Shown piece after piece: positions 1 through 43,059 of a stretch of DNA of 43,059 bases (within the stretch, counting starts at the first letter, position 1; every line of letters starts with the position of its first letter). The notes under the pieces were generated by a model that was given only the letters and a program-made list of their open reading frames with translations, had not been told where the DNA came from and made no database searches. The stretch lies in the IMG/VR virus record IMGVR_UViG_3300032116_000430, positions 1 to 43,059 of that record; one strand, given 5' to 3'. The translations under genes and the position numbers were made by a program. The stretch comes from a virus.

Positions 1-642
<642 letters not shown>

Positions 643-669
643 GGTCTGGGGATTTGGTTGAACAACACA

Positions 670-675
670 ATAGTA
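670..675 (-). promoter_or_regulatory. promoter-like -10 box for the edge gene
   Basis: The minus strand reads GGTTACTATTGTG with TACTAT 27 bases before the ATG at 642. The box follows a boundary repeat at 715..731 and matches the arrangement before the gene at 41930..42304 (GCTACTATT). No good -35 is visible. Confidence 0.4.
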
Positions 676-714
676 ACCGCTTAAAGGCATCGCTGCCATG
701 CTGTGTGCTGATCC

Positions 715-731
715 CTTAACAGTTAGTAACA
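715..731. repeat. boundary element copy 1 (stop-codon 17-mer)
   Basis: CTTAACAGTTAGTAACA, read on the minus strand, supplies the helicase stop codon. It matches three copies in the right arm (41160, 41499, 42369) at 15 or more of 17 positions. All four span the end of a minus-strand gene. Confidence 0.7.
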
Positions 732-3062
732 TTGGCCTGATGGCACCTCTCCGCAATGACCGTACGGCAGGCCAAGGCAGCGCTCGACACGCCGCCGTTG
801 CTCGCCCGTAAGCCCCTCGGGACTATTGGCGAATGGCCATAGGATCGCAGGATTAAAATGCTTCGCTTCAACAAGGTACAGATTCTTCTTTGCGGCTTTA
901 ACGCGCTTCTGTATTCTTTGCTCATATAAATCTTCGATTGATAATTCCCTCATTTCCTTTCGATCGCCTTGGGCCACTAAAGCGCGTTCCGGTTTCTCTG
1001 GCTTCTCGACCACTTCCTTGTCTACATTAAGATGCAGTCTAGCCTTCTTAAACTTAACTTTGCCTTCTAGTGTCCAATCAATCGGCTCGTGCGGCAATGG
1101 CAGATTGCGCCAGCAGTTGCCATGATCAATGATCAGCGCCACCTTGTCTGGATTGGATGGATCAGTGCGCAATACCCTACCGATAAGTTGCTTCCAGAGG
1201 CGCAAAGATCGCGTTGGCCTGATAAGCTGCAGGCATGTTGCTGCCGGCAGGTCTAGCCCTTCATCGATCAATGCAACGGAAACGATAACTTTCAGATCGC
1301 CGGCAGTAAAGCGCTCAAACGCATAATCTCGATCCCGGTCTGATGTCGTGCCGATAACAACTTCAGCGCTGATGCCATGTGCCTTGTATTCCTCCGCAAT
1401 CCTGTTTGCGTGTTCAACGCTAATCGTTACCGTAATGGTAGGATGTAGTTTTGGATTGAAATGCAGTAAGTCACGCAGAAAGTCACCCTGTACCTTCACG
1501 ATGCGTTCTTCGATTTCTTCTTTTTTGTAATCTCCGCCGCGTGTTGCGACGCCTTCAGTATCAACTACTGCATCATCGCCACCAAACATCTTATACTTGC
1601 ACAATGAACCATCATCCATCAGTTGTTTAGGCTGCGGACCAAGGATTAGTTTCGTGATGCCAAACTTCCCAAGGCCAGCACCAGTCGGTGTGATTGGCGT
1701 TGCGCTAGCGCCGGCAAAGAATGCAGGCTGCATTGCAACAATGATTTCCTGATATGTTCTCGCTTGAATATGATGACAGTTATGAACAAGAACACCGTTG
1801 GCGAAATAACAGTGATCCTGCTCTACCTCTAAATTGTAGACAAAACCATCCGGACACAGCTCATGGGATCTTCTATCACTTGTTCGTTCGAGAATCTCAA
1901 TACTTTCCAGCCAAGTGACTGCAGAAAAGCTGTTTTCTTTTTGTCTTGCTCCTGTCGCTCTGTCGCGCAATGCGAGCGGCCATCTATCTCTACGGCAATC
2001 TTGAGGTTCGTATGGCCAACGTCTATTTTGTAGTGAGTCGGGTACTTCGCTCCCGGCAATGGAGCACAGCCAGTTTTGACAATAACCTGCATTTCCCAGC
2101 CCAATAATTGAGCCATCAACGCTTCCGCCGCTGTCGCCGGCCTGCCATTCCCGCCGCGAATGCGCGGCTGATGGCCAATCTCTTTCAAGCGTTGTGATAC
2201 CTTTTGCCTGACTTCTTCTCGTTTCATTGGATTGCAGGCAGTCATTCTGGCGGAAGCGTGCTTGCGGTTGGTTGCCGCCATCGTAATAGAGCTGTTCCAT
2301 GCTCGGTAACGAGAGGAGCATTCTTTGCTGCAATAAGCCCATCCCCTCTTCCGTGCCTGCTCCCTGCATCCCTTGGTGTCTTGGGCCGGCGCTCCGCACA
2401 TGGCGCAAAAGCTGAGAAAAGGCATCGGTCGTGGGTGTGGCGGTCAGTTGCATCATAGCCATGCCTGGTTCAAGAGCGATGGCTGGGCGCCAGTCGTCAT
2501 CGGCCCAGACCGGATGGCCGGCGGTGCAGGTGATCTCGGTTCCTGCGGTCGTGCGAAGTCGCACCATGAGCGGTGGCGCTGGATTGCGATGCAAGCCTGT
2601 CACCTTGCGCTTTTGCAGTCGCCGGCCATCCCATGCGGTCACGCAATCGCCAACACAAACATCCTCGATAGGGCGCCCATCTACAAGAGTCCCCGCAGGG
2701 AAGCATTCATCCAATAGTAGCACCCTACCACGAAACGTGGATACCGCTTCCCGTCTACGCGCAAGTGTTGGCATCATCGTAACCATGATGCCACGATCTT
2801 CCGTCATACGTTTAGCAGTATAAAATCCTACCGGCTCATTACAGTGCTTGCGGCATGATGCAGCGAGCTGCTTAATAATTTCGTTGCGATGCGCGGCAAG
2901 GATAACTTGATACCCCCATTCACGATAGAGCCTTGTGATCTCTGCTAGTATCACAGTTTTGCCGCTGCCAGTGGGCGACACCAGGCACGGTGCGCCCCCT
3001 TCGTTCATGTGCTCAACAGTTGCGCACACTAAAGGGGGCTGGTAGTCTCTAAGGGTGAACAT
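723..3062 (-). CDS. superfamily 2 DNA helicase interrupted by an intein
   Basis: This 779-residue product should splice to a helicase of about 470 residues. Walker A is PTGSGKT at residues 30-36. Walker B is split: LLLDE ends at residue 119 and CHH resumes at 429, rebuilding DECH after removal of residues 120-428. Motif III follows (GASATP), and motif VI is QLIGRVLR. The fold resembles UvsW/RecG-like phage helicases that remodel forks and D-loops, fitting the nearby recombination genes. The start overlaps the stop of the preceding small gene (TAATG), suggesting translational coupling. A host-type repair helicase is possible, but its phage setting favours a replication/recombination role. The intein and its hidden endonuclease are described separately. 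Confidence 0.93.
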   Translation of the reverse strand: MFTLRDYQPPLVCATVEHMNEGGAPCLVSPTGSGKTVILAEITRLYREWGYQVILAAHRNEIIKQLAASCRKHCNEPVGFYTAKRMTEDRGIMVTMMPTLARRREAVSTFRGRVLLLDECFPAGTLVDGRPIEDVCVGDCVTAWDGRRLQKRKVTGLHRNPAPPLMVRLRTTAGTEITCTAGHPVWADDDWRPAIALEPGMAMMQLTATPTTDAFSQLLRHVRSAGPRHQGMQGAGTEEGMGLLQQRMLLSLPSMEQLYYDGGNQPQARFRQNDCLQSNETRRSQAKGITTLERDWPSAAHSRREWQAGDSGGSVDGSIIGLGNAGYCQNWLCSIAGSEVPDSLQNRRWPYEPQDCRRDRWPLALRDRATGARQKENSFSAVTWLESIEILERTSDRRSHELCPDGFVYNLEVEQDHCYFANGVLVHNCHHIQARTYQEIIVAMQPAFFAGASATPITPTGAGLGKFGITKLILGPQPKQLMDDGSLCKYKMFGGDDAVVDTEGVATRGGDYKKEEIEERIVKVQGDFLRDLLHFNPKLHPTITVTISVEHANRIAEEYKAHGISAEVVIGTTSDRDRDYAFERFTAGDLKVIVSVALIDEGLDLPAATCLQLIRPTRSLRLWKQLIGRVLRTDPSNPDKVALIIDHGNCWRNLPLPHEPIDWTLEGKVKFKKARLHLNVDKEVVEKPEKPERALVAQGDRKEMRELSIEDLYEQRIQKRVKAAKKNLYLVEAKHFNPAILWPFANSPEGLTGEQRRRVERCLGLPYGHCGEVPSGQCY
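1779..2705 (-). other. intein (309 residues) in the helicase Walker B motif
   Basis: The splicing signals are all present. Block A begins with Cys1 (CFPAGTLVDG). Block B contains TAGHPVW with its TxxH core. Block F reads VYNLEVEQDHCYFANG. Block G ends LVHN, followed by the +1 Cys at 1776..1778. Insertion falls inside DE/CH, the ATPase active site, so the helicase is dead until splicing occurs. Unusually, the middle of this frame (about intein residues 95-260) is Arg/Gln/Ser-rich and resembles no LAGLIDADG or in-frame HNH domain. That stretch is instead an endonuclease gene read in the +1 frame. The segment near WLESIEILE may already belong to the C-terminal splicing half. Confidence 0.93.
1829..2425 (-). 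CDS. Zn-ribbon / Vsr-like (EDxHD-type) homing endonuclease nested inside the intein, +1 frame
   Basis: A 198-residue protein begins at ATG 2425 and ends with TAG at 1829..1831, entirely inside the intein but one base out of its frame. Residues 7-36 form a Zn ribbon (CAMC ... CSKEC). Residues 65-90 look like a NUMOD-type DNA-binding helix (NPMKREEVRQKVSQ). Residues 91-182 carry a Vsr/PD-(D/E)XK-like nuclease core: RGGNG, YPTHYKIDVG, KIAVEIDGRSH, QDKKK and LGWKVLRF. Candidate catalytic residues are D135, E146, D148 and H152. This matches EDxHD homing endonucleases known from phage split-intein loci. No Shine-Dalgarno is seen; the leader is C/A-rich like those of many genes here. In-frame stops just upstream fix the start. 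It would cut intein-less helicase alleles and spread the element. Confidence 0.85.
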   Translation of the reverse strand: MPFLSFCAMCGAPAQDTKGCREQARKRGWAYCSKECSSRYRAWNSSITMAATNRKHASARMTACNPMKREEVRQKVSQRLKEIGHQPRIRGGNGRPATAAEALMAQLLGWEMQVIVKTGCAPLPGAKYPTHYKIDVGHTNLKIAVEIDGRSHCATERQEQDKKKTAFLQSLGWKVLRFSNEQVIEDPMSCVRMVLSTI

Positions 3063-3253
3063 TATTTACGTCTAATAGAAGTGACCACACCGATAGCAAT
3101 AAGCGCTCCATTTTGCCAAGCCAGCGAGGCTGCCTGCTTGCGGTCGGTTTCTGTGTTATGCGGGATAAACTTGCCTTCATTTTCCCACCAAGCCTCAAAG
3201 CGGTCCCTAATTTCGTCGGTGCCAGGATGCAGCCTGTCGCTTTTGTTGCTCAT
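3062..3253 (-). CDS. small hypothetical phage protein
   Basis: This 63-residue protein contains FEAWWENEG and a later AASLAWQNGA, a pattern seen in many small phage proteins of unknown function. The start chosen is the ATG at 3253 because it overlaps the stop of the preceding gene (ATGA). An in-frame extension back to 3301 would run deep into that gene. The stop overlaps the helicase start (TAATG). The three genes from 3543 to 723 are therefore tightly coupled in translation and probably one operon. No membrane segment or metal motif is visible. Confidence 0.7.
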   Translation of the reverse strand: MSNKSDRLHPGTDEIRDRFEAWWENEGKFIPHNTETDRKQAASLAWQNGALIAIGVVTSIRRK

Positions 3254-3543
3254 TGCACTTCCCTCCCATCGTACGTTGGCTTGTTTCTGCCAAGCATCCA
3301 CTTAACATAGCCAGGCGCTGTCTGCAAGTCCATTTTTTGTGTGGGAAAATAGAACAACTCTTGAAGCTCTGGCTCTGTAAGAGTCATTTCATTGCCCGCG
3401 TCTGTGATAACGGTCCATGCGGCGGAACGCCTTAGTGTTAGTATAACCGGCTCAACAATCACTGCGTTGCCACACTTTCTGCCGTCTCTAGTGCAAAGCT
3501 GGGAGCCAATCTCCCAGCCGTAGGATCTTGTAAGTTTACTCAT
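3250..3543 (-). CDS. hypothetical protein
   Basis: This 97-residue basic-to-neutral protein opens MSKLTRSYGWEIGSQLCTRD. It has two cysteines near residues 17 and 24 (LCTRDGRKCG) and a C-terminal stretch WMLGRNKPTYDGREVQ. I do not recognise the family; the pattern suggests a small beta-rich protein. It starts at ATG 3543 with a weak purine-rich leader (GTGAAGAA) and ends in an ATGA overlap with the next gene. Upstream in-frame codons contain no better start. Confidence 0.7.
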   Translation of the reverse strand: MSKLTRSYGWEIGSQLCTRDGRKCGNAVIVEPVILTLRRSAAWTVITDAGNEMTLTEPELQELFYFPTQKMDLQTAPGYVKWMLGRNKPTYDGREVQ

Positions 3544-3626
3544 TTCTTCACTACCTGCACTTTCCAAGTGCAAGCCTTTTCGGCCATTGTTGCTTTGCCG
3601 TTCTTCAGGTAGTCCGCTTCCAGCTT
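3540..3626 (-). other. out-of-frame coding continuation of the gene at 3605..3895
   Basis: Just as the frame of 3605..3895 reaches its TGA, the alternative minus frame reads KLEADYLKNGKATMAEKACT and onward to a TGA at 3540..3542. That TGA overlaps the next gene's ATG. The composition and tight junction look coding, so the preceding gene may really be about 117 residues, reached by a shift near 3626..3637 (GCCAAAGGCG). A frameshift mutation, a sequencing indel or programmed slippage would all explain it; no classic slippery heptamer is present. Confidence 0.4.
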
Positions 3627-3895
3627 GCGCCTTTGGCAGTAAAATCATCTTTGTAATCATCTTCCACCTTGAAGTAGGTGCCAGTTGATACGCGCTGCAG
3701 GCGTACTTTTTGAAAATTGCCGTCAGAGAACAGAACGTCCATGTCTGTTTTGGCGGGGATGGCGTCACTACCGTAAAGTTCCTCTAATGCTTTTTTGACT
3801 TCGCTTTCTTCGCTTTCGATGGCTTTCTTTTGCTGCTGCAGATACAGCAGCCTGGCGGCAAGTTGTTCTGCGGGATTTGGCGCTGGAGTTTGCAT
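3605..3895 (-). CDS. hypothetical coiled-coil protein, possibly frame-broken
   Basis: This 96-residue frame has an N-terminal helix rich in Gln, Lys and Glu (LLYLQQQKKAIESEESEVKK, about residues 16-35), then a small beta-like domain. The architecture resembles small phage proteins with a coiled coil before a beta sheet, some of which bind nucleases or DNA; the family is not certain. It starts at ATG 3895 behind the leader CCAACCACCAGCC. A GCTACAATT box lies 26 bases upstream. The natural C-terminus may continue in another frame (see 3540..3626). Confidence 0.7.
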   Translation of the reverse strand: MQTPAPNPAEQLAARLLYLQQQKKAIESEESEVKKALEELYGSDAIPAKTDMDVLFSDGNFQKVRLQRVSTGTYFKVEDDYKDDFTAKGASWKRTT

Positions 3896-3921
3896 GGCTG
3901 GTGGTTGGCGGTTGGCTTGTT

Positions 3922-3930
3922 AATTGTAGC
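3922..3930 (-). promoter_or_regulatory. promoter-like box GCTACAATT
   Basis: GCTACAATT on the minus strand lies 26 bases before the ATG at 3895. It is identical to the boxes at 4884..4892 and 9820..9828, and each lies upstream of a gene start. A -35 is not evident. Confidence 0.55.
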
Positions 3931-3941
3931 GCTTGAAAGAC

Positions 3942-4340
3942 TTAGGCGCAAGTTAGCGGAGCCCAAAGCTCCTGCATGTGCTGCCAGCGAGGAGCAAGAT
4001 ACTTAATTACGCTGGCTTCGTCCGCCCTGCACACTTCTACTGTGACTGAACGATAAAGCCCTTTACGTTGGCCCATGAAGAAAAGTGATAGCTTGCCATT
4101 CCTGTAATAATCGTCACCGTTGTAAGCGCATTGACTGTCGCCATCGCCATCTTCTTCTGTCCAGTCCCATCTGAACAATAGATTGTAGTCTTTGTCTGCA
4201 TCTTCTTCTTCGCTTAGGAAGGCAGCAAAAGACTTAAACTCCAAAGTAGTTTTATTACTTGCGGAAGCAAAATAGTTTTCTTCTTCGCAGTAATAGGAAT
4301 GCTTGCATTCCCAGAGGCGCCTGGTTGCTGAGGCTTGCAT
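3942..4340 (-). CDS. hypothetical acidic protein
   Basis: This 132-residue protein has an acidic centre (FLSEEEDADKDY, then WTEEDGDGDSQCAYNGDDYY) and a C-terminus of EASVIKYLAPRWQHMQELW. I do not recognise the family. Very acidic small phage proteins often bind host proteins or mimic DNA, but that is only a possibility here. The ATG at 4340 is chosen because the leader CACCAACCACCAGCC, shared with the neighbours at 3895 and 4857, sits directly before it. A hairpin terminator from the upstream gene precedes it. Confidence 0.7.
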   Translation of the reverse strand: MQASATRRLWECKHSYYCEEENYFASASNKTTLEFKSFAAFLSEEEDADKDYNLLFRWDWTEEDGDGDSQCAYNGDDYYRNGKLSLFFMGQRKGLYRSVTVEVCRADEASVIKYLAPRWQHMQELWAPLTCA

Positions 4341-4376
4341 GGCTGGTGGTTGGTGATGGGGACAATTAATTGAAAG

Positions 4377-4403
4377 GGCTTGCCCGCTTTGGACGGGCAA
4401 GCC
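4377..4403 (-). terminator. hairpin terminator after the gene at 4411..4857
   Basis: GGCTTGCCCG and its exact complement form a 10-base stem around a 7-base loop, immediately after the TGA at 4411. On the minus strand it is followed by CCCTTTCAATTAATT, a weak U-rich tail. Confidence 0.65.
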
Positions 4404-4410
4404 AAGGGCC

Positions 4411-4857
4411 TCAGGCGGTAACTGTTTCGACTTGCGCAAGCTCAACGCCCACAAGTTTAGCGGCAGTCATCAGCAGGTCGCAATAGGAATTGAGCTTGTC
4501 CGACGATGGCGACCACTGACGCAAAACACCTGGATCCGACGGCACCCCGCTAGACCATCCTTGATAGTCAGGGCTAGGCGCGTCGTCGCGTATCTCCACA
4601 AGGCCAGCAACTGGCTCAAACTCAATTTCAGTTTTAACCATTCGACCCGCAATGTAATCGCCTCCAAGTTCGATCCATCCTTGGTTTTTCCAGCTTTGTC
4701 GCTCAGATAAATACTTGCGAATACTTAGAGGGCTCATGTTGTTAACGGCTTGTAGAAGGCCCATGCCTAGCTCGCTTCCGCAGCGGTCGTAAGCGGTAAA
4801 CATGAAGACAGTTGCAATTTGCTCGGTCTTGGTTGGGTCGGAAAGTTGGAAGCGCAT
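4411..4857 (-). CDS. hypothetical protein
   Basis: This 148-residue protein opens MRFQLSDPTKTEQIATVFMF. It contains a region rich in Gly/Asp/Pro/Ser (about residues 89-115) and ends in a helix (LLMTAAKLVGVELAQVETV). I do not recognise it. The start follows the leader ATCACCAACCACCAGCC, the same 17 bases that precede the gene at 4340. A GCTACAATT box lies upstream at 4884..4892, and a strong hairpin follows the stop, so this looks like a single-gene transcription unit. Confidence 0.72.
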   Translation of the reverse strand: MRFQLSDPTKTEQIATVFMFTAYDRCGSELGMGLLQAVNNMSPLSIRKYLSERQSWKNQGWIELGGDYIAGRMVKTEIEFEPVAGLVEIRDDAPSPDYQGWSSGVPSDPGVLRQWSPSSDKLNSYCDLLMTAAKLVGVELAQVETVTA

Positions 4858-4873
4858 GGCTGGTGGTTGGTGA

Positions 4874-5185
4874 TCAACTCGATAATTGTAGCACCTCTTG
4901 AAGGTGGTCTAGTATCGCGTCCTTGGTTGCGCAAGAAAAGTTTGTGTTGCCGCTTATGGAGCGAAATTCGTAGCACGTTCCGCCCCAAACGTACCGGACG
5001 CTGGCCAACCAGCCGATATGCGATCCATCAAGCAACACAGGCACCACGGCAAACGGCGGCGATGGCGGATCAGGTTGCCCGAGGGCCATGGCCATCTGCA
5101 GGCCGAGTTCATCGGCTGGATGCACCCCACGGGCAAGCTCCCCGTAGGTCGTCATTTCGCCAAAGGTCAGGCGTGGATTGGTCAT
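4874..5185 (-). CDS. hypothetical protein
   Basis: This 103-residue protein opens MTNPRLTFGEMTTYGELARG. The central part (PFAVVPVLLDGSHIGWLASV) looks like a beta sheet, followed by YVWGGTCYEFRS and a C-terminal helix. The family is unknown. The start at ATG 5185 (leader TGGCTGCAGCC) is preferred over in-frame codons further upstream, which overlap the resolvase gene. Its last codons contain the GCTACAATT box of the next gene at 4884..4892. Confidence 0.68.
   Translation of the reverse strand: MTNPRLTFGEMTTYGELARGVHPADELGLQMAMALGQPDPPSPPFAVVPVLLDGSHIGWLASVRYVWGGTCYEFRSISGNTNFSCATKDAILDHLQEVLQLSS
4884..4892 (-). promoter_or_regulatory. promoter-like box GCTACAATT
   Basis: GCTACAATT on the minus strand, 26 bases before the ATG at 4857. 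It lies inside the 3' end of the preceding gene and is followed by ATCGAGTTG and the C/A-rich leader. Confidence 0.55.
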
Positions 5186-5231
5186 GGCTGCAGCCAGAAT
5201 CGAGCGGAAAGGAGAAAGTATAGAGAATGGG

Positions 5232-5729
5232 TCAATACCTCTCGATAGCGTAATGCAGCAGCGCCAAAGCATCGGCTTCGTTATCATCGACCGGGTTGTA
5301 CCCAAGCCCTTGCATGGCGGCCATCATTAACGGCTTGCCTGCATTGCCTTTGCCAGTAGCGTGCTTTTTGATTGTACCAACTGGCACGCCTTCATAAGGT
5401 ATCGCGTGCCTTTCGGCAAAAGAAGTAAGCTGGCTCATAAAACCACCGTAGGCGTGTGCGGCATCTACGCCAGCGTGCCGGCGCACTTCTTCAAATACAA
5501 TCTGATCGAGCAATGTATCGTTGACGCGCTCGGCATCATCCCTGAATAGATTTGAATTTCCTGCAACTGCAACTTCTGACAGCCAGCGAGTGAAGCGCAG
5601 GTAGCGCATTCCGCCACCTTCAAAGCGTTGCGGCTTAAATGATTGGCTGCCTGAAACGATCGAGCCATCACGGCTGCGCAATGCCCAGCCGGTTGTAGTG
5701 CCAAGATCAAGGGAAAGAATGGATTTCAT
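5232..5729 (-). CDS. RuvC-like Holliday junction resolvase
   Basis: This 165-residue protein is an RNase H-fold endonuclease of the RuvC superfamily. It opens MKSILSLDLGTTTGWA with catalytic D8 in the first strand. A second acidic residue lies in QIVFEE (E80) and a third cluster in DDNEADALALLHY (about residues 148-160). This is the expected D-E-D arrangement and length for phage resolvases that cut four-way junctions and branched DNA before packaging. The ATG at 5729 is preferred to an upstream TTG at 5738, since GATCACC directly precedes it as in other leaders here. It fits functionally with the ERF protein, the nuclease and the helicase. Confidence 0.9.
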   Translation of the reverse strand: MKSILSLDLGTTTGWALRSRDGSIVSGSQSFKPQRFEGGGMRYLRFTRWLSEVAVAGNSNLFRDDAERVNDTLLDQIVFEEVRRHAGVDAAHAYGGFMSQLTSFAERHAIPYEGVPVGTIKKHATGKGNAGKPLMMAAMQGLGYNPVDDNEADALALLHYAIERY

Positions 5730-5768
5730 GGTGATCAACTGAGTAGGGTTTACGGGCGGGACTCTCCT

Positions 5769-5942
5769 CTATCGTGACCGCGAAAGGTGCCATAGCCTGG
5801 CTTGCTTCAGTTTTCCGCAATGCTTGCATTTTAGATGATATTCAGTGCCGCTAATGCCAGACGGACTTGTGATCTGAATTGTAGCGACCCTCCTGTAGCT
5901 ATGCCAGCAGCCATCGAACAGAAGGGAAAGGAAGCGTTTCAT
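5769..5942 (-). CDS. small Zn-finger-like protein
   Basis: This 57-residue basic protein contains a C-terminal CKHCGK, with GCWHSYRR near residues 11-18. The Cys at residue 12 and His residues at 14 and 52 could complete a metal site. The ATG at 5942 is chosen over an in-frame ATG at 5972, because the latter sits inside the TACAAT box at 5971..5978 and would leave no leader. Role unknown; small treble-clef proteins in phages are often DNA binding. Confidence 0.6.
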   Translation of the reverse strand: MKRFLSLLFDGCWHSYRRVATIQITSPSGISGTEYHLKCKHCGKLKQARLWHLSRSR

Positions 5943-5970
5943 TGTGCGCGTGAGGAATGCGGGCAATGGC

Positions 5971-5978
5971 ATTGTAGC
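5971..5978 (-). promoter_or_regulatory. promoter-like box GCTACAAT
   Basis: GCTACAAT on the minus strand, directly after the terminator at 5985..6011 and about 28 bases before the ATG at 5942. Terminator and promoter are back to back, separated by only a few bases. Confidence 0.55.
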
Positions 5979-5984
5979 ACAAAA

Positions 5985-6011
5985 AAGGGCAGGCCTGCAA
6001 TGCCTGCCCTT
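5985..6011 (-). terminator. intrinsic terminator after the gene at 6031..6441
   Basis: AAGGGCAGGC and GCCTGCCCTT form a perfect 10-base stem with a 7-base loop. On the minus strand the stem is followed by TTTTTTG. It lies 19 bases after the stop of the upstream gene. Confidence 0.85.
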
Positions 6012-6030
6012 TGGTGCGCGATAGCAGCGA

Positions 6031-6441
6031 TCAGCTCCGCGATGGCTTCTTCTTTAGCTCAGGCGCTGGCCTGGCTTCTTCTTGTCGTCCTTCGGCCTTT
6101 TCTTGTTCTTGGGCTTTTTCTTGCCCTTGGTCTTTTCGTACTTCTCGGCTGACATTTGGGAAGGTGGCGGCTGGGATGGTTTTAATGTGCTCGATGGATG
6201 CCGCAAGCTGCCGGCAATATTGATTGGCCTCTTCTAGTGTTCCCGTGCGCAAGCTGATCATAGCTGAGCGACACTCTTCAAACGTGTCGTATGTTGGCAT
6301 GAAGAGATGTTCGTAAATATCTCCAAAGACTTGCTTCCGCCGATTGTAGTCAGAGAAGCATGTCTCGCCATGCTTTAGTGCCGGCAATGGTGCCATGTCG
6401 CTGGGATCGCCTGGAATAATCCAAACTTGTTGCTCAGTCAT
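6031..6441 (-). CDS. hypothetical protein with charged C-terminal tail
   Basis: This 136-residue protein opens MTEQQVWIIPGDPSDMAPLP. It continues with a helical middle (YDTFEECRSAMISLR, LEEANQYCRQLAASIEH) and a highly charged Lys/Glu/Gln tail of about 35 residues ending KKKPSRS. The tail is probably disordered and could bind nucleic acid or a partner. I do not recognise a family. Its ATG overlaps the stop of the small gene upstream (ATGA), and a strong terminator follows it. Confidence 0.7.
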   Translation of the reverse strand: MTEQQVWIIPGDPSDMAPLPALKHGETCFSDYNRRKQVFGDIYEHLFMPTYDTFEECRSAMISLRTGTLEEANQYCRQLAASIEHIKTIPAATFPNVSREVRKDQGQEKAQEQEKAEGRQEEARPAPELKKKPSRS

Positions 6442-6587
6442 TTGGCTGCCTTGGTAGTTTTTGCTTTTTCAGCAGCTTTTTTGGCTGCTGTCCTTGCCAT
6501 TGTAACCGCTACCGCCTCCTCCCTGCCAGGTGGGCGCGGTAGCACGCCGCTATCTTCAAGCTCTGTCCAGTTGGCAAGGTTGCCCAT
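6438..6587 (-). CDS. small Lys/Ala-tailed protein
   Basis: This 49-residue frame starts at ATG 6587 (MGNLANWTELEDSGVLPRPP). It ends in a histone-H1-like tail (MARTAAKKAAEKAKTTKAAK) whose TGA overlaps the next gene's ATG (ATGA). The junction and composition support a real gene. A start at the internal ATG before the tail would leave only 20 residues. The basic tail suggests nucleic-acid binding, but nothing more can be read. Confidence 0.5.
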   Translation of the reverse strand: MGNLANWTELEDSGVLPRPPGREEAVAVTMARTAAKKAAEKAKTTKAAK

Positions 6588-6606
6588 GGGTGCCAGCGAT
6601 TACACG

Positions 6607-6684
6607 CTAGGCTATTATGGCCACGCAATATAGCTTTGCCCATGTACCAGTCGCGCAACTGTCACACTTGCTCGGTTGTGCCAT
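6607..6684 (-). CDS. possible 25-residue Cys-containing peptide
   Basis: ATG 6684 opens MAQPSKCDSCATGTWAK and stops at TAG 6607..6609. The CDSC pair resembles half of a zinc knuckle. A second overlapping frame nearby reads LACNRWHPW, so a frame-broken zinc-finger gene is an alternative. It lies just after a hairpin and a promoter-like GATTATG. Evidence for expression is weak. Confidence 0.25.
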   Translation of the reverse strand: MAQPSKCDSCATGTWAKLYCVAIIA

Positions 6685-6720
6685 AATCGGAAGCACGCCG
6701 CCAGGCGGCTCAAAGAAAAA

Positions 6721-6749
6721 GGGTCGGACACCCCCAAAGCATCCGACCC
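6721..6749 (-). terminator. hairpin in the divergent region before the primase gene
   Basis: GGGTCGGA and TCCGACCC form an 8-base stem (9 with the flanking base on one side). The minus strand continues CCCTTTTTCTTT, a proper U tract. It would stop antisense transcripts leaving the primase gene. The same stem sequence recurs at 40520..40549. Confidence 0.6.
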
Positions 6750-6787
6750 TTAGGCAGCCAATTTGTCCAACCACGAGATTCTAACAC

Positions 6788-9223
6788 ATGGAACGTTGGA
6801 ACCAGTCCAGCGAGAGGAACCCCTGTCCAATTTGCGGCCGAACAAAAGACGGTGATTGCCGCATTCGCGCTGATGGCGAGATGGTTTTCTGTCATCGAGG
6901 CAAGAGCTTCGGCCCACCGGATCGACTGAAGATCGGTCAGGTCCTGACCGACGCCTCAGGTCGCCGCTGGGCCTACAGTAGGGACTCGCGGGACGACAGC
7001 AGGGATGGCGCGGTGTTCGTGATTGACCGGGGCAAGGGCCACGGGCTCCCGGCTTGCGAGCCGATGCCCGCTGCGGTCCCACTGCCGGCGCACAAAGGCA
7101 ATGAGTCCTGCTTCATTACGACATATCAATACCGGCAGGATTTAAGGGTACAAAGACATGACTACGAGGGCGAGAAGAAGAAAGATTTTCAACCGCAATT
7201 CTTCTTTAATGAGCGCTGGAATGCTGGCGCTGGTTCCGAGATATGGCCGTTTTATGGATCGCTTGATAGCAATTCTGGCAGCTCTGTCATAGAAGTTGAA
7301 GGCGAGAAGTGTGTAGAGATATTGCGAGCTAATGGAATTGCGGCGATTACTCACCCTGGCCACCAACGAGACGAAACAAGCTGCAGAGCAAGGTATGCCG
7401 GCCTGCTATCGGTAGGCGTCAAGACTGTTTATTTTATTTCTGACAATGATGCGCCAGGCAGAAAGAAGGCTGCTGCATTTTTAGCTGCTGCGCAACTTGC
7501 GCAGATCGAGCTGCGCATCATCCCAGCAGAATCCATTTGTGACGTACCCGATGGCGGCAGCGTCGATGACATGCCGGCAGAGCAGTTGGGTTCATTGATT
7601 GCAGCAGCGATTAAATCAGCGTCTGGAGCCAAGCCAGCGCCGCTTACTCGCATCAGTTTTGCTGCGATCAAGAAAGCGCTGCAGGATTTTTATGAAACCA
7701 ACCCTGCTTCTGCGGCAGACATTCAAGCTGGCATTGCGGATATTGCATCAGCGCATGATGCGTCAGCATTTGACACCAGGAGGATATGGGATTCATTAGA
7801 AGAGGACCGGCAAGTTGAAAGCGAAGCACTTGGCGCTACTGACGCAATAACAGAGCGTCAGAATATAGCAGTCAAGAGAGCATCTGTCACTACTTCTGAT
7901 TACTTGCCTGATATGTTGCTTGATGCGGTCGAAACATTGACGGCTAACCTTGCCTGCGATCCGCTTACGGCAGTGGCAGTGGTCCTTACTACTGCTGCCG
8001 GTGCATTTAGAGCGGGCCATCGGGTTGATGCAGGCGATGGCTTGTTTGTTAAGGAGCCCGTAATTTGGCTGCTACTCGCCGGTTCATCAGGTAGCGGCAA
8101 GAGCCCAATTATGCGCCACTTATGCCAGTACAGGCTACGACTTGTCCTGAATCATTACGATCACATTAGCGATACCGCTGAATCCGAATACGAATCACGC
8201 TATCTTAATGTAGCGAAAGCATTGCGTCCCGATAAGCCAGAGGCATTACAGACTTGTATCACAAACTTTACGACCGAATCCCTTACTGGGATCCTAGGCG
8301 ATAACCACCGGCAGGGGTTGGGCACGTTTATCTACTCAGAGGAGGTTAAGGAGATCCTTGGTAACTTTGATGAATACAAGGCCGGCGGCAAAGGGAAAGG
8401 CAAGGAAACGTTTCTGTGCTTATTCGATGGCAATGTTAGCGCTTCGCATCGTGTCGGCAGGAGAACCAAGATGGTTAAAGGTAAAGTCCAGAACGCATTA
8501 CTCGGTGGCGTGCAGCCTGGTGTATTCCGCCGGATGGTTGAAGAGGGCGATGATGCTGGCCTATTTGCTCGATGCCTGATGGTGCCGCTGGTCAATGATT
8601 ACACGGAGCCAAACTTTTGCCGTTCACCAGAGGAGCTTGTAGCGGTACACATGGCTGAGCAATGCTTGGAGAACTTTTATTTACGCTGCCTTGAATTGAA
8701 GCCGATCGTATTAAGGCTTGAGCCGGAAGCGGTAGAATTATTTAAGGCGCTGCACCGCGATACTTACGACAAGTCACAGGCTGTGTCGCTTGAAAGCCAA
8801 AAGGCTGTATTTGGCAAGCGGCTTGGCTATGTGCTGCAAGTTGCGCTTGTTATGCACTTATGCCGTGTTGCTGCCGGCGAGGAAACGGTTAGCGAGCTAT
8901 ACCTGTCCAAGCAGTTACTAGCGCGTGCTACGGTGTTGGTGGATTTACTTCAGAGCTACGCGATTGTGGAGCAGCAGGAAAGTCAGATGCAGAAGCATGG
9001 TGCGTTTGACCTTAATAGGCGCATTCACACTTACGCCAAGGCCAACAATGGTTGCACTGTTGCTAAGTTCGCGGCGGCCTGCGTGCCAATTCGACATCGC
9101 AAAACCGTGCAGGCTGCACAGATCAAGGCTGCAATGGAGCAGCTAGTTTCGATGGGTCTTGGCGAATGGCGTCAATCTAAGAATGCGCAAACTTTTGTGG
9201 CACTTGGAAGGTTCCCCGATTAG
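6788..9223 (+). CDS. primase-helicase (Zn finger, TOPRIM, DUF3987-type ATPase)
   Basis: This 811-residue replication protein has three parts. An N-terminal zinc finger uses C13, C16, C24 and C35 (CPIC ... FCHRG). A TOPRIM-like region at about residues 165-265 has VIEVEGEK (E169/E171) and ISDNDAPGRKKA (D219, D221), the metal-binding residues of primases. A RecA-like ATPase begins near residue 425 with Walker A AGSSGSGKSP (K438, S439), followed by a putative Walker B region FIYSEEV. The combination matches phage and prophage TOPRIM-DUF3987 proteins that prime and unwind at the fork. It is the first gene of the plus-strand replication block. No DNA polymerase was found in the window, so host polymerase is probably recruited. 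Confidence 0.92.
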   Translation: MERWNQSSERNPCPICGRTKDGDCRIRADGEMVFCHRGKSFGPPDRLKIGQVLTDASGRRWAYSRDSRDDSRDGAVFVIDRGKGHGLPACEPMPAAVPLPAHKGNESCFITTYQYRQDLRVQRHDYEGEKKKDFQPQFFFNERWNAGAGSEIWPFYGSLDSNSGSSVIEVEGEKCVEILRANGIAAITHPGHQRDETSCRARYAGLLSVGVKTVYFISDNDAPGRKKAAAFLAAAQLAQIELRIIPAESICDVPDGGSVDDMPAEQLGSLIAAAIKSASGAKPAPLTRISFAAIKKALQDFYETNPASAADIQAGIADIASAHDASAFDTRRIWDSLEEDRQVESEALGATDAITERQNIAVKRASVTTSDYLPDMLLDAVETLTANLACDPLTAVAVVLTTAAGAFRAGHRVDAGDGLFVKEPVIWLLLAGSSGSGKSPIMRHLCQYRLRLVLNHYDHISDTAESEYESRYLNVAKALRPDKPEALQTCITNFTTESLTGILGDNHRQGLGTFIYSEEVKEILGNFDEYKAGGKGKGKETFLCLFDGNVSASHRVGRRTKMVKGKVQNALLGGVQPGVFRRMVEEGDDAGLFARCLMVPLVNDYTEPNFCRSPEELVAVHMAEQCLENFYLRCLELKPIVLRLEPEAVELFKALHRDTYDKSQAVSLESQKAVFGKRLGYVLQVALVMHLCRVAAGEETVSELYLSKQLLARATVLVDLLQSYAIVEQQESQMQKHGAFDLNRRIHTYAKANNGCTVAKFAAACVPIRHRKTVQAAQIKAAMEQLVSMGLGEWRQSKNAQTFVALGRFPD

Positions 9224-9227
9224 GGGC

Positions 9228-9256
9228 TTGACAAAAAGGCGACAGCGTGCAATGCT
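9228..9256 (+). promoter_or_regulatory. sigma70-type promoter candidate
   Basis: A consensus -35 TTGACA at 9228..9233 is followed after 17 bases by AATGCT, a weak -10. It sits between the primase stop and the next gene's ATG at 9281, about 24 bases before the start. Confidence 0.45.
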
Positions 9257-9280
9257 TGGGTGTCCAACACGAAACGTGCC

Positions 9281-9805
9281 ATGAGCACCGATTTAACGCC
9301 AGAGCATTCCGCTCGCCCTTTAGGCAGCCCTGGCTTTCCTGAAGTCGTAGCTGCTTACAGATATGTCGATAGCGTGGTGCAACACGCTGATGCGATTTCC
9401 CCCCGTGGCGGCCATGCTTGGCATGGCTGGGCATTGCGCGAAGCATTCTTGGCTGGCTGCACGCATTACCGTGAGAACGGTGGTTACATTGTTCCGACTC
9501 CTGCAGAAGTCGCCTGGAAGGAAGCGCCGCCAGAAAGACTTGAGCAGTTTTCGTCAGCAACTCAAACGCTAGGCCGGCACCTTGACGAGCTTTGCGAGGA
9601 GCATTTTCGGAATGGCTCAGTAACTGCACTTAAAGCGCTAGAAGCCGCGCTTAAAGGGGAGTGGATGGTTCGGCTTGCATTCCGAATCTCGCCAATGATT
9701 GTGCTGAGGAAGTTTAGGGAAAGAATTGAAAAGGAGCCGTCGCTTGATCGCGGCTCGGAAAGTTCGCTTTCTGAGTTTAGTGATGGGGGAATGCCGCTTG
9801 GCTGA
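9281..9805 (+). CDS. hypothetical helical protein
   Basis: This 174-residue protein opens MSTDLTPEHSARPLGSPGFP and is mostly helical. It contains GGHAWHGWALREAFLAGCTH and a later charged helical region (LGRHLDELCEEHF, LRKFRERIEKEP). The ATG at 9281 is preferred; a GTG at 9260 in frame would place the start inside the promoter region. I do not recognise it. Its position between the primase and the ERF-like gene suggests a replication or recombination accessory, as does the nearby promoter candidate. Confidence 0.7.
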   Translation: MSTDLTPEHSARPLGSPGFPEVVAAYRYVDSVVQHADAISPRGGHAWHGWALREAFLAGCTHYRENGGYIVPTPAEVAWKEAPPERLEQFSSATQTLGRHLDELCEEHFRNGSVTALKALEAALKGEWMVRLAFRISPMIVLRKFRERIEKEPSLDRGSESSLSEFSDGGMPLG

Positions 9806-9819
9806 CTAGCTTGCCTTAT

Positions 9820-9828
9820 GCTACAATT
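9820..9828 (+). promoter_or_regulatory. promoter-like box GCTACAATT
   Basis: GCTACAATT on the plus strand, 22 bases before the ATG at 9850. TTGGCT lies 18 bases upstream of TACAAT, giving a reasonable sigma70-type pair. It would drive the ERF / SSB-like / nuclease operon. Confidence 0.6.
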
Positions 9829-9849
9829 TGCTTGTTCCGCTGATTTCCC

Positions 9850-10518
9850 ATGGCACGCACACCAACTGCACCACCGCCAATTCAACCGCCAGCGCCAATG
9901 GTCCAACCTGTCGCGCCGCTGCCGCAAGTGACGCAACTTCCTAGGCTTTCTTTGCTTGAAGCAATCGCTGCCGCCAAGGCTAATTTTGGCGATCTCAGCT
10001 TTGACCAAGATAACGTGTATTTGAAAAGCAAGTACACTGGCTTGCCCAAGCTACTTAAGGCAGTTGAACCAGCTCTACTTGAACTGGGGATCGTAATTCA
10101 TTCGCAATTTGTTTACGAGGAGCCCTTTTGGCGCCTGCGCACAACTGTTGGTTTTAAGGATGGTAGCGAGGATTTCTGTTCGGACTTCCTTGTTACTGAT
10201 ATGTCGAACATGCACAAGTTCGCCGCCAACTTCAAGATCGGCACACGTTACAATCTGTTTGCGCTTCTAGCCATTTGTCCTGAAAAGGACGATGATGGCA
10301 ACGAGGCCGTTTATGGCAACAGCCCGCCTGCTGCAACGCAGCTTCCTGGCCTGCCTGGTGGCGTGCAATCATGGCCGGCTCCTGGCCAGCAGGTGCAAGC
10401 GCCGCCAGCAATGTATCCGCAACAAGCGGTGCATCCCGGCTGGCAACCTCAGCCACCGATGGCGACCATGCCACCGGCCATGGTTAATCCTGTCCAACCT
10501 CTGCCTGTCCTTCAGTGA
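9850..10518 (+). CDS. ERF-like single-strand annealing protein
   Basis: This 222-residue protein has a Pro-rich N-terminus (residues 1-32). A conserved core of about 33-155 follows: KYTGLPKLLKAVEPALLELG, then TVGFKDGSEDFCSDFLVTDM and GTRYNLFALLAI. That order matches ERF-superfamily recombinases, which anneal single strands during phage recombination. The C-terminal 70 residues are Pro/Gln/Met-rich and probably disordered. It overlaps the next gene (GTGA). The neighbouring SSB-like protein and nuclease complete a classic phage recombination cassette. Confidence 0.8.
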   Translation: MARTPTAPPPIQPPAPMVQPVAPLPQVTQLPRLSLLEAIAAAKANFGDLSFDQDNVYLKSKYTGLPKLLKAVEPALLELGIVIHSQFVYEEPFWRLRTTVGFKDGSEDFCSDFLVTDMSNMHKFAANFKIGTRYNLFALLAICPEKDDDGNEAVYGNSPPAATQLPGLPGGVQSWPAPGQQVQAPPAMYPQQAVHPGWQPQPPMATMPPAMVNPVQPLPVLQ

Positions 10519-11300
10519 CCTATTCCCAACCGCAACAGTCACAGTATCGCCCCAATCGCACTGCGCTTTGGGTAAACGATCGCAAGAGCGCTGCCAACCA
10601 GCCTGATTACAAAGGCAACTTGGAGCTTTCCTACGCCTTGGTTCAGGAATTGCTGGCCGCTTTTAATGCCGGCCAGTACACGCAGGATCGAGGCGGCCAG
10701 CCTTGCATCAAGCTGGACATTGCGCTTTACGGCCAGCAAGTTACGCCAGGCGATAAAAAGCCGGTTCTTTCGGGTCAGCTTTCTACTTTGGCGGATACTC
10801 AGCGTGGTGCTGCAGCGCGTCAGCAAGCTGCGCAGCAGTACGGGCAAGGGCAGGCACCTACTCCGATGCCTCAGCAGATGCCCCAGCAGCCGCAGTACGC
10901 CCAGCCACAGCCTCAGCAGCAACCACAGCCGGCCCCTGCCCCGCCTCAGCCAGCGCCTGGCCAGCTCTACGGCTCCCAGCCGCAGTACGGGCACCCACAG
11001 CCGATGCAGCCCAGCCCCCAGCAGCCGCAAGCTCCTGAGGGCTGGGCTGGCCTGGTCTGGTCTGCATTGGCTGGTGCTGCACCACAGCAGCCGCAAGCTC
11101 CCGAGGGCTGGCCTGCTCATGTTCCTGTGCCTGCTGGCTTCGCTGCACCGCAGCAGCCGGCACCTCAGCCACCTTTCCCACCTCAGCAGCCTTACAGGCA
11201 CGATCAGCCTACGCCTGTAGCGCCTCCAGCGCCCGCCCAGCCGATCCCTGGTGCGATCCACGGCCAGCCTCCTGCCCCTGTCCTCCCGGCTAATTTCTGA
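10515..11300 (+). CDS. putative single-strand DNA-binding protein with Pro/Gln tail
   Basis: This 261-residue protein starts at GTG 10515, overlapping the previous stop. Residues 15-85 form the only folded part: ALWVNDRKSAANQPDYKGNL, then a helix and CIKLDIALYG. This resembles short OB-like phage proteins with the GALW.N..K signature. The remaining 175 residues are Pro/Gln/Ala-rich with a repeated PQQPQAPEGW (codons near 11020 and 11085). Disordered tails of this kind are typical of SSB-type hubs. Placed between an annealing protein and a nuclease, an SSB role is plausible but not proven. Confidence 0.6.
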   Translation: MTYSQPQQSQYRPNRTALWVNDRKSAANQPDYKGNLELSYALVQELLAAFNAGQYTQDRGGQPCIKLDIALYGQQVTPGDKKPVLSGQLSTLADTQRGAAARQQAAQQYGQGQAPTPMPQQMPQQPQYAQPQPQQQPQPAPAPPQPAPGQLYGSQPQYGHPQPMQPSPQQPQAPEGWAGLVWSALAGAAPQQPQAPEGWPAHVPVPAGFAAPQQPAPQPPFPPQQPYRHDQPTPVAPPAPAQPIPGAIHGQPPAPVLPANF

Positions 11301-12196
11301 TGCCTGAACTGCGTTTACTCCCGGCTCAGCCGGGAGTTTTTTTTAGAGAAGAAGACCACAAGTATTTCTACATGCAAGCGCCTCGCGCTATTGAGGTGCC
11401 GTCGTCTTCGCATATTATTGCATTGGCCGGCGGTAAGGACTTCGACAAGACGCGATGGCGCCAGTCGCTAATGCGCAAAGGGCTTAACGAAATGGGCGCC
11501 GAGTATTTTATGGAGCGCGTCAGAGATATTCGCGCTGATGTTGGCACAAGGTTTCATGCTATGGCTGGCTTGTCGCTTGGCTCCTTTGAGCAAGAAGCAG
11601 TAGAGCCAGAATGCCCCAAGGACACGGAAGCTGCCGCAATACATAAGCTATGGCTTAAAAATGTCCTTCCCCGCATCGGGAAGGTCTATGTCATCGAAGA
11701 ACCAATGATCCATCCAGGCGGCTGCTATGGCTTGACGCCTGATCTCGTCGCTGAGGTCGATGGTATTGTTACCATGTGCGACTGGAAAAGCAATCAAGCT
11801 GAACACTTTGCCGAGCGTTACCAACGACTGTCCGACTACGCCCCCGATGATGAAATCTTGCGTGGCATTTGCGAGCACCTTGCCAAGGTGGACGCAGAAG
11901 TGTATGGCAAGGTGCGAGAGGTAACTGCTCGCGTGCGTGATGGCTGGCAGATGCAACAAGGCTCCTACTGCTTTGGCGTGGAGGCAGTTCACGGGTTGCG
12001 CGTAGAGCGTGGCATCAATTTTATGTTATCAGTCGATGGCGTCAAGGAGCACCACTGGAACCGGCCTGATCTCGACCAAGGCTGGCTGCAGTTTGCCGGC
12101 GGGTTGTTGTTACACCACCAGCGATCGGTCCTGACTGGTGGCCATGCCGTGTTTCAAGCTGCGCTTAATGCGTTGGCTCCCATGATGCGCCACTGA
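11300..12196 (+). CDS. PD-(D/E)XK family exonuclease
   Basis: This 298-residue protein has motifs of the RecB/Cas4-like nuclease family. The N-terminus FFREEDHKYFY then VPSSSHIIAL matches the usual opening of such phage nucleases. Active-site candidates are H86 in GTRFHAM, E133 or E134, D148 in TPDLV and D161-x-K163 in DWKSN. It would resect DNA for the annealing protein, as lambda Exo does for Beta. The ATG overlaps the preceding stop (TGATG). A perfect intrinsic terminator lies across codons 6-15, just before the conserved N-terminus, so expression may be attenuated. No internal start allows that conserved N-terminus to be kept. Confidence 0.8.
   Translation: MPELRLLPAQPGVFFREEDHKYFYMQAPRAIEVPSSSHIIALAGGKDFDKTRWRQSLMRKGLNEMGAEYFMERVRDIRADVGTRFHAMAGLSLGSFEQEAVEPECPKDTEAAAIHKLWLKNVLPRIGKVYVIEEPMIHPGGCYGLTPDLVAEVDGIVTMCDWKSNQAEHFAERYQRLSDYAPDDEILRGICEHLAKVDAEVYGKVREVTARVRDGWQMQQGSYCFGVEAVHGLRVERGINFMLSVDGVKEHHWNRPDLDQGWLQFAGGLLLHHQRSVLTGGHAVFQAALNALAPMMRH
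11317..11344 (+). terminator. intrinsic terminator embedded in the 5' end of the nuclease gene
   Basis: ACTCCCGGC and GCCGGGAGT form a perfect 9-base stem with the 3-base loop TCA, followed by eight T. It lies 17 bases inside the coding sequence. It could end the ERF/SSB transcript while letting a fraction continue, with the leading ribosome melting the stem. Confidence 0.75.
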
Positions 12197-12206
12197 GGTT
12201 GCGTGG

Positions 12207-12212
12207 TATGAT
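12207..12212 (+). promoter_or_regulatory. promoter-like -10 box TATGAT
   Basis: GTGGTATGATTCTGG contains TATGAT 24 bases before the ATG at 12236, between the nuclease stop and the cyAbrB start. It resembles GCTATGATT at 39457..39465. No clear -35. Confidence 0.45.
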
Positions 12213-12235
12213 TCTGGGGTATTGCATTCATCCCA

Positions 12236-12895
12236 ATGCCCACCAAAACCAAAGCCGCTCCCGTTGCTGAGAAGCCCATCGCAGATCCGGCTCTTGAAGA
12301 GGAGCTGGAAGACAACATGGCCGACAAAGAGGATTCTGCCATTGACGAGCTTGCTCCTGACGGCTGGGGAGACGGCGACGACGGCGGCACTGAGCCCGAT
12401 GGCCAGTTTCATCACGAAAGCGCCGAGACTTCCGAAGCCCAAGAACCTGAAGCCGTTACTCGGCTTGTTGGCGCCGAGCTGCTTGTTTTCTACAACGAAA
12501 AAACTGCGGCCGGTCGCATTTATTCTGACATTGCCTTTGATGCCGGCTATCGGACCACTACCAAGACTGGCCAAGAGCGAGTGATGAAGAGTCAGTTCGC
12601 CAACGCGCTTTTGCAGGCGCAAGGCATTGACACTGGCACCAGTCCTGCTGGCCATGGCGGTTCCCATGCTGGGGAAACCAGGGCTCGGGTTACCGGCCAG
12701 GGCCAACTGCTGGTGTCGCAACTGGCTGCCCGCAAGATCGGGGCGCAAGCGGGTGAGGTGTTCGAGGTCTCCTACCCCAGCGACCGCACCATCCTCCTGA
12801 CGCCTACCGGCATCGTGGAGCCCGTGCGCCCCCGCAAGGGTGAGTCCATCGAGCAGCCTGGCACGCCTCTCCTGGACGACGCTCAGGCGGCCTGA
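12236..12895 (+). CDS. cyanobacterial AbrB-family (cyAbrB) transcription regulator
   Basis: This 219-residue protein has an acidic disordered N-terminus (residues 17-75) and a cyAbrB-like core at about 77-192. The core matches the pattern of cyanobacterial AbrB: LVGAELL, GYRTTTKTGQERV, FANALLQAQGI, then the second half RVTGQGQLLV and GEVFEVSYPSDRTILL. In cyanobacteria these proteins bind DNA widely and adjust nitrogen and carbon gene expression. A phage copy could rewire host transcription or organise phage DNA. The extra acidic N-terminus is unlike host cyAbrB and may change DNA binding or recruit a partner. It has its own promoter-like box and converges on the gene at 12883..13041. Family assignment is from motif memory, without a profile search. 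Confidence 0.75.
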   Translation: MPTKTKAAPVAEKPIADPALEEELEDNMADKEDSAIDELAPDGWGDGDDGGTEPDGQFHHESAETSEAQEPEAVTRLVGAELLVFYNEKTAAGRIYSDIAFDAGYRTTTKTGQERVMKSQFANALLQAQGIDTGTSPAGHGGSHAGETRARVTGQGQLLVSQLAARKIGAQAGEVFEVSYPSDRTILLTPTGIVEPVRPRKGESIEQPGTPLLDDAQAA

Positions 12896-13041
12896 GTTGG
12901 CACTGGTAGAGGCGTCTGATCAAGATGCTTCCACCAGCACAGAAACCCGCAGCGCGTGTAGCAATGCACGCGCTGCATTGCTATGTTTTCCGGTACGTCT
13001 TCATGCTGTGCGCTGCCATTCCACCATGAAACGCGGACCAT
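12883..13041 (-). CDS. small hypothetical protein after the C39 peptidase
   Basis: A 52-residue frame starts at ATG 13041, one base after the stop of the peptidase gene, which argues for a real gene. It opens MVRVSWWNGSAQHEDVPENI and has HCYTRCGFLCWW near residues 27-38, so it is rich in Cys and Trp. Its end overlaps the cyAbrB gene by 13 bases in convergent orientation. Role unknown; an accessory to the lysis cassette is possible. Confidence 0.5.
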   Translation of the reverse strand: MVRVSWWNGSAQHEDVPENIAMQRVHCYTRCGFLCWWKHLDQTPLPVPTQAA

Positions 13042-13042
13042 G

Positions 13043-13777
13043 TTAGCTGACAAGGAAACGATGTACCCACATTCCTGTTCTAGCTGTATCGACAGCGCCA
13101 GAATCGTAGATGCGCTTAGCGTCAACGTTGCCGGCGCCAGCAACGCAAGCGGCATAAATCAGTCGATCAGTGTAGAAGCCGTCAAAAAACTTGCTTGTTA
13201 AATCGTAGCGCCAAGTGGCAGCGTTAAACTCCGACCACGGATCTTTAACATTTAGGTCATGGCGATTACTGTTAGCTCTGGCTTTTAAGCCATCAAGGCA
13301 GATAACGTGGCCGCTTCCGGTAAACCAGCCGTGGGTGATCAGGAACTCGCCAGCTTTCAGCCAGTCATAAACTTGCGCTAGGCTTGCATTATTTTCGTAT
13401 TTATACGGTCTTCCGTAAGGAAGAATAACGCGACCCATTACAGCAGGATCGCCCGCTACTCCCTGCGCCAACAGGTTGCGCCTGATTTTTTGCACGTTGG
13501 CGTCACCTACCGCCATGCCAATGCAAGCGGCTTGGCATGTAGACGCATCGGGCTGGCTAAGATTTAATGCCTTAACCTTTGTCACCCATTCAGTACGCTC
13601 AACTGGCGCAAGTGGTGGTTGCTTGACAGGTACGGCATTGTCCCAAATGCTACCTAGCCCCCCATCAGTGCTGAGACTGCCGGCAGGTAGAGCACGCTCT
13701 ACGGCATTCCAGAATGCAACATGATGCGGAAGGTCAAAATTAGTGTGCTCAACAAAAGATTGCAGTGTTCGTGTCAT
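13043..13777 (-). CDS. C39-like cysteine peptidase, candidate endolysin
   Basis: This 244-residue protein carries a papain-like C39 signature at about residues 70-190. SQPDASTCQAAC holds the candidate Cys81 (C85 less likely). GSGHVICLDG holds His157 and VKDPWSEF holds Asp179. Proteins of this kind occur in cyanophages and cyanobacterial prophages and probably cleave peptide cross-links in the cell wall. It lies directly after a two-helix membrane protein with an ATGA overlap, a lysis-cassette arrangement. The leader is ACAACCAGCC. A role as a tail-tip wall peptidase is the alternative. No signal peptide is visible, so release would need the holin. Confidence 0.7.
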   Translation of the reverse strand: MTRTLQSFVEHTNFDLPHHVAFWNAVERALPAGSLSTDGGLGSIWDNAVPVKQPPLAPVERTEWVTKVKALNLSQPDASTCQAACIGMAVGDANVQKIRRNLLAQGVAGDPAVMGRVILPYGRPYKYENNASLAQVYDWLKAGEFLITHGWFTGSGHVICLDGLKARANSNRHDLNVKDPWSEFNAATWRYDLTSKFFDGFYTDRLIYAACVAGAGNVDAKRIYDSGAVDTARTGMWVHRFLVS

Positions 13778-14118
13778 GGCTGGTTGTCATTGCGGAGATC
13801 AGGGTTAAGCGTCCAAAAGCCTTCTTCGTACTTTTCGGCCTTTTCTTTTTCCTTGCCGGCGGTGCCGACAATATAGCCTAGCACCACGCCAGCGCTTAGC
13901 GGGCCGCCGGCTCCCATACCTGCGATAGTTAAGCCCTTGTCCCAGCACTGATCAATGTCGCCGCCGGCAGCGCGGCAGTCCCTGATGTACCTATGCCCTG
14001 AAACTGCAAGCGTAATCAATACTATTGCGGCACCAGCAAGCCCAATGATTGTTTTTACGTCAAGCTGCATTGACGTTTTGCCTGTTGGAATCTTGGAATC
14101 GGAACTGGCTTGCGTCAT
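13774..14118 (-). CDS. putative holin (two membrane helices)
   Basis: This 114-residue protein has two likely membrane segments: TIIGLAGAAIVLITLAVSG (about residues 25-43) and GLTIAGMGAGGPLSAGVVLG (about 66-85). A short polar loop with two Cys joins them, and the C-terminal tail is charged. Size, helices and position directly before the wall peptidase fit a class II holin. The ATG at 14118 is chosen since further upstream codons overlap the next gene. A membrane anchor for another complex is the alternative. Confidence 0.6.
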   Translation of the reverse strand: MTQASSDSKIPTGKTSMQLDVKTIIGLAGAAIVLITLAVSGHRYIRDCRAAGGDIDQCWDKGLTIAGMGAGGPLSAGVVLGYIVGTAGKEKEKAEKYEEGFWTLNPDLRNDNQP

Positions 14119-14138
14119 GGCCGGCAGTGAGGCTGAGC

Positions 14139-14912
14139 TTACTGTACTGGAGGCTGGAGCGAATACATGCCTGAAAGGTTCGCTGCATCGAGCAGCGCTT
14201 GAAGCTCCGCCAGGTCTGCTGCGTCTACCTGCGTCTCCACGGCAGCCATGAATAACCAAATGGCAGACTGCAGGCTATTCGGTGGCTGATTCGGTGATGG
14301 CGACGGAACCAGACCGGCCTGAGCGTCCTTAATTGCAAATCCCATGATTGTAGTCGCATCGCCCGGTATTGAGCTGGCGCCTGATAGTATAAGCGGCACA
14401 AGTTTTGTTTGATAAAAATTGCTATTCAGAATTCCCTGATAAAACAGAAACGGATTAGGCATTGCGTTAAACGCCGCCAAGATAGGTGGCGGGATTGCCA
14501 GCGGATACAAGTTGGCCAGGTTGTTGGCGTCCAGCATGGACTGAATAATTGCCAGCTCGTCGTTTGATGGCTGCAGCCAGTAAAGTAAACGCCACATCGT
14601 CAGACGGATGGCGCTAGGATTTGGGTTTCCCGCTTTGGCGTCAGCGAATGCTGCGATAAACTCTGTTGAGGCAGCAAGTAGCGGCTGGAATAATGAAGCC
14701 TTTGCGCTGATTGTCGAATAAATTGGATGAGCAATTAAATCATTGTAAAAACCGACATATTTTGGAATGGGCGGGTCAGGTGGGTGATACAGAATTATGG
14801 CCGCCTCAACTTCCTCGGCTGATGCAGTGCCGTCCAGCACGATGGGGGGCCGGTTACCGATCGCGTCGGTGATCGTGATAGTACCCGCAGCGGAGTTATA
14901 CTCTATAGTCAT
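14139..14912 (-). CDS. hypothetical tail-associated protein with an internal repeat
   Basis: This 257-residue protein starts MTIEYNSAAGTITITDAIGN, a beta-rich opening. It contains two related helical units: SAIRLTMWRLLYWL ... SMLDANNLANLYPL (about residues 100-138) and SAIWLFMAAVE ... ALLDAANLSGMYSL (about 217-253). The duplication suggests a two-lobed or dimer-like domain. It lies between a fibre-like protein and the holin, with TAATG coupling to the upstream gene. A tail-fibre chaperone or adhesin part is possible, but no family is recognised. Confidence 0.65.
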   Translation of the reverse strand: MTIEYNSAAGTITITDAIGNRPPIVLDGTASAEEVEAAIILYHPPDPPIPKYVGFYNDLIAHPIYSTISAKASLFQPLLAASTEFIAAFADAKAGNPNPSAIRLTMWRLLYWLQPSNDELAIIQSMLDANNLANLYPLAIPPPILAAFNAMPNPFLFYQGILNSNFYQTKLVPLILSGASSIPGDATTIMGFAIKDAQAGLVPSPSPNQPPNSLQSAIWLFMAAVETQVDAADLAELQALLDAANLSGMYSLQPPVQ

Positions 14913-15613
14913 TAGACAAGAGTCCCAAACTTAAGGAATCCTACTGGCACTCTGCTAAGCCCCATCGCAGTGGCAAAAGTTGAACTGGTTAAATCTGGCC
15001 ATGTTCCAAATGTTTGAGCTATGGTATAGTGGAAACACATACTAGTGCCGCTGACGCCACTCATACTGCTGGGCCCACATATAGTCCAAGGATAGGTATT
15101 GGTTGCAGCCAGCGCCAGAAACGTAACTGAAGTTCCAGTGCTTACGTTGACGGCCCAAAAATAGGGAGTATTAGCAACCAGGTTAAAAGGTGTCGCCAAA
15201 GCGTCAAACACGTTCGCATTCGCGGCGGCACTTAACGAGGCGGTTGTACCTATTGGTATTCCAGTCGGATCTCCATTGGCATCCATGCCATAAATGGCCA
15301 TTTGAAACACTGCCCCCGCCAGGCCCGTTAGAACCCGTGCGTGCATTTCGTCAACGCGCCCGGACCTTTTAAGATCAAACGGAATCAGCGCGATTGTGTT
15401 TGCGCTGATTGCAGCACCATTAGCGGTTGCTCCCAGGAATGGCGTGATAAGTTTGCTGGTTGAGTAAACCGTGCTGGCGCCCCCGCCGGCTGGGGCCTGC
15501 CATAAAAGTGAGCCATCAGGTTGCCGCGTGGGGGTTTGCCCTGTTGCGCCAGGGGAGCCGTCAATTAGCAGGCCCCCGCGCAGATCAACAGATGTGAGAA
15601 ATTCTCGTGCCAT
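14912..15613 (-). CDS. tail fibre-like / receptor-binding protein
   Basis: This 233-residue protein opens MAREFLTSVDLRGGLLIDGS, like the upstream fibre protein. A collagen-like hint (GSPGATGQTP) precedes a Gly/Ala/Thr-rich beta domain of about 180 residues. Such beta sandwiches in phage fibres bind host surface sugars. The shared MAR.F opening with the 15613..16407 product suggests both attach to the same site on the tail tip. Coupled to neighbours by TGATG upstream and TAATG downstream. Confidence 0.7.
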   Translation of the reverse strand: MAREFLTSVDLRGGLLIDGSPGATGQTPTRQPDGSLLWQAPAGGGASTVYSTSKLITPFLGATANGAAISANTIALIPFDLKRSGRVDEMHARVLTGLAGAVFQMAIYGMDANGDPTGIPIGTTASLSAAANANVFDALATPFNLVANTPYFWAVNVSTGTSVTFLALAATNTYPWTICGPSSMSGVSGTSMCFHYTIAQTFGTWPDLTSSTFATAMGLSRVPVGFLKFGTLV

Positions 15614-16407
15614 CAGCCGATTACTACAACGCGATAAGCATTCGTTGCCGGAGCGGTTGCGAATACTACTGCCACCGCATTGATAGAGGGCCGTCGTTTG
15701 TCGGGCTCTACGTCGTCGTAGTCTCCACTATTCGGGTAAACTGTAATGCTTACGGCTCTGGTCCCAAGGTTGTGTGAACAAGTAAAGCTAAGGGTGCTAC
15801 CGTCGCCAACGTCAAACTCTTTCTTCCTGAGTAGTAGCGCGGAATTTTTCAGCTTTAGCGGAGTGATGAAGCGAGCGTCATCGGTTCCCGCATCGGCTTC
15901 GGCCTGTGTTGCAACTTCGGCAACGCCGGCAGTTGTTTCACTGGCTGATGGCGCTGAAGTGCCGAACGGTATCCAGGTAATTGCAGTAACGTCAATGGTG
16001 CCGTTTACCGCTGTCTGCCTCCAGGTTGTTTGCGCGTTTACAGCGCCTTCATCAATACTGACAACCGCCGATTCCAGCTTATCAAAGGTGCTGGCATCAA
16101 GCGCCCGAGTCATTGGGGTAGACGCACCATTCCAAACGTAAATGCCGTTTTCGGCAGGAAGCGTTTGATCTCCCAGCAACGCTCTATCTTGGGACGCAAA
16201 GGTTACGCCATTCATGGACGCTCCTGGAGCCGCTATATTTACGTTCCCGGTGCTTTTGACGCGAACATTGTCTTTTGGCGCAAGGCCTTCAATAGCGGAA
16301 TCAACGTAGCCTTTGTTTGCGGCATCACCGGCCGCAGTTGGGCTCGGAAGGTTGATAACCTTGCTAACGCCTTGAAAGTCTGCGTTAGCAAAAAACTTGC
16401 GGGCCAT
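15613..16407 (-). CDS. tail fibre protein
   Basis: This 264-residue protein has a typical fibre N-terminus with LPSPTAAGDAANKGYVDSAI, an oligomerisation motif found in many phage fibres. A conserved domain follows (APKDNVRV, then ENGIYVWNG and TRALDAST). The C-terminal unit SHNLGTRAVSITVYPNSG resembles the end of the next protein (NHGLGYRPSVELLDSG), so the two share a terminal beta domain. It is expected to project from the tail tip and bind the host. Confidence 0.82.
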   Translation of the reverse strand: MARKFFANADFQGVSKVINLPSPTAAGDAANKGYVDSAIEGLAPKDNVRVKSTGNVNIAAPGASMNGVTFASQDRALLGDQTLPAENGIYVWNGASTPMTRALDASTFDKLESAVVSIDEGAVNAQTTWRQTAVNGTIDVTAITWIPFGTSAPSASETTAGVAEVATQAEADAGTDDARFITPLKLKNSALLLRKKEFDVGDGSTLSFTCSHNLGTRAVSITVYPNSGDYDDVEPDKRRPSINAVAVVFATAPATNAYRVVVIG

Positions 16408-16429
16408 GGTGCTTCTCGGTGGAGTTGGG

Positions 16430-16930
16430 TTAGATCAATCGGGCTAAACCCGCAGTGGCTGGGCTTAGTGTGACAACGGTTTGATTGACAGTTGGGTGTG
16501 CAATCTCGCCGTCGATCTCCTGACTGCCGGAATCCAGCAGCTCAACACTAGGACGATAACCTAGGCCATGGTTGATCGTCCAGGTCGTGGCCGGCGTGGA
16601 CTGCTGGTAGACGTAGGCGCCAACACCGCCCCCGCCGCCGCCGCCAAAGTTTGCAATATCTTGAACGGTTGCATCTACGGTCGTCATTATGACCGCAGTA
16701 CCAGTGCCTGCGCCTACGCCAGTTGCCGTAAAGATCAGGCCAAGTTCATTAGCATCGGCGCCAATTAACGTAAAGTCCGTAGTCCCTAGTGTAGCGATCC
16801 TGTAGGGTTGGCCAAAGGTAAACAAGCCAGCCGATACGGTCGCACCGGCTTGATCCATCGGGATTCGCTCAGTGCCGCTAAGAGGCAGCGTTGCATTTGG
16901 GCGGCCTGAGATCGTGGTAGATTGCGTCAT
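16430..16930 (-). CDS. tail fibre-like protein with terminal beta domain
   Basis: This 166-residue protein opens MTQSTTISGRPNATLPLSGT, with a phage structural LPLSGTERIPMDQ motif. A Gly-rich hinge of seven or more residues (about 95-102) precedes a C-terminal domain with TWTINHGLGYRPSVEL. The hinge joins a tail-binding half to a mobile receptor-binding half, a plausible reading. It overlaps the upstream gene by four bases (ATGA). Confidence 0.7.
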   Translation of the reverse strand: MTQSTTISGRPNATLPLSGTERIPMDQAGATVSAGLFTFGQPYRIATLGTTDFTLIGADANELGLIFTATGVGAGTGTAVIMTTVDATVQDIANFGGGGGGGVGAYVYQQSTPATTWTINHGLGYRPSVELLDSGSQEIDGEIAHPTVNQTVVTLSPATAGLARLI

Positions 16931-17415
16931 CGTGCCCTTTCGCTGTAATGCCCTTCCGGCGGGACGTAATCATTGCGCTCTCCTTGTTGGTACGCCAGGA
17001 TTATTGCAAAAAGAGCCAAGAGGGTCGCAATGATCCATTTCGCCGTATCAACGGCACCGCTCGCTTGTGACTGCTTGACTAGCACGCTATTGTCAACCGC
17101 GCTTGTCCTTTCGGCGATTTTCTTTATTTCCTCCGTCAAGGTAGTAACCGACCTATCCATTCTGTTGACGTGCTCTTTCAGTTCCTCCCTGTCTTGTCTC
17201 CGTATTTCCTGATTTGCTGTATGCTCAGTCTTTACCACGCCGGCAAGCTGATCAACGGTCACTTCAAGTCGGACCAAGCCACTTTCCAGCTTGCCGATTC
17301 GCTCCTCCTGTCCGCCGAACACTGGTAAGCCTGGCCGTGCTCGTATAGCATAGGGCTGGCCGGCGGCGACCGTCAAGGAATCAGGCCCGCTGCAGGGCCA
17401 GTGCGCCGTCACCAC
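16927..17415 (-). CDS. coiled-coil membrane protein, XhlA-like
   Basis: Up to 162 residues. A coiled coil (RIGKLESGLVRLEVTVDQL through LTEEIKKIAERTS, about residues 39-104) is followed by a single membrane helix, WIIATLLALFAIILAY, near residues 128-143. This is the plan of haemolysin XhlA/BhlA-type proteins linked to phage lysis. The ATG at 17415 overlaps the previous gene by 35 bases. Starts just after that gene (TTG near 17376, or GTG near 17323 before FGGQEERIGKLE) are equally credible. It may be a second holin-type protein or a tail-tip membrane-facing component. Confidence 0.65.
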   Translation of the reverse strand: MVTAHWPCSGPDSLTVAAGQPYAIRARPGLPVFGGQEERIGKLESGLVRLEVTVDQLAGVVKTEHTANQEIRRQDREELKEHVNRMDRSVTTLTEEIKKIAERTSAVDNSVLVKQSQASGAVDTAKWIIATLLALFAIILAYQQGERNDYVPPEGHYSERAR

Positions 17416-17857
17416 TCCAGAACGCTTTGGCGATGATTGGCTGCTCTGGATCGGTGCAGTCCAGGCTCACATCACCGATGACGATTGTTCCCGCTAATTG
17501 GATGATGCCGCCAACGGTTGTCTGAAAAATGTCATAGTCAGGAGTCAGCTTGTGCGACTGCAGGATGAGTCGAAGGTCTGCTTTTAAGTCGTCGTCTGTT
17601 TTGGTAAACGCAAAATCAAGCATTTGCCATGCGCTTTGCGCGGTGCTTGTATCATCAGAAAACTGCAACTTGAAGCTAAAGCTGCCGCTCCAGCCAGCTA
17701 GGCCGCCGGTATTTTTCTCGAAATCATCGGCTTGCGTTGTACGGCTTAACATATTGCGCTTCATGCTTGCGTCCCATGAGAATATATTGGCGACATACTT
17801 TAAGCCGCCGCCAAGATCAAGTTGCGCTGCTCCGTGGGAGCCGACGAGGACGGACAT
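17381..17857 (-). CDS. tail tube-like protein, second copy
   Basis: This 158-residue protein reads like a tail tube domain: ANIFSWDASMKRNMLSRTTQ, GLAGWSGSFSFKLQFSDD, then GGIIQLAGTIVIGDVSLDC and FWSGDGALALQ. That series of beta strands is typical of phage tube monomers. Another tail tube candidate lies at 29427..30260 in the usual place, so this one may cap or adapt the tail end or decorate the tip. It has its own promoter-like box at 17899..17907. Confidence 0.6.
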   Translation of the reverse strand: MSVLVGSHGAAQLDLGGGLKYVANIFSWDASMKRNMLSRTTQADDFEKNTGGLAGWSGSFSFKLQFSDDTSTAQSAWQMLDFAFTKTDDDLKADLRLILQSHKLTPDYDIFQTTVGGIIQLAGTIVIGDVSLDCTDPEQPIIAKAFWSGDGALALQRA

Positions 17858-17898
17858 AGCTGGATTGCTTTAGCGAAAAACGAAAGGCTGTTTGCCTG

Positions 17899-17907
17899 AA
17901 CCGTAGC
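17899..17907 (-). promoter_or_regulatory. promoter-like box GCTACGGTT
   Basis: GCTACGGTT on the minus strand, preceded by TG and 41 bases before the ATG at 17857. It is a GCTAnnnT variant in a 71-base gap between tail genes. A small hairpin (GGC/GCC) follows. Confidence 0.3.
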
Positions 17908-17928
17908 ACAAGCACTGGCGCGGAGACG

Positions 17929-18936
17929 TTACGTTATTGAAGACAGCGCCATGTTTACAGTAAGGAAACCTTTTTGAGGCGCCGTGTTTATAGTTGGCGC
18001 ATAGTACGACTCGCTGTCAAGGTCAATAAGCATATCCGGCACGGCGCCTTGCTGTGTGGCTGCTGTTTCGTTTAACCTAAACCCTTGGAGAAAGATGTTC
18101 ACATCTTCTCTTGGATATTCAACTGGAGAACGTTCATCCCAAGTGGCGGCTATGACGTAATCAACGTTTGCGTCAAGTTCCGGGCCGCCAGTAATGTCGA
18201 ACCAGCAATAATAGGGTGTCACGGTTGGAGTGCTATCTACGACACAAGTAGATGACGCCAGGAAATCTTGCTGCCATATAAGCGTGGGTGCTCCGTAGTT
18301 TGGAGCACCCACGTTCGACCAGTCCCATATCCCTACCGAATGATCCATAGTGGAAGGCTGGTTGACGCCAGACTGCACCGGCTTGTAGATTCCTATGCGC
18401 GTGAGCCGTCGCGCAAAGTCCGTGGCAAAGTGATAGCCTATAACATAGGGGCCATCGTTTACCCGCAGCTCACTTTGCTCTGGAACCGGGGCTTCATTAA
18501 GGCCAAATACTGGCGGGTCAGATTGTATTGGATTTTCAAGTGCCGGGGCCGACTGAAATGTTAATTCGTGAATCAAGTCAATCGTAACAGTGAAGCGACC
18601 GTTCTTTACCGATAGCATGACCGGCTCCCTTTCGATCGCCCACGCTACATCTATGAGTCTTTTCCTGAAATTTGCGTCGTCCACGCCTCCTGCCACCTCC
18701 GCCGGCAGTTGACCAAGCGGCCATATTCCGCAGCCAGTTGCTTTCCATGGCAACAAAAGCGCAAGCGCTTCATCGCCTGTCATGTTTTCGTAGCTTAATT
18801 TCCACCTGGATTCGCTAGGCAACGAACCAAGAATATCTGGATACGACGTAGAGCGGAAGCTGGCAGTTATGACAGGATAACCAGGCAGCGTCAGCTCCCA
18901 GTTAGTCGGAGTGTAAGCCGGCAGTGTAAATGTCAT
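17929..18936 (-). CDS. minor tail protein
   Basis: This 335-residue protein opens MTFTLPAYTPTNWELTLPGY. It has a compact first half (to about residue 130) with LLPWKATGCGIWPLGQLP, and a beta-rich second half with many Trp and Tyr. The first half resembles small tail-tip proteins; the second (about 150-335) looks like a carbohydrate-binding-style sandwich. It lies in the tail-tip cluster with four-base overlap to the next gene upstream. A baseplate or host-contact role is likely; family not certain. Confidence 0.65.
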   Translation of the reverse strand: MTFTLPAYTPTNWELTLPGYPVITASFRSTSYPDILGSLPSESRWKLSYENMTGDEALALLLPWKATGCGIWPLGQLPAEVAGGVDDANFRKRLIDVAWAIEREPVMLSVKNGRFTVTIDLIHELTFQSAPALENPIQSDPPVFGLNEAPVPEQSELRVNDGPYVIGYHFATDFARRLTRIGIYKPVQSGVNQPSTMDHSVGIWDWSNVGAPNYGAPTLIWQQDFLASSTCVVDSTPTVTPYYCWFDITGGPELDANVDYVIAATWDERSPVEYPREDVNIFLQGFRLNETAATQQGAVPDMLIDLDSESYYAPTINTAPQKGFLTVNMALSSIT

Positions 18937-19361
18937 ATCGTGTAAACGGCTGCCGCTCTTAGCTTGATTGGTATTCTAACGCTGCAGCGCCTTGCCTTGA
19001 CAGCCCCAACCCGTGGTGGCCCCGCAAAGTGCCAGCTTGAGCCAGGAAACGGCAGCGTGAGCAAGGTCTTCAGCTCTCCGCTGGTGCCGGCCAGGATCTC
19101 TTCGGTCAGCGGTATCGAGGGCGCCTGAGACAGCGAGCCGTAGATCCCGTAGCTGTCGTCCCATACTGCGCAAAGCTGTTCAGCTTGCGCGTAGGTGATA
19201 TTCTCCCATGCAAGATCCATCTTGTCGCCCGATGGTTTATTGCAAAGCCCCCAGCGAACTGTGCGCCCATTGCGCATCTTCATGCGCTTTTGCGGCCACT
19301 GGCCCATCGTAAACGTTCTTGCCGTTGGCACGATACCTGGCAATGCGTTAATAATGTTCAT
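18933..19361 (-). CDS. minor tail protein
   Basis: This 142-residue protein opens MNIINALPGIVPTARTFTMG. It contains a repeat-free beta/alpha fold with WENITYAQAEQLCAVWDDSY, which is like the opening part of the next gene's product (YENMTGDEALALLLPW). The shared pattern, a Trp/Tyr-Glu-Asn then helix and Trp, suggests that both proteins contain the same tail-tip domain. The start overlaps the J-like gene stop (ATGA). Confidence 0.65.
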   Translation of the reverse strand: MNIINALPGIVPTARTFTMGQWPQKRMKMRNGRTVRWGLCNKPSGDKMDLAWENITYAQAEQLCAVWDDSYGIYGSLSQAPSIPLTEEILAGTSGELKTLLTLPFPGSSWHFAGPPRVGAVKARRCSVRIPIKLRAAAVYTI

Positions 19362-22300
19362 AGCTCAATCACCCAATTTGCGTCAGTTTCGTACGTCGTC
19401 CAGTTTACCCCAAGCAGGCTAAAACCGTTTGCGTTGGTGGGATGATGGAACGCATCAATAGTGATAACCCCTTCGCCGTCAATGTTCACTTTTTTTATTT
19501 CATACACACGCGGCTTGAGCGAGCTGTCTCTTATAGCAAAGAAGCGATTTGCGGGAGAAGCCTTGCCGTTAAGCACGGTGATTTGCTGCTCCTGGGGATC
19601 GCCTTCCATGTCCCAGGTTATCGCGTTATAGGTTGCGTTGCCTGCTGGCATTAGCCATGGTCGTGTTGAGACAATAGTTCCGTCGTCTTGTATAAATCCC
19701 TGGAACGTATTGCTATAGTTGACAACATCAAAGTCCATGATGAAAAAACTGCCAGAACGGAGCTGTGCCGCTAGTACGTCTGGCGTTGTCTTAAAGCTAA
19801 TCTGGTGATCGTGGATTGTCACGAATCGGATGTAATAGCAGGCTGCGTCAATCGCTTGCCTGTAATTCGTGCACCACTTTGAAAGGTCAAGGGTCTTCAC
19901 TGGCGCATTAACGCTAGTGCTTGCCATCCGTACCATTGCCACGCGCTCACGGGCGAACAATGGAGCTTCCGCGCCGGTTGATTCTTCGCGCCATTTAACC
20001 TGCACGATAAACGGCTGTCTCGTCATGTAGTCAATACTGTTCAGCCTGAAGGAGCCTTCTTCGATATTGCCATTGTTAAACTGAGCCTTAATATCAAGTG
20101 GCGCGTCAAACTCAATCGCTTTTTTGAGGTAGTAAACACCGCCAAGGCGTACCACTTTAAGCAAGTGAGCTAGTGCAGTTTCTGATGCCCAGTCCAGAAT
20201 ACTTAGCGGCTCATCCTCTACTGCGTCATAAAAGTATTCTCTGTCTTGGCACCATTGCGCTGCTTCCTGAAAGCTGGGCCTGTCAATCTGCGCCAGTTGC
20301 GTGGGAGGTGATGCGCCAAGTCTGGGGTTTGTCATTATTTCGCGGAACCAGTCAGGCCAGAGGTGGCTTGGCCCTGTCGTATCGTTGACAAGCAATCTGC
20401 TCATTTCATAGCCGTTATTGCAAAAGCCGCTGAAGGATGCAAGGCTGCTGATTTCCAGCGAAGCCATTATATTCAGTCCTACCGGGCAAAGCGATTCGTA
20501 GGAAGGAATAGCATCAAGGTCATCGTAGTAATTGACTTGCGCGATTTCATGCTCTGGCGCATTGCCGACTGATGATTGCACATTGTCATACGGGAATGCT
20601 TCTGCGAATCTCGCGTAGCCGTCAAACATAGAATCAAAATCCCAATCGGACCAGCCGTGGCCAATGTTTTGCGATGGCTCAAGTTGCGCTATCTTGCGAT
20701 GGCTTTCTTCCGTTGGGTTGATAACGTACCCAGTCGTGGTAACAGAAATATCGCCCGATACACTGACCACTTCGCCGCCGCTATTCGTGTCAAGCACTAC
20801 AATCCTATTAAGAGCGTTTTTGCGAATCTCCCAGCTTGGCATGGGCACTAACCTGCGCTCCCATCTTTTGTAAGCCGGAAAGTTGGTACGCACATAGTTG
20901 TAGACCTCTTCCCCTGTTACGCCGGCAACGGCAAACACTTCAGGGAATTGCGTCCAACTGGCTCCGCGATTGTCGCTGTACTCCAGCACAAATGCACTGT
21001 ACCTAAGCGTTTTGCATGTAACCTCGCTGCCGCTGCTGGTGTAGATCGAAACGGACAGCACCCCGCCAGCGGTATTGCCGGTTTGGTTGAGGCCGGCCTT
21101 TGCGTTAATGGTTTGCACGGTAGGCGATTCCCTGAAGCCCGTCATTCCGTTTACGGTTATACCAACCCTAGACTTGATCAGTATTTCGCTTACCTTAAAT
21201 GCCCTGACGGCACCAACCGATGCTACCGCCATGCGAAAGACTTGTGACGCCATCGAGCATGTCTTATATCGTTCTTCAGTACCATTGAGCATATCTGATA
21301 TGTCGTCTTCGGGATCGTGTTCAACAGGCAAGATTATGTTTCCTGTTTGAGTTGCAAGCGCTGGCGGGTTCAAAAAGCCTGGCCCGACAAAAGTCGCGCT
21401 GCCAGCCCTTACGACCCTGAACACATACGACACAGTATTGCCATTCCCCGCCGGCTCTTGCTCTGCATCGCTAATGAAGATCGTCTCATTGGGGTCAGTT
21501 GAGATCCTTTCCTCCAGGATGGCCCAGCAAGTTCCGATTCTATAAAGCTCATTGGGGATAAGTGCTGAGTCAGCAGCGTTCTGCAATGCTGCAACAGAAG
21601 ACGCTATGCCGCTCATCGACTCCTCAAACGCAGCATTGTTATCGTTAATGCGTGAGTTTGATTGGTCTACCTTGATTACAGTGTCAGCGTTGGAGCTGCT
21701 GTGCAAAACATAAAGCAGATAATCACCGATACTAACGCTTTCCTCTGTGACTCCAAAATCAGAAGTGACCACATTTGCGCCATTGCGCTGACGCAAGCCG
21801 CAGCGTGTTGACCAAATAATCTTGCCCTTATGAAGCTCGACAAGCGCTGCTGCGTCATCATCGGTCCGCACCTTGTCACTGCTGCTGATTCTGGCTGTAA
21901 TTGTAGGCTGGATTGTTACGGTAGGTCGGCGCATCATTGCATTGGGGCACCAGCCGTAAAGGCCAAATGCCCTGCTTGTCGATGGCGTTTCAGCCATACA
22001 GAAGGCTTGCTTGTACTGGTTCTGGCCAATGCTGACTGCAAAAACATCTTGCCCGCCATAGTTGGTGAAATTCCCAACGTCAGTGCTCGCCTGCCTGCCG
22101 GCAATCAAGTCAGCGCTAGCTATTCTGCCGCCAGTTGGCGAATAATAGATGCTGTATCTGGCTGAGTTGGTGATTGCGGCGCCAGTGTAAGTGTAGGCGC
22201 CAAGTGTATTATTGCCTAATGCCCAGCCGGCGGGATCCCAGGCATCCTCGCTCATATACGCAGAGCCGGCCAGGAATATGAGCCTCGCCATTTGCGAACC

Positions 22301-22717
22301 TTTCCATGCCAGGATCTGCGACCAGATAAGCGGCATCCTTACGCGCACGCCGCCTAGATTGTTCTCGCGTTTGGCGATAATGATTGGCACGAATTGCCCA
22401 ATTTGCGCTGGCTCCTGTATCGAGTCAAACCCGAAGCGCGGCGACGACCTTTGATTGCTTGTAATTGGCGAGCCAGTTTTTCTAGTGGCAACGATCCTGG
22501 ATTGCTGCTGGCGAGGGAATAGCAGGGACGACAGTAATGTAAGGCCAACCGAAATCGCCAGGTTGACAAGTACCGGCACAAGCGGGCCACATACTGGCCC
22601 TTCTGCTGGACGCTCTACTGATGCCTTAAGCGTAATCGCCTTCCACTCTTGATACACTGCCTCCGAAACGCCAAGGATCTCGGCAAGACGTTTTTCGTAT
22701 GGCAGGAGTGGGATCAT
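19358..22717 (-). CDS. tail tip protein J-like (host specificity)
   Basis: This 1119-residue protein is the central tail-tip protein by size, position and motifs. It follows L-like and K-like genes as in lambda. The N-terminal hydrophobic segment VLVNLAISVGLTLLSSLLFP (about residues 49-68) is typical of J-type proteins, and the middle is beta-rich with fibronectin-like parts (VLEYSDNRGASW). The last 300 residues include repeated small beta units. It should form a trimeric tip that contacts the receptor and opens the tail channel. Overlaps with neighbours on both sides indicate one operon. Confidence 0.85.
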   Translation of the reverse strand: MIPLLPYEKRLAEILGVSEAVYQEWKAITLKASVERPAEGPVCGPLVPVLVNLAISVGLTLLSSLLFPRQQQSRIVATRKTGSPITSNQRSSPRFGFDSIQEPAQIGQFVPIIIAKRENNLGGVRVRMPLIWSQILAWKGSQMARLIFLAGSAYMSEDAWDPAGWALGNNTLGAYTYTGAAITNSARYSIYYSPTGGRIASADLIAGRQASTDVGNFTNYGGQDVFAVSIGQNQYKQAFCMAETPSTSRAFGLYGWCPNAMMRRPTVTIQPTITARISSSDKVRTDDDAAALVELHKGKIIWSTRCGLRQRNGANVVTSDFGVTEESVSIGDYLLYVLHSSSNADTVIKVDQSNSRINDNNAAFEESMSGIASSVAALQNAADSALIPNELYRIGTCWAILEERISTDPNETIFISDAEQEPAGNGNTVSYVFRVVRAGSATFVGPGFLNPPALATQTGNIILPVEHDPEDDISDMLNGTEERYKTCSMASQVFRMAVASVGAVRAFKVSEILIKSRVGITVNGMTGFRESPTVQTINAKAGLNQTGNTAGGVLSVSIYTSSGSEVTCKTLRYSAFVLEYSDNRGASWTQFPEVFAVAGVTGEEVYNYVRTNFPAYKRWERRLVPMPSWEIRKNALNRIVVLDTNSGGEVVSVSGDISVTTTGYVINPTEESHRKIAQLEPSQNIGHGWSDWDFDSMFDGYARFAEAFPYDNVQSSVGNAPEHEIAQVNYYDDLDAIPSYESLCPVGLNIMASLEISSLASFSGFCNNGYEMSRLLVNDTTGPSHLWPDWFREIMTNPRLGASPPTQLAQIDRPSFQEAAQWCQDREYFYDAVEDEPLSILDWASETALAHLLKVVRLGGVYYLKKAIEFDAPLDIKAQFNNGNIEEGSFRLNSIDYMTRQPFIVQVKWREESTGAEAPLFARERVAMVRMASTSVNAPVKTLDLSKWCTNYRQAIDAACYYIRFVTIHDHQISFKTTPDVLAAQLRSGSFFIMDFDVVNYSNTFQGFIQDDGTIVSTRPWLMPAGNATYNAITWDMEGDPQEQQITVLNGKASPANRFFAIRDSSLKPRVYEIKKVNIDGEGVITIDAFHHPTNANGFSLLGVNWTTYETDANWVIEL

Positions 22718-23097
22718 TGCAGGCGATAAAGGTTCATCTTGCCGCAGGCAGCAAGCGGGCCGACGATCAATCGCCCGTAGTGCCTCACTGTGATCAGTGT
22801 ACGTTCATCCGGCAGCACGCCGATCCCAAAGCTGTCGTCTCCCCGGTCGAAGCGGATCAGCGCACCGGCCTCAGGCTGCTCGATCGGTTCGGTCAGGCTG
22901 TGCCAGTCCCGCCGCAGATCGTCCCAGGCGCCGCTGTGCGCAGCCGCATACCAGCGCTCCATCCGTTCTGCCGGCCAGGGCAAGCCCAGCTCCTCGCGGG
23001 TCGCCTGAGCGGTCCTGAAGCAGCAGGCAGCTCGACCGCCTCTGGGATCTGCGCCAAGCCCCCAGGGCAGGCCAGACCATTTGCGCCAAAAGGTCAA
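22714..23097 (-). CDS. NlpC/P60-like tail assembly protein, probably degenerate
   Basis: This 127-residue protein lies between L-like and J-like genes, the place of lambda K. GGRAACCFRTAQATREELGL has the Cys-plus-helix of NlpC/P60 folds (Cys25/26), and AGALIRFDRGDDSFGIGVLP matches the second half. The catalytic His normally in HVGI reads FGIG here, so hydrolase activity is doubtful. The start is TTG at 23097, overlapping the previous stop; no ATG is in reach. It may be a structural remnant of the peptidase. Confidence 0.65.
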   Translation of the reverse strand: MTFWRKWSGLPWGLGADPRGGRAACCFRTAQATREELGLPWPAERMERWYAAAHSGAWDDLRRDWHSLTEPIEQPEAGALIRFDRGDDSFGIGVLPDERTLITVRHYGRLIVGPLAACGKMNLYRLQ

Positions 23098-23627
23098 AAC
23101 GTAATTCCTCCGCTGGATGGCAGTGGCCCGACTTGAGCCGCCGTGAGTCTACGGGTTGGCGCGGTGCCGGTGACAAAGTTAAGGGGATTCGTAAGCCTTA
23201 GCGTTACGATCGGGAAGTTATCGTCACCATCTTCCTGATCTGGGATTGCATCAGTGTAGCCGTAAGCGTCACAAACGCAAATAGTAGAAGACAGAAAGTT
23301 TAGCTCGGTCCATGTCGGGTATCCGCCTGCATTGTCAGGAGGCGTGCCAACAAGCAATACAGTCGAAATCTTGATAAGGTTAAGGTCCGTAGACGCTTGC
23401 GCCAGTTTTGCGGTTGTAATCATATTGCCAGGCGCAATTAGCTCAAAGTCGCCGCTTTCGTTGCCATCAGTTGAAATGTCGCCTGCAATACTGTACGGGC
23501 TAAACTGATACTGCAAGCCATTAAAGGTTCTCGTCTCTCCAATAAAGTAAGGCTGATACCGTTGCGGCACCTGGAATGAAGCGCCGGAAGGAGTCAGAAA
23601 CTCAATGTAGTGGGTAGCGTACAGCAT
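23094..23627 (-). CDS. minor tail protein, lambda L / DUF1833-like
   Basis: This 177-residue beta-rich protein opens MLYATHYIEFLTPSGASFQV and contains YQFSPYSIAGDISTDGNESG, a pattern of tail-tip L-like proteins. The position after the tape measure and before the K-like gene supports this. Lambda L carries an iron-sulphur cluster; only a pair of Cys is visible here (TICVCDAYG), so a cluster is uncertain. TAATG coupling to the tape-measure stop. Confidence 0.65.
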   Translation of the reverse strand: MLYATHYIEFLTPSGASFQVPQRYQPYFIGETRTFNGLQYQFSPYSIAGDISTDGNESGDFELIAPGNMITTAKLAQASTDLNLIKISTVLLVGTPPDNAGGYPTWTELNFLSSTICVCDAYGYTDAIPDQEDGDDNFPIVTLRLTNPLNFVTGTAPTRRLTAAQVGPLPSSGGITF

Positions 23628-26600
23628 TAGATGTTCACAAAATCACGGACTTCTTTGCTGTTTCGCATACGAGCTAGAGTTCTGGCTTCTGCCTGCTTTA
23701 AGAGCAGCGCGTTATTCCTGCGCATCTGTTCCTCCGTAACCATGCGCTCGCCTTGCCGTTCGGTCACAGTGTAATCCAGCTCAAGCGGATCGGATTGCTC
23801 GCTGCCCTGACGTAACGCAGCGGCCTTCTCCATATCACTGCGCGGCACTACTCTACCGCTAACGCCAGGGAAGAAAAACTCTGGCTCTTTTTCACCTACG
23901 ACATAACCCTTTCCGGCTTGTGCCGTGCCACCTTCTGCAAGAAAGCCGCCGAATGCAATGCCGGGGATCGCATCGGAAATTCCTTTGCTGAATAGGTTTG
24001 TGGCACCGCCAGAAACTGCGGAGCCCAGTGCGCCAGATAGCGCTGAGCCGCCTCCCAGAGCGCTGGAAAAGGCCATCTGAGCGGTGACTGTCTGTAGGGC
24101 CATCCCGAATGCCGCGACCTGCCCAGAGGCCAGCATCGAGGCCGATCCCAGCGCTTGCGGACCAGCCACCTCCGCGCCGGCACCAAGCATCTTGACGAGT
24201 GGCCCTTGTGCGCCGCCAAGCAAGCCGCCAAGCTGCCGTTGCATCAGCGTGCCAAGTTGCTGTTGCGCAGAATCAGCAAAGCTCCTGGCAACAGTATTCA
24301 GCATGTCGCGGCCTACGTCTTGGATCGTCTTGGCACCGTCAATAATATCGAGCAGGCCATTTGTCAGGCCGCCAGAGATTGCATCGGATACGCTAGTAAT
24401 GTCTTTCTCAAGATTAGCCCAAACAAGTCGCTCATTTTCAAGTCGCTTGGTTTCATTGGCTACTCCCATCGCCATCGTCGTGTCACCCTTAAAAGTCTTC
24501 AGCCCTTGCTCATAAGCGCGTGCTTCTGGGCCGATAAGTCCTGCACGCAAGCCAGCACCAGTAAAGCGAGCGTCCTGCCTAATTTCGTTGATTTGCTTGC
24601 GGAAGTCATTTTGCTTGCTTAATTGTTCAGTTTGAGCTGTAAGGTCAGCCAGCTTAGCTTTTTCAGCATCACTGGCGAACCTATAAAGATTGGATGCTTT
24701 AAGCAGCTCTACATTAGTTGCTTCCAGTGCTCCGCGCTCCAATGCAGCGGCTTCTGCCTTGCCAACCGCCAATCCTTCCTGTAGTTGCAGGATCGCAGAG
24801 CGGGACCGCTCTTGATTCTGTAGCTTGTTGTTATCTTCAAGATTTATGCGGCGCTGCTTCTCTTCTCCCTTGGCGATCTCGACTGCTTTGCCAGCCAGGG
24901 TGTTAATTTGCTTGGCGACAGCAGGATCATTGCCATATTCCTTTTGAGCTTTCGCAAGCGCACTAACGCGATCTTTTTCGATCTGCAGCAGCCGCGTCTT
25001 GCTTTCGGCTTCAATATCAGCAACTGAAGCAGCATTATCAGTAAGGTCAAGAATCTTTTGCCTTGCTTCAATCTGCTGCTTTAGCGTGTCTCCTTGCTGC
25101 TTAAGTTGGGGCAGTTGGTTGGCCTGCAGAATCTGCTCAATTTGGCCAAGCTCGATACCTTTGAGCTTTAGCTTGTTTGTTTCTTCCAGGATTCGCTGGG
25201 CTTCCCCTAGACCGCTCCCGACTTGCAGGTTCGCCGCCTTATTTGCAGCACTAATCTTTGCGCCAGAAGGAGTAGCGCCTATAGGTACTGGGCTAAACTT
25301 CGGCTGGGGAATGCTGCTAATTTGTGCTGCGGTCTGGCTTTGCGCGTTAGTGCCCGCCAACTGCTGGTATGCAGACCTTGCATAGGCTTGCCTTTCGCCT
25401 AGCGCTACAATTCCAGCTCGCTCAAACTTTTGCTCAAATACTTTTGCAGCTTCTTCCGGCGTCCTGGTTTTGCGAAGCGCCGCAAGCGAAGCACTTTCGC
25501 TGCCTTGCAATTCGTGAATAAGGAAATCAATTTGCTTGCCTAAGTCTCCAGCTTTTTCTGGACTACCAGCAAACCTAATCAAGTCTTCCTGCCGGCTCCC
25601 TGTCCATTGCGCGATTCCATAGCCGCCCACGCGCTTTGGAAGCCCAACTTGACCACCCTCGTTTACCCTTGGGTTCAATCCAGACTCTCTCTGGAAATTG
25701 CCAATAATTCCAGCCGCCTGCTCTGGGGTTAGCCCCAATCGGCTCATTAGCTGCTTGCCGATAGATTGTGCGCCTGGCGCGACTGGGCCACCGGAACCGC
25801 CGCCGGCAGCGGGAGCCCCCATGGTCGGCAGCAGCATCATTGCCTTCATCCATAGATCAGCCGCTTCCCTTGTACGGTCGCGGACGTAATCTGAAACCTT
25901 CATCTTGTAATCTTCTACCGATCGCACATAAGACAACTTGCGTTGCTCAATGTCCTCTATCTCGCGTGCATTTGTACGCTTGTAATCTTCAACATCACGA
26001 TTGAGCTTTGCCATCGCAAGCTCAAGTTTCTTCCTGGACTGCTCTATATCCGCTTCACCTTCTTTCCTTGCCCGCACCGATTCGCGGACATTGGTTAGCA
26101 GTTGCTGCTCAAAGCCAACTGCGGCGGAGAATGTCTGGCGAGCGCTTAGGTCGCTGCCTTCAATGCGGTTTTGAGCGCTAACGCGGCTATTGTCAATTCC
26201 TTTTTCTGCCGCTTGCTGGCGCAGGTCAAAGATTTCGCGTTCTTTCTTATAGCTATAATCAGCAATGTCCCTATTGAGCATCGCGCCATCGCGTTGCAGG
26301 TCATACGCCTGCCGTTGCAGGCTAAACGCTTCACGATATGCGGACTGGATTTGATCGGCAAGTTTGCGCGATTCCTGGACCTTGCTTGTCTGATCGGCAA
26401 GTTTCTCTTCTGGTGTTTGCGCTTGACGATTGCCGGCACTGGTAGCAGCCACTGCTCGACCGCGATCCTGCAGCTTGCCAAATAATTGGCGAGCCCCTTC
26501 AAACGGAGACAATGCGCCAAGGACCGAACGGCCAACCGGATTTTTGTTTAATGCGTTTCGCGCAGAAGCCGTCTCCTTGATTCCAGGAAGACTGCCTACT

Positions 26601-28768
26601 TTTGCGGCAATGGCAATTATGTCGTTTATATTAGCGGTAAAGCCAACAAGGGCAGGCAGCAACTGGGACTGTATAGTTCCAGCCATGATCGACCACTGCC
26701 CCTGTAGTCGCTGCTGTTCACTGCTTAGCGCATTTAGGTTACGGACACTACCTGAACCAAGACGCTTTTCGACTTCCTGCAATACAAGCGTTTGCGCATC
26801 GTAAGCGCGACCAACTGAAGTAAGCTGATCAACATAAAGCCTGGTTGTTCCAAGGCTGCGGCTAGATGCAAGACCACTTTTTTCTAGCGCATCCAATGCC
26901 TTGCCTGGGCTTCTTATCGAGTCGGCAAGTTCAGTCAGGTTATTTACTGTTGTATCAACGGCCTGGCCTATTGCGGTGCCGACGAGGGAGAGGCCGAAGC
27001 CGAAGTTGCCGCCTGCGATGCCACCTGCAAAGCCACCCGCCGCGCCTCCTATTGATGCGCCGGCACCTTGGCCAAACAAGGCGGGGAACGCACCACCAAT
27101 TAACGCATCACCAAACGCACTGCGCAAGTCGCCTTGGAAGAAGCCTTTTTGCTGGCGTTGCGCTTTTTGGATTCTCTTAAATTCCGCAATGCCAATGTCG
27201 CTGCCGGGGCCAATGGGAGAAGCGTACTGATCGAACATGCCAGGGCGACCACCCTGCCCACCCATCGGAATAGCGCCAGTGCGACGCACTGGGCCACCGA
27301 TGCGAGCAGGGGCATTGACGCCGATACCAAGATCGGCTTGGCGTTTTTCTTCTGCTAAGGATTTCTCCCTAAAACGCTTGCCTCTATCACGATCAGAAAT
27401 TGCCTTTCGGCTTTCCATTTCGCTTAGCGCTGTTTGCCAGCTAGACCTTACATTTAGATCGCGGACAGCAGCACGCTGCTCTGCTTGCCTTTGCTTGACA
27501 CGATTCTGCAATCTTTGATTAAAGTCTTTTCCGGCCTCTTTGTCACTTGCCTTGAATAGGTCCGCCTCTCGCTTTGCACGTTCTTTTGATTCACGCAGTT
27601 TATCGTTAAATGTTCTGTCGCTTAGCGATACTTCGGTTGCAAGTCCTTTGTCAACTGCGCCCCTTGCCACTTTGACGGCGGCATCAATACGGGTTTGCGC
27701 TGTTCTGGCAGTTTTGAGCCCAGCCTTTGCGCCAGCCTCCATCCTGTCTATTATTTTCTTGGCTTGGAAAGATGCAAGCCTAAACAGTTCTTGGTCGCCA
27801 CTTTCTGCTGCTTTTGCAGCTCGATTAACAAGTAGCCGCGCTCTGCCAACTTCCCTGCGCGGGAAGGCGGGACGAGTTACGTCAGGATAAAGAAGCTCAC
27901 CAGTTTTAGGATCTCGCGCTGTACCGCTCGCGGCTTCCATTGGGCGCAACCTGTCGCCCAGCTTTCTTGCCGCAGACAGTCTTTCTACTCTGCTTCTTGC
28001 AAGCCTATTAGCCTCAAGTTGCGCTTCATTGTATTTGCTCAACGTACTCGACAGTGCGTTCAACTCAACGGCTTGCCGCCTTGTAACTTTTGCGCTTGTA
28101 TCACCCGTGGCTGAAATGACGCGCTTTTGAACGTTATATGCTTGCGTTATCGCAAACACTTTCTCAATAAGCCCCGGCGCATTGGTTCCGCCACCGCCGC
28201 GCCTAAATGCTTGCAGGCGTCTTTCGTATTGCGCTTCAAAGCCGCCTAGTCTTAATTGTTGATTAGTCGAGCTGGCGCTTTCGGTGACACCTCTTAAAGT
28301 CCTTTCCCTTTTTCCCGCAACTCTATCTCCGCCCAGCACAAGCGAAGGTAGTGTTCTCTGCTGGAGTCTTCTGCCGCGCCTGATTATCTCTCGCCTCTCC
28401 TGTAGCGCTTGCCCTAATTCAAGCTGAGCATTTTTTGTTTCAGCTTCTGCAGCATCAAGTCTTGCCCTGGCCAATCTTCTCGCGTTGACGTTTGGCCCTT
28501 GCAGATACCTGCCGCTTTGCGCATTGCGTCTTTGTGCTGTACTTCTGACGCTACCTTGAGAAGAAAGCCGCTCATCCCTGGTATCGACAAGATCCCGAAG
28601 CGCTTTATTTTTTTTGCCAAGATTCGTGCTTAATTCGTTGCCAATGCCTGCAATCGCTTCACGAACATTATCCGCACGACTTTCAATACTTGCCAGCCGA
28701 TCGTCAAGCTGCTTAAGCTGATCGAGCCCTTGCAGTGTGACTTTCAGCCGGCCTTGATAGTCAGACAC
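23627..28768 (-). CDS. tape measure protein with internal tail lysozyme domain
   Basis: This 1713-residue protein starts at GTG 28768 with a GAGGCGGGA leader. It has long coiled coils at both ends of the middle region and a Gly/Ala-rich hydrophobic segment around residues 545-600 (FPALFGQGAGASIGGAAGGF). A tail-lysozyme domain lies at about 1000-1135: GKQLMSRLGLTPEQAAGIIG, FQRESGLNP with a candidate catalytic Glu, then GGYGIAQWTGSRQ. It sets tail length; at about 0.15 nm per residue the tail would be around 250 nm. The lysozyme domain should open the wall during entry. Confidence 0.93.
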   Translation of the reverse strand: MSDYQGRLKVTLQGLDQLKQLDDRLASIESRADNVREAIAGIGNELSTNLGKKNKALRDLVDTRDERLSSQGSVRSTAQRRNAQSGRYLQGPNVNARRLARARLDAAEAETKNAQLELGQALQERREIIRRGRRLQQRTLPSLVLGGDRVAGKRERTLRGVTESASSTNQQLRLGGFEAQYERRLQAFRRGGGGTNAPGLIEKVFAITQAYNVQKRVISATGDTSAKVTRRQAVELNALSSTLSKYNEAQLEANRLARSRVERLSAARKLGDRLRPMEAASGTARDPKTGELLYPDVTRPAFPRREVGRARLLVNRAAKAAESGDQELFRLASFQAKKIIDRMEAGAKAGLKTARTAQTRIDAAVKVARGAVDKGLATEVSLSDRTFNDKLRESKERAKREADLFKASDKEAGKDFNQRLQNRVKQRQAEQRAAVRDLNVRSSWQTALSEMESRKAISDRDRGKRFREKSLAEEKRQADLGIGVNAPARIGGPVRRTGAIPMGGQGGRPGMFDQYASPIGPGSDIGIAEFKRIQKAQRQQKGFFQGDLRSAFGDALIGGAFPALFGQGAGASIGGAAGGFAGGIAGGNFGFGLSLVGTAIGQAVDTTVNNLTELADSIRSPGKALDALEKSGLASSRSLGTTRLYVDQLTSVGRAYDAQTLVLQEVEKRLGSGSVRNLNALSSEQQRLQGQWSIMAGTIQSQLLPALVGFTANINDIIAIAAKVGSLPGIKETASARNALNKNPVGRSVLGALSPFEGARQLFGKLQDRGRAVAATSAGNRQAQTPEEKLADQTSKVQESRKLADQIQSAYREAFSLQRQAYDLQRDGAMLNRDIADYSYKKEREIFDLRQQAAEKGIDNSRVSAQNRIEGSDLSARQTFSAAVGFEQQLLTNVRESVRARKEGEADIEQSRKKLELAMAKLNRDVEDYKRTNAREIEDIEQRKLSYVRSVEDYKMKVSDYVRDRTREAADLWMKAMMLLPTMGAPAAGGGSGGPVAPGAQSIGKQLMSRLGLTPEQAAGIIGNFQRESGLNPRVNEGGQVGLPKRVGGYGIAQWTGSRQEDLIRFAGSPEKAGDLGKQIDFLIHELQGSESASLAALRKTRTPEEAAKVFEQKFERAGIVALGERQAYARSAYQQLAGTNAQSQTAAQISSIPQPKFSPVPIGATPSGAKISAANKAANLQVGSGLGEAQRILEETNKLKLKGIELGQIEQILQANQLPQLKQQGDTLKQQIEARQKILDLTDNAASVADIEAESKTRLLQIEKDRVSALAKAQKEYGNDPAVAKQINTLAGKAVEIAKGEEKQRRINLEDNNKLQNQERSRSAILQLQEGLAVGKAEAAALERGALEATNVELLKASNLYRFASDAEKAKLADLTAQTEQLSKQNDFRKQINEIRQDARFTGAGLRAGLIGPEARAYEQGLKTFKGDTTMAMGVANETKRLENERLVWANLEKDITSVSDAISGGLTNGLLDIIDGAKTIQDVGRDMLNTVARSFADSAQQQLGTLMQRQLGGLLGGAQGPLVKMLGAGAEVAGPQALGSASMLASGQVAAFGMALQTVTAQMAFSSALGGGSALSGALGSAVSGGATNLFSKGISDAIPGIAFGGFLAEGGTAQAGKGYVVGEKEPEFFFPGVSGRVVPRSDMEKAAALRQGSEQSDPLELDYTVTERQGERMVTEEQMRRNNALLLKQAEARTLARMRNSKEVRDFVNI

Positions 28769-28810
28769 TCCCGCCTCGGCACCAAGGGCTCCACCTTAGC
28801 GCCTCTCGGT

Positions 28811-29003
28811 TCAGCGGACAGGCGGGGCTCCTGGTTTCGGGACTTGATCGGCCAGGATCTCAAGGTATGCAGCGTGCATAATTATGTCATCCTGAGTTGC
28901 GTTGCGCTTAAGCTGGGAAAGTGTCATTCCCAGCTCTTTGCACAACGCAAGCCGAAGCATTAAGGCGGGATCAGCCTTGATCGCCTCCTTTATCGCTTTT
29001 GGG
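28811..29003 (-). CDS. tail assembly chaperone, frameshift extension (GT-type)
   Basis: The frame +1 to the upstream chaperone reads KAIKEAIKADPALMLRLALC and continues through QLKRNATQDDIIMHAAYLEI to TGA at 28811..28813. It overlaps the end of the first chaperone and stops 42 bases before the tape measure, the classic G / GT layout. A shift at GAT CCC AAAA GCG (CCC at 29001..29003) joins the frames as a +1 (or -2) move. A separate start at an internal ATG 28943 would give a 49-residue protein instead. Confidence 0.75.
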
Positions 29004-29333
29004 ATCTTCGCTTGCCAGCACGCCCCCGTTGAAGATAAGGGCTTCCATCATGGTACTCAAATCAGCTTTGGCGTACTCCTGACGCATTGTGCCCTTGTCA
29101 GCGACTGGATCAAACATTTTCGTGCCATCCTCATATTCAGCACGAAGAACCAGCACGCGCAAGCCGTAAGCGTTGGTGCTGTTGTCGGCCTTGATTCCTT
29201 CCCTGATTCTTTCGTCTTCCGCTTCAGTAAGCGGCGTGTAGTACATATCGAATGTCGCACCAGTGCTCAGCGTGATCTCCGCTTTGCGGCGCTGGCGTGT
29301 CGCCTTGAGCAGTTCTTTGACGTTCTTAGACAT
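28971..29333 (-). CDS. tail assembly chaperone (gpG-like)
   Basis: This 120-residue protein opens MSKNVKELLKATRQRRKAEI. It is acidic and helical, and it sits between the tail tube and tape measure where G-type chaperones lie. The last ten codons (DPKSDKGGDQG) overlap the alternative frame. The chaperone coats the tape measure until the tube polymerises, and the frameshifted form recruits tube subunits. A terminator and a GCTATGATT box lie just upstream, giving this unit its own promoter. Confidence 0.8.
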   Translation of the reverse strand: MSKNVKELLKATRQRRKAEITLSTGATFDMYYTPLTEAEDERIREGIKADNSTNAYGLRVLVLRAEYEDGTKMFDPVADKGTMRQEYAKADLSTMMEALIFNGGVLASEDPKSDKGGDQG

Positions 29334-29357
29334 GAGAGTTGTTCAGAGCAACGATGG

Positions 29358-29366
29358 AATCATAGC
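29358..29366 (-). promoter_or_regulatory. promoter-like box GCTATGATT
   Basis: GCTATGATT on the minus strand, 24 bases before the ATG at 29333 and about 20 bases after the terminator at 29383..29406. Confidence 0.5.
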
Positions 29367-29382
29367 ACTGGATCAGCGCATG

Positions 29383-29406
29383 AAAAAGCGGGACCGAAGC
29401 CCCGCT
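29383..29406 (-). terminator. intrinsic terminator after the tail tube gene
   Basis: AGCGGG and CCCGCT form the stem around a GCTTCGGT-type loop; TTTTTC follows on the minus strand. It lies 20 bases after the tail tube stop and would give high tube expression relative to chaperone and tape measure. Confidence 0.8.
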
Positions 29407-29426
29407 GTGTGGCGATCCACGGATAA

Positions 29427-30260
29427 TCAGAAGCCAGTCAAGCCAAAAAGGTTGGTGGGAGTGTCCGAAATGCGATAATTGACAGAAACTTCAGTAGGGC
29501 TATCATCTTGCGAGATAGCGCTACTGAGGCCAAGTAGGACGATGGGGAAAATGCAAGGCAGCGAAGCGGCATCGTCAACCGTGTTCGGATTGCCGGTGGT
29601 AGCTACAGCGTGGAAATACGCCTTCAGCTCAGCACCGCTTTGATCATTGAACATCGTGCCCTGGATGATGCGATTGGTGAAGGCGGCGCGATCGTCAGTA
29701 AGACGCAGCGTTAAGGTGCCGCTACCATCAGCAAAGCCTGGCTGGAATTTGCGGAATCGAGCCAACTTGGGGCCATGGCTGGTGCCAGGTCTACAAGGAA
29801 GAGAGGTAATGTCAATCTCGCCCCTAGTAAGGGTAAGATCAACAGATGGGACTTCGCACATGGCATAAGCCGTAGCAAAGCTCATTTCAATATGGTTGTC
29901 ATCGCCGGGAGTGTTGGCACCGCCAGCGCCACCGTTGCCACCAAAGGCAAGCGCAGCGCCGCCCACTGTTGCCGAAATAGTGCAAGTGGTGGGAGTGGGA
30001 CGGGTCTTGATGTAATAAACCGTGCCATCGGTGAGCGTAGCGTCAAGATTAGCGGTTCCTTTTTCAGTGAAAGTGATAGGATCGTTGACACGGAAATCGG
30101 AATTGGCGGGAATTGTCAGAACCGAAGTAGTCGCGGGACTGACGGGTGCAGGGAAATCAGTCTTGTCAAGCAGGCACGCCAAAGTGCCTGGAGGCTTCAT
30201 TGTGATCATTCCGTCCTGACCAGTCAGGACGGTGGTCGGGCCGCAGGAAGCGACGGGCAT
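29427..30260 (-). CDS. major tail tube protein
   Basis: This 277-residue protein sits just before the tail chaperones, the usual tube position. It carries the beta pattern of tube subunits: SVDLTLTRGEIDITSLPCRP, GSGTLTLRLTDD, then IIQGTMFNDQSGAELKAYF. Residues 40-125 (TIPANSDFRVNDPITFTEKG to GNGGAGGANTPG) look like an inserted outer domain with a Gly-rich loop that could decorate the tail. A terminator follows directly. Confidence 0.82.
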   Translation of the reverse strand: MPVASCGPTTVLTGQDGMITMKPPGTLACLLDKTDFPAPVSPATTSVLTIPANSDFRVNDPITFTEKGTANLDATLTDGTVYYIKTRPTPTTCTISATVGGAALAFGGNGGAGGANTPGDDNHIEMSFATAYAMCEVPSVDLTLTRGEIDITSLPCRPGTSHGPKLARFRKFQPGFADGSGTLTLRLTDDRAAFTNRIIQGTMFNDQSGAELKAYFHAVATTGNPNTVDDAASLPCIFPIVLLGLSSAISQDDSPTEVSVNYRISDTPTNLFGLTGF

Positions 30261-30334
30261 CGAGAGAGCCGGCCCGTGGCCGGTGCATAGGGCTTAGCGC
30301 CTACTGTAGGGCAACTGGGCTCCTGCCGCCAAGG

Positions 30335-30766
30335 TCATGGCCTGTGGCGGGCTGCCAGGGGCATCGAGAAGCGCGTGTAGTGGTGCGCCCGGTCCTGCAG
30401 TTGCGCCTGGGTTGGCCCTGTGACTGGCCCGACGCGAGCAACGATCTCCTCCGTCGCTTGCGAGATGGGGCCATTCAATGCTGATAGCGCTTCAATAATT
30501 GGCCCAGCAATTTGCATCCCGCGACCAGGGCCGATGCCTTTACGGGTGAAGATTTCGCATACAATAGAGCCGCGTATATGCCACTGCGCCTGGGCGCCGA
30601 TAACAGGCTCCTGTATCAAGCCAAAATTTACACGCACAAAACAGTATTCGTCTAATGCTTCAAAGTCTACTGCTGTTTGATTTTCAGCGTAAACTGGCAC
30701 GGGATCAGCAGCATCAATCACAATGCGCTCATAGATGCCGCGAATTTGCTGGAGTGGGACTGTCAT
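30335..30766 (-). CDS. tail terminator-like protein
   Basis: This 143-residue protein opens MTVPLQQIRGIYERIVIDAA and contains VRVNFGLIQEPVIGAQAQWH. Its size, alpha/beta pattern and place between the gp10-like protein and the tail tube match lambda gpU-type tail terminators, which cap the tube and join it to the head. The start overlaps the stop of the previous gene (ATGA). Confidence 0.7.
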   Translation of the reverse strand: MTVPLQQIRGIYERIVIDAADPVPVYAENQTAVDFEALDEYCFVRVNFGLIQEPVIGAQAQWHIRGSIVCEIFTRKGIGPGRGMQIAGPIIEALSALNGPISQATEEIVARVGPVTGPTQAQLQDRAHHYTRFSMPLAARHRP

Positions 30767-31383
30767 TTGTTTACGGGGCGAATAAAGCCAGCTTTGGCGC
30801 CTTTCTGGAAAGCAGCTTTAAATGCGCCGCCTTCCATATAGGTAGTGTACCAATCTTTTTGTGCAGTTGAAATTGCTGGTCTTTTGCCTGATTCCAGTAT
30901 TTCTTCTGTTGACATTTCCTTCACATCACCGCGCAACCTGCCAACCCTTCTACCAACTGCGACAGGCTCTTTAATTGGCCCTTCCTCTTGCCGCCGGAAT
31001 TTGCCGGGAATAAGATCCATGGCCTCTTGCGCATAAGGCGAAGAATTGCCAATAAATAGCTCAATCTTGCCAACGCCCATTGGCTTAGATGCAGTAAATT
31101 GCCCCTTGGCATTGCGACCCTGCACCTTAAGCTGTGGGATATTGAACAGATTGTATCTACCGTCTTCGCCCCTGGCTTGCACGCCTCTTTTACCGTCAGC
31201 AGTTTCTACATACCAGTCCTGCCTAAATTCCCCACTCCAGGCCGGTCCAATAGCAGCCAGATCATTGACAACTTCCTTCGCAGCATTGCGCAACGCATTG
31301 ATAGCAGCGTCCCTAACATCATCGGCCATTTTCTCAATGCCAAATCCTTTGCCCTTTTTGACTGGTCTTTTGCGTCGTGCCAT
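30763..31383 (-). CDS. HK97 gp10-like neck/tail completion protein
   Basis: This 206-residue basic protein opens MARRKRPVKKGKGFGIEKMA. It contains helix NALRNAAKEVVNDLAAIGPA and GEFRQDWYVET, a pattern of gp10/neck proteins that stabilise the head-tail junction. The stop and start overlap neighbours on both sides (TAATG and ATGA). Its N-terminal Lys/Arg cluster could touch DNA at the portal exit. Confidence 0.7.
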   Translation of the reverse strand: MARRKRPVKKGKGFGIEKMADDVRDAAINALRNAAKEVVNDLAAIGPAWSGEFRQDWYVETADGKRGVQARGEDGRYNLFNIPQLKVQGRNAKGQFTASKPMGVGKIELFIGNSSPYAQEAMDLIPGKFRRQEEGPIKEPVAVGRRVGRLRGDVKEMSTEEILESGKRPAISTAQKDWYTTYMEGGAFKAAFQKGAKAGFIRPVNK

Positions 31384-31865
31384 TATTCTGCCCTTGCCAT
31401 AATCTTGCTTGCATACATTGTAAACTTTTCTGCCCCGCCTTCTATGCCTTGTGTGATAAAAGGCTTGCCATCGAGCGTTGTAATCACCTTGCCATCTAAT
31501 GTCGTCAAATAAATTGGCCCAACAGGAGTTCCATCGCTGCCGCTACCGTAACTTGCAACTTCGGTTACCTTCCACTTGCGGCCAAGGTACTCCAGTCGAT
31601 CGCTAGACGTAACAGGCCATGGCACTGTTTTATGGTCAACCCACACTTCGACTTCATGCCCTTGCTGCACGCCATTGCGCTCTGCTTTCTTTGAGCGCGT
31701 CACAGCGCCAGCGGCAATAAACCTTTTCTCGATGCTGGGCACGCTTCCCGCTACTTCATCGTAGGGGCCGAAACTTACCTTGACATAGACAAGTGACTGG
31801 CACCTGTACTTGTCTATCATCTTTTCGGCAAGTGGCTTTGCCCATACATCTTGAGGAGCGGCCAT
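31383..31865 (-). CDS. head closure-like protein
   Basis: This 160-residue protein opens MAAPQDVWAKPLAEKMIDKY and contains RLEYLGRKWKVTEVASYGSG, which reads like the beta barrel of head-tail stoppers. Near residues 122-139 a short unit is repeated (TTLDGKVI, TTLDGKPF). The place between the connector and gp10-like genes supports a head completion role. The start follows the previous stop directly (TAA then ATG). Confidence 0.65.
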   Translation of the reverse strand: MAAPQDVWAKPLAEKMIDKYRCQSLVYVKVSFGPYDEVAGSVPSIEKRFIAAGAVTRSKKAERNGVQQGHEVEVWVDHKTVPWPVTSSDRLEYLGRKWKVTEVASYGSGSDGTPVGPIYLTTLDGKVITTLDGKPFITQGIEGGAEKFTMYASKIMARAE

Positions 31866-32423
31866 TTATCCTCGGAACATTGGGATCAAGGTTTGGCTTT
31901 GCCGGTCAATCCAGCAACCAATTAAATCAATTAGCCATGGGTAAAGGCGTAGCACGGTGGGCGAGTTACTGCCAACGCGCTTATCCCTTGGCAATACCTT
32001 TGCGATAATGCTAGGATCAAAGTATTCCTGCTCAAACACATCGAACTTCTCCCGTTTCACGGTTGGGACCGGGAGCTGATTGGCGGCGCCAAGAACTGCT
32101 GTGCTATCATTGAACAGCACAAGCGCAAGTTCCGACGCAGCAGCGATGTAACTTGCGGTCAACGTTTTACCGCAGCACGTTGTCTCATCAGTACACCAGC
32201 GCAAAGTACGCAGCGCATCTTGAGCAGACTTAAGCGCCTGCCCTTTTTGCGTTGCCGTTAGCGCCGCCCAGTTGGCCGCCTTGAGCGTGGCAGCCATGTA
32301 GGTGTCTGCATCGGCTACTACGATCAGCGCGGGAGGCGTGCAGTTGCACGCTGGCTCGCTGCCGACAGCCGAGTAGGCATAGGGTTCGGCCAGGCGATGC
32401 CACGGCCACCAGCGAGTTTGCAT
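31866..32423 (-). CDS. head-tail connector-like protein
   Basis: This 185-residue protein starts at ATG 32423, five bases after the preceding stop. The middle carries ADADTYMAATLKAANWAALT and QKGQALKSAQDALRTLRWC, a helical pattern of gp6/gp15-type connectors that bind under the portal. Several Cys (CTDETTCCGK) may form a loop or metal site. In-frame codons further upstream belong to other genes and are not used. Confidence 0.72.
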   Translation of the reverse strand: MQTRWWPWHRLAEPYAYSAVGSEPACNCTPPALIVVADADTYMAATLKAANWAALTATQKGQALKSAQDALRTLRWCTDETTCCGKTLTASYIAAASELALVLFNDSTAVLGAANQLPVPTVKREKFDVFEQEYFDPSIIAKVLPRDKRVGSNSPTVLRLYPWLIDLIGCWIDRQSQTLIPMFRG

Positions 32424-32428
32424 GGCGA

Positions 32429-32641
32429 TCAGACTCCGATCACACGCCAAGCGGTGCCGTTGTACCAGACCAGAGCCCGAGCAGCGCCGCCCCCAACAGG
32501 CGCAGAGCCGGCGGCAGGAGAGGTGGCATCGGTCACGACACGGATCTGGCCAAGGCTTGCAGCTACGGGGAAGGAAGAGGCTGTAGGGAGCGCCGCCACC
32601 GTGGAGGTGCCCCGAGCTGTGAGGAAATTGAACGCGGCCAT
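32429..32641 (-). CDS. small head or decoration protein
   Basis: This 70-residue protein opens MAAFNFLTARGTSTVAALPT and ends VWYNGTAWRVIGV. The ending W.NGT.W matches short beta-rich ends of phage head-fibre and fibre proteins, so it could decorate the capsid. It starts at ATG 32641, 7 bases past the inverted repeat, and its promoter-like box and operator-like palindrome lie at 32648..32678. Confidence 0.6.
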   Translation of the reverse strand: MAAFNFLTARGTSTVAALPTASSFPVAASLGQIRVVTDATSPAAGSAPVGGGAARALVWYNGTAWRVIGV

Positions 32642-32647
32642 CTTGGG

Positions 32648-32678
32648 GGCTATGCAGGAGCTGGCCCCCAGCATAGCC
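32648..32678. promoter_or_regulatory. palindromic promoter/operator GGCTATGC ... GCATAGCC
   Basis: GGCTATGC at 32648 and GCATAGCC at 32671 are exact inverted repeats around 15 bases. The minus copy gives GCTATGCT, a GCTAnnnT box, close to the ATG at 32641. The symmetry suggests a site for a dimeric protein or promoters on both strands. Confidence 0.4.
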
Positions 32679-32693
32679 GAAGTCGAGCCATGG

Positions 32694-32726
32694 AAAAGCC
32701 CCCAGGACTTCGCAGATCCTGGGGGC
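32694..32726 (-). terminator. intrinsic terminator after the capsid gene
   Basis: GCCCCCAGGA and TCCTGGGGGC form a perfect 10-base stem with a 9-base loop; the minus strand continues CTTTTCC. It lies 55 bases after the capsid stop and would give excess capsid mRNA over connector mRNA. Confidence 0.8.
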
Positions 32727-32780
32727 CAAACCAACGGAAGCAGTCCCCTATGACCGCCCCTCAGATCATAGCGCTAAGGG

Positions 32781-33830
32781 TCAGATCGTGCCGCCATAGG
32801 GCGAATTGACAATCAGTCGCACAACGGGGATCAAGCGCGGCTCCTCAAAAGCGAGAACAAAATTAGAGCCGGTTGCAAGCTGTGCATTTGTGGGATTGTC
32901 GAAGATGGCATTCCAGGAAGTACCAGCAACGTGCTGAACGTGATGGTAGTCAACAATGATGCCGTCCTGCTTGCTCAGGGCATTGCGGTCAGGCTCGATT
33001 TCCATTGGAATTTGATCGCCTTCTCGCATCACACCAGCGCCAGCCAGGTAGCAGACAAACTGCCGCTGCTGGCCGCTGGTGCCAATGATGGGGCATTGGT
33101 CGTCAACAACAACATTCAGGTTGCCAAAAATGCCAATCTGCTGGCTGCGATTGACGCCGCGACGGTCGGCATCGTAAGCAAGGAAGCCCACTTGCTCCAA
33201 GTAGGCGGCAACAAGCGAGTGCATCACGATAGTCGTAATGTCACTTTGCCGTTCGCCCAGCTTGTAACGTGCTTCGATCACATTCTCGGCTGTCAACCAG
33301 TTAGAGATAGTGGAACCAGTCGTAACCGACTTGTTAACGTTTTGCGTGGCATTAAGCGGGCCACCAGTGCCAAGCAAGCCCTCCATTTGGGCGATGAACT
33401 TAGCAGTCCGCAGCTTGTTCATAGCGGGGGCAAGCTGGCTGGCCAGGGAAGCCATTGGGTCTTCGCCAATAGCAAGCCGAGACAACTTATCGCCGGCATA
33501 GGCAAAGCCGCGATGAGTGATAGTAGCGTACTGAGTCGAAGCAGTGACTTTCTGGTAGGTAAAGTGACCTTCACCAGAAATGCCCCAGTCATTACTGGAG
33601 GTCATGCGTTCTTCGATCGGATTGATCGGGTCGAAGAACGGCGCTTCAATCCGAGTGCCAGTAGTGGCAGTCAGCTCAGAACTTGTAGCGATGATGCCAG
33701 AGCGGATCATCAAAGACTGCAGAAAAATTTGTTCCTGCAGGTATTGGCTAAACGGAGCCGACGTTGCAAGCCGAGTCAGACTTGCAACGTCACCTTGAAA
33801 CGTCCCGCCGTAATTGCCGAGGTAAGCCAC
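32781..33830 (-). CDS. major capsid protein (HK97-fold type)
   Basis: This 349-residue protein follows scaffold and portal genes in the standard order and has the length of a capsid subunit without a fused scaffold. It includes GTRIEAPFFDPINP, a middle with HRGFAYAGDKLSRLAIGEDP and a C-terminal PTNAQLATGSNFVLAFEEPR. It starts at GTG 33830, since no ATG is nearby, with the leader CTTTCTCTCAA and no Shine-Dalgarno. A strong terminator follows. HK97-like fold is inferred from context and pattern, not from alignment. Confidence 0.85.
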   Translation of the reverse strand: MAYLGNYGGTFQGDVASLTRLATSAPFSQYLQEQIFLQSLMIRSGIIATSSELTATTGTRIEAPFFDPINPIEERMTSSNDWGISGEGHFTYQKVTASTQYATITHRGFAYAGDKLSRLAIGEDPMASLASQLAPAMNKLRTAKFIAQMEGLLGTGGPLNATQNVNKSVTTGSTISNWLTAENVIEARYKLGERQSDITTIVMHSLVAAYLEQVGFLAYDADRRGVNRSQQIGIFGNLNVVVDDQCPIIGTSGQQRQFVCYLAGAGVMREGDQIPMEIEPDRNALSKQDGIIVDYHHVQHVAGTSWNAIFDNPTNAQLATGSNFVLAFEEPRLIPVVRLIVNSPYGGTI

Positions 33831-33908
33831 TTGAGAGAAAGCAATGGTGTGCGTTGGTCAGCAATACCGCGCAGCAGTGATGCTTTTGCTCAAGGGCTCA
33901 GCGCAGCC

Positions 33909-34586
33909 TTACCCTTTGCTTTTGGCGGCTGTATCCGCCTCAGCCTTCAGCTTAGCAGCAAGATCAGGGTTGCTTGTCTCAAGGTCAAGCCGCATGGTCA
34001 CATTGCCGCCAGGAAGGTAGGGATTGCGCGAGAGGTCGATGGGATCGCCTGCGGCAGGCCGGGAGCCCATGCCGCCACCGCCGCCCTTCGGCTTGAACAG
34101 GTAGGCGTACTGGGGATCCTTCCGCAGCCTGCCGGCGAGATCAGCGATGGTGCCCTTCTGTCCGCCGGCAGTGGCAACGGTTTTCCCGTCATCATCCGAG
34201 ACAAACGAATGCAATAATCCCCATGCGTGATCAGGTTGAAAGACTTCGCTTGCATTGAAGACAGCCAAAAAGTCAGAGCGCAGCCGATCCTGAGTGCGCT
34301 TTTCTTCCGCTTTTGCAATAGCTTGATCTCTTTCCTCAAGCTGCTTTCTCAGCTCCTCCTTTTCCTTTCGCTCCTGAGCAAGGAGTTCGGCAGTTCTGCC
34401 TTCATCTTCAAGCTCTTTCTTCTTGCGAGCCTCTTCCTTGTCACGCAATTCTTGCAGTTGAGCCTGCAACTGCTTTTTTTCGTCCAGGATTTCGCCTTTC
34501 TTGCCGTCAACAGTAGCAAGTCGCTCCCTGAGACTCTTGGCTTCCGCGGCTTCGGCCTGCAGCGCGGCGATTTCATCTGGTGTCAT
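33909..34586 (-). CDS. scaffolding protein
   Basis: This 225-residue protein has a long charged coiled coil (about residues 5-105: EIAALQAEAAEAKSLRERLA onward, rich in Lys/Glu/Gln). A Gly-rich C-terminal part includes KPKGGGGGMGSRPAAGDP and ends in Lys. This is the shape of a capsid scaffold that guides assembly and then leaves. It is encoded directly before the capsid gene. Its start shares a divergent palindromic promoter at 34603..34619 with the plus-strand gene at 34643. Confidence 0.82.
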   Translation of the reverse strand: MTPDEIAALQAEAAEAKSLRERLATVDGKKGEILDEKKQLQAQLQELRDKEEARKKKELEDEGRTAELLAQERKEKEELRKQLEERDQAIAKAEEKRTQDRLRSDFLAVFNASEVFQPDHAWGLLHSFVSDDDGKTVATAGGQKGTIADLAGRLRKDPQYAYLFKPKGGGGGMGSRPAAGDPIDLSRNPYLPGGNVTMRLDLETSNPDLAAKLKAEADTAAKSKG

Positions 34587-34602
34587 GGCTTGATTGATGG
34601 AT

Positions 34603-34619
34603 GCGCTATAGTGTAGCGC
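34603..34619. promoter_or_regulatory. divergent palindromic promoter GCGCTA-TAGTG-TAGCGC
   Basis: A perfect inverted repeat reads GCTATAGT on the plus strand and GCTACACT on the minus strand. Both are GCTAnnnT boxes in register with genes on each side (scaffold ATG 34586 and GTG 34643). The two -10-like boxes overlap, so only one direction could fire at a time. Confidence 0.5.
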
Positions 34620-34642
34620 GTAACCCTCTCAAGGAAACAACC

Positions 34643-34924
34643 GTGGCAAACCCAACCGCTCAAGCCGTGGCAGCACCGCCCGCAAAGCCGCCTGTCGCGC
34701 CACCGCCTGCGCCGCCTGCTGAGTCGGTCACCGAAACCGGTCCCGAAGAAACCGCCCTCGAAGAAACCGCCCCGCAAGTTGAGTATGTCAACATGAGCGG
34801 CCTGGTGCTAAAGAAAACGCAATACTCTGATGGAGAATGCGAAACCAAGGTGCTCAAAGAGCCAATGATCGCCCCTGAACTTGTGCGTGCTACCCGCAAA
34901 CTACAGCAAGCTCGCGGGTATTGA
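34643..34924 (+). CDS. small Pro-rich protein in the head block, opposite strand
   Basis: This 93-residue protein starts at GTG 34643, behind an AAGGAAA ribosome site; an ATG at 34601 lies inside the promoter palindrome and is not preferred. The first 50 residues are Pro/Ala/Glu-rich and disordered. The C-terminal 43 form a small domain (MSGLVLKKTQYSDGECETKV, then EPMIAPELVRATRKLQQARG). It is one of the few plus-strand genes in the structural region. Role unknown; timing control of head gene expression is possible. Confidence 0.65.
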   Translation: MANPTAQAVAAPPAKPPVAPPPAPPAESVTETGPEETALEETAPQVEYVNMSGLVLKKTQYSDGECETKVLKEPMIAPELVRATRKLQQARGY

Positions 34925-34940
34925 TTACGGCATCAGCGCA

Positions 34941-34977
34941 AAAGCCCTCTAGGCAGTAGCCTGGGGGGCTTTATTTT
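34941..34977. terminator. bidirectional terminator between convergent genes
   Basis: AAAGCCC...AGGC-AGTA-GCCT...GGGCTTT forms an interrupted stem with runs of T on both strands. It ends the plus-strand gene and overlaps the last codons of the portal gene on the minus strand. Confidence 0.75.
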
Positions 34978-36433
34978 GCTTGCCGGCAGCAGGCAACGGG
35001 CGATTTGCGGCCTGCTGCTCCATCAGGAACTTTTTGGCCTCAGCTTTTAGCTTCTCAACATTTTTCAGCAGTTCTTCGCGGTCCACATCTTCCGGTATCC
35101 ATTCGCCCTGGAACAGGATACGATGGAATAGCTCAGTCGTAATTTGCCCCTTATCTTCTAGGTCACTTAATACGCTTACGTCTTGGCCGAGCAAGCGATA
35201 GAAGTCAAAGTCTTTATCGACTATAACTTTAGGTGGTTCGATGTTTCTGTATTCAGCGGCCATCTTGAACGCTTTATTTAATCCTGTCTCAAGTTCCATC
35301 GCCGCAACTGCCAGCACGCAATTTGCTTGCTGGTGGTCAATGCGCTTCGCGTCAGCACTTTCTGCGACAAACTTCTGGCCTAAAAGTTTTGTTACGCCAA
35401 GGTGCGAGATTTCATTTTCCAGGCGATCCAGAAGTTCCGCTTGCGCCACAAAGGAGCCAGCATCACATTGAACCCAGTACGCTTTGTCTCCAGTGTTCAT
35501 TTTGATGGCATAATTGAGCCCCGTAACCCCTTCTTCGCCATCGTAATTTTCAAGCACTAGCAAGCCGATGGCGGCAATATGCAGCGAATGCAACAAGTCA
35601 GCCAATCGCCGGTAGTGGGCAATGTTAAGGTGTGCAACATCAGACAATGGAGGCGTTGCGCATAAGTAGCCCTCTTTTTCGGCGTAAATGCTGACAAGCG
35701 GAACGTAATTAAGAAGAAGCTCGCCGGATTCAATGCGATCCTGTTTGTCCGCTTCAAATACCTCATAAGCGCCAGGTCTGATTACGCGAGCAATAGGTAC
35801 ATACTCTTCGCCGTAGTCACCAGCGGCAGTCTTGCGTTCCTCCTGGTAGCGAAACATCGTCAGCGATGCGCCTGGATCGTCGCTTGCTCGCCGGCTGCCT
35901 AGATACTGCCATGGGTCAACCGGCACGAAATATGGGCGCAATGGGTCGATTTGATCGGCCCCAGATTCGGCCTTGCGTCTTTCTGCATCGACAATAATTG
36001 ACGACATGCCATAGGTCAACGCAACTTCCAGCCGTTTTTTGGCAAACTGATCCAAGGAAGTATCGTCACCGTCAACATTCTTCCTAAATTCATCTTCCCA
36101 ATACGGATCGCCGCCTTCTAGCTTAATGCGCCTGCGAAGCACCATGCCGGCAGCGTTCGCAATCAAGCGCTTAGTAAACGGTGCCAGAATGGAAAGATTA
36201 ACGCGAGCAATCCATGGATCATATTCAACATTTTGCGAAGTCTTTGTCTTGTTTTCTCTTGGCTCACGCGGCAAGTACACTTCCGCGTTTTCGTGCAAGT
36301 ATTCAGTGCCGCTTGTCACGGCTTGCATAATCTCCCACTTCTGCCGCATTCGCAGTACAGTGGTATCCATGAAGAATGGACTATCCTTGTCCGTGTAACG
36401 CGGATAAGCAAGCCGTATTCTCGTTATGTCCAC
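34949..36433 (-). CDS. portal protein (DUF4055/SPP1-like)
   Basis: This 494-residue protein has a portal-type layout: an N-terminal wing region (VNLSILAPFTKRLIANAAGM), a helical stem and a C-terminal charged helix (EELLKNVEKLKAEAKKFLME). It lies between the divergent terminase and the scaffold. It starts at GTG 36433, with a GCTAGACT box 22 bases upstream. The dodecameric ring forms the DNA entry channel at one capsid vertex. Confidence 0.85.
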   Translation of the reverse strand: MDITRIRLAYPRYTDKDSPFFMDTTVLRMRQKWEIMQAVTSGTEYLHENAEVYLPREPRENKTKTSQNVEYDPWIARVNLSILAPFTKRLIANAAGMVLRRRIKLEGGDPYWEDEFRKNVDGDDTSLDQFAKKRLEVALTYGMSSIIVDAERRKAESGADQIDPLRPYFVPVDPWQYLGSRRASDDPGASLTMFRYQEERKTAAGDYGEEYVPIARVIRPGAYEVFEADKQDRIESGELLLNYVPLVSIYAEKEGYLCATPPLSDVAHLNIAHYRRLADLLHSLHIAAIGLLVLENYDGEEGVTGLNYAIKMNTGDKAYWVQCDAGSFVAQAELLDRLENEISHLGVTKLLGQKFVAESADAKRIDHQQANCVLAVAAMELETGLNKAFKMAAEYRNIEPPKVIVDKDFDFYRLLGQDVSVLSDLEDKGQITTELFHRILFQGEWIPEDVDREELLKNVEKLKAEAKKFLMEQQAANRPLPAAGKQNKAPQATA

Positions 36434-36454
36434 TGTGGCGATCCGTTTGCGGCC

Positions 36455-36462
36455 AGTCTAGC
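36455..36462 (-). promoter_or_regulatory. promoter-like box GCTAGACT
   Basis: GCTAGACT on the minus strand, 21 bases before the portal start GTG. It is a GCTAnnnT match in the 82-base divergent gap between portal and terminase genes. Confidence 0.45.
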
Positions 36463-36515
36463 CTACCGGCACTGAGGCGCACAGGTTACAGTCAAGGCAA
36501 GATTGTTGAACTGGT

Positions 36516-37889
36516 GTGACCGTAGCCGCAGCCCCGACAGGACTTCGCCAAAGCGGTGATTTCGTAGTTGGCAAAAACCAGCTTTCCTTGCGCCCAATGC
36601 AAGGGTTGATCTTCAATGATCGCCGCCGCTTTCGCGTCGTCCTGGCTGGCCGGCGTGGGGGAAAGACATTGCTCGGTGCCGTCGAAATGCTGCGCGGTGC
36701 CGCTGAACGCAAGGGTAACTACTATTACGTTGCCCCTACCTACCGAATGGCAAAGGAAATTGCCTGGGATACCTACAAAAGCATTATTCCAGAACGCTGG
36801 ATACGAAAGAAGAACGAGTCTAATCTTAGGATTGACTTGATCAATGGCTCGGTTATCTATCTTAAGGGTTCAGAGGATCCTGACGCATTGCGCGGTCCTG
36901 CATTGTCCGGTGTCAATATGGACGAATGCGCGTTTCAGGAAGAATACACCTGGAACTCAGTCATAAGCCCTGCGTTATCTGACCGCAACGGATGGGCGCT
37001 ATTTACGACCACACCATCACCCGAAGGTACGGCGGGTTGGTTCTATGAGCTTATTCTGCTACTGAAAAATGCAGAGCTTGCTGATCCTGGCCTGGAGCGC
37101 TTGGATCCGCAGCAATGGTCGCTTTACGAATATACCTCCGTCCAAGGTGGCAACATTCCGCTTGATGAAATCGAAAGAGCGCGTAAAACGCTTGCACCAG
37201 AAGTATTTGAACGCGAATATGAAGCCAAGATTCTGTCCAATACGGGACTTGTGGTGTCCTGCTTTTCGATGGATAACATTGACTCCACTATCGAAGACGA
37301 CGAAAGACTGCCGCTTTATGTTGGCATAGACTTTAACAACGACCCGCTAACTGCAATTCTCGCTAACATTGTCAAGGTAAACGGCAGAGCCGTAGAATTG
37401 CGCATTTTTAATGAACTCAGCCTAAAAGCAGCCACTACATGGGATCTCGCGGAAGTGCTCACCAGGGAATATGGCGGTGACTGCTGGGAGGATGAAGATG
37501 CTGACACTCGCCGCCGGATTATTACATGCCCAGATCCAACCGGCAAGCGTAAGCAGACTTCGGGTATCGGTGTCAGTGATCATCAAATTCTGCGCAAAGC
37601 TGGCCTTACCGTTTATGCGCCAGAAGCGCCATATAATACTGCCGACAAGATTCGCGCCGTCAATGCAGCATTGCGCACTGCTGACGGAGAAGTGCATACC
37701 AGGATCCATCCACGCTGCCGGGAGCTAATTAAGTCATTCCGAACGCTTGGTTACGCCGAAGGTACAAGGATGCCAAACAAAAAGCTCGGCGTTGACCATG
37801 CGTTTGATGCGTTCGGCTATTTGTGCTTGGGCAAGTTTAACTTAGCAAAAGGCGAATCGGGTACAATCACGAGTCACAGGATCTACTGA
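36516..37889 (+). CDS. terminase large subunit
   Basis: This 457-residue packaging motor has all expected parts. Walker A is LAGRRGGKT (K50, T51) and Walker B is SGVNMDEC (D136, E137). Motif III is FTTTPS near residue 164. The C-terminal RNase H-like nuclease uses D272 (YVGIDFNND), D340 (CPDPTG) and D427/D431 (KLGVDHAFDAFG). It starts at GTG 36516. It is on the opposite strand to the portal and head genes, which is unusual. The small subunit is not beside it; a candidate lies at the right edge. Confidence 0.95.
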   Translation: MTVAAAPTGLRQSGDFVVGKNQLSLRPMQGLIFNDRRRFRVVLAGRRGGKTLLGAVEMLRGAAERKGNYYYVAPTYRMAKEIAWDTYKSIIPERWIRKKNESNLRIDLINGSVIYLKGSEDPDALRGPALSGVNMDECAFQEEYTWNSVISPALSDRNGWALFTTTPSPEGTAGWFYELILLLKNAELADPGLERLDPQQWSLYEYTSVQGGNIPLDEIERARKTLAPEVFEREYEAKILSNTGLVVSCFSMDNIDSTIEDDERLPLYVGIDFNNDPLTAILANIVKVNGRAVELRIFNELSLKAATTWDLAEVLTREYGGDCWEDEDADTRRRIITCPDPTGKRKQTSGIGVSDHQILRKAGLTVYAPEAPYNTADKIRAVNAALRTADGEVHTRIHPRCRELIKSFRTLGYAEGTRMPNKKLGVDHAFDAFGYLCLGKFNLAKGESGTITSHRIY

Positions 37890-37893
37890 TTCT

Positions 37894-38145
37894 CTATACT
37901 TCCTCGTTTTCCGTCGATTCTGCCGGCGGCAGGAAAGCAACTGGTCCTCGCCTCGGCCAGGAAAGCCGCCAGGTTTCGATCTGCTGCTCAGGTGGTTGTA
38001 TCGTATGCCACCTTTCTCCGCAGCATTCACAACGCCGCCTCCTTACGCGGCTGCCGCACACCATGTAGCGCGTTTCGACTACAGTTACATCAAATGAGCG
38101 GCAATCAGTGTTGACGCACTCGATTCTATTGTTTCGGCCACCCAT
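37894..38145 (-). CDS. NrdR-like zinc ribbon protein
   Basis: This 83-residue protein matches the zinc-ribbon half of the NrdR repressor: ECVNTDCRSFDVTVVETR, then RVRRRRCECCGERWHTIQ, the typical RRRR-CxxC pattern. The ATP-cone that senses nucleotides in NrdR is absent. In hosts NrdR represses ribonucleotide reductase genes, so a truncated phage version next to a dCTP deaminase could bind DNA as a regulator of nucleotide supply. TAATG overlap couples it to the gene upstream. Ogr/Delta-like activators are the alternative. Confidence 0.65.
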   Translation of the reverse strand: MGGRNNRIECVNTDCRSFDVTVVETRYMVCGSRVRRRRCECCGERWHTIQPPEQQIETWRLSWPRRGPVAFLPPAESTENEEV

Positions 38146-38417
38146 TAACGCGTTACGCCATTGAGCCGATCTTCAACTAGCTTGGCGTAGCCGGCAATGT
38201 CATGCCAGCTATCGGCGTAATTCGGGTCGCCGCATACGATCCGCCCAATTTTATGGCAGATCATATCCAGCGCTTCCTGCTGGTCTGCTTCCAGGGACTG
38301 CGGAGAGCCAAGATGGCGCTGGATCGTTGCTTTCAGCTCCTGCGTGATCGCAGCGTGATCTACGAACCTGCCGTAGCGACTGCCGCGATCCTTCAGTGTT
38401 TCCTCAAGGCTTGCCAT
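38145..38417 (-). CDS. DUF6378-like phage protein
   Basis: This 90-residue protein opens MASLEETLKDRGSRYGRFVD. It reads through QEALDMICHKIGRIVCGDP and ADSWHDIAGYAKLVEDRLNG, the conserved pattern of DUF6378, a small helical phage family of unknown function. It follows the dCTP deaminase with a four-base gap and precedes the NrdR-like gene with overlap, so all three form one operon. A role in nucleotide handling is only suggested by context. Confidence 0.8.
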   Translation of the reverse strand: MASLEETLKDRGSRYGRFVDHAAITQELKATIQRHLGSPQSLEADQQEALDMICHKIGRIVCGDPNYADSWHDIAGYAKLVEDRLNGVTR

Positions 38418-38421
38418 GGCT

Positions 38422-38937
38422 CTATCCCTTCGATGCGGTAACGGTTGCATCACCATTGTACCTGCCGGTGACGGCATACGACCGGCGAGGTGTCGCATCC
38501 ATCCGTGAAAACTTCATCTGGCCAATCTTAAGCCCCGGCCAAATGCCGATCTTATGAAGCTGGCGCACATTTATCAGCTCTAGCGTGAGCTTAGATCCGC
38601 CCCAGCCGGGATCTCCGAATCCGGCCATCAGGTGTTGAAACCCCTCCCTTGCACGGGAAGATTTAAGGATAAATTGCCCTTCTAAGTCTTCGGGCATATT
38701 AAACAGCGGCTCGGCTTCGGCCAGGAAAAACTGTTTTGGCACTATCAGGTAGGGGTTTTCGCTCGTATATCCAGCGATCGAGTACGGCACCATTGCCGGA
38801 CTTTCGGCTGATTCGATCATGATGTTGCTGCCTAACCGCAGATCAAGCGATGCTGGGTTCAGCAGCTCGGGATCAAATGGAACGACCATGCCAGCCATGC
38901 AGCGGTCGTAAATTTGCCAATCAGCAAGGGTGCCCAT
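38422..38937 (-). CDS. dcd: dCTP deaminase / dUTPase-family protein
   Basis: This 171-residue protein matches the trimeric dCTP deaminase/dUTPase fold: the N-terminal DPELLNPASLDLRLG and the active-site KSSRAREGF (Ser/Arg motif). AGFGDPGWGGSKLTLELINV and PGLKIGQMKF follow, then SYAVTGRYNGDA. In phages it makes dUMP from dCTP or removes dUTP to feed dTMP synthesis. It is the first gene of a minus-strand operon. Confidence 0.88.
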   Translation of the reverse strand: MGTLADWQIYDRCMAGMVVPFDPELLNPASLDLRLGSNIMIESAESPAMVPYSIAGYTSENPYLIVPKQFFLAEAEPLFNMPEDLEGQFILKSSRAREGFQHLMAGFGDPGWGGSKLTLELINVRQLHKIGIWPGLKIGQMKFSRMDATPRRSYAVTGRYNGDATVTASKG

Positions 38938-38990
38938 GATGCGTTGATTGTTACGGCTTCATCCTACCATGCTCTTGCCGGCAGGGATGA

Positions 38991-38999
38991 GCTATGATA
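38991..38999 (+). promoter_or_regulatory. promoter-like box GCTATGATA
   Basis: GCTATGATA on the plus strand, 23 bases before the ATG at 39023, in the divergent gap with the dCTP deaminase gene. A minus-strand TAGGAT lies in the same gap. Confidence 0.5.
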
Positions 39000-39022
39000 T
39001 GGGAGCCATTGCAGCCATCATC

Positions 39023-39286
39023 ATGTCGAGATACAAGCGTGATCCCTATTTGCCTTCGCCTGGGGTGTGCGATTGGCTGCTGGAGCAGAAATGGAGCGAA
39101 CGGATTCCGTCTATTGAGATGACCTTTCCCGAGGGAGGGGCATTCGGCTGCTCCCGTTCCTCACTGAACGGTTATCACGAAGCTCACGCAGCGATCGGCT
39201 GCGATGAAACGGCTCGGCTATTTATGCCAGACGATGCGCTGGACTCACTGCGCAAAGACGCAGCAGAAAGGCAGGAGCAACACTGA
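39023..39286 (+). CDS. hypothetical protein
   Basis: This 87-residue protein opens MSRYKRDPYLPSPGVCDWLL and contains EGGAFGCSRSSLNGYHEAHA. The start at ATG 39023 is chosen over ATGs at 38970 and 38987, which lie before the promoter-like box. I do not recognise it. First of three small plus-strand genes with 4 to 40 base gaps. Confidence 0.6.
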   Translation: MSRYKRDPYLPSPGVCDWLLEQKWSERIPSIEMTFPEGGAFGCSRSSLNGYHEAHAAIGCDETARLFMPDDALDSLRKDAAERQEQH

Positions 39287-39290
39287 CCCC

Positions 39291-39452
39291 ATGGAACGCC
39301 CACGCGATTACACGATGGTCCGGCATGATGGCCAGCCTGGTTGGAAGCTGCCGTATTCATACAAGCTGCTGCCTTCTGGCGGTCGCGTCGTCGTCATTGA
39401 CCCAAGCGGCATTACGCGGCTTGTTTCCCGCAAAGCGCTTACCCTGCAATAG
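39291..39452 (+). CDS. small hypothetical protein
   Basis: This 53-residue basic protein (MERPRDYTMVRHDGQPGWKL, then LPSGGRVVVIDPSGITRLVS) starts four bases after the preceding stop. The pattern of short beta strands ending in basic residues suggests a small SH3-like or ribbon fold. Function unknown. Confidence 0.55.
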   Translation: MERPRDYTMVRHDGQPGWKLPYSYKLLPSGGRVVVIDPSGITRLVSRKALTLQ

Positions 39453-39456
39453 GCGT

Positions 39457-39465
39457 GCTATGATT
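39457..39465 (+). promoter_or_regulatory. promoter-like box GCTATGATT
   Basis: GCTATGATT on the plus strand, 25 bases before the ATG at 39491. Same nonamer as at 29358..29366 on the minus strand. Confidence 0.5.
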
Positions 39466-39490
39466 GGTGTGTTCCAGCCAATGGCCCACC

Positions 39491-39964
39491 ATGCTCCTTT
39501 CAAAAGCCAAGATAACTGACCCTGCCACGGTTAAAGCGCTTGAGAATGCCACTAAAGAAGACGGCGGCGCTACTGTGCCCTGCCCGTGGGGGAGGGAAGA
39601 TGGCCGCGAGACGCTTTACCCTGCTGCCAAAGTTGAAGACCATAGGCTAGACTGCGCAGTAATGCAACGCGCTAGCAAGCAAGCGGCCGATGCTGTGGCA
39701 CGCCAGGCACGCCGTCAGGCTGAGATTGATGCTGATGCTTTGCGCCAGGCTACACAAGGCATGGTGAAAGAGAAAGAGTCCGAAAAGCCTTCAGTTGATC
39801 TCAAGCCTCGGCATGAAGTTGATAAGCAGCGAACCGCGAGCATTCTTCAAGCAATGATTCGCTATGTGCGAGTCGATAAGGCCATCCCAGAAGAATGGAT
39901 GGACGAATTAAGCGATCTTGTTTGGCGTCAGCGTGATAGGCTGGCGGCTAATACTGAAGATTGA
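39491..39964 (+). CDS. hypothetical helical protein
   Basis: This 157-residue protein opens MLLSKAKITDPATVKALENA. A long helix of Ala/Arg/Gln (RASKQAADAVARQARRQAEI, about residues 57-76) probably forms a coiled coil, and a C-terminal helical unit is rich in Trp. The leader AATGGCCCACC directly before the ATG decides this start; an in-frame GTG/ATG upstream lies within the promoter box. Followed by an intrinsic terminator. Family unknown. Confidence 0.68.
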   Translation: MLLSKAKITDPATVKALENATKEDGGATVPCPWGREDGRETLYPAAKVEDHRLDCAVMQRASKQAADAVARQARRQAEIDADALRQATQGMVKEKESEKPSVDLKPRHEVDKQRTASILQAMIRYVRVDKAIPEEWMDELSDLVWRQRDRLAANTED

Positions 39965-39988
39965 ACCCCTGCCCCCCCTTTTTTATTG

Positions 39989-40016
39989 TGCGCTGGCTTT
40001 ATGCTGGCGCATTTTT
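39989..40016 (+). terminator. intrinsic terminator of the 39023..39964 unit
   Basis: TGCGCTGGC and GCTGGCGCA pair over 9 positions with two G-U wobbles around a TTTAT loop, followed by TTTTT. It lies 25 bases after the last stop. Confidence 0.7.
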
Positions 40017-40019
40017 GTG

Positions 40020-40137
40020 TGTGGGTATATTTTGGGGGGAATGAAAAACAAGCAGTAGTTCTGCTTAGAGGTGAACTGTGGGTATATTTTGGGAGGATTA
40101 GAGAATTGGTATTATTTTGGGAGGATTAGAGAATTGG
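40020..40137. repeat. tandem repeat in the largest non-coding gap
   Basis: The gap 39965..40233 holds no convincing gene. GTATATTTTGGGAGGATT plus AGAGAATTG occurs at 40082..40108 and again with one extra T at 40109..40137. A shorter copy (GGTATATTTTGGGGGGA) lies at 40023..40039. The A/T tracts with G runs could be iterons, a binding array or remnants of a decayed gene; no function can be assigned. Confidence 0.6.
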
Positions 40138-40233
40138 ATGGAGGAGGTATGGACACCCCCGCCCCGGTACACCAGAACCGCAACCCTCCCCCGGTCGATA
40201 TAAAGAATAGGAGGAGGATTGCAGCCTGATAGG

Positions 40234-40485
40234 TTAGGTGTGCGTGCTGCCATCGGCGAGCATGGCACCATAAAGGCCACTCAATGGCAGTGTACCTGTC
40301 AGCGTTACAGTCCTGCCACTGCCATCATCTTCTGCCATGAAGGCGGCTTGGCGCAATAAAGAAAGCACGTCGCGCTCTTTTATGATGCTCCATTGCGCTA
40401 GCTTAGAAAGCTGAGACTCTGTTAGCAGTTGGAACGATTGACCTAGGTGGCCGTTGTTGTCCAGGAGCGCTTGACGGTAGGCCAT
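40234..40485 (-). CDS. hypothetical protein
   Basis: This 83-residue protein (MAYRQALLDNNGHLGQSFQL, helix LSKLAQWSIIKERDVLSLLR, then a beta end TVTLTGTLPLSGLYG) starts at ATG 40485. Its leader CCGCATCGCCTCCC has no Shine-Dalgarno. A hairpin with TATTATTAG lies just upstream. Unknown family; small accessory gene. Confidence 0.65.
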   Translation of the reverse strand: MAYRQALLDNNGHLGQSFQLLTESQLSKLAQWSIIKERDVLSLLRQAAFMAEDDGSGRTVTLTGTLPLSGLYGAMLADGSTHT

Positions 40486-40519
40486 GGGAGGCGATGCGGT
40501 GGTTTGCTCTCTAATAATA

Positions 40520-40549
40520 GGGTCGGATGCTACGCTTGCGATCCGACCC
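40520..40549 (-). terminator. hairpin GGGTCGGAT ... ATCCGACCC
   Basis: A perfect 9-base stem with a 12-base loop lies between the genes ending at 40569 and starting at 40485. On the minus strand it is followed by TATTATTAG rather than a T run. The stem sequence is that of 6721..6749, and the loop contains CGCAAGCGTAGC, related to the boundary elements further right. Confidence 0.5.
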
Positions 40550-40568
40550 GTTACAGTTCGTAAGGTGG

Positions 40569-41096
40569 TTAGGTTACTTCGTGTGCTATGTACGGTGCCG
40601 CATTGCCTTCGGAATCGTTAAACCAGTCTGTGGGTAAGCAATATGTCTTGACGCTACCTTCAGACTCCAAACAACCTGCTCCCGGCGCACAAGGGGAACA
40701 ATATGAACACAGCGCATAGTAAGGTGATTTAATTACAAAGATGCTACCGTCTGAAGTAGTATCAAAGGTTAAACCGTTCTTGTCGTACCTATATCTAACA
40801 AAATCCCCCGTATTTTCGTACTCTATGTCAATAGAGTCTAAAACAGTCTGCGCTAATTCTTCATAGTCTGCCGTCACAGAATAATCCGACAGGGTAGCCT
40901 TTAGCGCACCTTCGACTTCATCTTTAATTGCGCTAATCGCATCTCGGTAATCTACATCTTCAGCTTCAGACTCCACAGTCTCCCAGAACCACGATGGCAG
41001 ACTGTTAGCGTATATTACGCCGTATGCTATCCCAGTCTCAATATCTTTATTGGCCAAACCGTGGGAGTAATCAATGCCAGAGTAGACTTGTGCCAT
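40569..41096 (-). CDS. conserved phage protein with Cys cluster
   Basis: This 175-residue protein opens MAQVYSGIDYSHGLANKDIE. Residues near 130-160 carry YALCSYCSPCAPGAGCLESE, then KTYCLPTDWF. This Cys-rich ending (YxxCxxCSPCxPxAG...KTYCL..DWF) recurs in many phage genomes in a protein of unknown function; a metal site is likely. Leader is ATCATCACC before ATG 41096. Confidence 0.75.
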   Translation of the reverse strand: MAQVYSGIDYSHGLANKDIETGIAYGVIYANSLPSWFWETVESEAEDVDYRDAISAIKDEVEGALKATLSDYSVTADYEELAQTVLDSIDIEYENTGDFVRYRYDKNGLTFDTTSDGSIFVIKSPYYALCSYCSPCAPGAGCLESEGSVKTYCLPTDWFNDSEGNAAPYIAHEVT

Positions 41097-41159
41097 GGTG
41101 ATGATGTGGTGGGATACAGGTTAACCCTAGCACGGAATGGCACGCTAGGGGATTAAATG

Positions 41160-41176
41160 CTTAACACTTATTAACA
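41160..41176. repeat. boundary element copy 2
   Basis: CTTAACACTTATTAACA. On the minus strand it gives TGTTAATAA, the final Cys codon and stop of the gene at 41171..41434. A CCCTAGC/GCTAGGG inverted repeat with GTGCCATTCC in its loop follows, then GCTAGGGT and the next gene. Confidence 0.75.
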
Positions 41177-41434
41177 ATCCCTGACAGCGCTGAGATCACC
41201 GTCAAGAACGACAAGGAAAGGATGATCTTTAGCATTTATATATGCCGTGCCAGCGTTACTAATGTGGCAAACGTAAACGCGATACCAACGCGAACCTAAA
41301 CGGATCGCGTAATCGGTGGGAATCTTTCTACCGTATCCCATAGAATCGCGACCCGCGTTAGGGTGGCCGCAGAATGGGCGCCGCTCTGCCTTGAAATCGG
41401 GGAACACTTCTGAAAGGTAGTCACAGCGTGCCAT
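41171..41434 (-). CDS. hypothetical conserved phage protein
   Basis: This 87-residue protein opens MARCDYLSEVFPDFKAERRP and contains IRLGSRWYRVYVCHISNAGT, a compact beta pattern. The leader CCACCACACACC precedes ATG 41434. Its final Cys-stop lies in boundary element copy 2. Unknown family; a small accessory gene that looks exchangeable because its ends are standard elements. Confidence 0.68.
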   Translation of the reverse strand: MARCDYLSEVFPDFKAERRPFCGHPNAGRDSMGYGRKIPTDYAIRLGSRWYRVYVCHISNAGTAYINAKDHPFLVVLDGDLSAVRDC

Positions 41435-41498
41435 GGTGTGTGGTGGCGTGGTTTACTCCCATACTATAGGGCATGAATGGCACGCTTGCGCGTGGGAG

Positions 41499-41515
41499 CT
41501 TAACAGTTATTAACA
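41499..41515. repeat. boundary element copy 3
   Basis: CTTAACAGTTATTAACA, spanning the Cys-stop of the gene at 41500..41730. The minus strand then gives a CACGC-GCAA-GCGTG hairpin, GTGCCATTCATGCCC and a CCTATAGT box for the next gene. Confidence 0.75.
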
Positions 41516-41730
41516 GTGACAGCATTGTCAAGATTCGACAATTTTTCGCTTGCATCTGCTAGTGTTCTTGCATAAAAACAATCTTTATCGTTTCTTTTTT
41601 GCACAAGCCATCTATATTTTGAGCCCTTAGGATTAGCTCTTTTTATGAACCATACTCCGTCATTACTCGCTGACCAGCCTATATATTCTCCATGCTTGCA
41701 GCTTTTGTCGATGTTAGGGAATGATGCCAT
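41500..41730 (-). CDS. small hypothetical protein
   Basis: This 76-residue protein opens MASFPNIDKSCKHGEYIGWS and reads WFIKRANPKGSKYRWLVQKR, a beta-rich basic pattern. Unlike most neighbours it has a real Shine-Dalgarno (AAGGAGG at 7 bases before ATG 41730). A run of CATTCATTCA lies just before that site. No family recognised. Confidence 0.65.
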   Translation of the reverse strand: MASFPNIDKSCKHGEYIGWSASNDGVWFIKRANPKGSKYRWLVQKRNDKDCFYARTLADASEKLSNLDNAVTVNNC

Positions 41731-41742
41731 GAATGCCTCCTT

Positions 41743-41769
41743 GAATGAATGAATGAATGAATGAATGAA
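41743..41769. repeat. AATG tetranucleotide microsatellite
   Basis: Six to seven GAAT units lie directly upstream of the ribosome site of the gene at 41500..41730 (CATTCATTCA on the minus strand). Shorter runs recur at 41900..41929 and 42591..42598 before and between neighbours. Slippage here would change leader length. Confidence 0.75.
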
Positions 41770-41773
41770 CTAT

Positions 41774-41896
41774 TTAATCTTCATCATCTTCATCCTCAAA
41801 ACAATCATCATCTTGGCAATCATCGGCCATGCAGTCAGAATCCAGCCAAGGGAATAGGTGAGCTTCCATGGCCATTTCGTCGTAGTCAGGTTCCAT
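41774..41896 (-). CDS. small acidic protein
   Basis: A 40-residue frame starts at ATG 41896 (MEPDYDEMAMEAHLFPWLDS). It ends in an Asp/Glu/Cys tail (DDCQDDDCFEDEDDED) before TAA 41774..41776. It fills the gap between two genes and has a CATTCATTCATC leader like them. The extreme acidity suggests a DNA mimic or metal binder, but that is speculation. Coding status rests on position and composition only. Confidence 0.5.
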   Translation of the reverse strand: MEPDYDEMAMEAHLFPWLDSDCMADDCQDDDCFEDEDDED

Positions 41897-41929
41897 GATG
41901 AATGAATGCAACGGGGGAATGAATGAATG

Positions 41930-42304
41930 TTAAATAACAGCCCGTGCCATCACGCTATAGCACTCGTCAATCTTGCGGCCCTTGAGATCATGCACGCTGT
42001 AAACATACAAAGAACAGCCTCTGGGGTCGGCTTGATGGTAGATTGATAGGCCATGCTTAGCTGCAATCTTGCGAGCAGATTCTAAACTCTGCTTCTCTTT
42101 ATCCTGAATAGTTGGGCCGACTACAGTAAAGCAGCCGCAGCGATCCTGAAAATAACGCTTAGGCGTTTCCTCATTGTCGCCATGCCACTGAATAGCGCCG
42201 TTGCATTCATCCTCATTCCACCGATGGATGGTTTTAGCTAGCCTTTTAAGGCTGGCCCATTCTACAGCGGTGAAAGGGTAGCGGGTTGCAGTTGCGGTAG
42301 GCAT
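41930..42304 (-). CDS. hypothetical protein
   Basis: This 124-residue protein opens MPTATATRYPFTAVEWASLK. It contains WNEDECNGAIQWHGDNEETP and RCGCFTVVGPTIQDKE, then a helix and CSLYVYSVHDL. This pattern is seen in conserved small phage proteins of unknown function. The leader CGCACCACCAGATC decides ATG 42304; codons before it lie in the promoter region (GCTACTAT at 42333..42340). Confidence 0.68.
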   Translation of the reverse strand: MPTATATRYPFTAVEWASLKRLAKTIHRWNEDECNGAIQWHGDNEETPKRYFQDRCGCFTVVGPTIQDKEKQSLESARKIAAKHGLSIYHQADPRGCSLYVYSVHDLKGRKIDECYSVMARAVI

Positions 42305-42368
42305 GATCTGGTGGTGCGTGGTTGACTCCTGAATAGTAGCGCACCCATGGCACGCTCGCGCATGAGCG

Positions 42369-42385
42369 CTTAACACTTATTAACA
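42369..42385. repeat. boundary element copy 4
   Basis: CTTAACACTTATTAACA, containing the Cys-stop of the gene at 42370..42579. Downstream on the minus strand come GAGCGTGCCATGGGTGC and GCTACTAT, the promoter of the next gene. Confidence 0.75.
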
Positions 42386-42579
42386 GTGGGCTTCTCGACC
42401 ATATTCCACATCATTTTAAAATGACGAACTTTGCTGCATTCGCCGTGAATGTTTGACACGAATTGACTATTGAATCCCGAAGTATATCCATCTTGAATTT
42501 GCATAACTATTCTCTCTAATGCGAAAATGATGTCGTCGTCAGTTTCGCCGGTTACTTGCGCGGTGAATTGGAATGCCAT
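42370..42579 (-). CDS. small hypothetical protein
   Basis: This 69-residue protein opens MAFQFTAQVTGETDDDIIFA, then helix LERIVMQIQDGYTSGF. The opening (F..TG.TDDDI..ALE.I) resembles small phage proteins that form alpha/beta ribbons. A ribosome site AAGAGG lies before ATG 42579, and a GCTATTGT box at 42607..42614 gives its promoter. The last Cys and stop fall in boundary element copy 4. Confidence 0.65.
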   Translation of the reverse strand: MAFQFTAQVTGETDDDIIFALERIVMQIQDGYTSGFNSQFVSNIHGECSKVRHFKMMWNMVEKPTVNKC

Positions 42580-42606
42580 GAATGCCTCTTGAATGAATGC
42601 CCCCAT

Positions 42607-42614
42607 ACAATAGC
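42607..42614 (-). promoter_or_regulatory. promoter-like box GCTATTGT
   Basis: GCTATTGT on the minus strand, 28 bases before the ATG at 42579, preceded by GCAAGCGTGCCATTCATGC, the block shared with the other right-arm promoters (41470..41490 and 42340..42360). Confidence 0.5.
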
Positions 42615-42674
42615 GCATGAATGGCACGCTTGCGTATGAATGCTTCACAATTAGTCGCATGAATGCCAGTCTCG

Positions 42675-42785
42675 GTTGAGACTCACTGCGCTGCAAGGGT
42701 TCTCAATAAGACTCGGCTTGAGTCTCACCTGTCTCAACCGTGAGATTGGCGCCAGTCGCAGCCGAGACCGGCTGAGACTCACCGG
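42675..42785. repeat. GAGACTCAC repeat cluster at the end of the right-edge gene
   Basis: GGTTGAGACTCACTG (42674..42688), GGCTTGAGTCTCACCTG (42714..42730) and GGCTGAGACTCACCGG (42769..42784) are related direct units, with further GTCTCAACC and GTGAGATTGG pieces between them. The cluster runs from the last codons of the edge gene into the gap after it. A terminase binding (pac) site is one possible reading. Confidence 0.5.
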
Positions 42786-43059
42786 CAGGGAGGGAAGCTG
42801 GCTGCTCGATCGAGACGGTCAGGATCAAGTCTTCCTCTGCCAGGCCGGACGCCTCTCGCAGCTCCCCAGCCACCTCTCCGGCACGCTCCAGCAGCTTTGC
42901 CGCAGCGGCGAACTGACCGGCCCGCAGGGAGGCTTGAATGGCCTTCTGACGGGCGGCTGCCACCATGGCCCGCCTCAGCTCCGGCGGGGCACTCTCGGCG
43001 GCGCATAGAGCCGCCTCTGCGCGGCGCTGAGCACGCGAGATCAGGGCGGGCTTAAGGCG
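42703..43059 (-). CDS. possible terminase small subunit, 5' end beyond the edge
   Basis: An open frame enters at the right edge and ends at TGA 42703..42705, giving the last 118 residues of a protein. It is helical, with SRAQRRAEAAL near the edge and RQKAIQASLRAGQFAAAAKL, then LLERAGEVAGEL. The helix pattern, (x)RAGQFAAAxKLLE.AGxxAGE, resembles the oligomerisation region of small terminases. Its tail repeats Glu-Ser/Thr units coded by the GAGACTCA cluster. An internal ATG at 42966 is a weaker start. Terminase identity is a guess; coding status is firm. Confidence 0.5.
   Translation of the reverse strand, partial: RLKPALISRAQRRAEAALCAAESAPPELRRAMVAAARQKAIQASLRAGQFAAAAKLLERAGEVAGELREASGLAEEDLILTVSIEQPASLPAGESQPVSAATGANLTVETGETQAESY

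Follow-up and report, generated by a model that had tools for sequence, protein, structure and literature searches.

Among the described systems closest to the present locus, canonical full-length inteins (LAGLIDADG/HNH) have an in-frame endonuclease domain that interrupts the Hint domain between blocks B and F; the locus analyzed here uses this same usual place but differs in that its putative homing endonuclease gene (EN) encodes a separate +1-frame protein (at this locus and in 77/77 nested relatives), while the in-frame product of the same DNA is a predicted disordered linker. Fractured genes, as reported by Dassa et al. (2009, NAR 37:2560; cited in PMC12350094), have an intein split into two halves and, lying between them, a free-standing EDxHD homing endonuclease. 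They share with our locus the combination of an intein with an EDxHD/Vsr-like homing endonuclease outside of the intein protein, as well as a common occurrence in phages; here, however, the helicase open reading frame (723..3062) is uninterrupted, cis splicing is predicted, and EN is out of frame, with its codons partly shared with the Hint domain. Endonuclease ORFs of group I introns and I-Bth0305I (reportedly of the EDxHD family; Taylor 2011) offer another parallel, namely an endonuclease made separately from an ORF within a self-removing element, with a related catalytic fold in the case of I-Bth0305I; the difference is that removal here would occur at the protein level, so that the host frame must stay open through EN. 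In the literature we searched, the closest cases come from phage methylase genes (Arsenault, Gosselin, Gogarten 2025, PMC11855218), where the ShiLan domain and Pacc40 are insertions without a splicing domain in which an HNH endonuclease is “hidden” out of frame. As at our locus, the endonuclease occupies another frame of the insertion, the host frame is open, and annotators missed it. These insertions have an HNH enzyme, no intein splicing domain, no known splicing, a GTG start and no ribosome-binding site, whereas the present family combines a Hint domain with a DUF559 EN, has many hosts and shared codons, and often carries a Shine-Dalgarno (SD) sequence. On the subject of overlapping frames, the same paper (PMC11855218) refers to “Actinobacteriophage Inteins ... 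Non-Canonical Architecture” (Gosselin et al. 2025, bioRxiv 2025.01.02.630785) and to “Non-canonical inteins” (Gorbalenya 1998). Both may already cover overlapping intein frames, and priority is therefore uncertain.

The analyzed window is a stretch of 43,059 nucleotides from a virus (IMG/VR record IMGVR_UViG_3300032116_000430, positions 1 to 43,059). The features of the locus are as follows:

723..3062, minus strand: RadD-like SF2 helicase gene containing the intein (779 codons, no internal stop; ResIII, Helicase_C, phrog_16)
2706..3062, minus strand: N-extein, ending in Walker B (...LLLDE)
723..1778, minus strand: C-extein, first residues Cys-His-His
1779..2705, minus strand: intein of 309 aa, Cys1 to Asn309 (clean removal against the inteinless relative L002; NCBIfam intein_Cterm, 1.2e-6; Hint fold)
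2676..2705, minus strand: block A, CFPAGTLVDG (Cys1 invariant in 49-54 aligned inteins)
2514..2525, minus strand: block B, TAGH (TxxH; T61 and H64 invariant among aligned inteins)
1824..1841, minus strand: block F, VYNLEV, with the EN stop TAG (1829..1831) inside
1779..1796, minus strand: block G, GVLVHN
1926..2426, minus strand: intein-frame linker, intein aa 94-260, over EN (pLDDT about 41-54; open, conservation equal to that of resamples)
1824..1925, shared to the EN stop at 1829, minus strand: segment that encodes structured protein in both frames, namely intein aa 261-294, with block F and the C-terminal Hint strand, and the EN C-terminal core (fold, resampling, mini-inteins)
1829..2425, minus strand: nested putative homing endonuclease gene (EN) of 198 codons, in the +1 frame relative to the intein (DUF559, 6.4e-13; predicted fold)
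2396..2407, minus strand: EN zinc ribbon, first Cys pair, CAMC (C7 and C10 in at least 90% of 55 ENs)
2318..2332, minus strand: EN zinc ribbon, second Cys pair, CSKEC (C32 and C36 in at least 90% of 55 ENs)
2243..2272, minus strand: conserved EN motif TNRKHASARM (alignment of ENs; probable DNA contact, role inferred)
1934..2032, minus strand: EN catalytic region, D135 (YKID), E146-x-D148-G-x-S-H152, D161 (invariant in 55/55 aligned ENs)

Helicase models (phrog_16, ResIII, Helicase_C) match both flanks of the insertion, with RadD as the top NCBIfam model. The insertion point lies between GAA and TGTCATCAT, corresponding to DE/CHH of the Walker B motif (the slash marks the insertion point here and below). 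Joining of the exteins after in silico removal of the intein yields 83% nucleotide identity to L002 over ~1.4 kb with a gapless junction, and 14/14 related viral loci from one homologue search contain the helicase without the insertion. All class 1 intein residues are found in the window (Cys1, TxxH, the C-terminal HN and the +1 Cys). An AlphaFold model of the intein-frame protein shows a confident Hint fold at residues 1-90 and 261-309, the middle (91-260) being disordered, and a Foldseek search with this model returned inteins and Hint relatives as PDB matches, with the RecA and gp41-1 mini-inteins near the top and TM-scores of up to 0.81 (by target); three rows from annotated records were excluded from the predicted-structure alignments. 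By its residues, its clean removal and its fold, the insertion is a class 1 Hint intein, splicing itself being inferred. Elsewhere in the window, positions 1-756 hold a minus-strand ORF (start at 756, running off the window) whose product ends in a long repeat rich in Ala and Asp, with GGC-type repeats at 1-240 as the coding sequence; this ORF matched no family.

EN lies entirely within the intein, its codons beginning at base 2 of the intein codons. The encoded protein matches DUF559 (PF04480) with 49 bits (Pfam gathering cut-off, 20.6), 55/55 tested members of the EN family match it at E≤0.01, and in addition to the catalytic region, residues S151, W173, R177 and N180 are invariant in the alignment. 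Its AlphaFold2 model (pLDDT 92.9) retrieved by Foldseek 3hrl (DUF559; E 4e-3) followed by 3r3p (I-Bth0305I; E 8e-3), with probabilities of 0.99-1.00 and no matches below E 0.001, and the sequence itself matches I-Bth0305I only weakly (E 0.13). A DUF559 gene has been placed in EDxHD (PMC9403480). By these matches EN is a Zn-ribbon/DUF559 nuclease, and by its predicted fold it is likely of the EDxHD/Vsr-like type; its cleavage and homing activities are inferred. Some ENs have a second, N-terminal zinc-ribbon repeat (L019:2842-3588, L020:2830-3597, L024:2830-3597).

An earlier note on this locus, made from the sequence alone, had described this arrangement. The coordinates it assigned to the helicase intein (1779-2705) and to the nuclease ORF (1829..2425) held exactly, as did its description of an intact intein with blocks A, B, F and G dividing Walker B (motifs, excision, fold) and of a nuclease in the +1 frame with its TAG stop within the VYNLEV codons. 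Its reading of the nuclease as Zn-ribbon/Vsr-like and EDxHD-type is supported by the predicted fold, the sequence match to I-Bth0305I remaining weak. Two of the checks it had proposed were run: the HMM search of both frames gave the intein_Cterm and DUF559 matches listed above, and the alignment to an intein-less helicase (L002) was continuous across the junction, as expected for clean excision.

The obvious concern with any overlapping frame is that it may be open by chance. Viral and genome contigs as well as annotated phages supplied the EN relatives, and clustering at 75% identity left 80 ENs, 77 nested and 3 free-standing. To obtain the expected number of stops, each EN was resampled by drawing synonymous codons according to host codon usage; since the nested class is defined by the absence of intein-frame stops, the comparison rests on the free-standing controls and the resamples. 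The 77 nonredundant nested loci contain no intein-frame stops vs. about 10.4 expected for each, while the three free-standing relatives have 29, 31 and 9 stops vs. 27, 26 and 11 expected, and a chance ORF is thus rejected. For the window locus, 9.1 stops are expected and none is seen, P(none) being ~10^-4.9; the estimate of ~1 in 10,000 in the earlier note was too simple. Because the relatives share ancestry, probabilities summed over loci would overstate independence. Nearly all strong EN matches sit in a long open frame at +1, the third sense frame having many stops. The +1 offset is retained in 80/80 further intein-profile matches (many of these being contigs already in the EN search and, hence, not independent), and the EN stop falls inside the intein, 8-62 nt from its end, in 74/74 loci with clear boundaries. 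Homologues joining both frames through an indel, which the same note had named as a refutation, were looked for and found at no locus; no in-frame intein-EN fusion was detected among about 100 loci. The out-of-frame nesting of EN is, therefore, real and conserved in relatives, and the recurrence of the same +1 layout in phage and bacterial genes that are only distantly related, dozens in number, points to a genuine widespread mobile element rather than a single-genome quirk. In 10/10 GenBank phage records that we opened (L017-L026, including Vibrio phages CP-T1, 159E43-1b, 1.088.O and K391, Pseudomonas phage MR14 and Corynebacterium phage phi673), EN is unannotated and the helicase CDS covers everything.

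How one stretch of DNA codes for two proteins was assessed by the divergence at codon positions and by resampling across homologues, corresponding in part to a selection check proposed in the earlier note. Divergence by EN codon position (0.20/0.17/0.38) indicates that, across most of the overlap, EN is the one of the two proteins on which selection acts. Two pairwise extein comparisons (L086/L095 and L061/L085), in which the ORF runs open to the end of the contig, were misframed and do not enter the claims on exteins; EN rates are unaffected. Over EN residues 1 to about 158, the intein-frame conservation is approximately that of EN-synonymous stop-free resamples, whereas over the last ~40 EN codons its excess above the resamples grows from 0.35 to 2.0 BLOSUM units. 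Scored against a profile of EN-less mini-inteins, the intein C-termini are 42 bits above EN-synonymous resamples, and 72/74 of them beat every resample. In this segment, the shared bases spell “GWxVLRFSN...STI” in EN and “WxRVDSVEV...VYNLEV” in the intein, and a conservation that goes well beyond what EN forces implies that the last ~40 codons code for two structured proteins. Only these codons are constrained in both frames, the remaining overlap being merely stop-free in the intein frame. The previously suggested dual-coding stretch thus held in a refined form, with purifying selection on EN and a double constraint confined to its 3' end. The genetic code itself suggests why +1 nesting may be tolerable: a host-frame stop would require an EN codon ending in T before AA, AG or GA, and as the NNT to NNC change is always synonymous, we infer that this offset costs the nuclease no amino acids. 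By the same inference, the other sense frame is less suited, because Met followed by an A-starting codon creates TGA.

Several observations bear on the translation of the nested gene. An ATG is present within 25 codons upstream of the first CxxC in 71/77 nested ENs, and an in-frame stop occurs within 10 codons above the first EN ATG in 45/72 loci. Across the 77 loci, an SD sequence of at least 5 nt precedes EN in 32 cases vs. 7.6 expected at shifted positions, and one of at least 6 nt in 18 vs. 2.1 expected; it is often encoded by the intein codons Asp-Glu-Val (GAGGT). The window EN ATG (2425) itself lacks an SD, a point against the proposed separate translation at this locus. In the family, the ATG position, SD enrichment and upstream stops favor separate initiation of EN over frameshifting, EN translation as such being inferred.

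The 77 nonredundant (<75% identical) nested loci come from phages as well as from MAGs or genomes that span many bacterial phyla; represented among the genome loci are Riflebacteria, Ktedonobacter, Elusimicrobia, Thermodesulfobacteriota, Verrucomicrobia, Ruminococcus, Bacteroides and others. The insertion site is DE/CHH in 57/74 bounded nonredundant loci, and almost all others are at DE/C or DE/S of Walker B. The host genes of L117-L119 look like SNF2-type helicases, a likely assignment inferred from sequence alone. The genes at L120, L121 and L123 (around 3000-4200; Bacteroides, Clostridia and Lachnospiraceae genomes) resemble dnaX clamp-loader genes by sequence (CHML...EEPP), with a nested-EN intein in Walker B. 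The full intein profile recovered only EN-bearing inteins, in part since the query holds the overlap; a profile restricted to the N-terminal part retrieved EN-less mini-inteins. Mini-inteins without EN at the same site (L265, L278, L295; 142-146 aa) keep the dual segment together with a +1-frame remnant of the EN C-terminus, and no EN match was found in two other mini-inteins (L250, L282). Distances of EN, the splicing domain and the exteins correlate about equally (0.45-0.50), not separating co-mobility from shared descent, so that the case for co-mobility as a unit rests on scattered presence instead.

Two free-standing ENs lie beside inteinless helicase genes. At L097 (3355-5623), EN overlaps the start of such a gene (DEAHRA), possibly representing a neighbor-gene stage before nesting; at L090 (4054-5581), a phage contig, it is directly upstream of, and overlaps, the gene start, and a one-base shift interrupts the helicase frame there, precisely at DE/HH, the predicted site of homing. 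This shift could be a post-cleavage repair scar or an assembly error, and we offer both only as possibilities. L090 and L097 are compatible with a route from a neighbor gene to a nested gene, a tentative scheme whose direction is inferred only. No relatives between split intein halves were seen among the loci surveyed, and a plasmid search returned distant DUF559 genes only. The suggestion in the earlier note that the locus may be an ancestor or derivative of fractured genes has not been shown.

Overall, we consider it very likely (with a probability of roughly 0.88) that the window contains a mobile class 1 intein within which a homing endonuclease gene is nested and translated separately; splicing, EN translation, cleavage and homing are inferred. 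In the proposed mechanism, the long frame would yield a precursor of the helicase, and the Hint domain (aa 1-90 and 261-309) would splice itself out of this precursor, with about 170 residues, the intein-frame reading of the EN DNA, looped out as a disordered linker. The nested frame, from its own ATG, would yield a 198-residue Zn-ribbon/DUF559 (EDxHD/Vsr-like) nuclease, which would cut the conserved Walker B DNA (DE/CHH) of inteinless alleles, and repair would then introduce a copy of the entire intein. At the end of EN, the last ~40 codons also specify block F and the C-terminal Hint strand. The computed support for this reading comprises both frames, clean excision, conservation, folds, the 3' double constraint and the family-wide SD enrichment; its core as already formulated in the earlier note (an unsplit intein, a separate out-of-frame nuclease and dual coding) is supported by 77 loci, two predicted folds and resampling. 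A bolder reading, toward which the evidence leans without settling it, is that of a widespread undescribed class with a separately translated +1 EN in a cis-splicing intein and ~40 dual codons, residing at Walker B (DE/C) in P-loop ATPases of phages and bacteria, SF2 helicases and DnaX clamp loaders among them, and decaying to mini-inteins with a nuclease fossil.

Alternative explanations differ in how much they retain of this picture. EN could be a dead relic of an in-frame endonuclease intein, shifted by an indel or a sequencing error, and a single isolated sequence would look alike. However, the same +1 offset with both frames intact recurs in 77 nonredundant loci with no in-frame fusion, the EN codon-position pattern reflects purifying selection, and the catalytic residues are invariant. 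This leaves the relic explanation all but excluded, and for the family it is rejected on the grounds of the shared offset. Removal at the RNA level, i.e., an intron with an ORF for which the open host frame is incidental, would draw on the precedent of group I introns, in which an endonuclease ORF is commonly nested (a point also made in PMC11855218); against it stand the lack of any Rfam match at E≤1 in 1600..3100, the Hint fold with Cys1, TxxH and HN followed by C all present and invariant, and an intein frame that is open in every nested member, so that hardly any room remains for an intron.

Two further rivals accept the intein and the nuclease as such. Programmed ribosomal frameshifting could make the nuclease as a fusion to the N-terminal half of the intein, with no start of its own. 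Certain EN frames do stay open for at least 20 codons upstream of the first ATG, the window EN lacks an SD, and short, possibly +1-slippery runs occur in 32/77 loci (a count without a control). Set against this are the stops shortly above the first ATG in 45/72 loci, the ATG just ahead of the Zn ribbon in 71/77, the about 4-fold to 9-fold SD enrichment and the absence of a common -1 heptamer (7/77), which make frameshifting very unlikely. Finally, the layout may be real with an EN that no longer homes and is kept for phage competition or for helicase control via conditional splicing. The insertion within a catalytic motif of a replication/repair helicase and the persistence of mini-inteins after EN loss would be in line with such a role; nevertheless, the scattered distribution with many inteinless relatives, the common insertion site in different P-loop genes and the strong EN constraint all fit homing, and we regard the non-homing alternative as very improbable as well.

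With the mobile intein and its nested homing endonuclease gene as the preferred reading, the significance of the finding is severalfold. The usual view has been that inteins hold an endonuclease in frame or, when split, as a neighbor gene, and the nested layout represents a third solution. It suggests how inteins may keep a ready-made endonuclease gene without fusion, and it is a possible stepping stone from intein invasion to split “fractured genes”. Current annotation overlooks a nuclease gene in the phage records checked (10/10). The layout is also a natural experiment in gene overlap, with one DNA for a splicing protein and a nuclease, and its C-terminal segment provides a rare clean case for measuring double constraint.

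Follow-up and report, generated by a model that had tools for sequence, protein, structure and literature searches.

Can one stretch of viral DNA encode the end of an endonuclease in one reading frame and the C-terminal half of an intein in another, with both products under selection? The question is raised by a complete virus record of 43,059 bases (IMGVR_UViG_3300032116_000430), hereafter the window. A sequence-only reading had proposed that positions 1829-1930 are dual-coding over the last 100 bases of a nested gene. The two overlapping readings are real: the minus strand reads FSAVTWLESIEILERTSDRRSHELCPDGFVYNLEVEQDHCYFANGVLVHNC in the intein frame (1928-1776) and AFLQSLGWKVLRFSNEQVIEDPMSCVRMVLSTI followed by a stop in the nested frame (1930-1829), and both frames are open. 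The overlap is not 100 bases, however, but the whole 597-nt nested ORF, and amino-acid constraint in both frames is confined to about 1919-1834. The features of the locus are as follows.

723-3062, minus strand: host gene, an SF2 helicase ORF of 779 aa interrupted by the intein (ResIII 1.6e-16, Helicase_C 4.1e-12)
3062-2706, minus strand: N-extein of the helicase
1779-2705, minus strand: predicted 309-aa intein, flanked by GAA (DE of motif II) and TGT (+1 Cys), with C1, a TxxH block B and the HN/C end
2435-2705, minus strand: N-terminal splicing half, residues 1-90, single-frame coding, diverging fastest at intein codon position 3
1829-2425, minus strand: nested ORF of a predicted endonuclease, 198 aa, +1 frame, with a treble-clef-like Cys cluster, a basic region and a Vsr-fold nuclease (PF04480 DUF559, 6.4e-13)
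2423-2425, minus strand: predicted ATG start of the nested ORF, with no other candidate from the upstream stop to the first Cys, and without a Shine-Dalgarno site
1779-1931, minus strand: C-terminal splicing half, residues 259-309, blocks F and G, holding the dual-coding segment
1886-1919, minus strand: dual-coding core, the GWKVLRFSN strand of the nuclease and the WLESIEILE strand of the intein
1832-1888, minus strand: dual-coding tail, the nuclease C-terminal helices and the intein linker and start of block F (DGFVYN), both frames conserved beyond the null
1829-1831, minus strand: TAG stop of the nested ORF, within the Leu-Glu codons of the intein
1778-723, minus strand: C-extein of the helicase

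The intein and the nuclease nested within it

The host ORF matches the phrog_16 DNA helicase (8.7e-64) and is 55-89% identical to intein-free homologues (L003-L016). The insert splits it after the DE of motif II, and Cys-His-His resumes on the far side (DE/C...HN/CHH, with slashes at the two borders). Twelve of the intein-free homologues (L003-L014) span the insertion point with both flanks, and in 10 of these the aligned stretch is free of gaps; these empty sites show the precise insertion of an intein. Two of them (L003 and L006) are intein-free yet have the +1 Cys that splicing requires (DECH), which may mark past intein loss or co-conversion.

The insert matches intein models TIGR01443 (2e-7) and PF14890 (6.3e-6) and carries the block A Cys1, the block B TxxH and the block G His-Asn followed by Cys. 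C1, T61, H64 and N309 are invariant in 55 intein members, H308 is present in at least 90%, and C+1 follows the intein at nearly all loci. An AlphaFold (AF2) model built from the alignment of these 55 inteins has a pLDDT of about 97 over residues 1-90, about 50 over 95-258 and 80-97 over 261-309, with a strand at residues 261-273 (window 1925-1887). In Foldseek it matches Mtu RecA and other inteins and has the Hint fold, and the in-frame middle is of low confidence or disordered. The low-confidence stretch agrees with the earlier guess that residues 95-260 are dispensable, the model being of the full intein. These sequence marks and the modeled fold identify the insert as an intein, which presumably splices.

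The nuclease model has a mean pLDDT of 91.6, with a strand at residues 174-179 (within 1912-1886) and C-terminal helices reaching residue 197. In Foldseek it comes closest to 3hrl and to the I-Bth0305I catalytic domain (3r3p), both at moderate E values (4e-3 to 7e-3). The protein also matches MTES_1575 REase, and the DUF559 match was found in all 60 relatives scanned. None of D135, E146, D148, H152 and D161 varies among 60 aligned members, and the enzyme combines a Vsr-like fold with the E, D, H and D residues of the EDxHD family motif. In profile comparison the match is 2.4e-10 for 3hrl and only 0.06 for 3r3p, where the D148 and H152 columns pair with other residues; the E.D...H...D pattern and the GW.VLRF-type strand are clear against 3hrl and weaker against 3r3p. 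The Vsr-like fold is shared with both I-Bth0305I and the DUF559 proteins, but I-Bth0305I is a mobile-intron protein according to the PDB, whereas the nested enzyme sits in an intein, has a Cys cluster and a basic region, and overlaps the intein with its C-terminus. From these residues and the predicted fold, the nested ORF is probably a homing endonuclease that would cleave DNA.

This arrangement is more general than the sequence-only reading supposed. Relatives occur in GenBank phages, including Vibrio phages CP-T1, K391 and 159E43, Pseudomonas phage MR14 and Corynebacterium phage phi673, and others were drawn from IMG/VR and GTDB genomes. Profile scans requiring both intein halves in one frame gave 103 loci, each of which has the nuclease in the +1 frame and an intein frame free of stops. 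Searches with the intein N-half and C-half, in which the presence of a nuclease was not demanded, gave 100 distinct full-length cases with the same +1 phase and no exception; the two sets have many contigs in common and their counts are not additive. Insertion is nearly always at DE/C of helicase motif II, a bias that may stem partly from the queries, and two loci (L117 and L121) have it a few residues along in SNF2-type helicases.

Selection in two reading frames

In these loci an intein-frame stop arises wherever a nuclease-frame codon ending in T precedes AA, AG or GA. Across 90 loci the stop-making third base is used at 0 of 3,811 places whose amino acid would have allowed a final T, where 1,094 would be expected from the same amino acids elsewhere, and ordinary bacterial DUF559 genes use it at 76 of 481. 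The third frame of the loci has a median of 14 stops. Chance as the source of the open frame is rejected by the contrast of 0 with 1,094, and the intein frame is held open by selection.

To separate openness from conservation of the encoded protein, we used a codon-shuffle test on 73 non-redundant loci, in which one protein is fixed, its synonymous codons are shuffled and the other frame is scored; the test takes sequences as independent, and its controls are clean. With the nuclease protein fixed, the intein frame is at shuffle level over 173 columns of the nuclease body (mean z 0.47) and is strongly conserved from about 1919 onward (mean z 8.6 over the 11 core columns and 11.0 over the block F part). 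With the intein protein fixed, the nuclease frame is above the null throughout, to about 1838 (mean z 20.9 in the core and 9.9 in the block F part). The control was a phantom +1 frame placed on the singly coded N-domain of the intein, where the mean z was 0.16. Phylogenetic inertia as a source of the two-frame conservation is rejected by this value and by that of the nuclease body.

Divergence per frame across relatives, a comparison that had been proposed for this segment, also reveals constraint on both proteins [19 pairs; intein codon positions 1/2/3: N-domain 0.201/0.157/0.372, nuclease body 0.388/0.214/0.170, core 0.199/0.047/0.035, tail 0.128/0.120/0.150]. The value of 0.388 in the nuclease body falls on the nuclease third position, and the tail has no fast codon position. 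In the core and tail, nuclease third positions are slower (Fisher 5e-35), as are intein third positions relative to the N-domain (Fisher 1e-35), although these P values ignore dependence between sites and pairs, and a few of the 19 pairs share a cluster. Together with the shuffle tests, these values support the suspected selection in two frames at once: about 85 nt, at roughly 1919-1834, are under selection in both frames. Stops or free variation in the intein frame, which would have spoken against this, are not seen just upstream of VYNLEV; only upstream of about 1919 does the intein frame vary as freely as the nuclease code permits, and there it need only stay open.

Both AlphaFold models have a beta-strand over the same stretch of about 27 nt. 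As these are the strands at 261-273 of the intein and 174-179 of the nuclease, the same nucleotides would encode a strand in both proteins.

Proposed expression of the nuclease and competing explanations

We consider it highly probable that the element is a splicing intein and that it is mobilized by a homing endonuclease which is encoded out of frame, has a translation start of its own and is joined at its 3' end to the C-half of the intein. Translation in the helicase frame would yield the helicase with its intein, which would fold from residues 1-90 and about 259-309, leaving the middle 165 or so residues as a disordered read-through loop, and would splice itself out of motif II. Internal initiation in vivo at the nested start of the same mRNA would yield the Cys-cluster/DUF559 endonuclease, which would cut the intein-free helicase gene at the DE/xH codons and so lead to copying of the element. 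The last 85 or so nucleotides of the nuclease gene would also encode the C-terminal intein strand and the start of block F. Sharing this segment would fix both frames in one phase, and the nuclease tail could hardly be lost with splicing left intact.

Separate initiation is suggested by the sequences around the nested starts. A Shine-Dalgarno-like site (-6 kcal/mol or better) precedes the candidate start in 64% of the 73 loci versus 21% in the matched null, in which 0 of 2,000 runs reach 64%. The best start lies no more than 3 codons past the upstream stop in 22 of the 73 loci, and immediately after an in-frame stop in 7. The nested start of the window has no such site, nor do most sampled genes of this phage, several of whose gene starts are preceded by an ACCA..AGCC-like string instead. 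The enrichment and the starts beside stops favor internal initiation over frameshifting. Programmed +1 frameshifting, which would produce a fusion of N-extein, intein-N and nuclease without internal initiation, would agree with the constant +1 offset and with the lengthy open region that precedes the first Cys in some members; we regard it as improbable, since starts so close behind a stop leave little or no room to shift and ribosome-binding sites are enriched at them.

The idea that a phage insert kept in frame can conceal a nuclease in another frame was established with the ShiLan element (PMC11855218). That element has no splicing domain, its nuclease is of the HNH type, its peptide is thought to remain in the host protein, and neither a ribosome-binding site nor a dual-constrained segment was reported (PMC11855218). 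The window element shares with it the logic of a nuclease ORF in a second frame of an insert whose host frame remains open, as well as a homing-like distribution and a related free-standing nuclease beside an uninvaded target gene. It is nevertheless very unlikely that the window holds such a non-spliced peptide insert, because the splicing domain is complete and conserved, the nuclease belongs to DUF559 rather than HNH, and an insert that breaks helicase motif II should kill the enzyme if it were retained.

Still less probable is a dead relic, with the nested ORF open by shared ancestry or composition. Truncated members do exist, and the nested ORF is annotated in none of the 10 GenBank phage stretches viewed, in which the helicase is annotated. 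Against this, the nuclease protein is better conserved (43% mean identity) than the intein N-domain (37%) or the host (26%), its active-site residues are invariant, and the nuclease-frame third positions are the fastest over the nuclease body. A group I intron or another RNA-spliced element is hardly credible here even though introns often bear nucleases in other frames, as every member has an open host frame, the full set of intein blocks is present along with the fold, and an Rfam search of the window gave no match to an intron RNA structure (group I or II).

Natural deletions, probable mobility and relation to known elements

Ten inteins lack all or part of the nuclease body (L121, L169, L184, L198, L205, L216, L252, L254, L268 and L284). 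In all ten the intein frame is open and the nuclease tail is still in the +1 frame, and the C-terminal splicing half is kept. The 142-aa intein of L198, for instance, retains the out-of-frame tail WWKVLRFKNKQVAEHLEECVQTVLSTISK, and a 135-aa relative (L202) has no trace of the nuclease. The tail was presumably retained because it is the intein C-half, although recent loss could also help explain its presence. In L121 and L205, inteins of about 200 aa in SNF2-type helicases (DEAH/C or DEGH/C), the nested nuclease is internally deleted and both frames are open across the deletion junction.

Three related nucleases are free-standing (L073, L089 and L096), two of them directly adjoining an intein-free helicase. 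In a tree, from which L073 and L096 were left out for having too few aligned columns, the nested nucleases fall into a single group that is separate from bacterial DUF559 proteins (100/98) and includes the free-standing nuclease of L089. Mantel tests did not reveal a tighter association of intein and nuclease with each other than with the host (0.40 vs 0.52 and 0.49). The distribution of the element is probably a product of homing. The intein-free helicase of L089, directly downstream of the free-standing nuclease (L089:2544-3188), has a single additional base at precisely the point of insertion in motif II (L089:3490-3520; GATGAAcggaCACCAC), perhaps a scar of repair or else a sequencing error. 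In L096 (2592-4860) the free-standing nuclease overlaps a DEAH helicase, intact and intein-free, at the start of the latter, which resembles collaborative homing.

Inteins are usually described as single polypeptides, and in canonical class 1 inteins a LAGLIDADG or HNH endonuclease domain lies in frame as part of the intein protein. The window intein resembles these in its Hint domain with blocks A, B, F and G, in having the nuclease coded between B and F, and in its insertion at a conserved host motif. It is unlike them in that the nuclease is never in the intein frame but always a separate +1 product, and in that the in-frame middle is predicted to be disordered. We lean towards the view that these inteins, driven by a Vsr-like endonuclease in another frame, are an ancient class of mobile element that apparently arose once. 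The shared segment of about 85 nt would supply both the final strand and C-terminal helix of the nuclease and a strand and block F of the splicing domain; the two genes would be held in one phase, and mini-inteins would keep out-of-frame fossils. In the literature searched we found no description of such a class, the ShiLan paper being the sole close match. Related arrangements may be described in an actinobacteriophage non-canonical intein preprint (bioRxiv 10.1101/2025.01.02.630785) and in Gorbalenya 1998 (Non-canonical inteins), both cited for overlapping phage frames in PMC11855218.

The family is large, is found in many phages and several bacterial phyla, and divides splicing and nuclease between overlapping genes. 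Annotation misses the nested nuclease, and intein surveys restricted to an in-frame search would label such inteins endonuclease-free. The family is also a deep natural alignment for the study of dual-frame constraint, with recognizable folds for both products, and a clear case of one DNA stretch building two proteins that are folded by prediction. It suggests a route by which a selfish nuclease may resist deletion, its tail being part of the splicing machinery.

As for the phage itself, the portal proteins nearest to its own are those of cyanophages S-2L, KBS-S-2A and S-H1. Bases 1-239 of the window hold an array of GGC/GTC-type repeats in units of 9-27 bases, which encode an Ala/Asp-rich C-terminal stretch of an ORF cut off at base 1 by the edge of the record.
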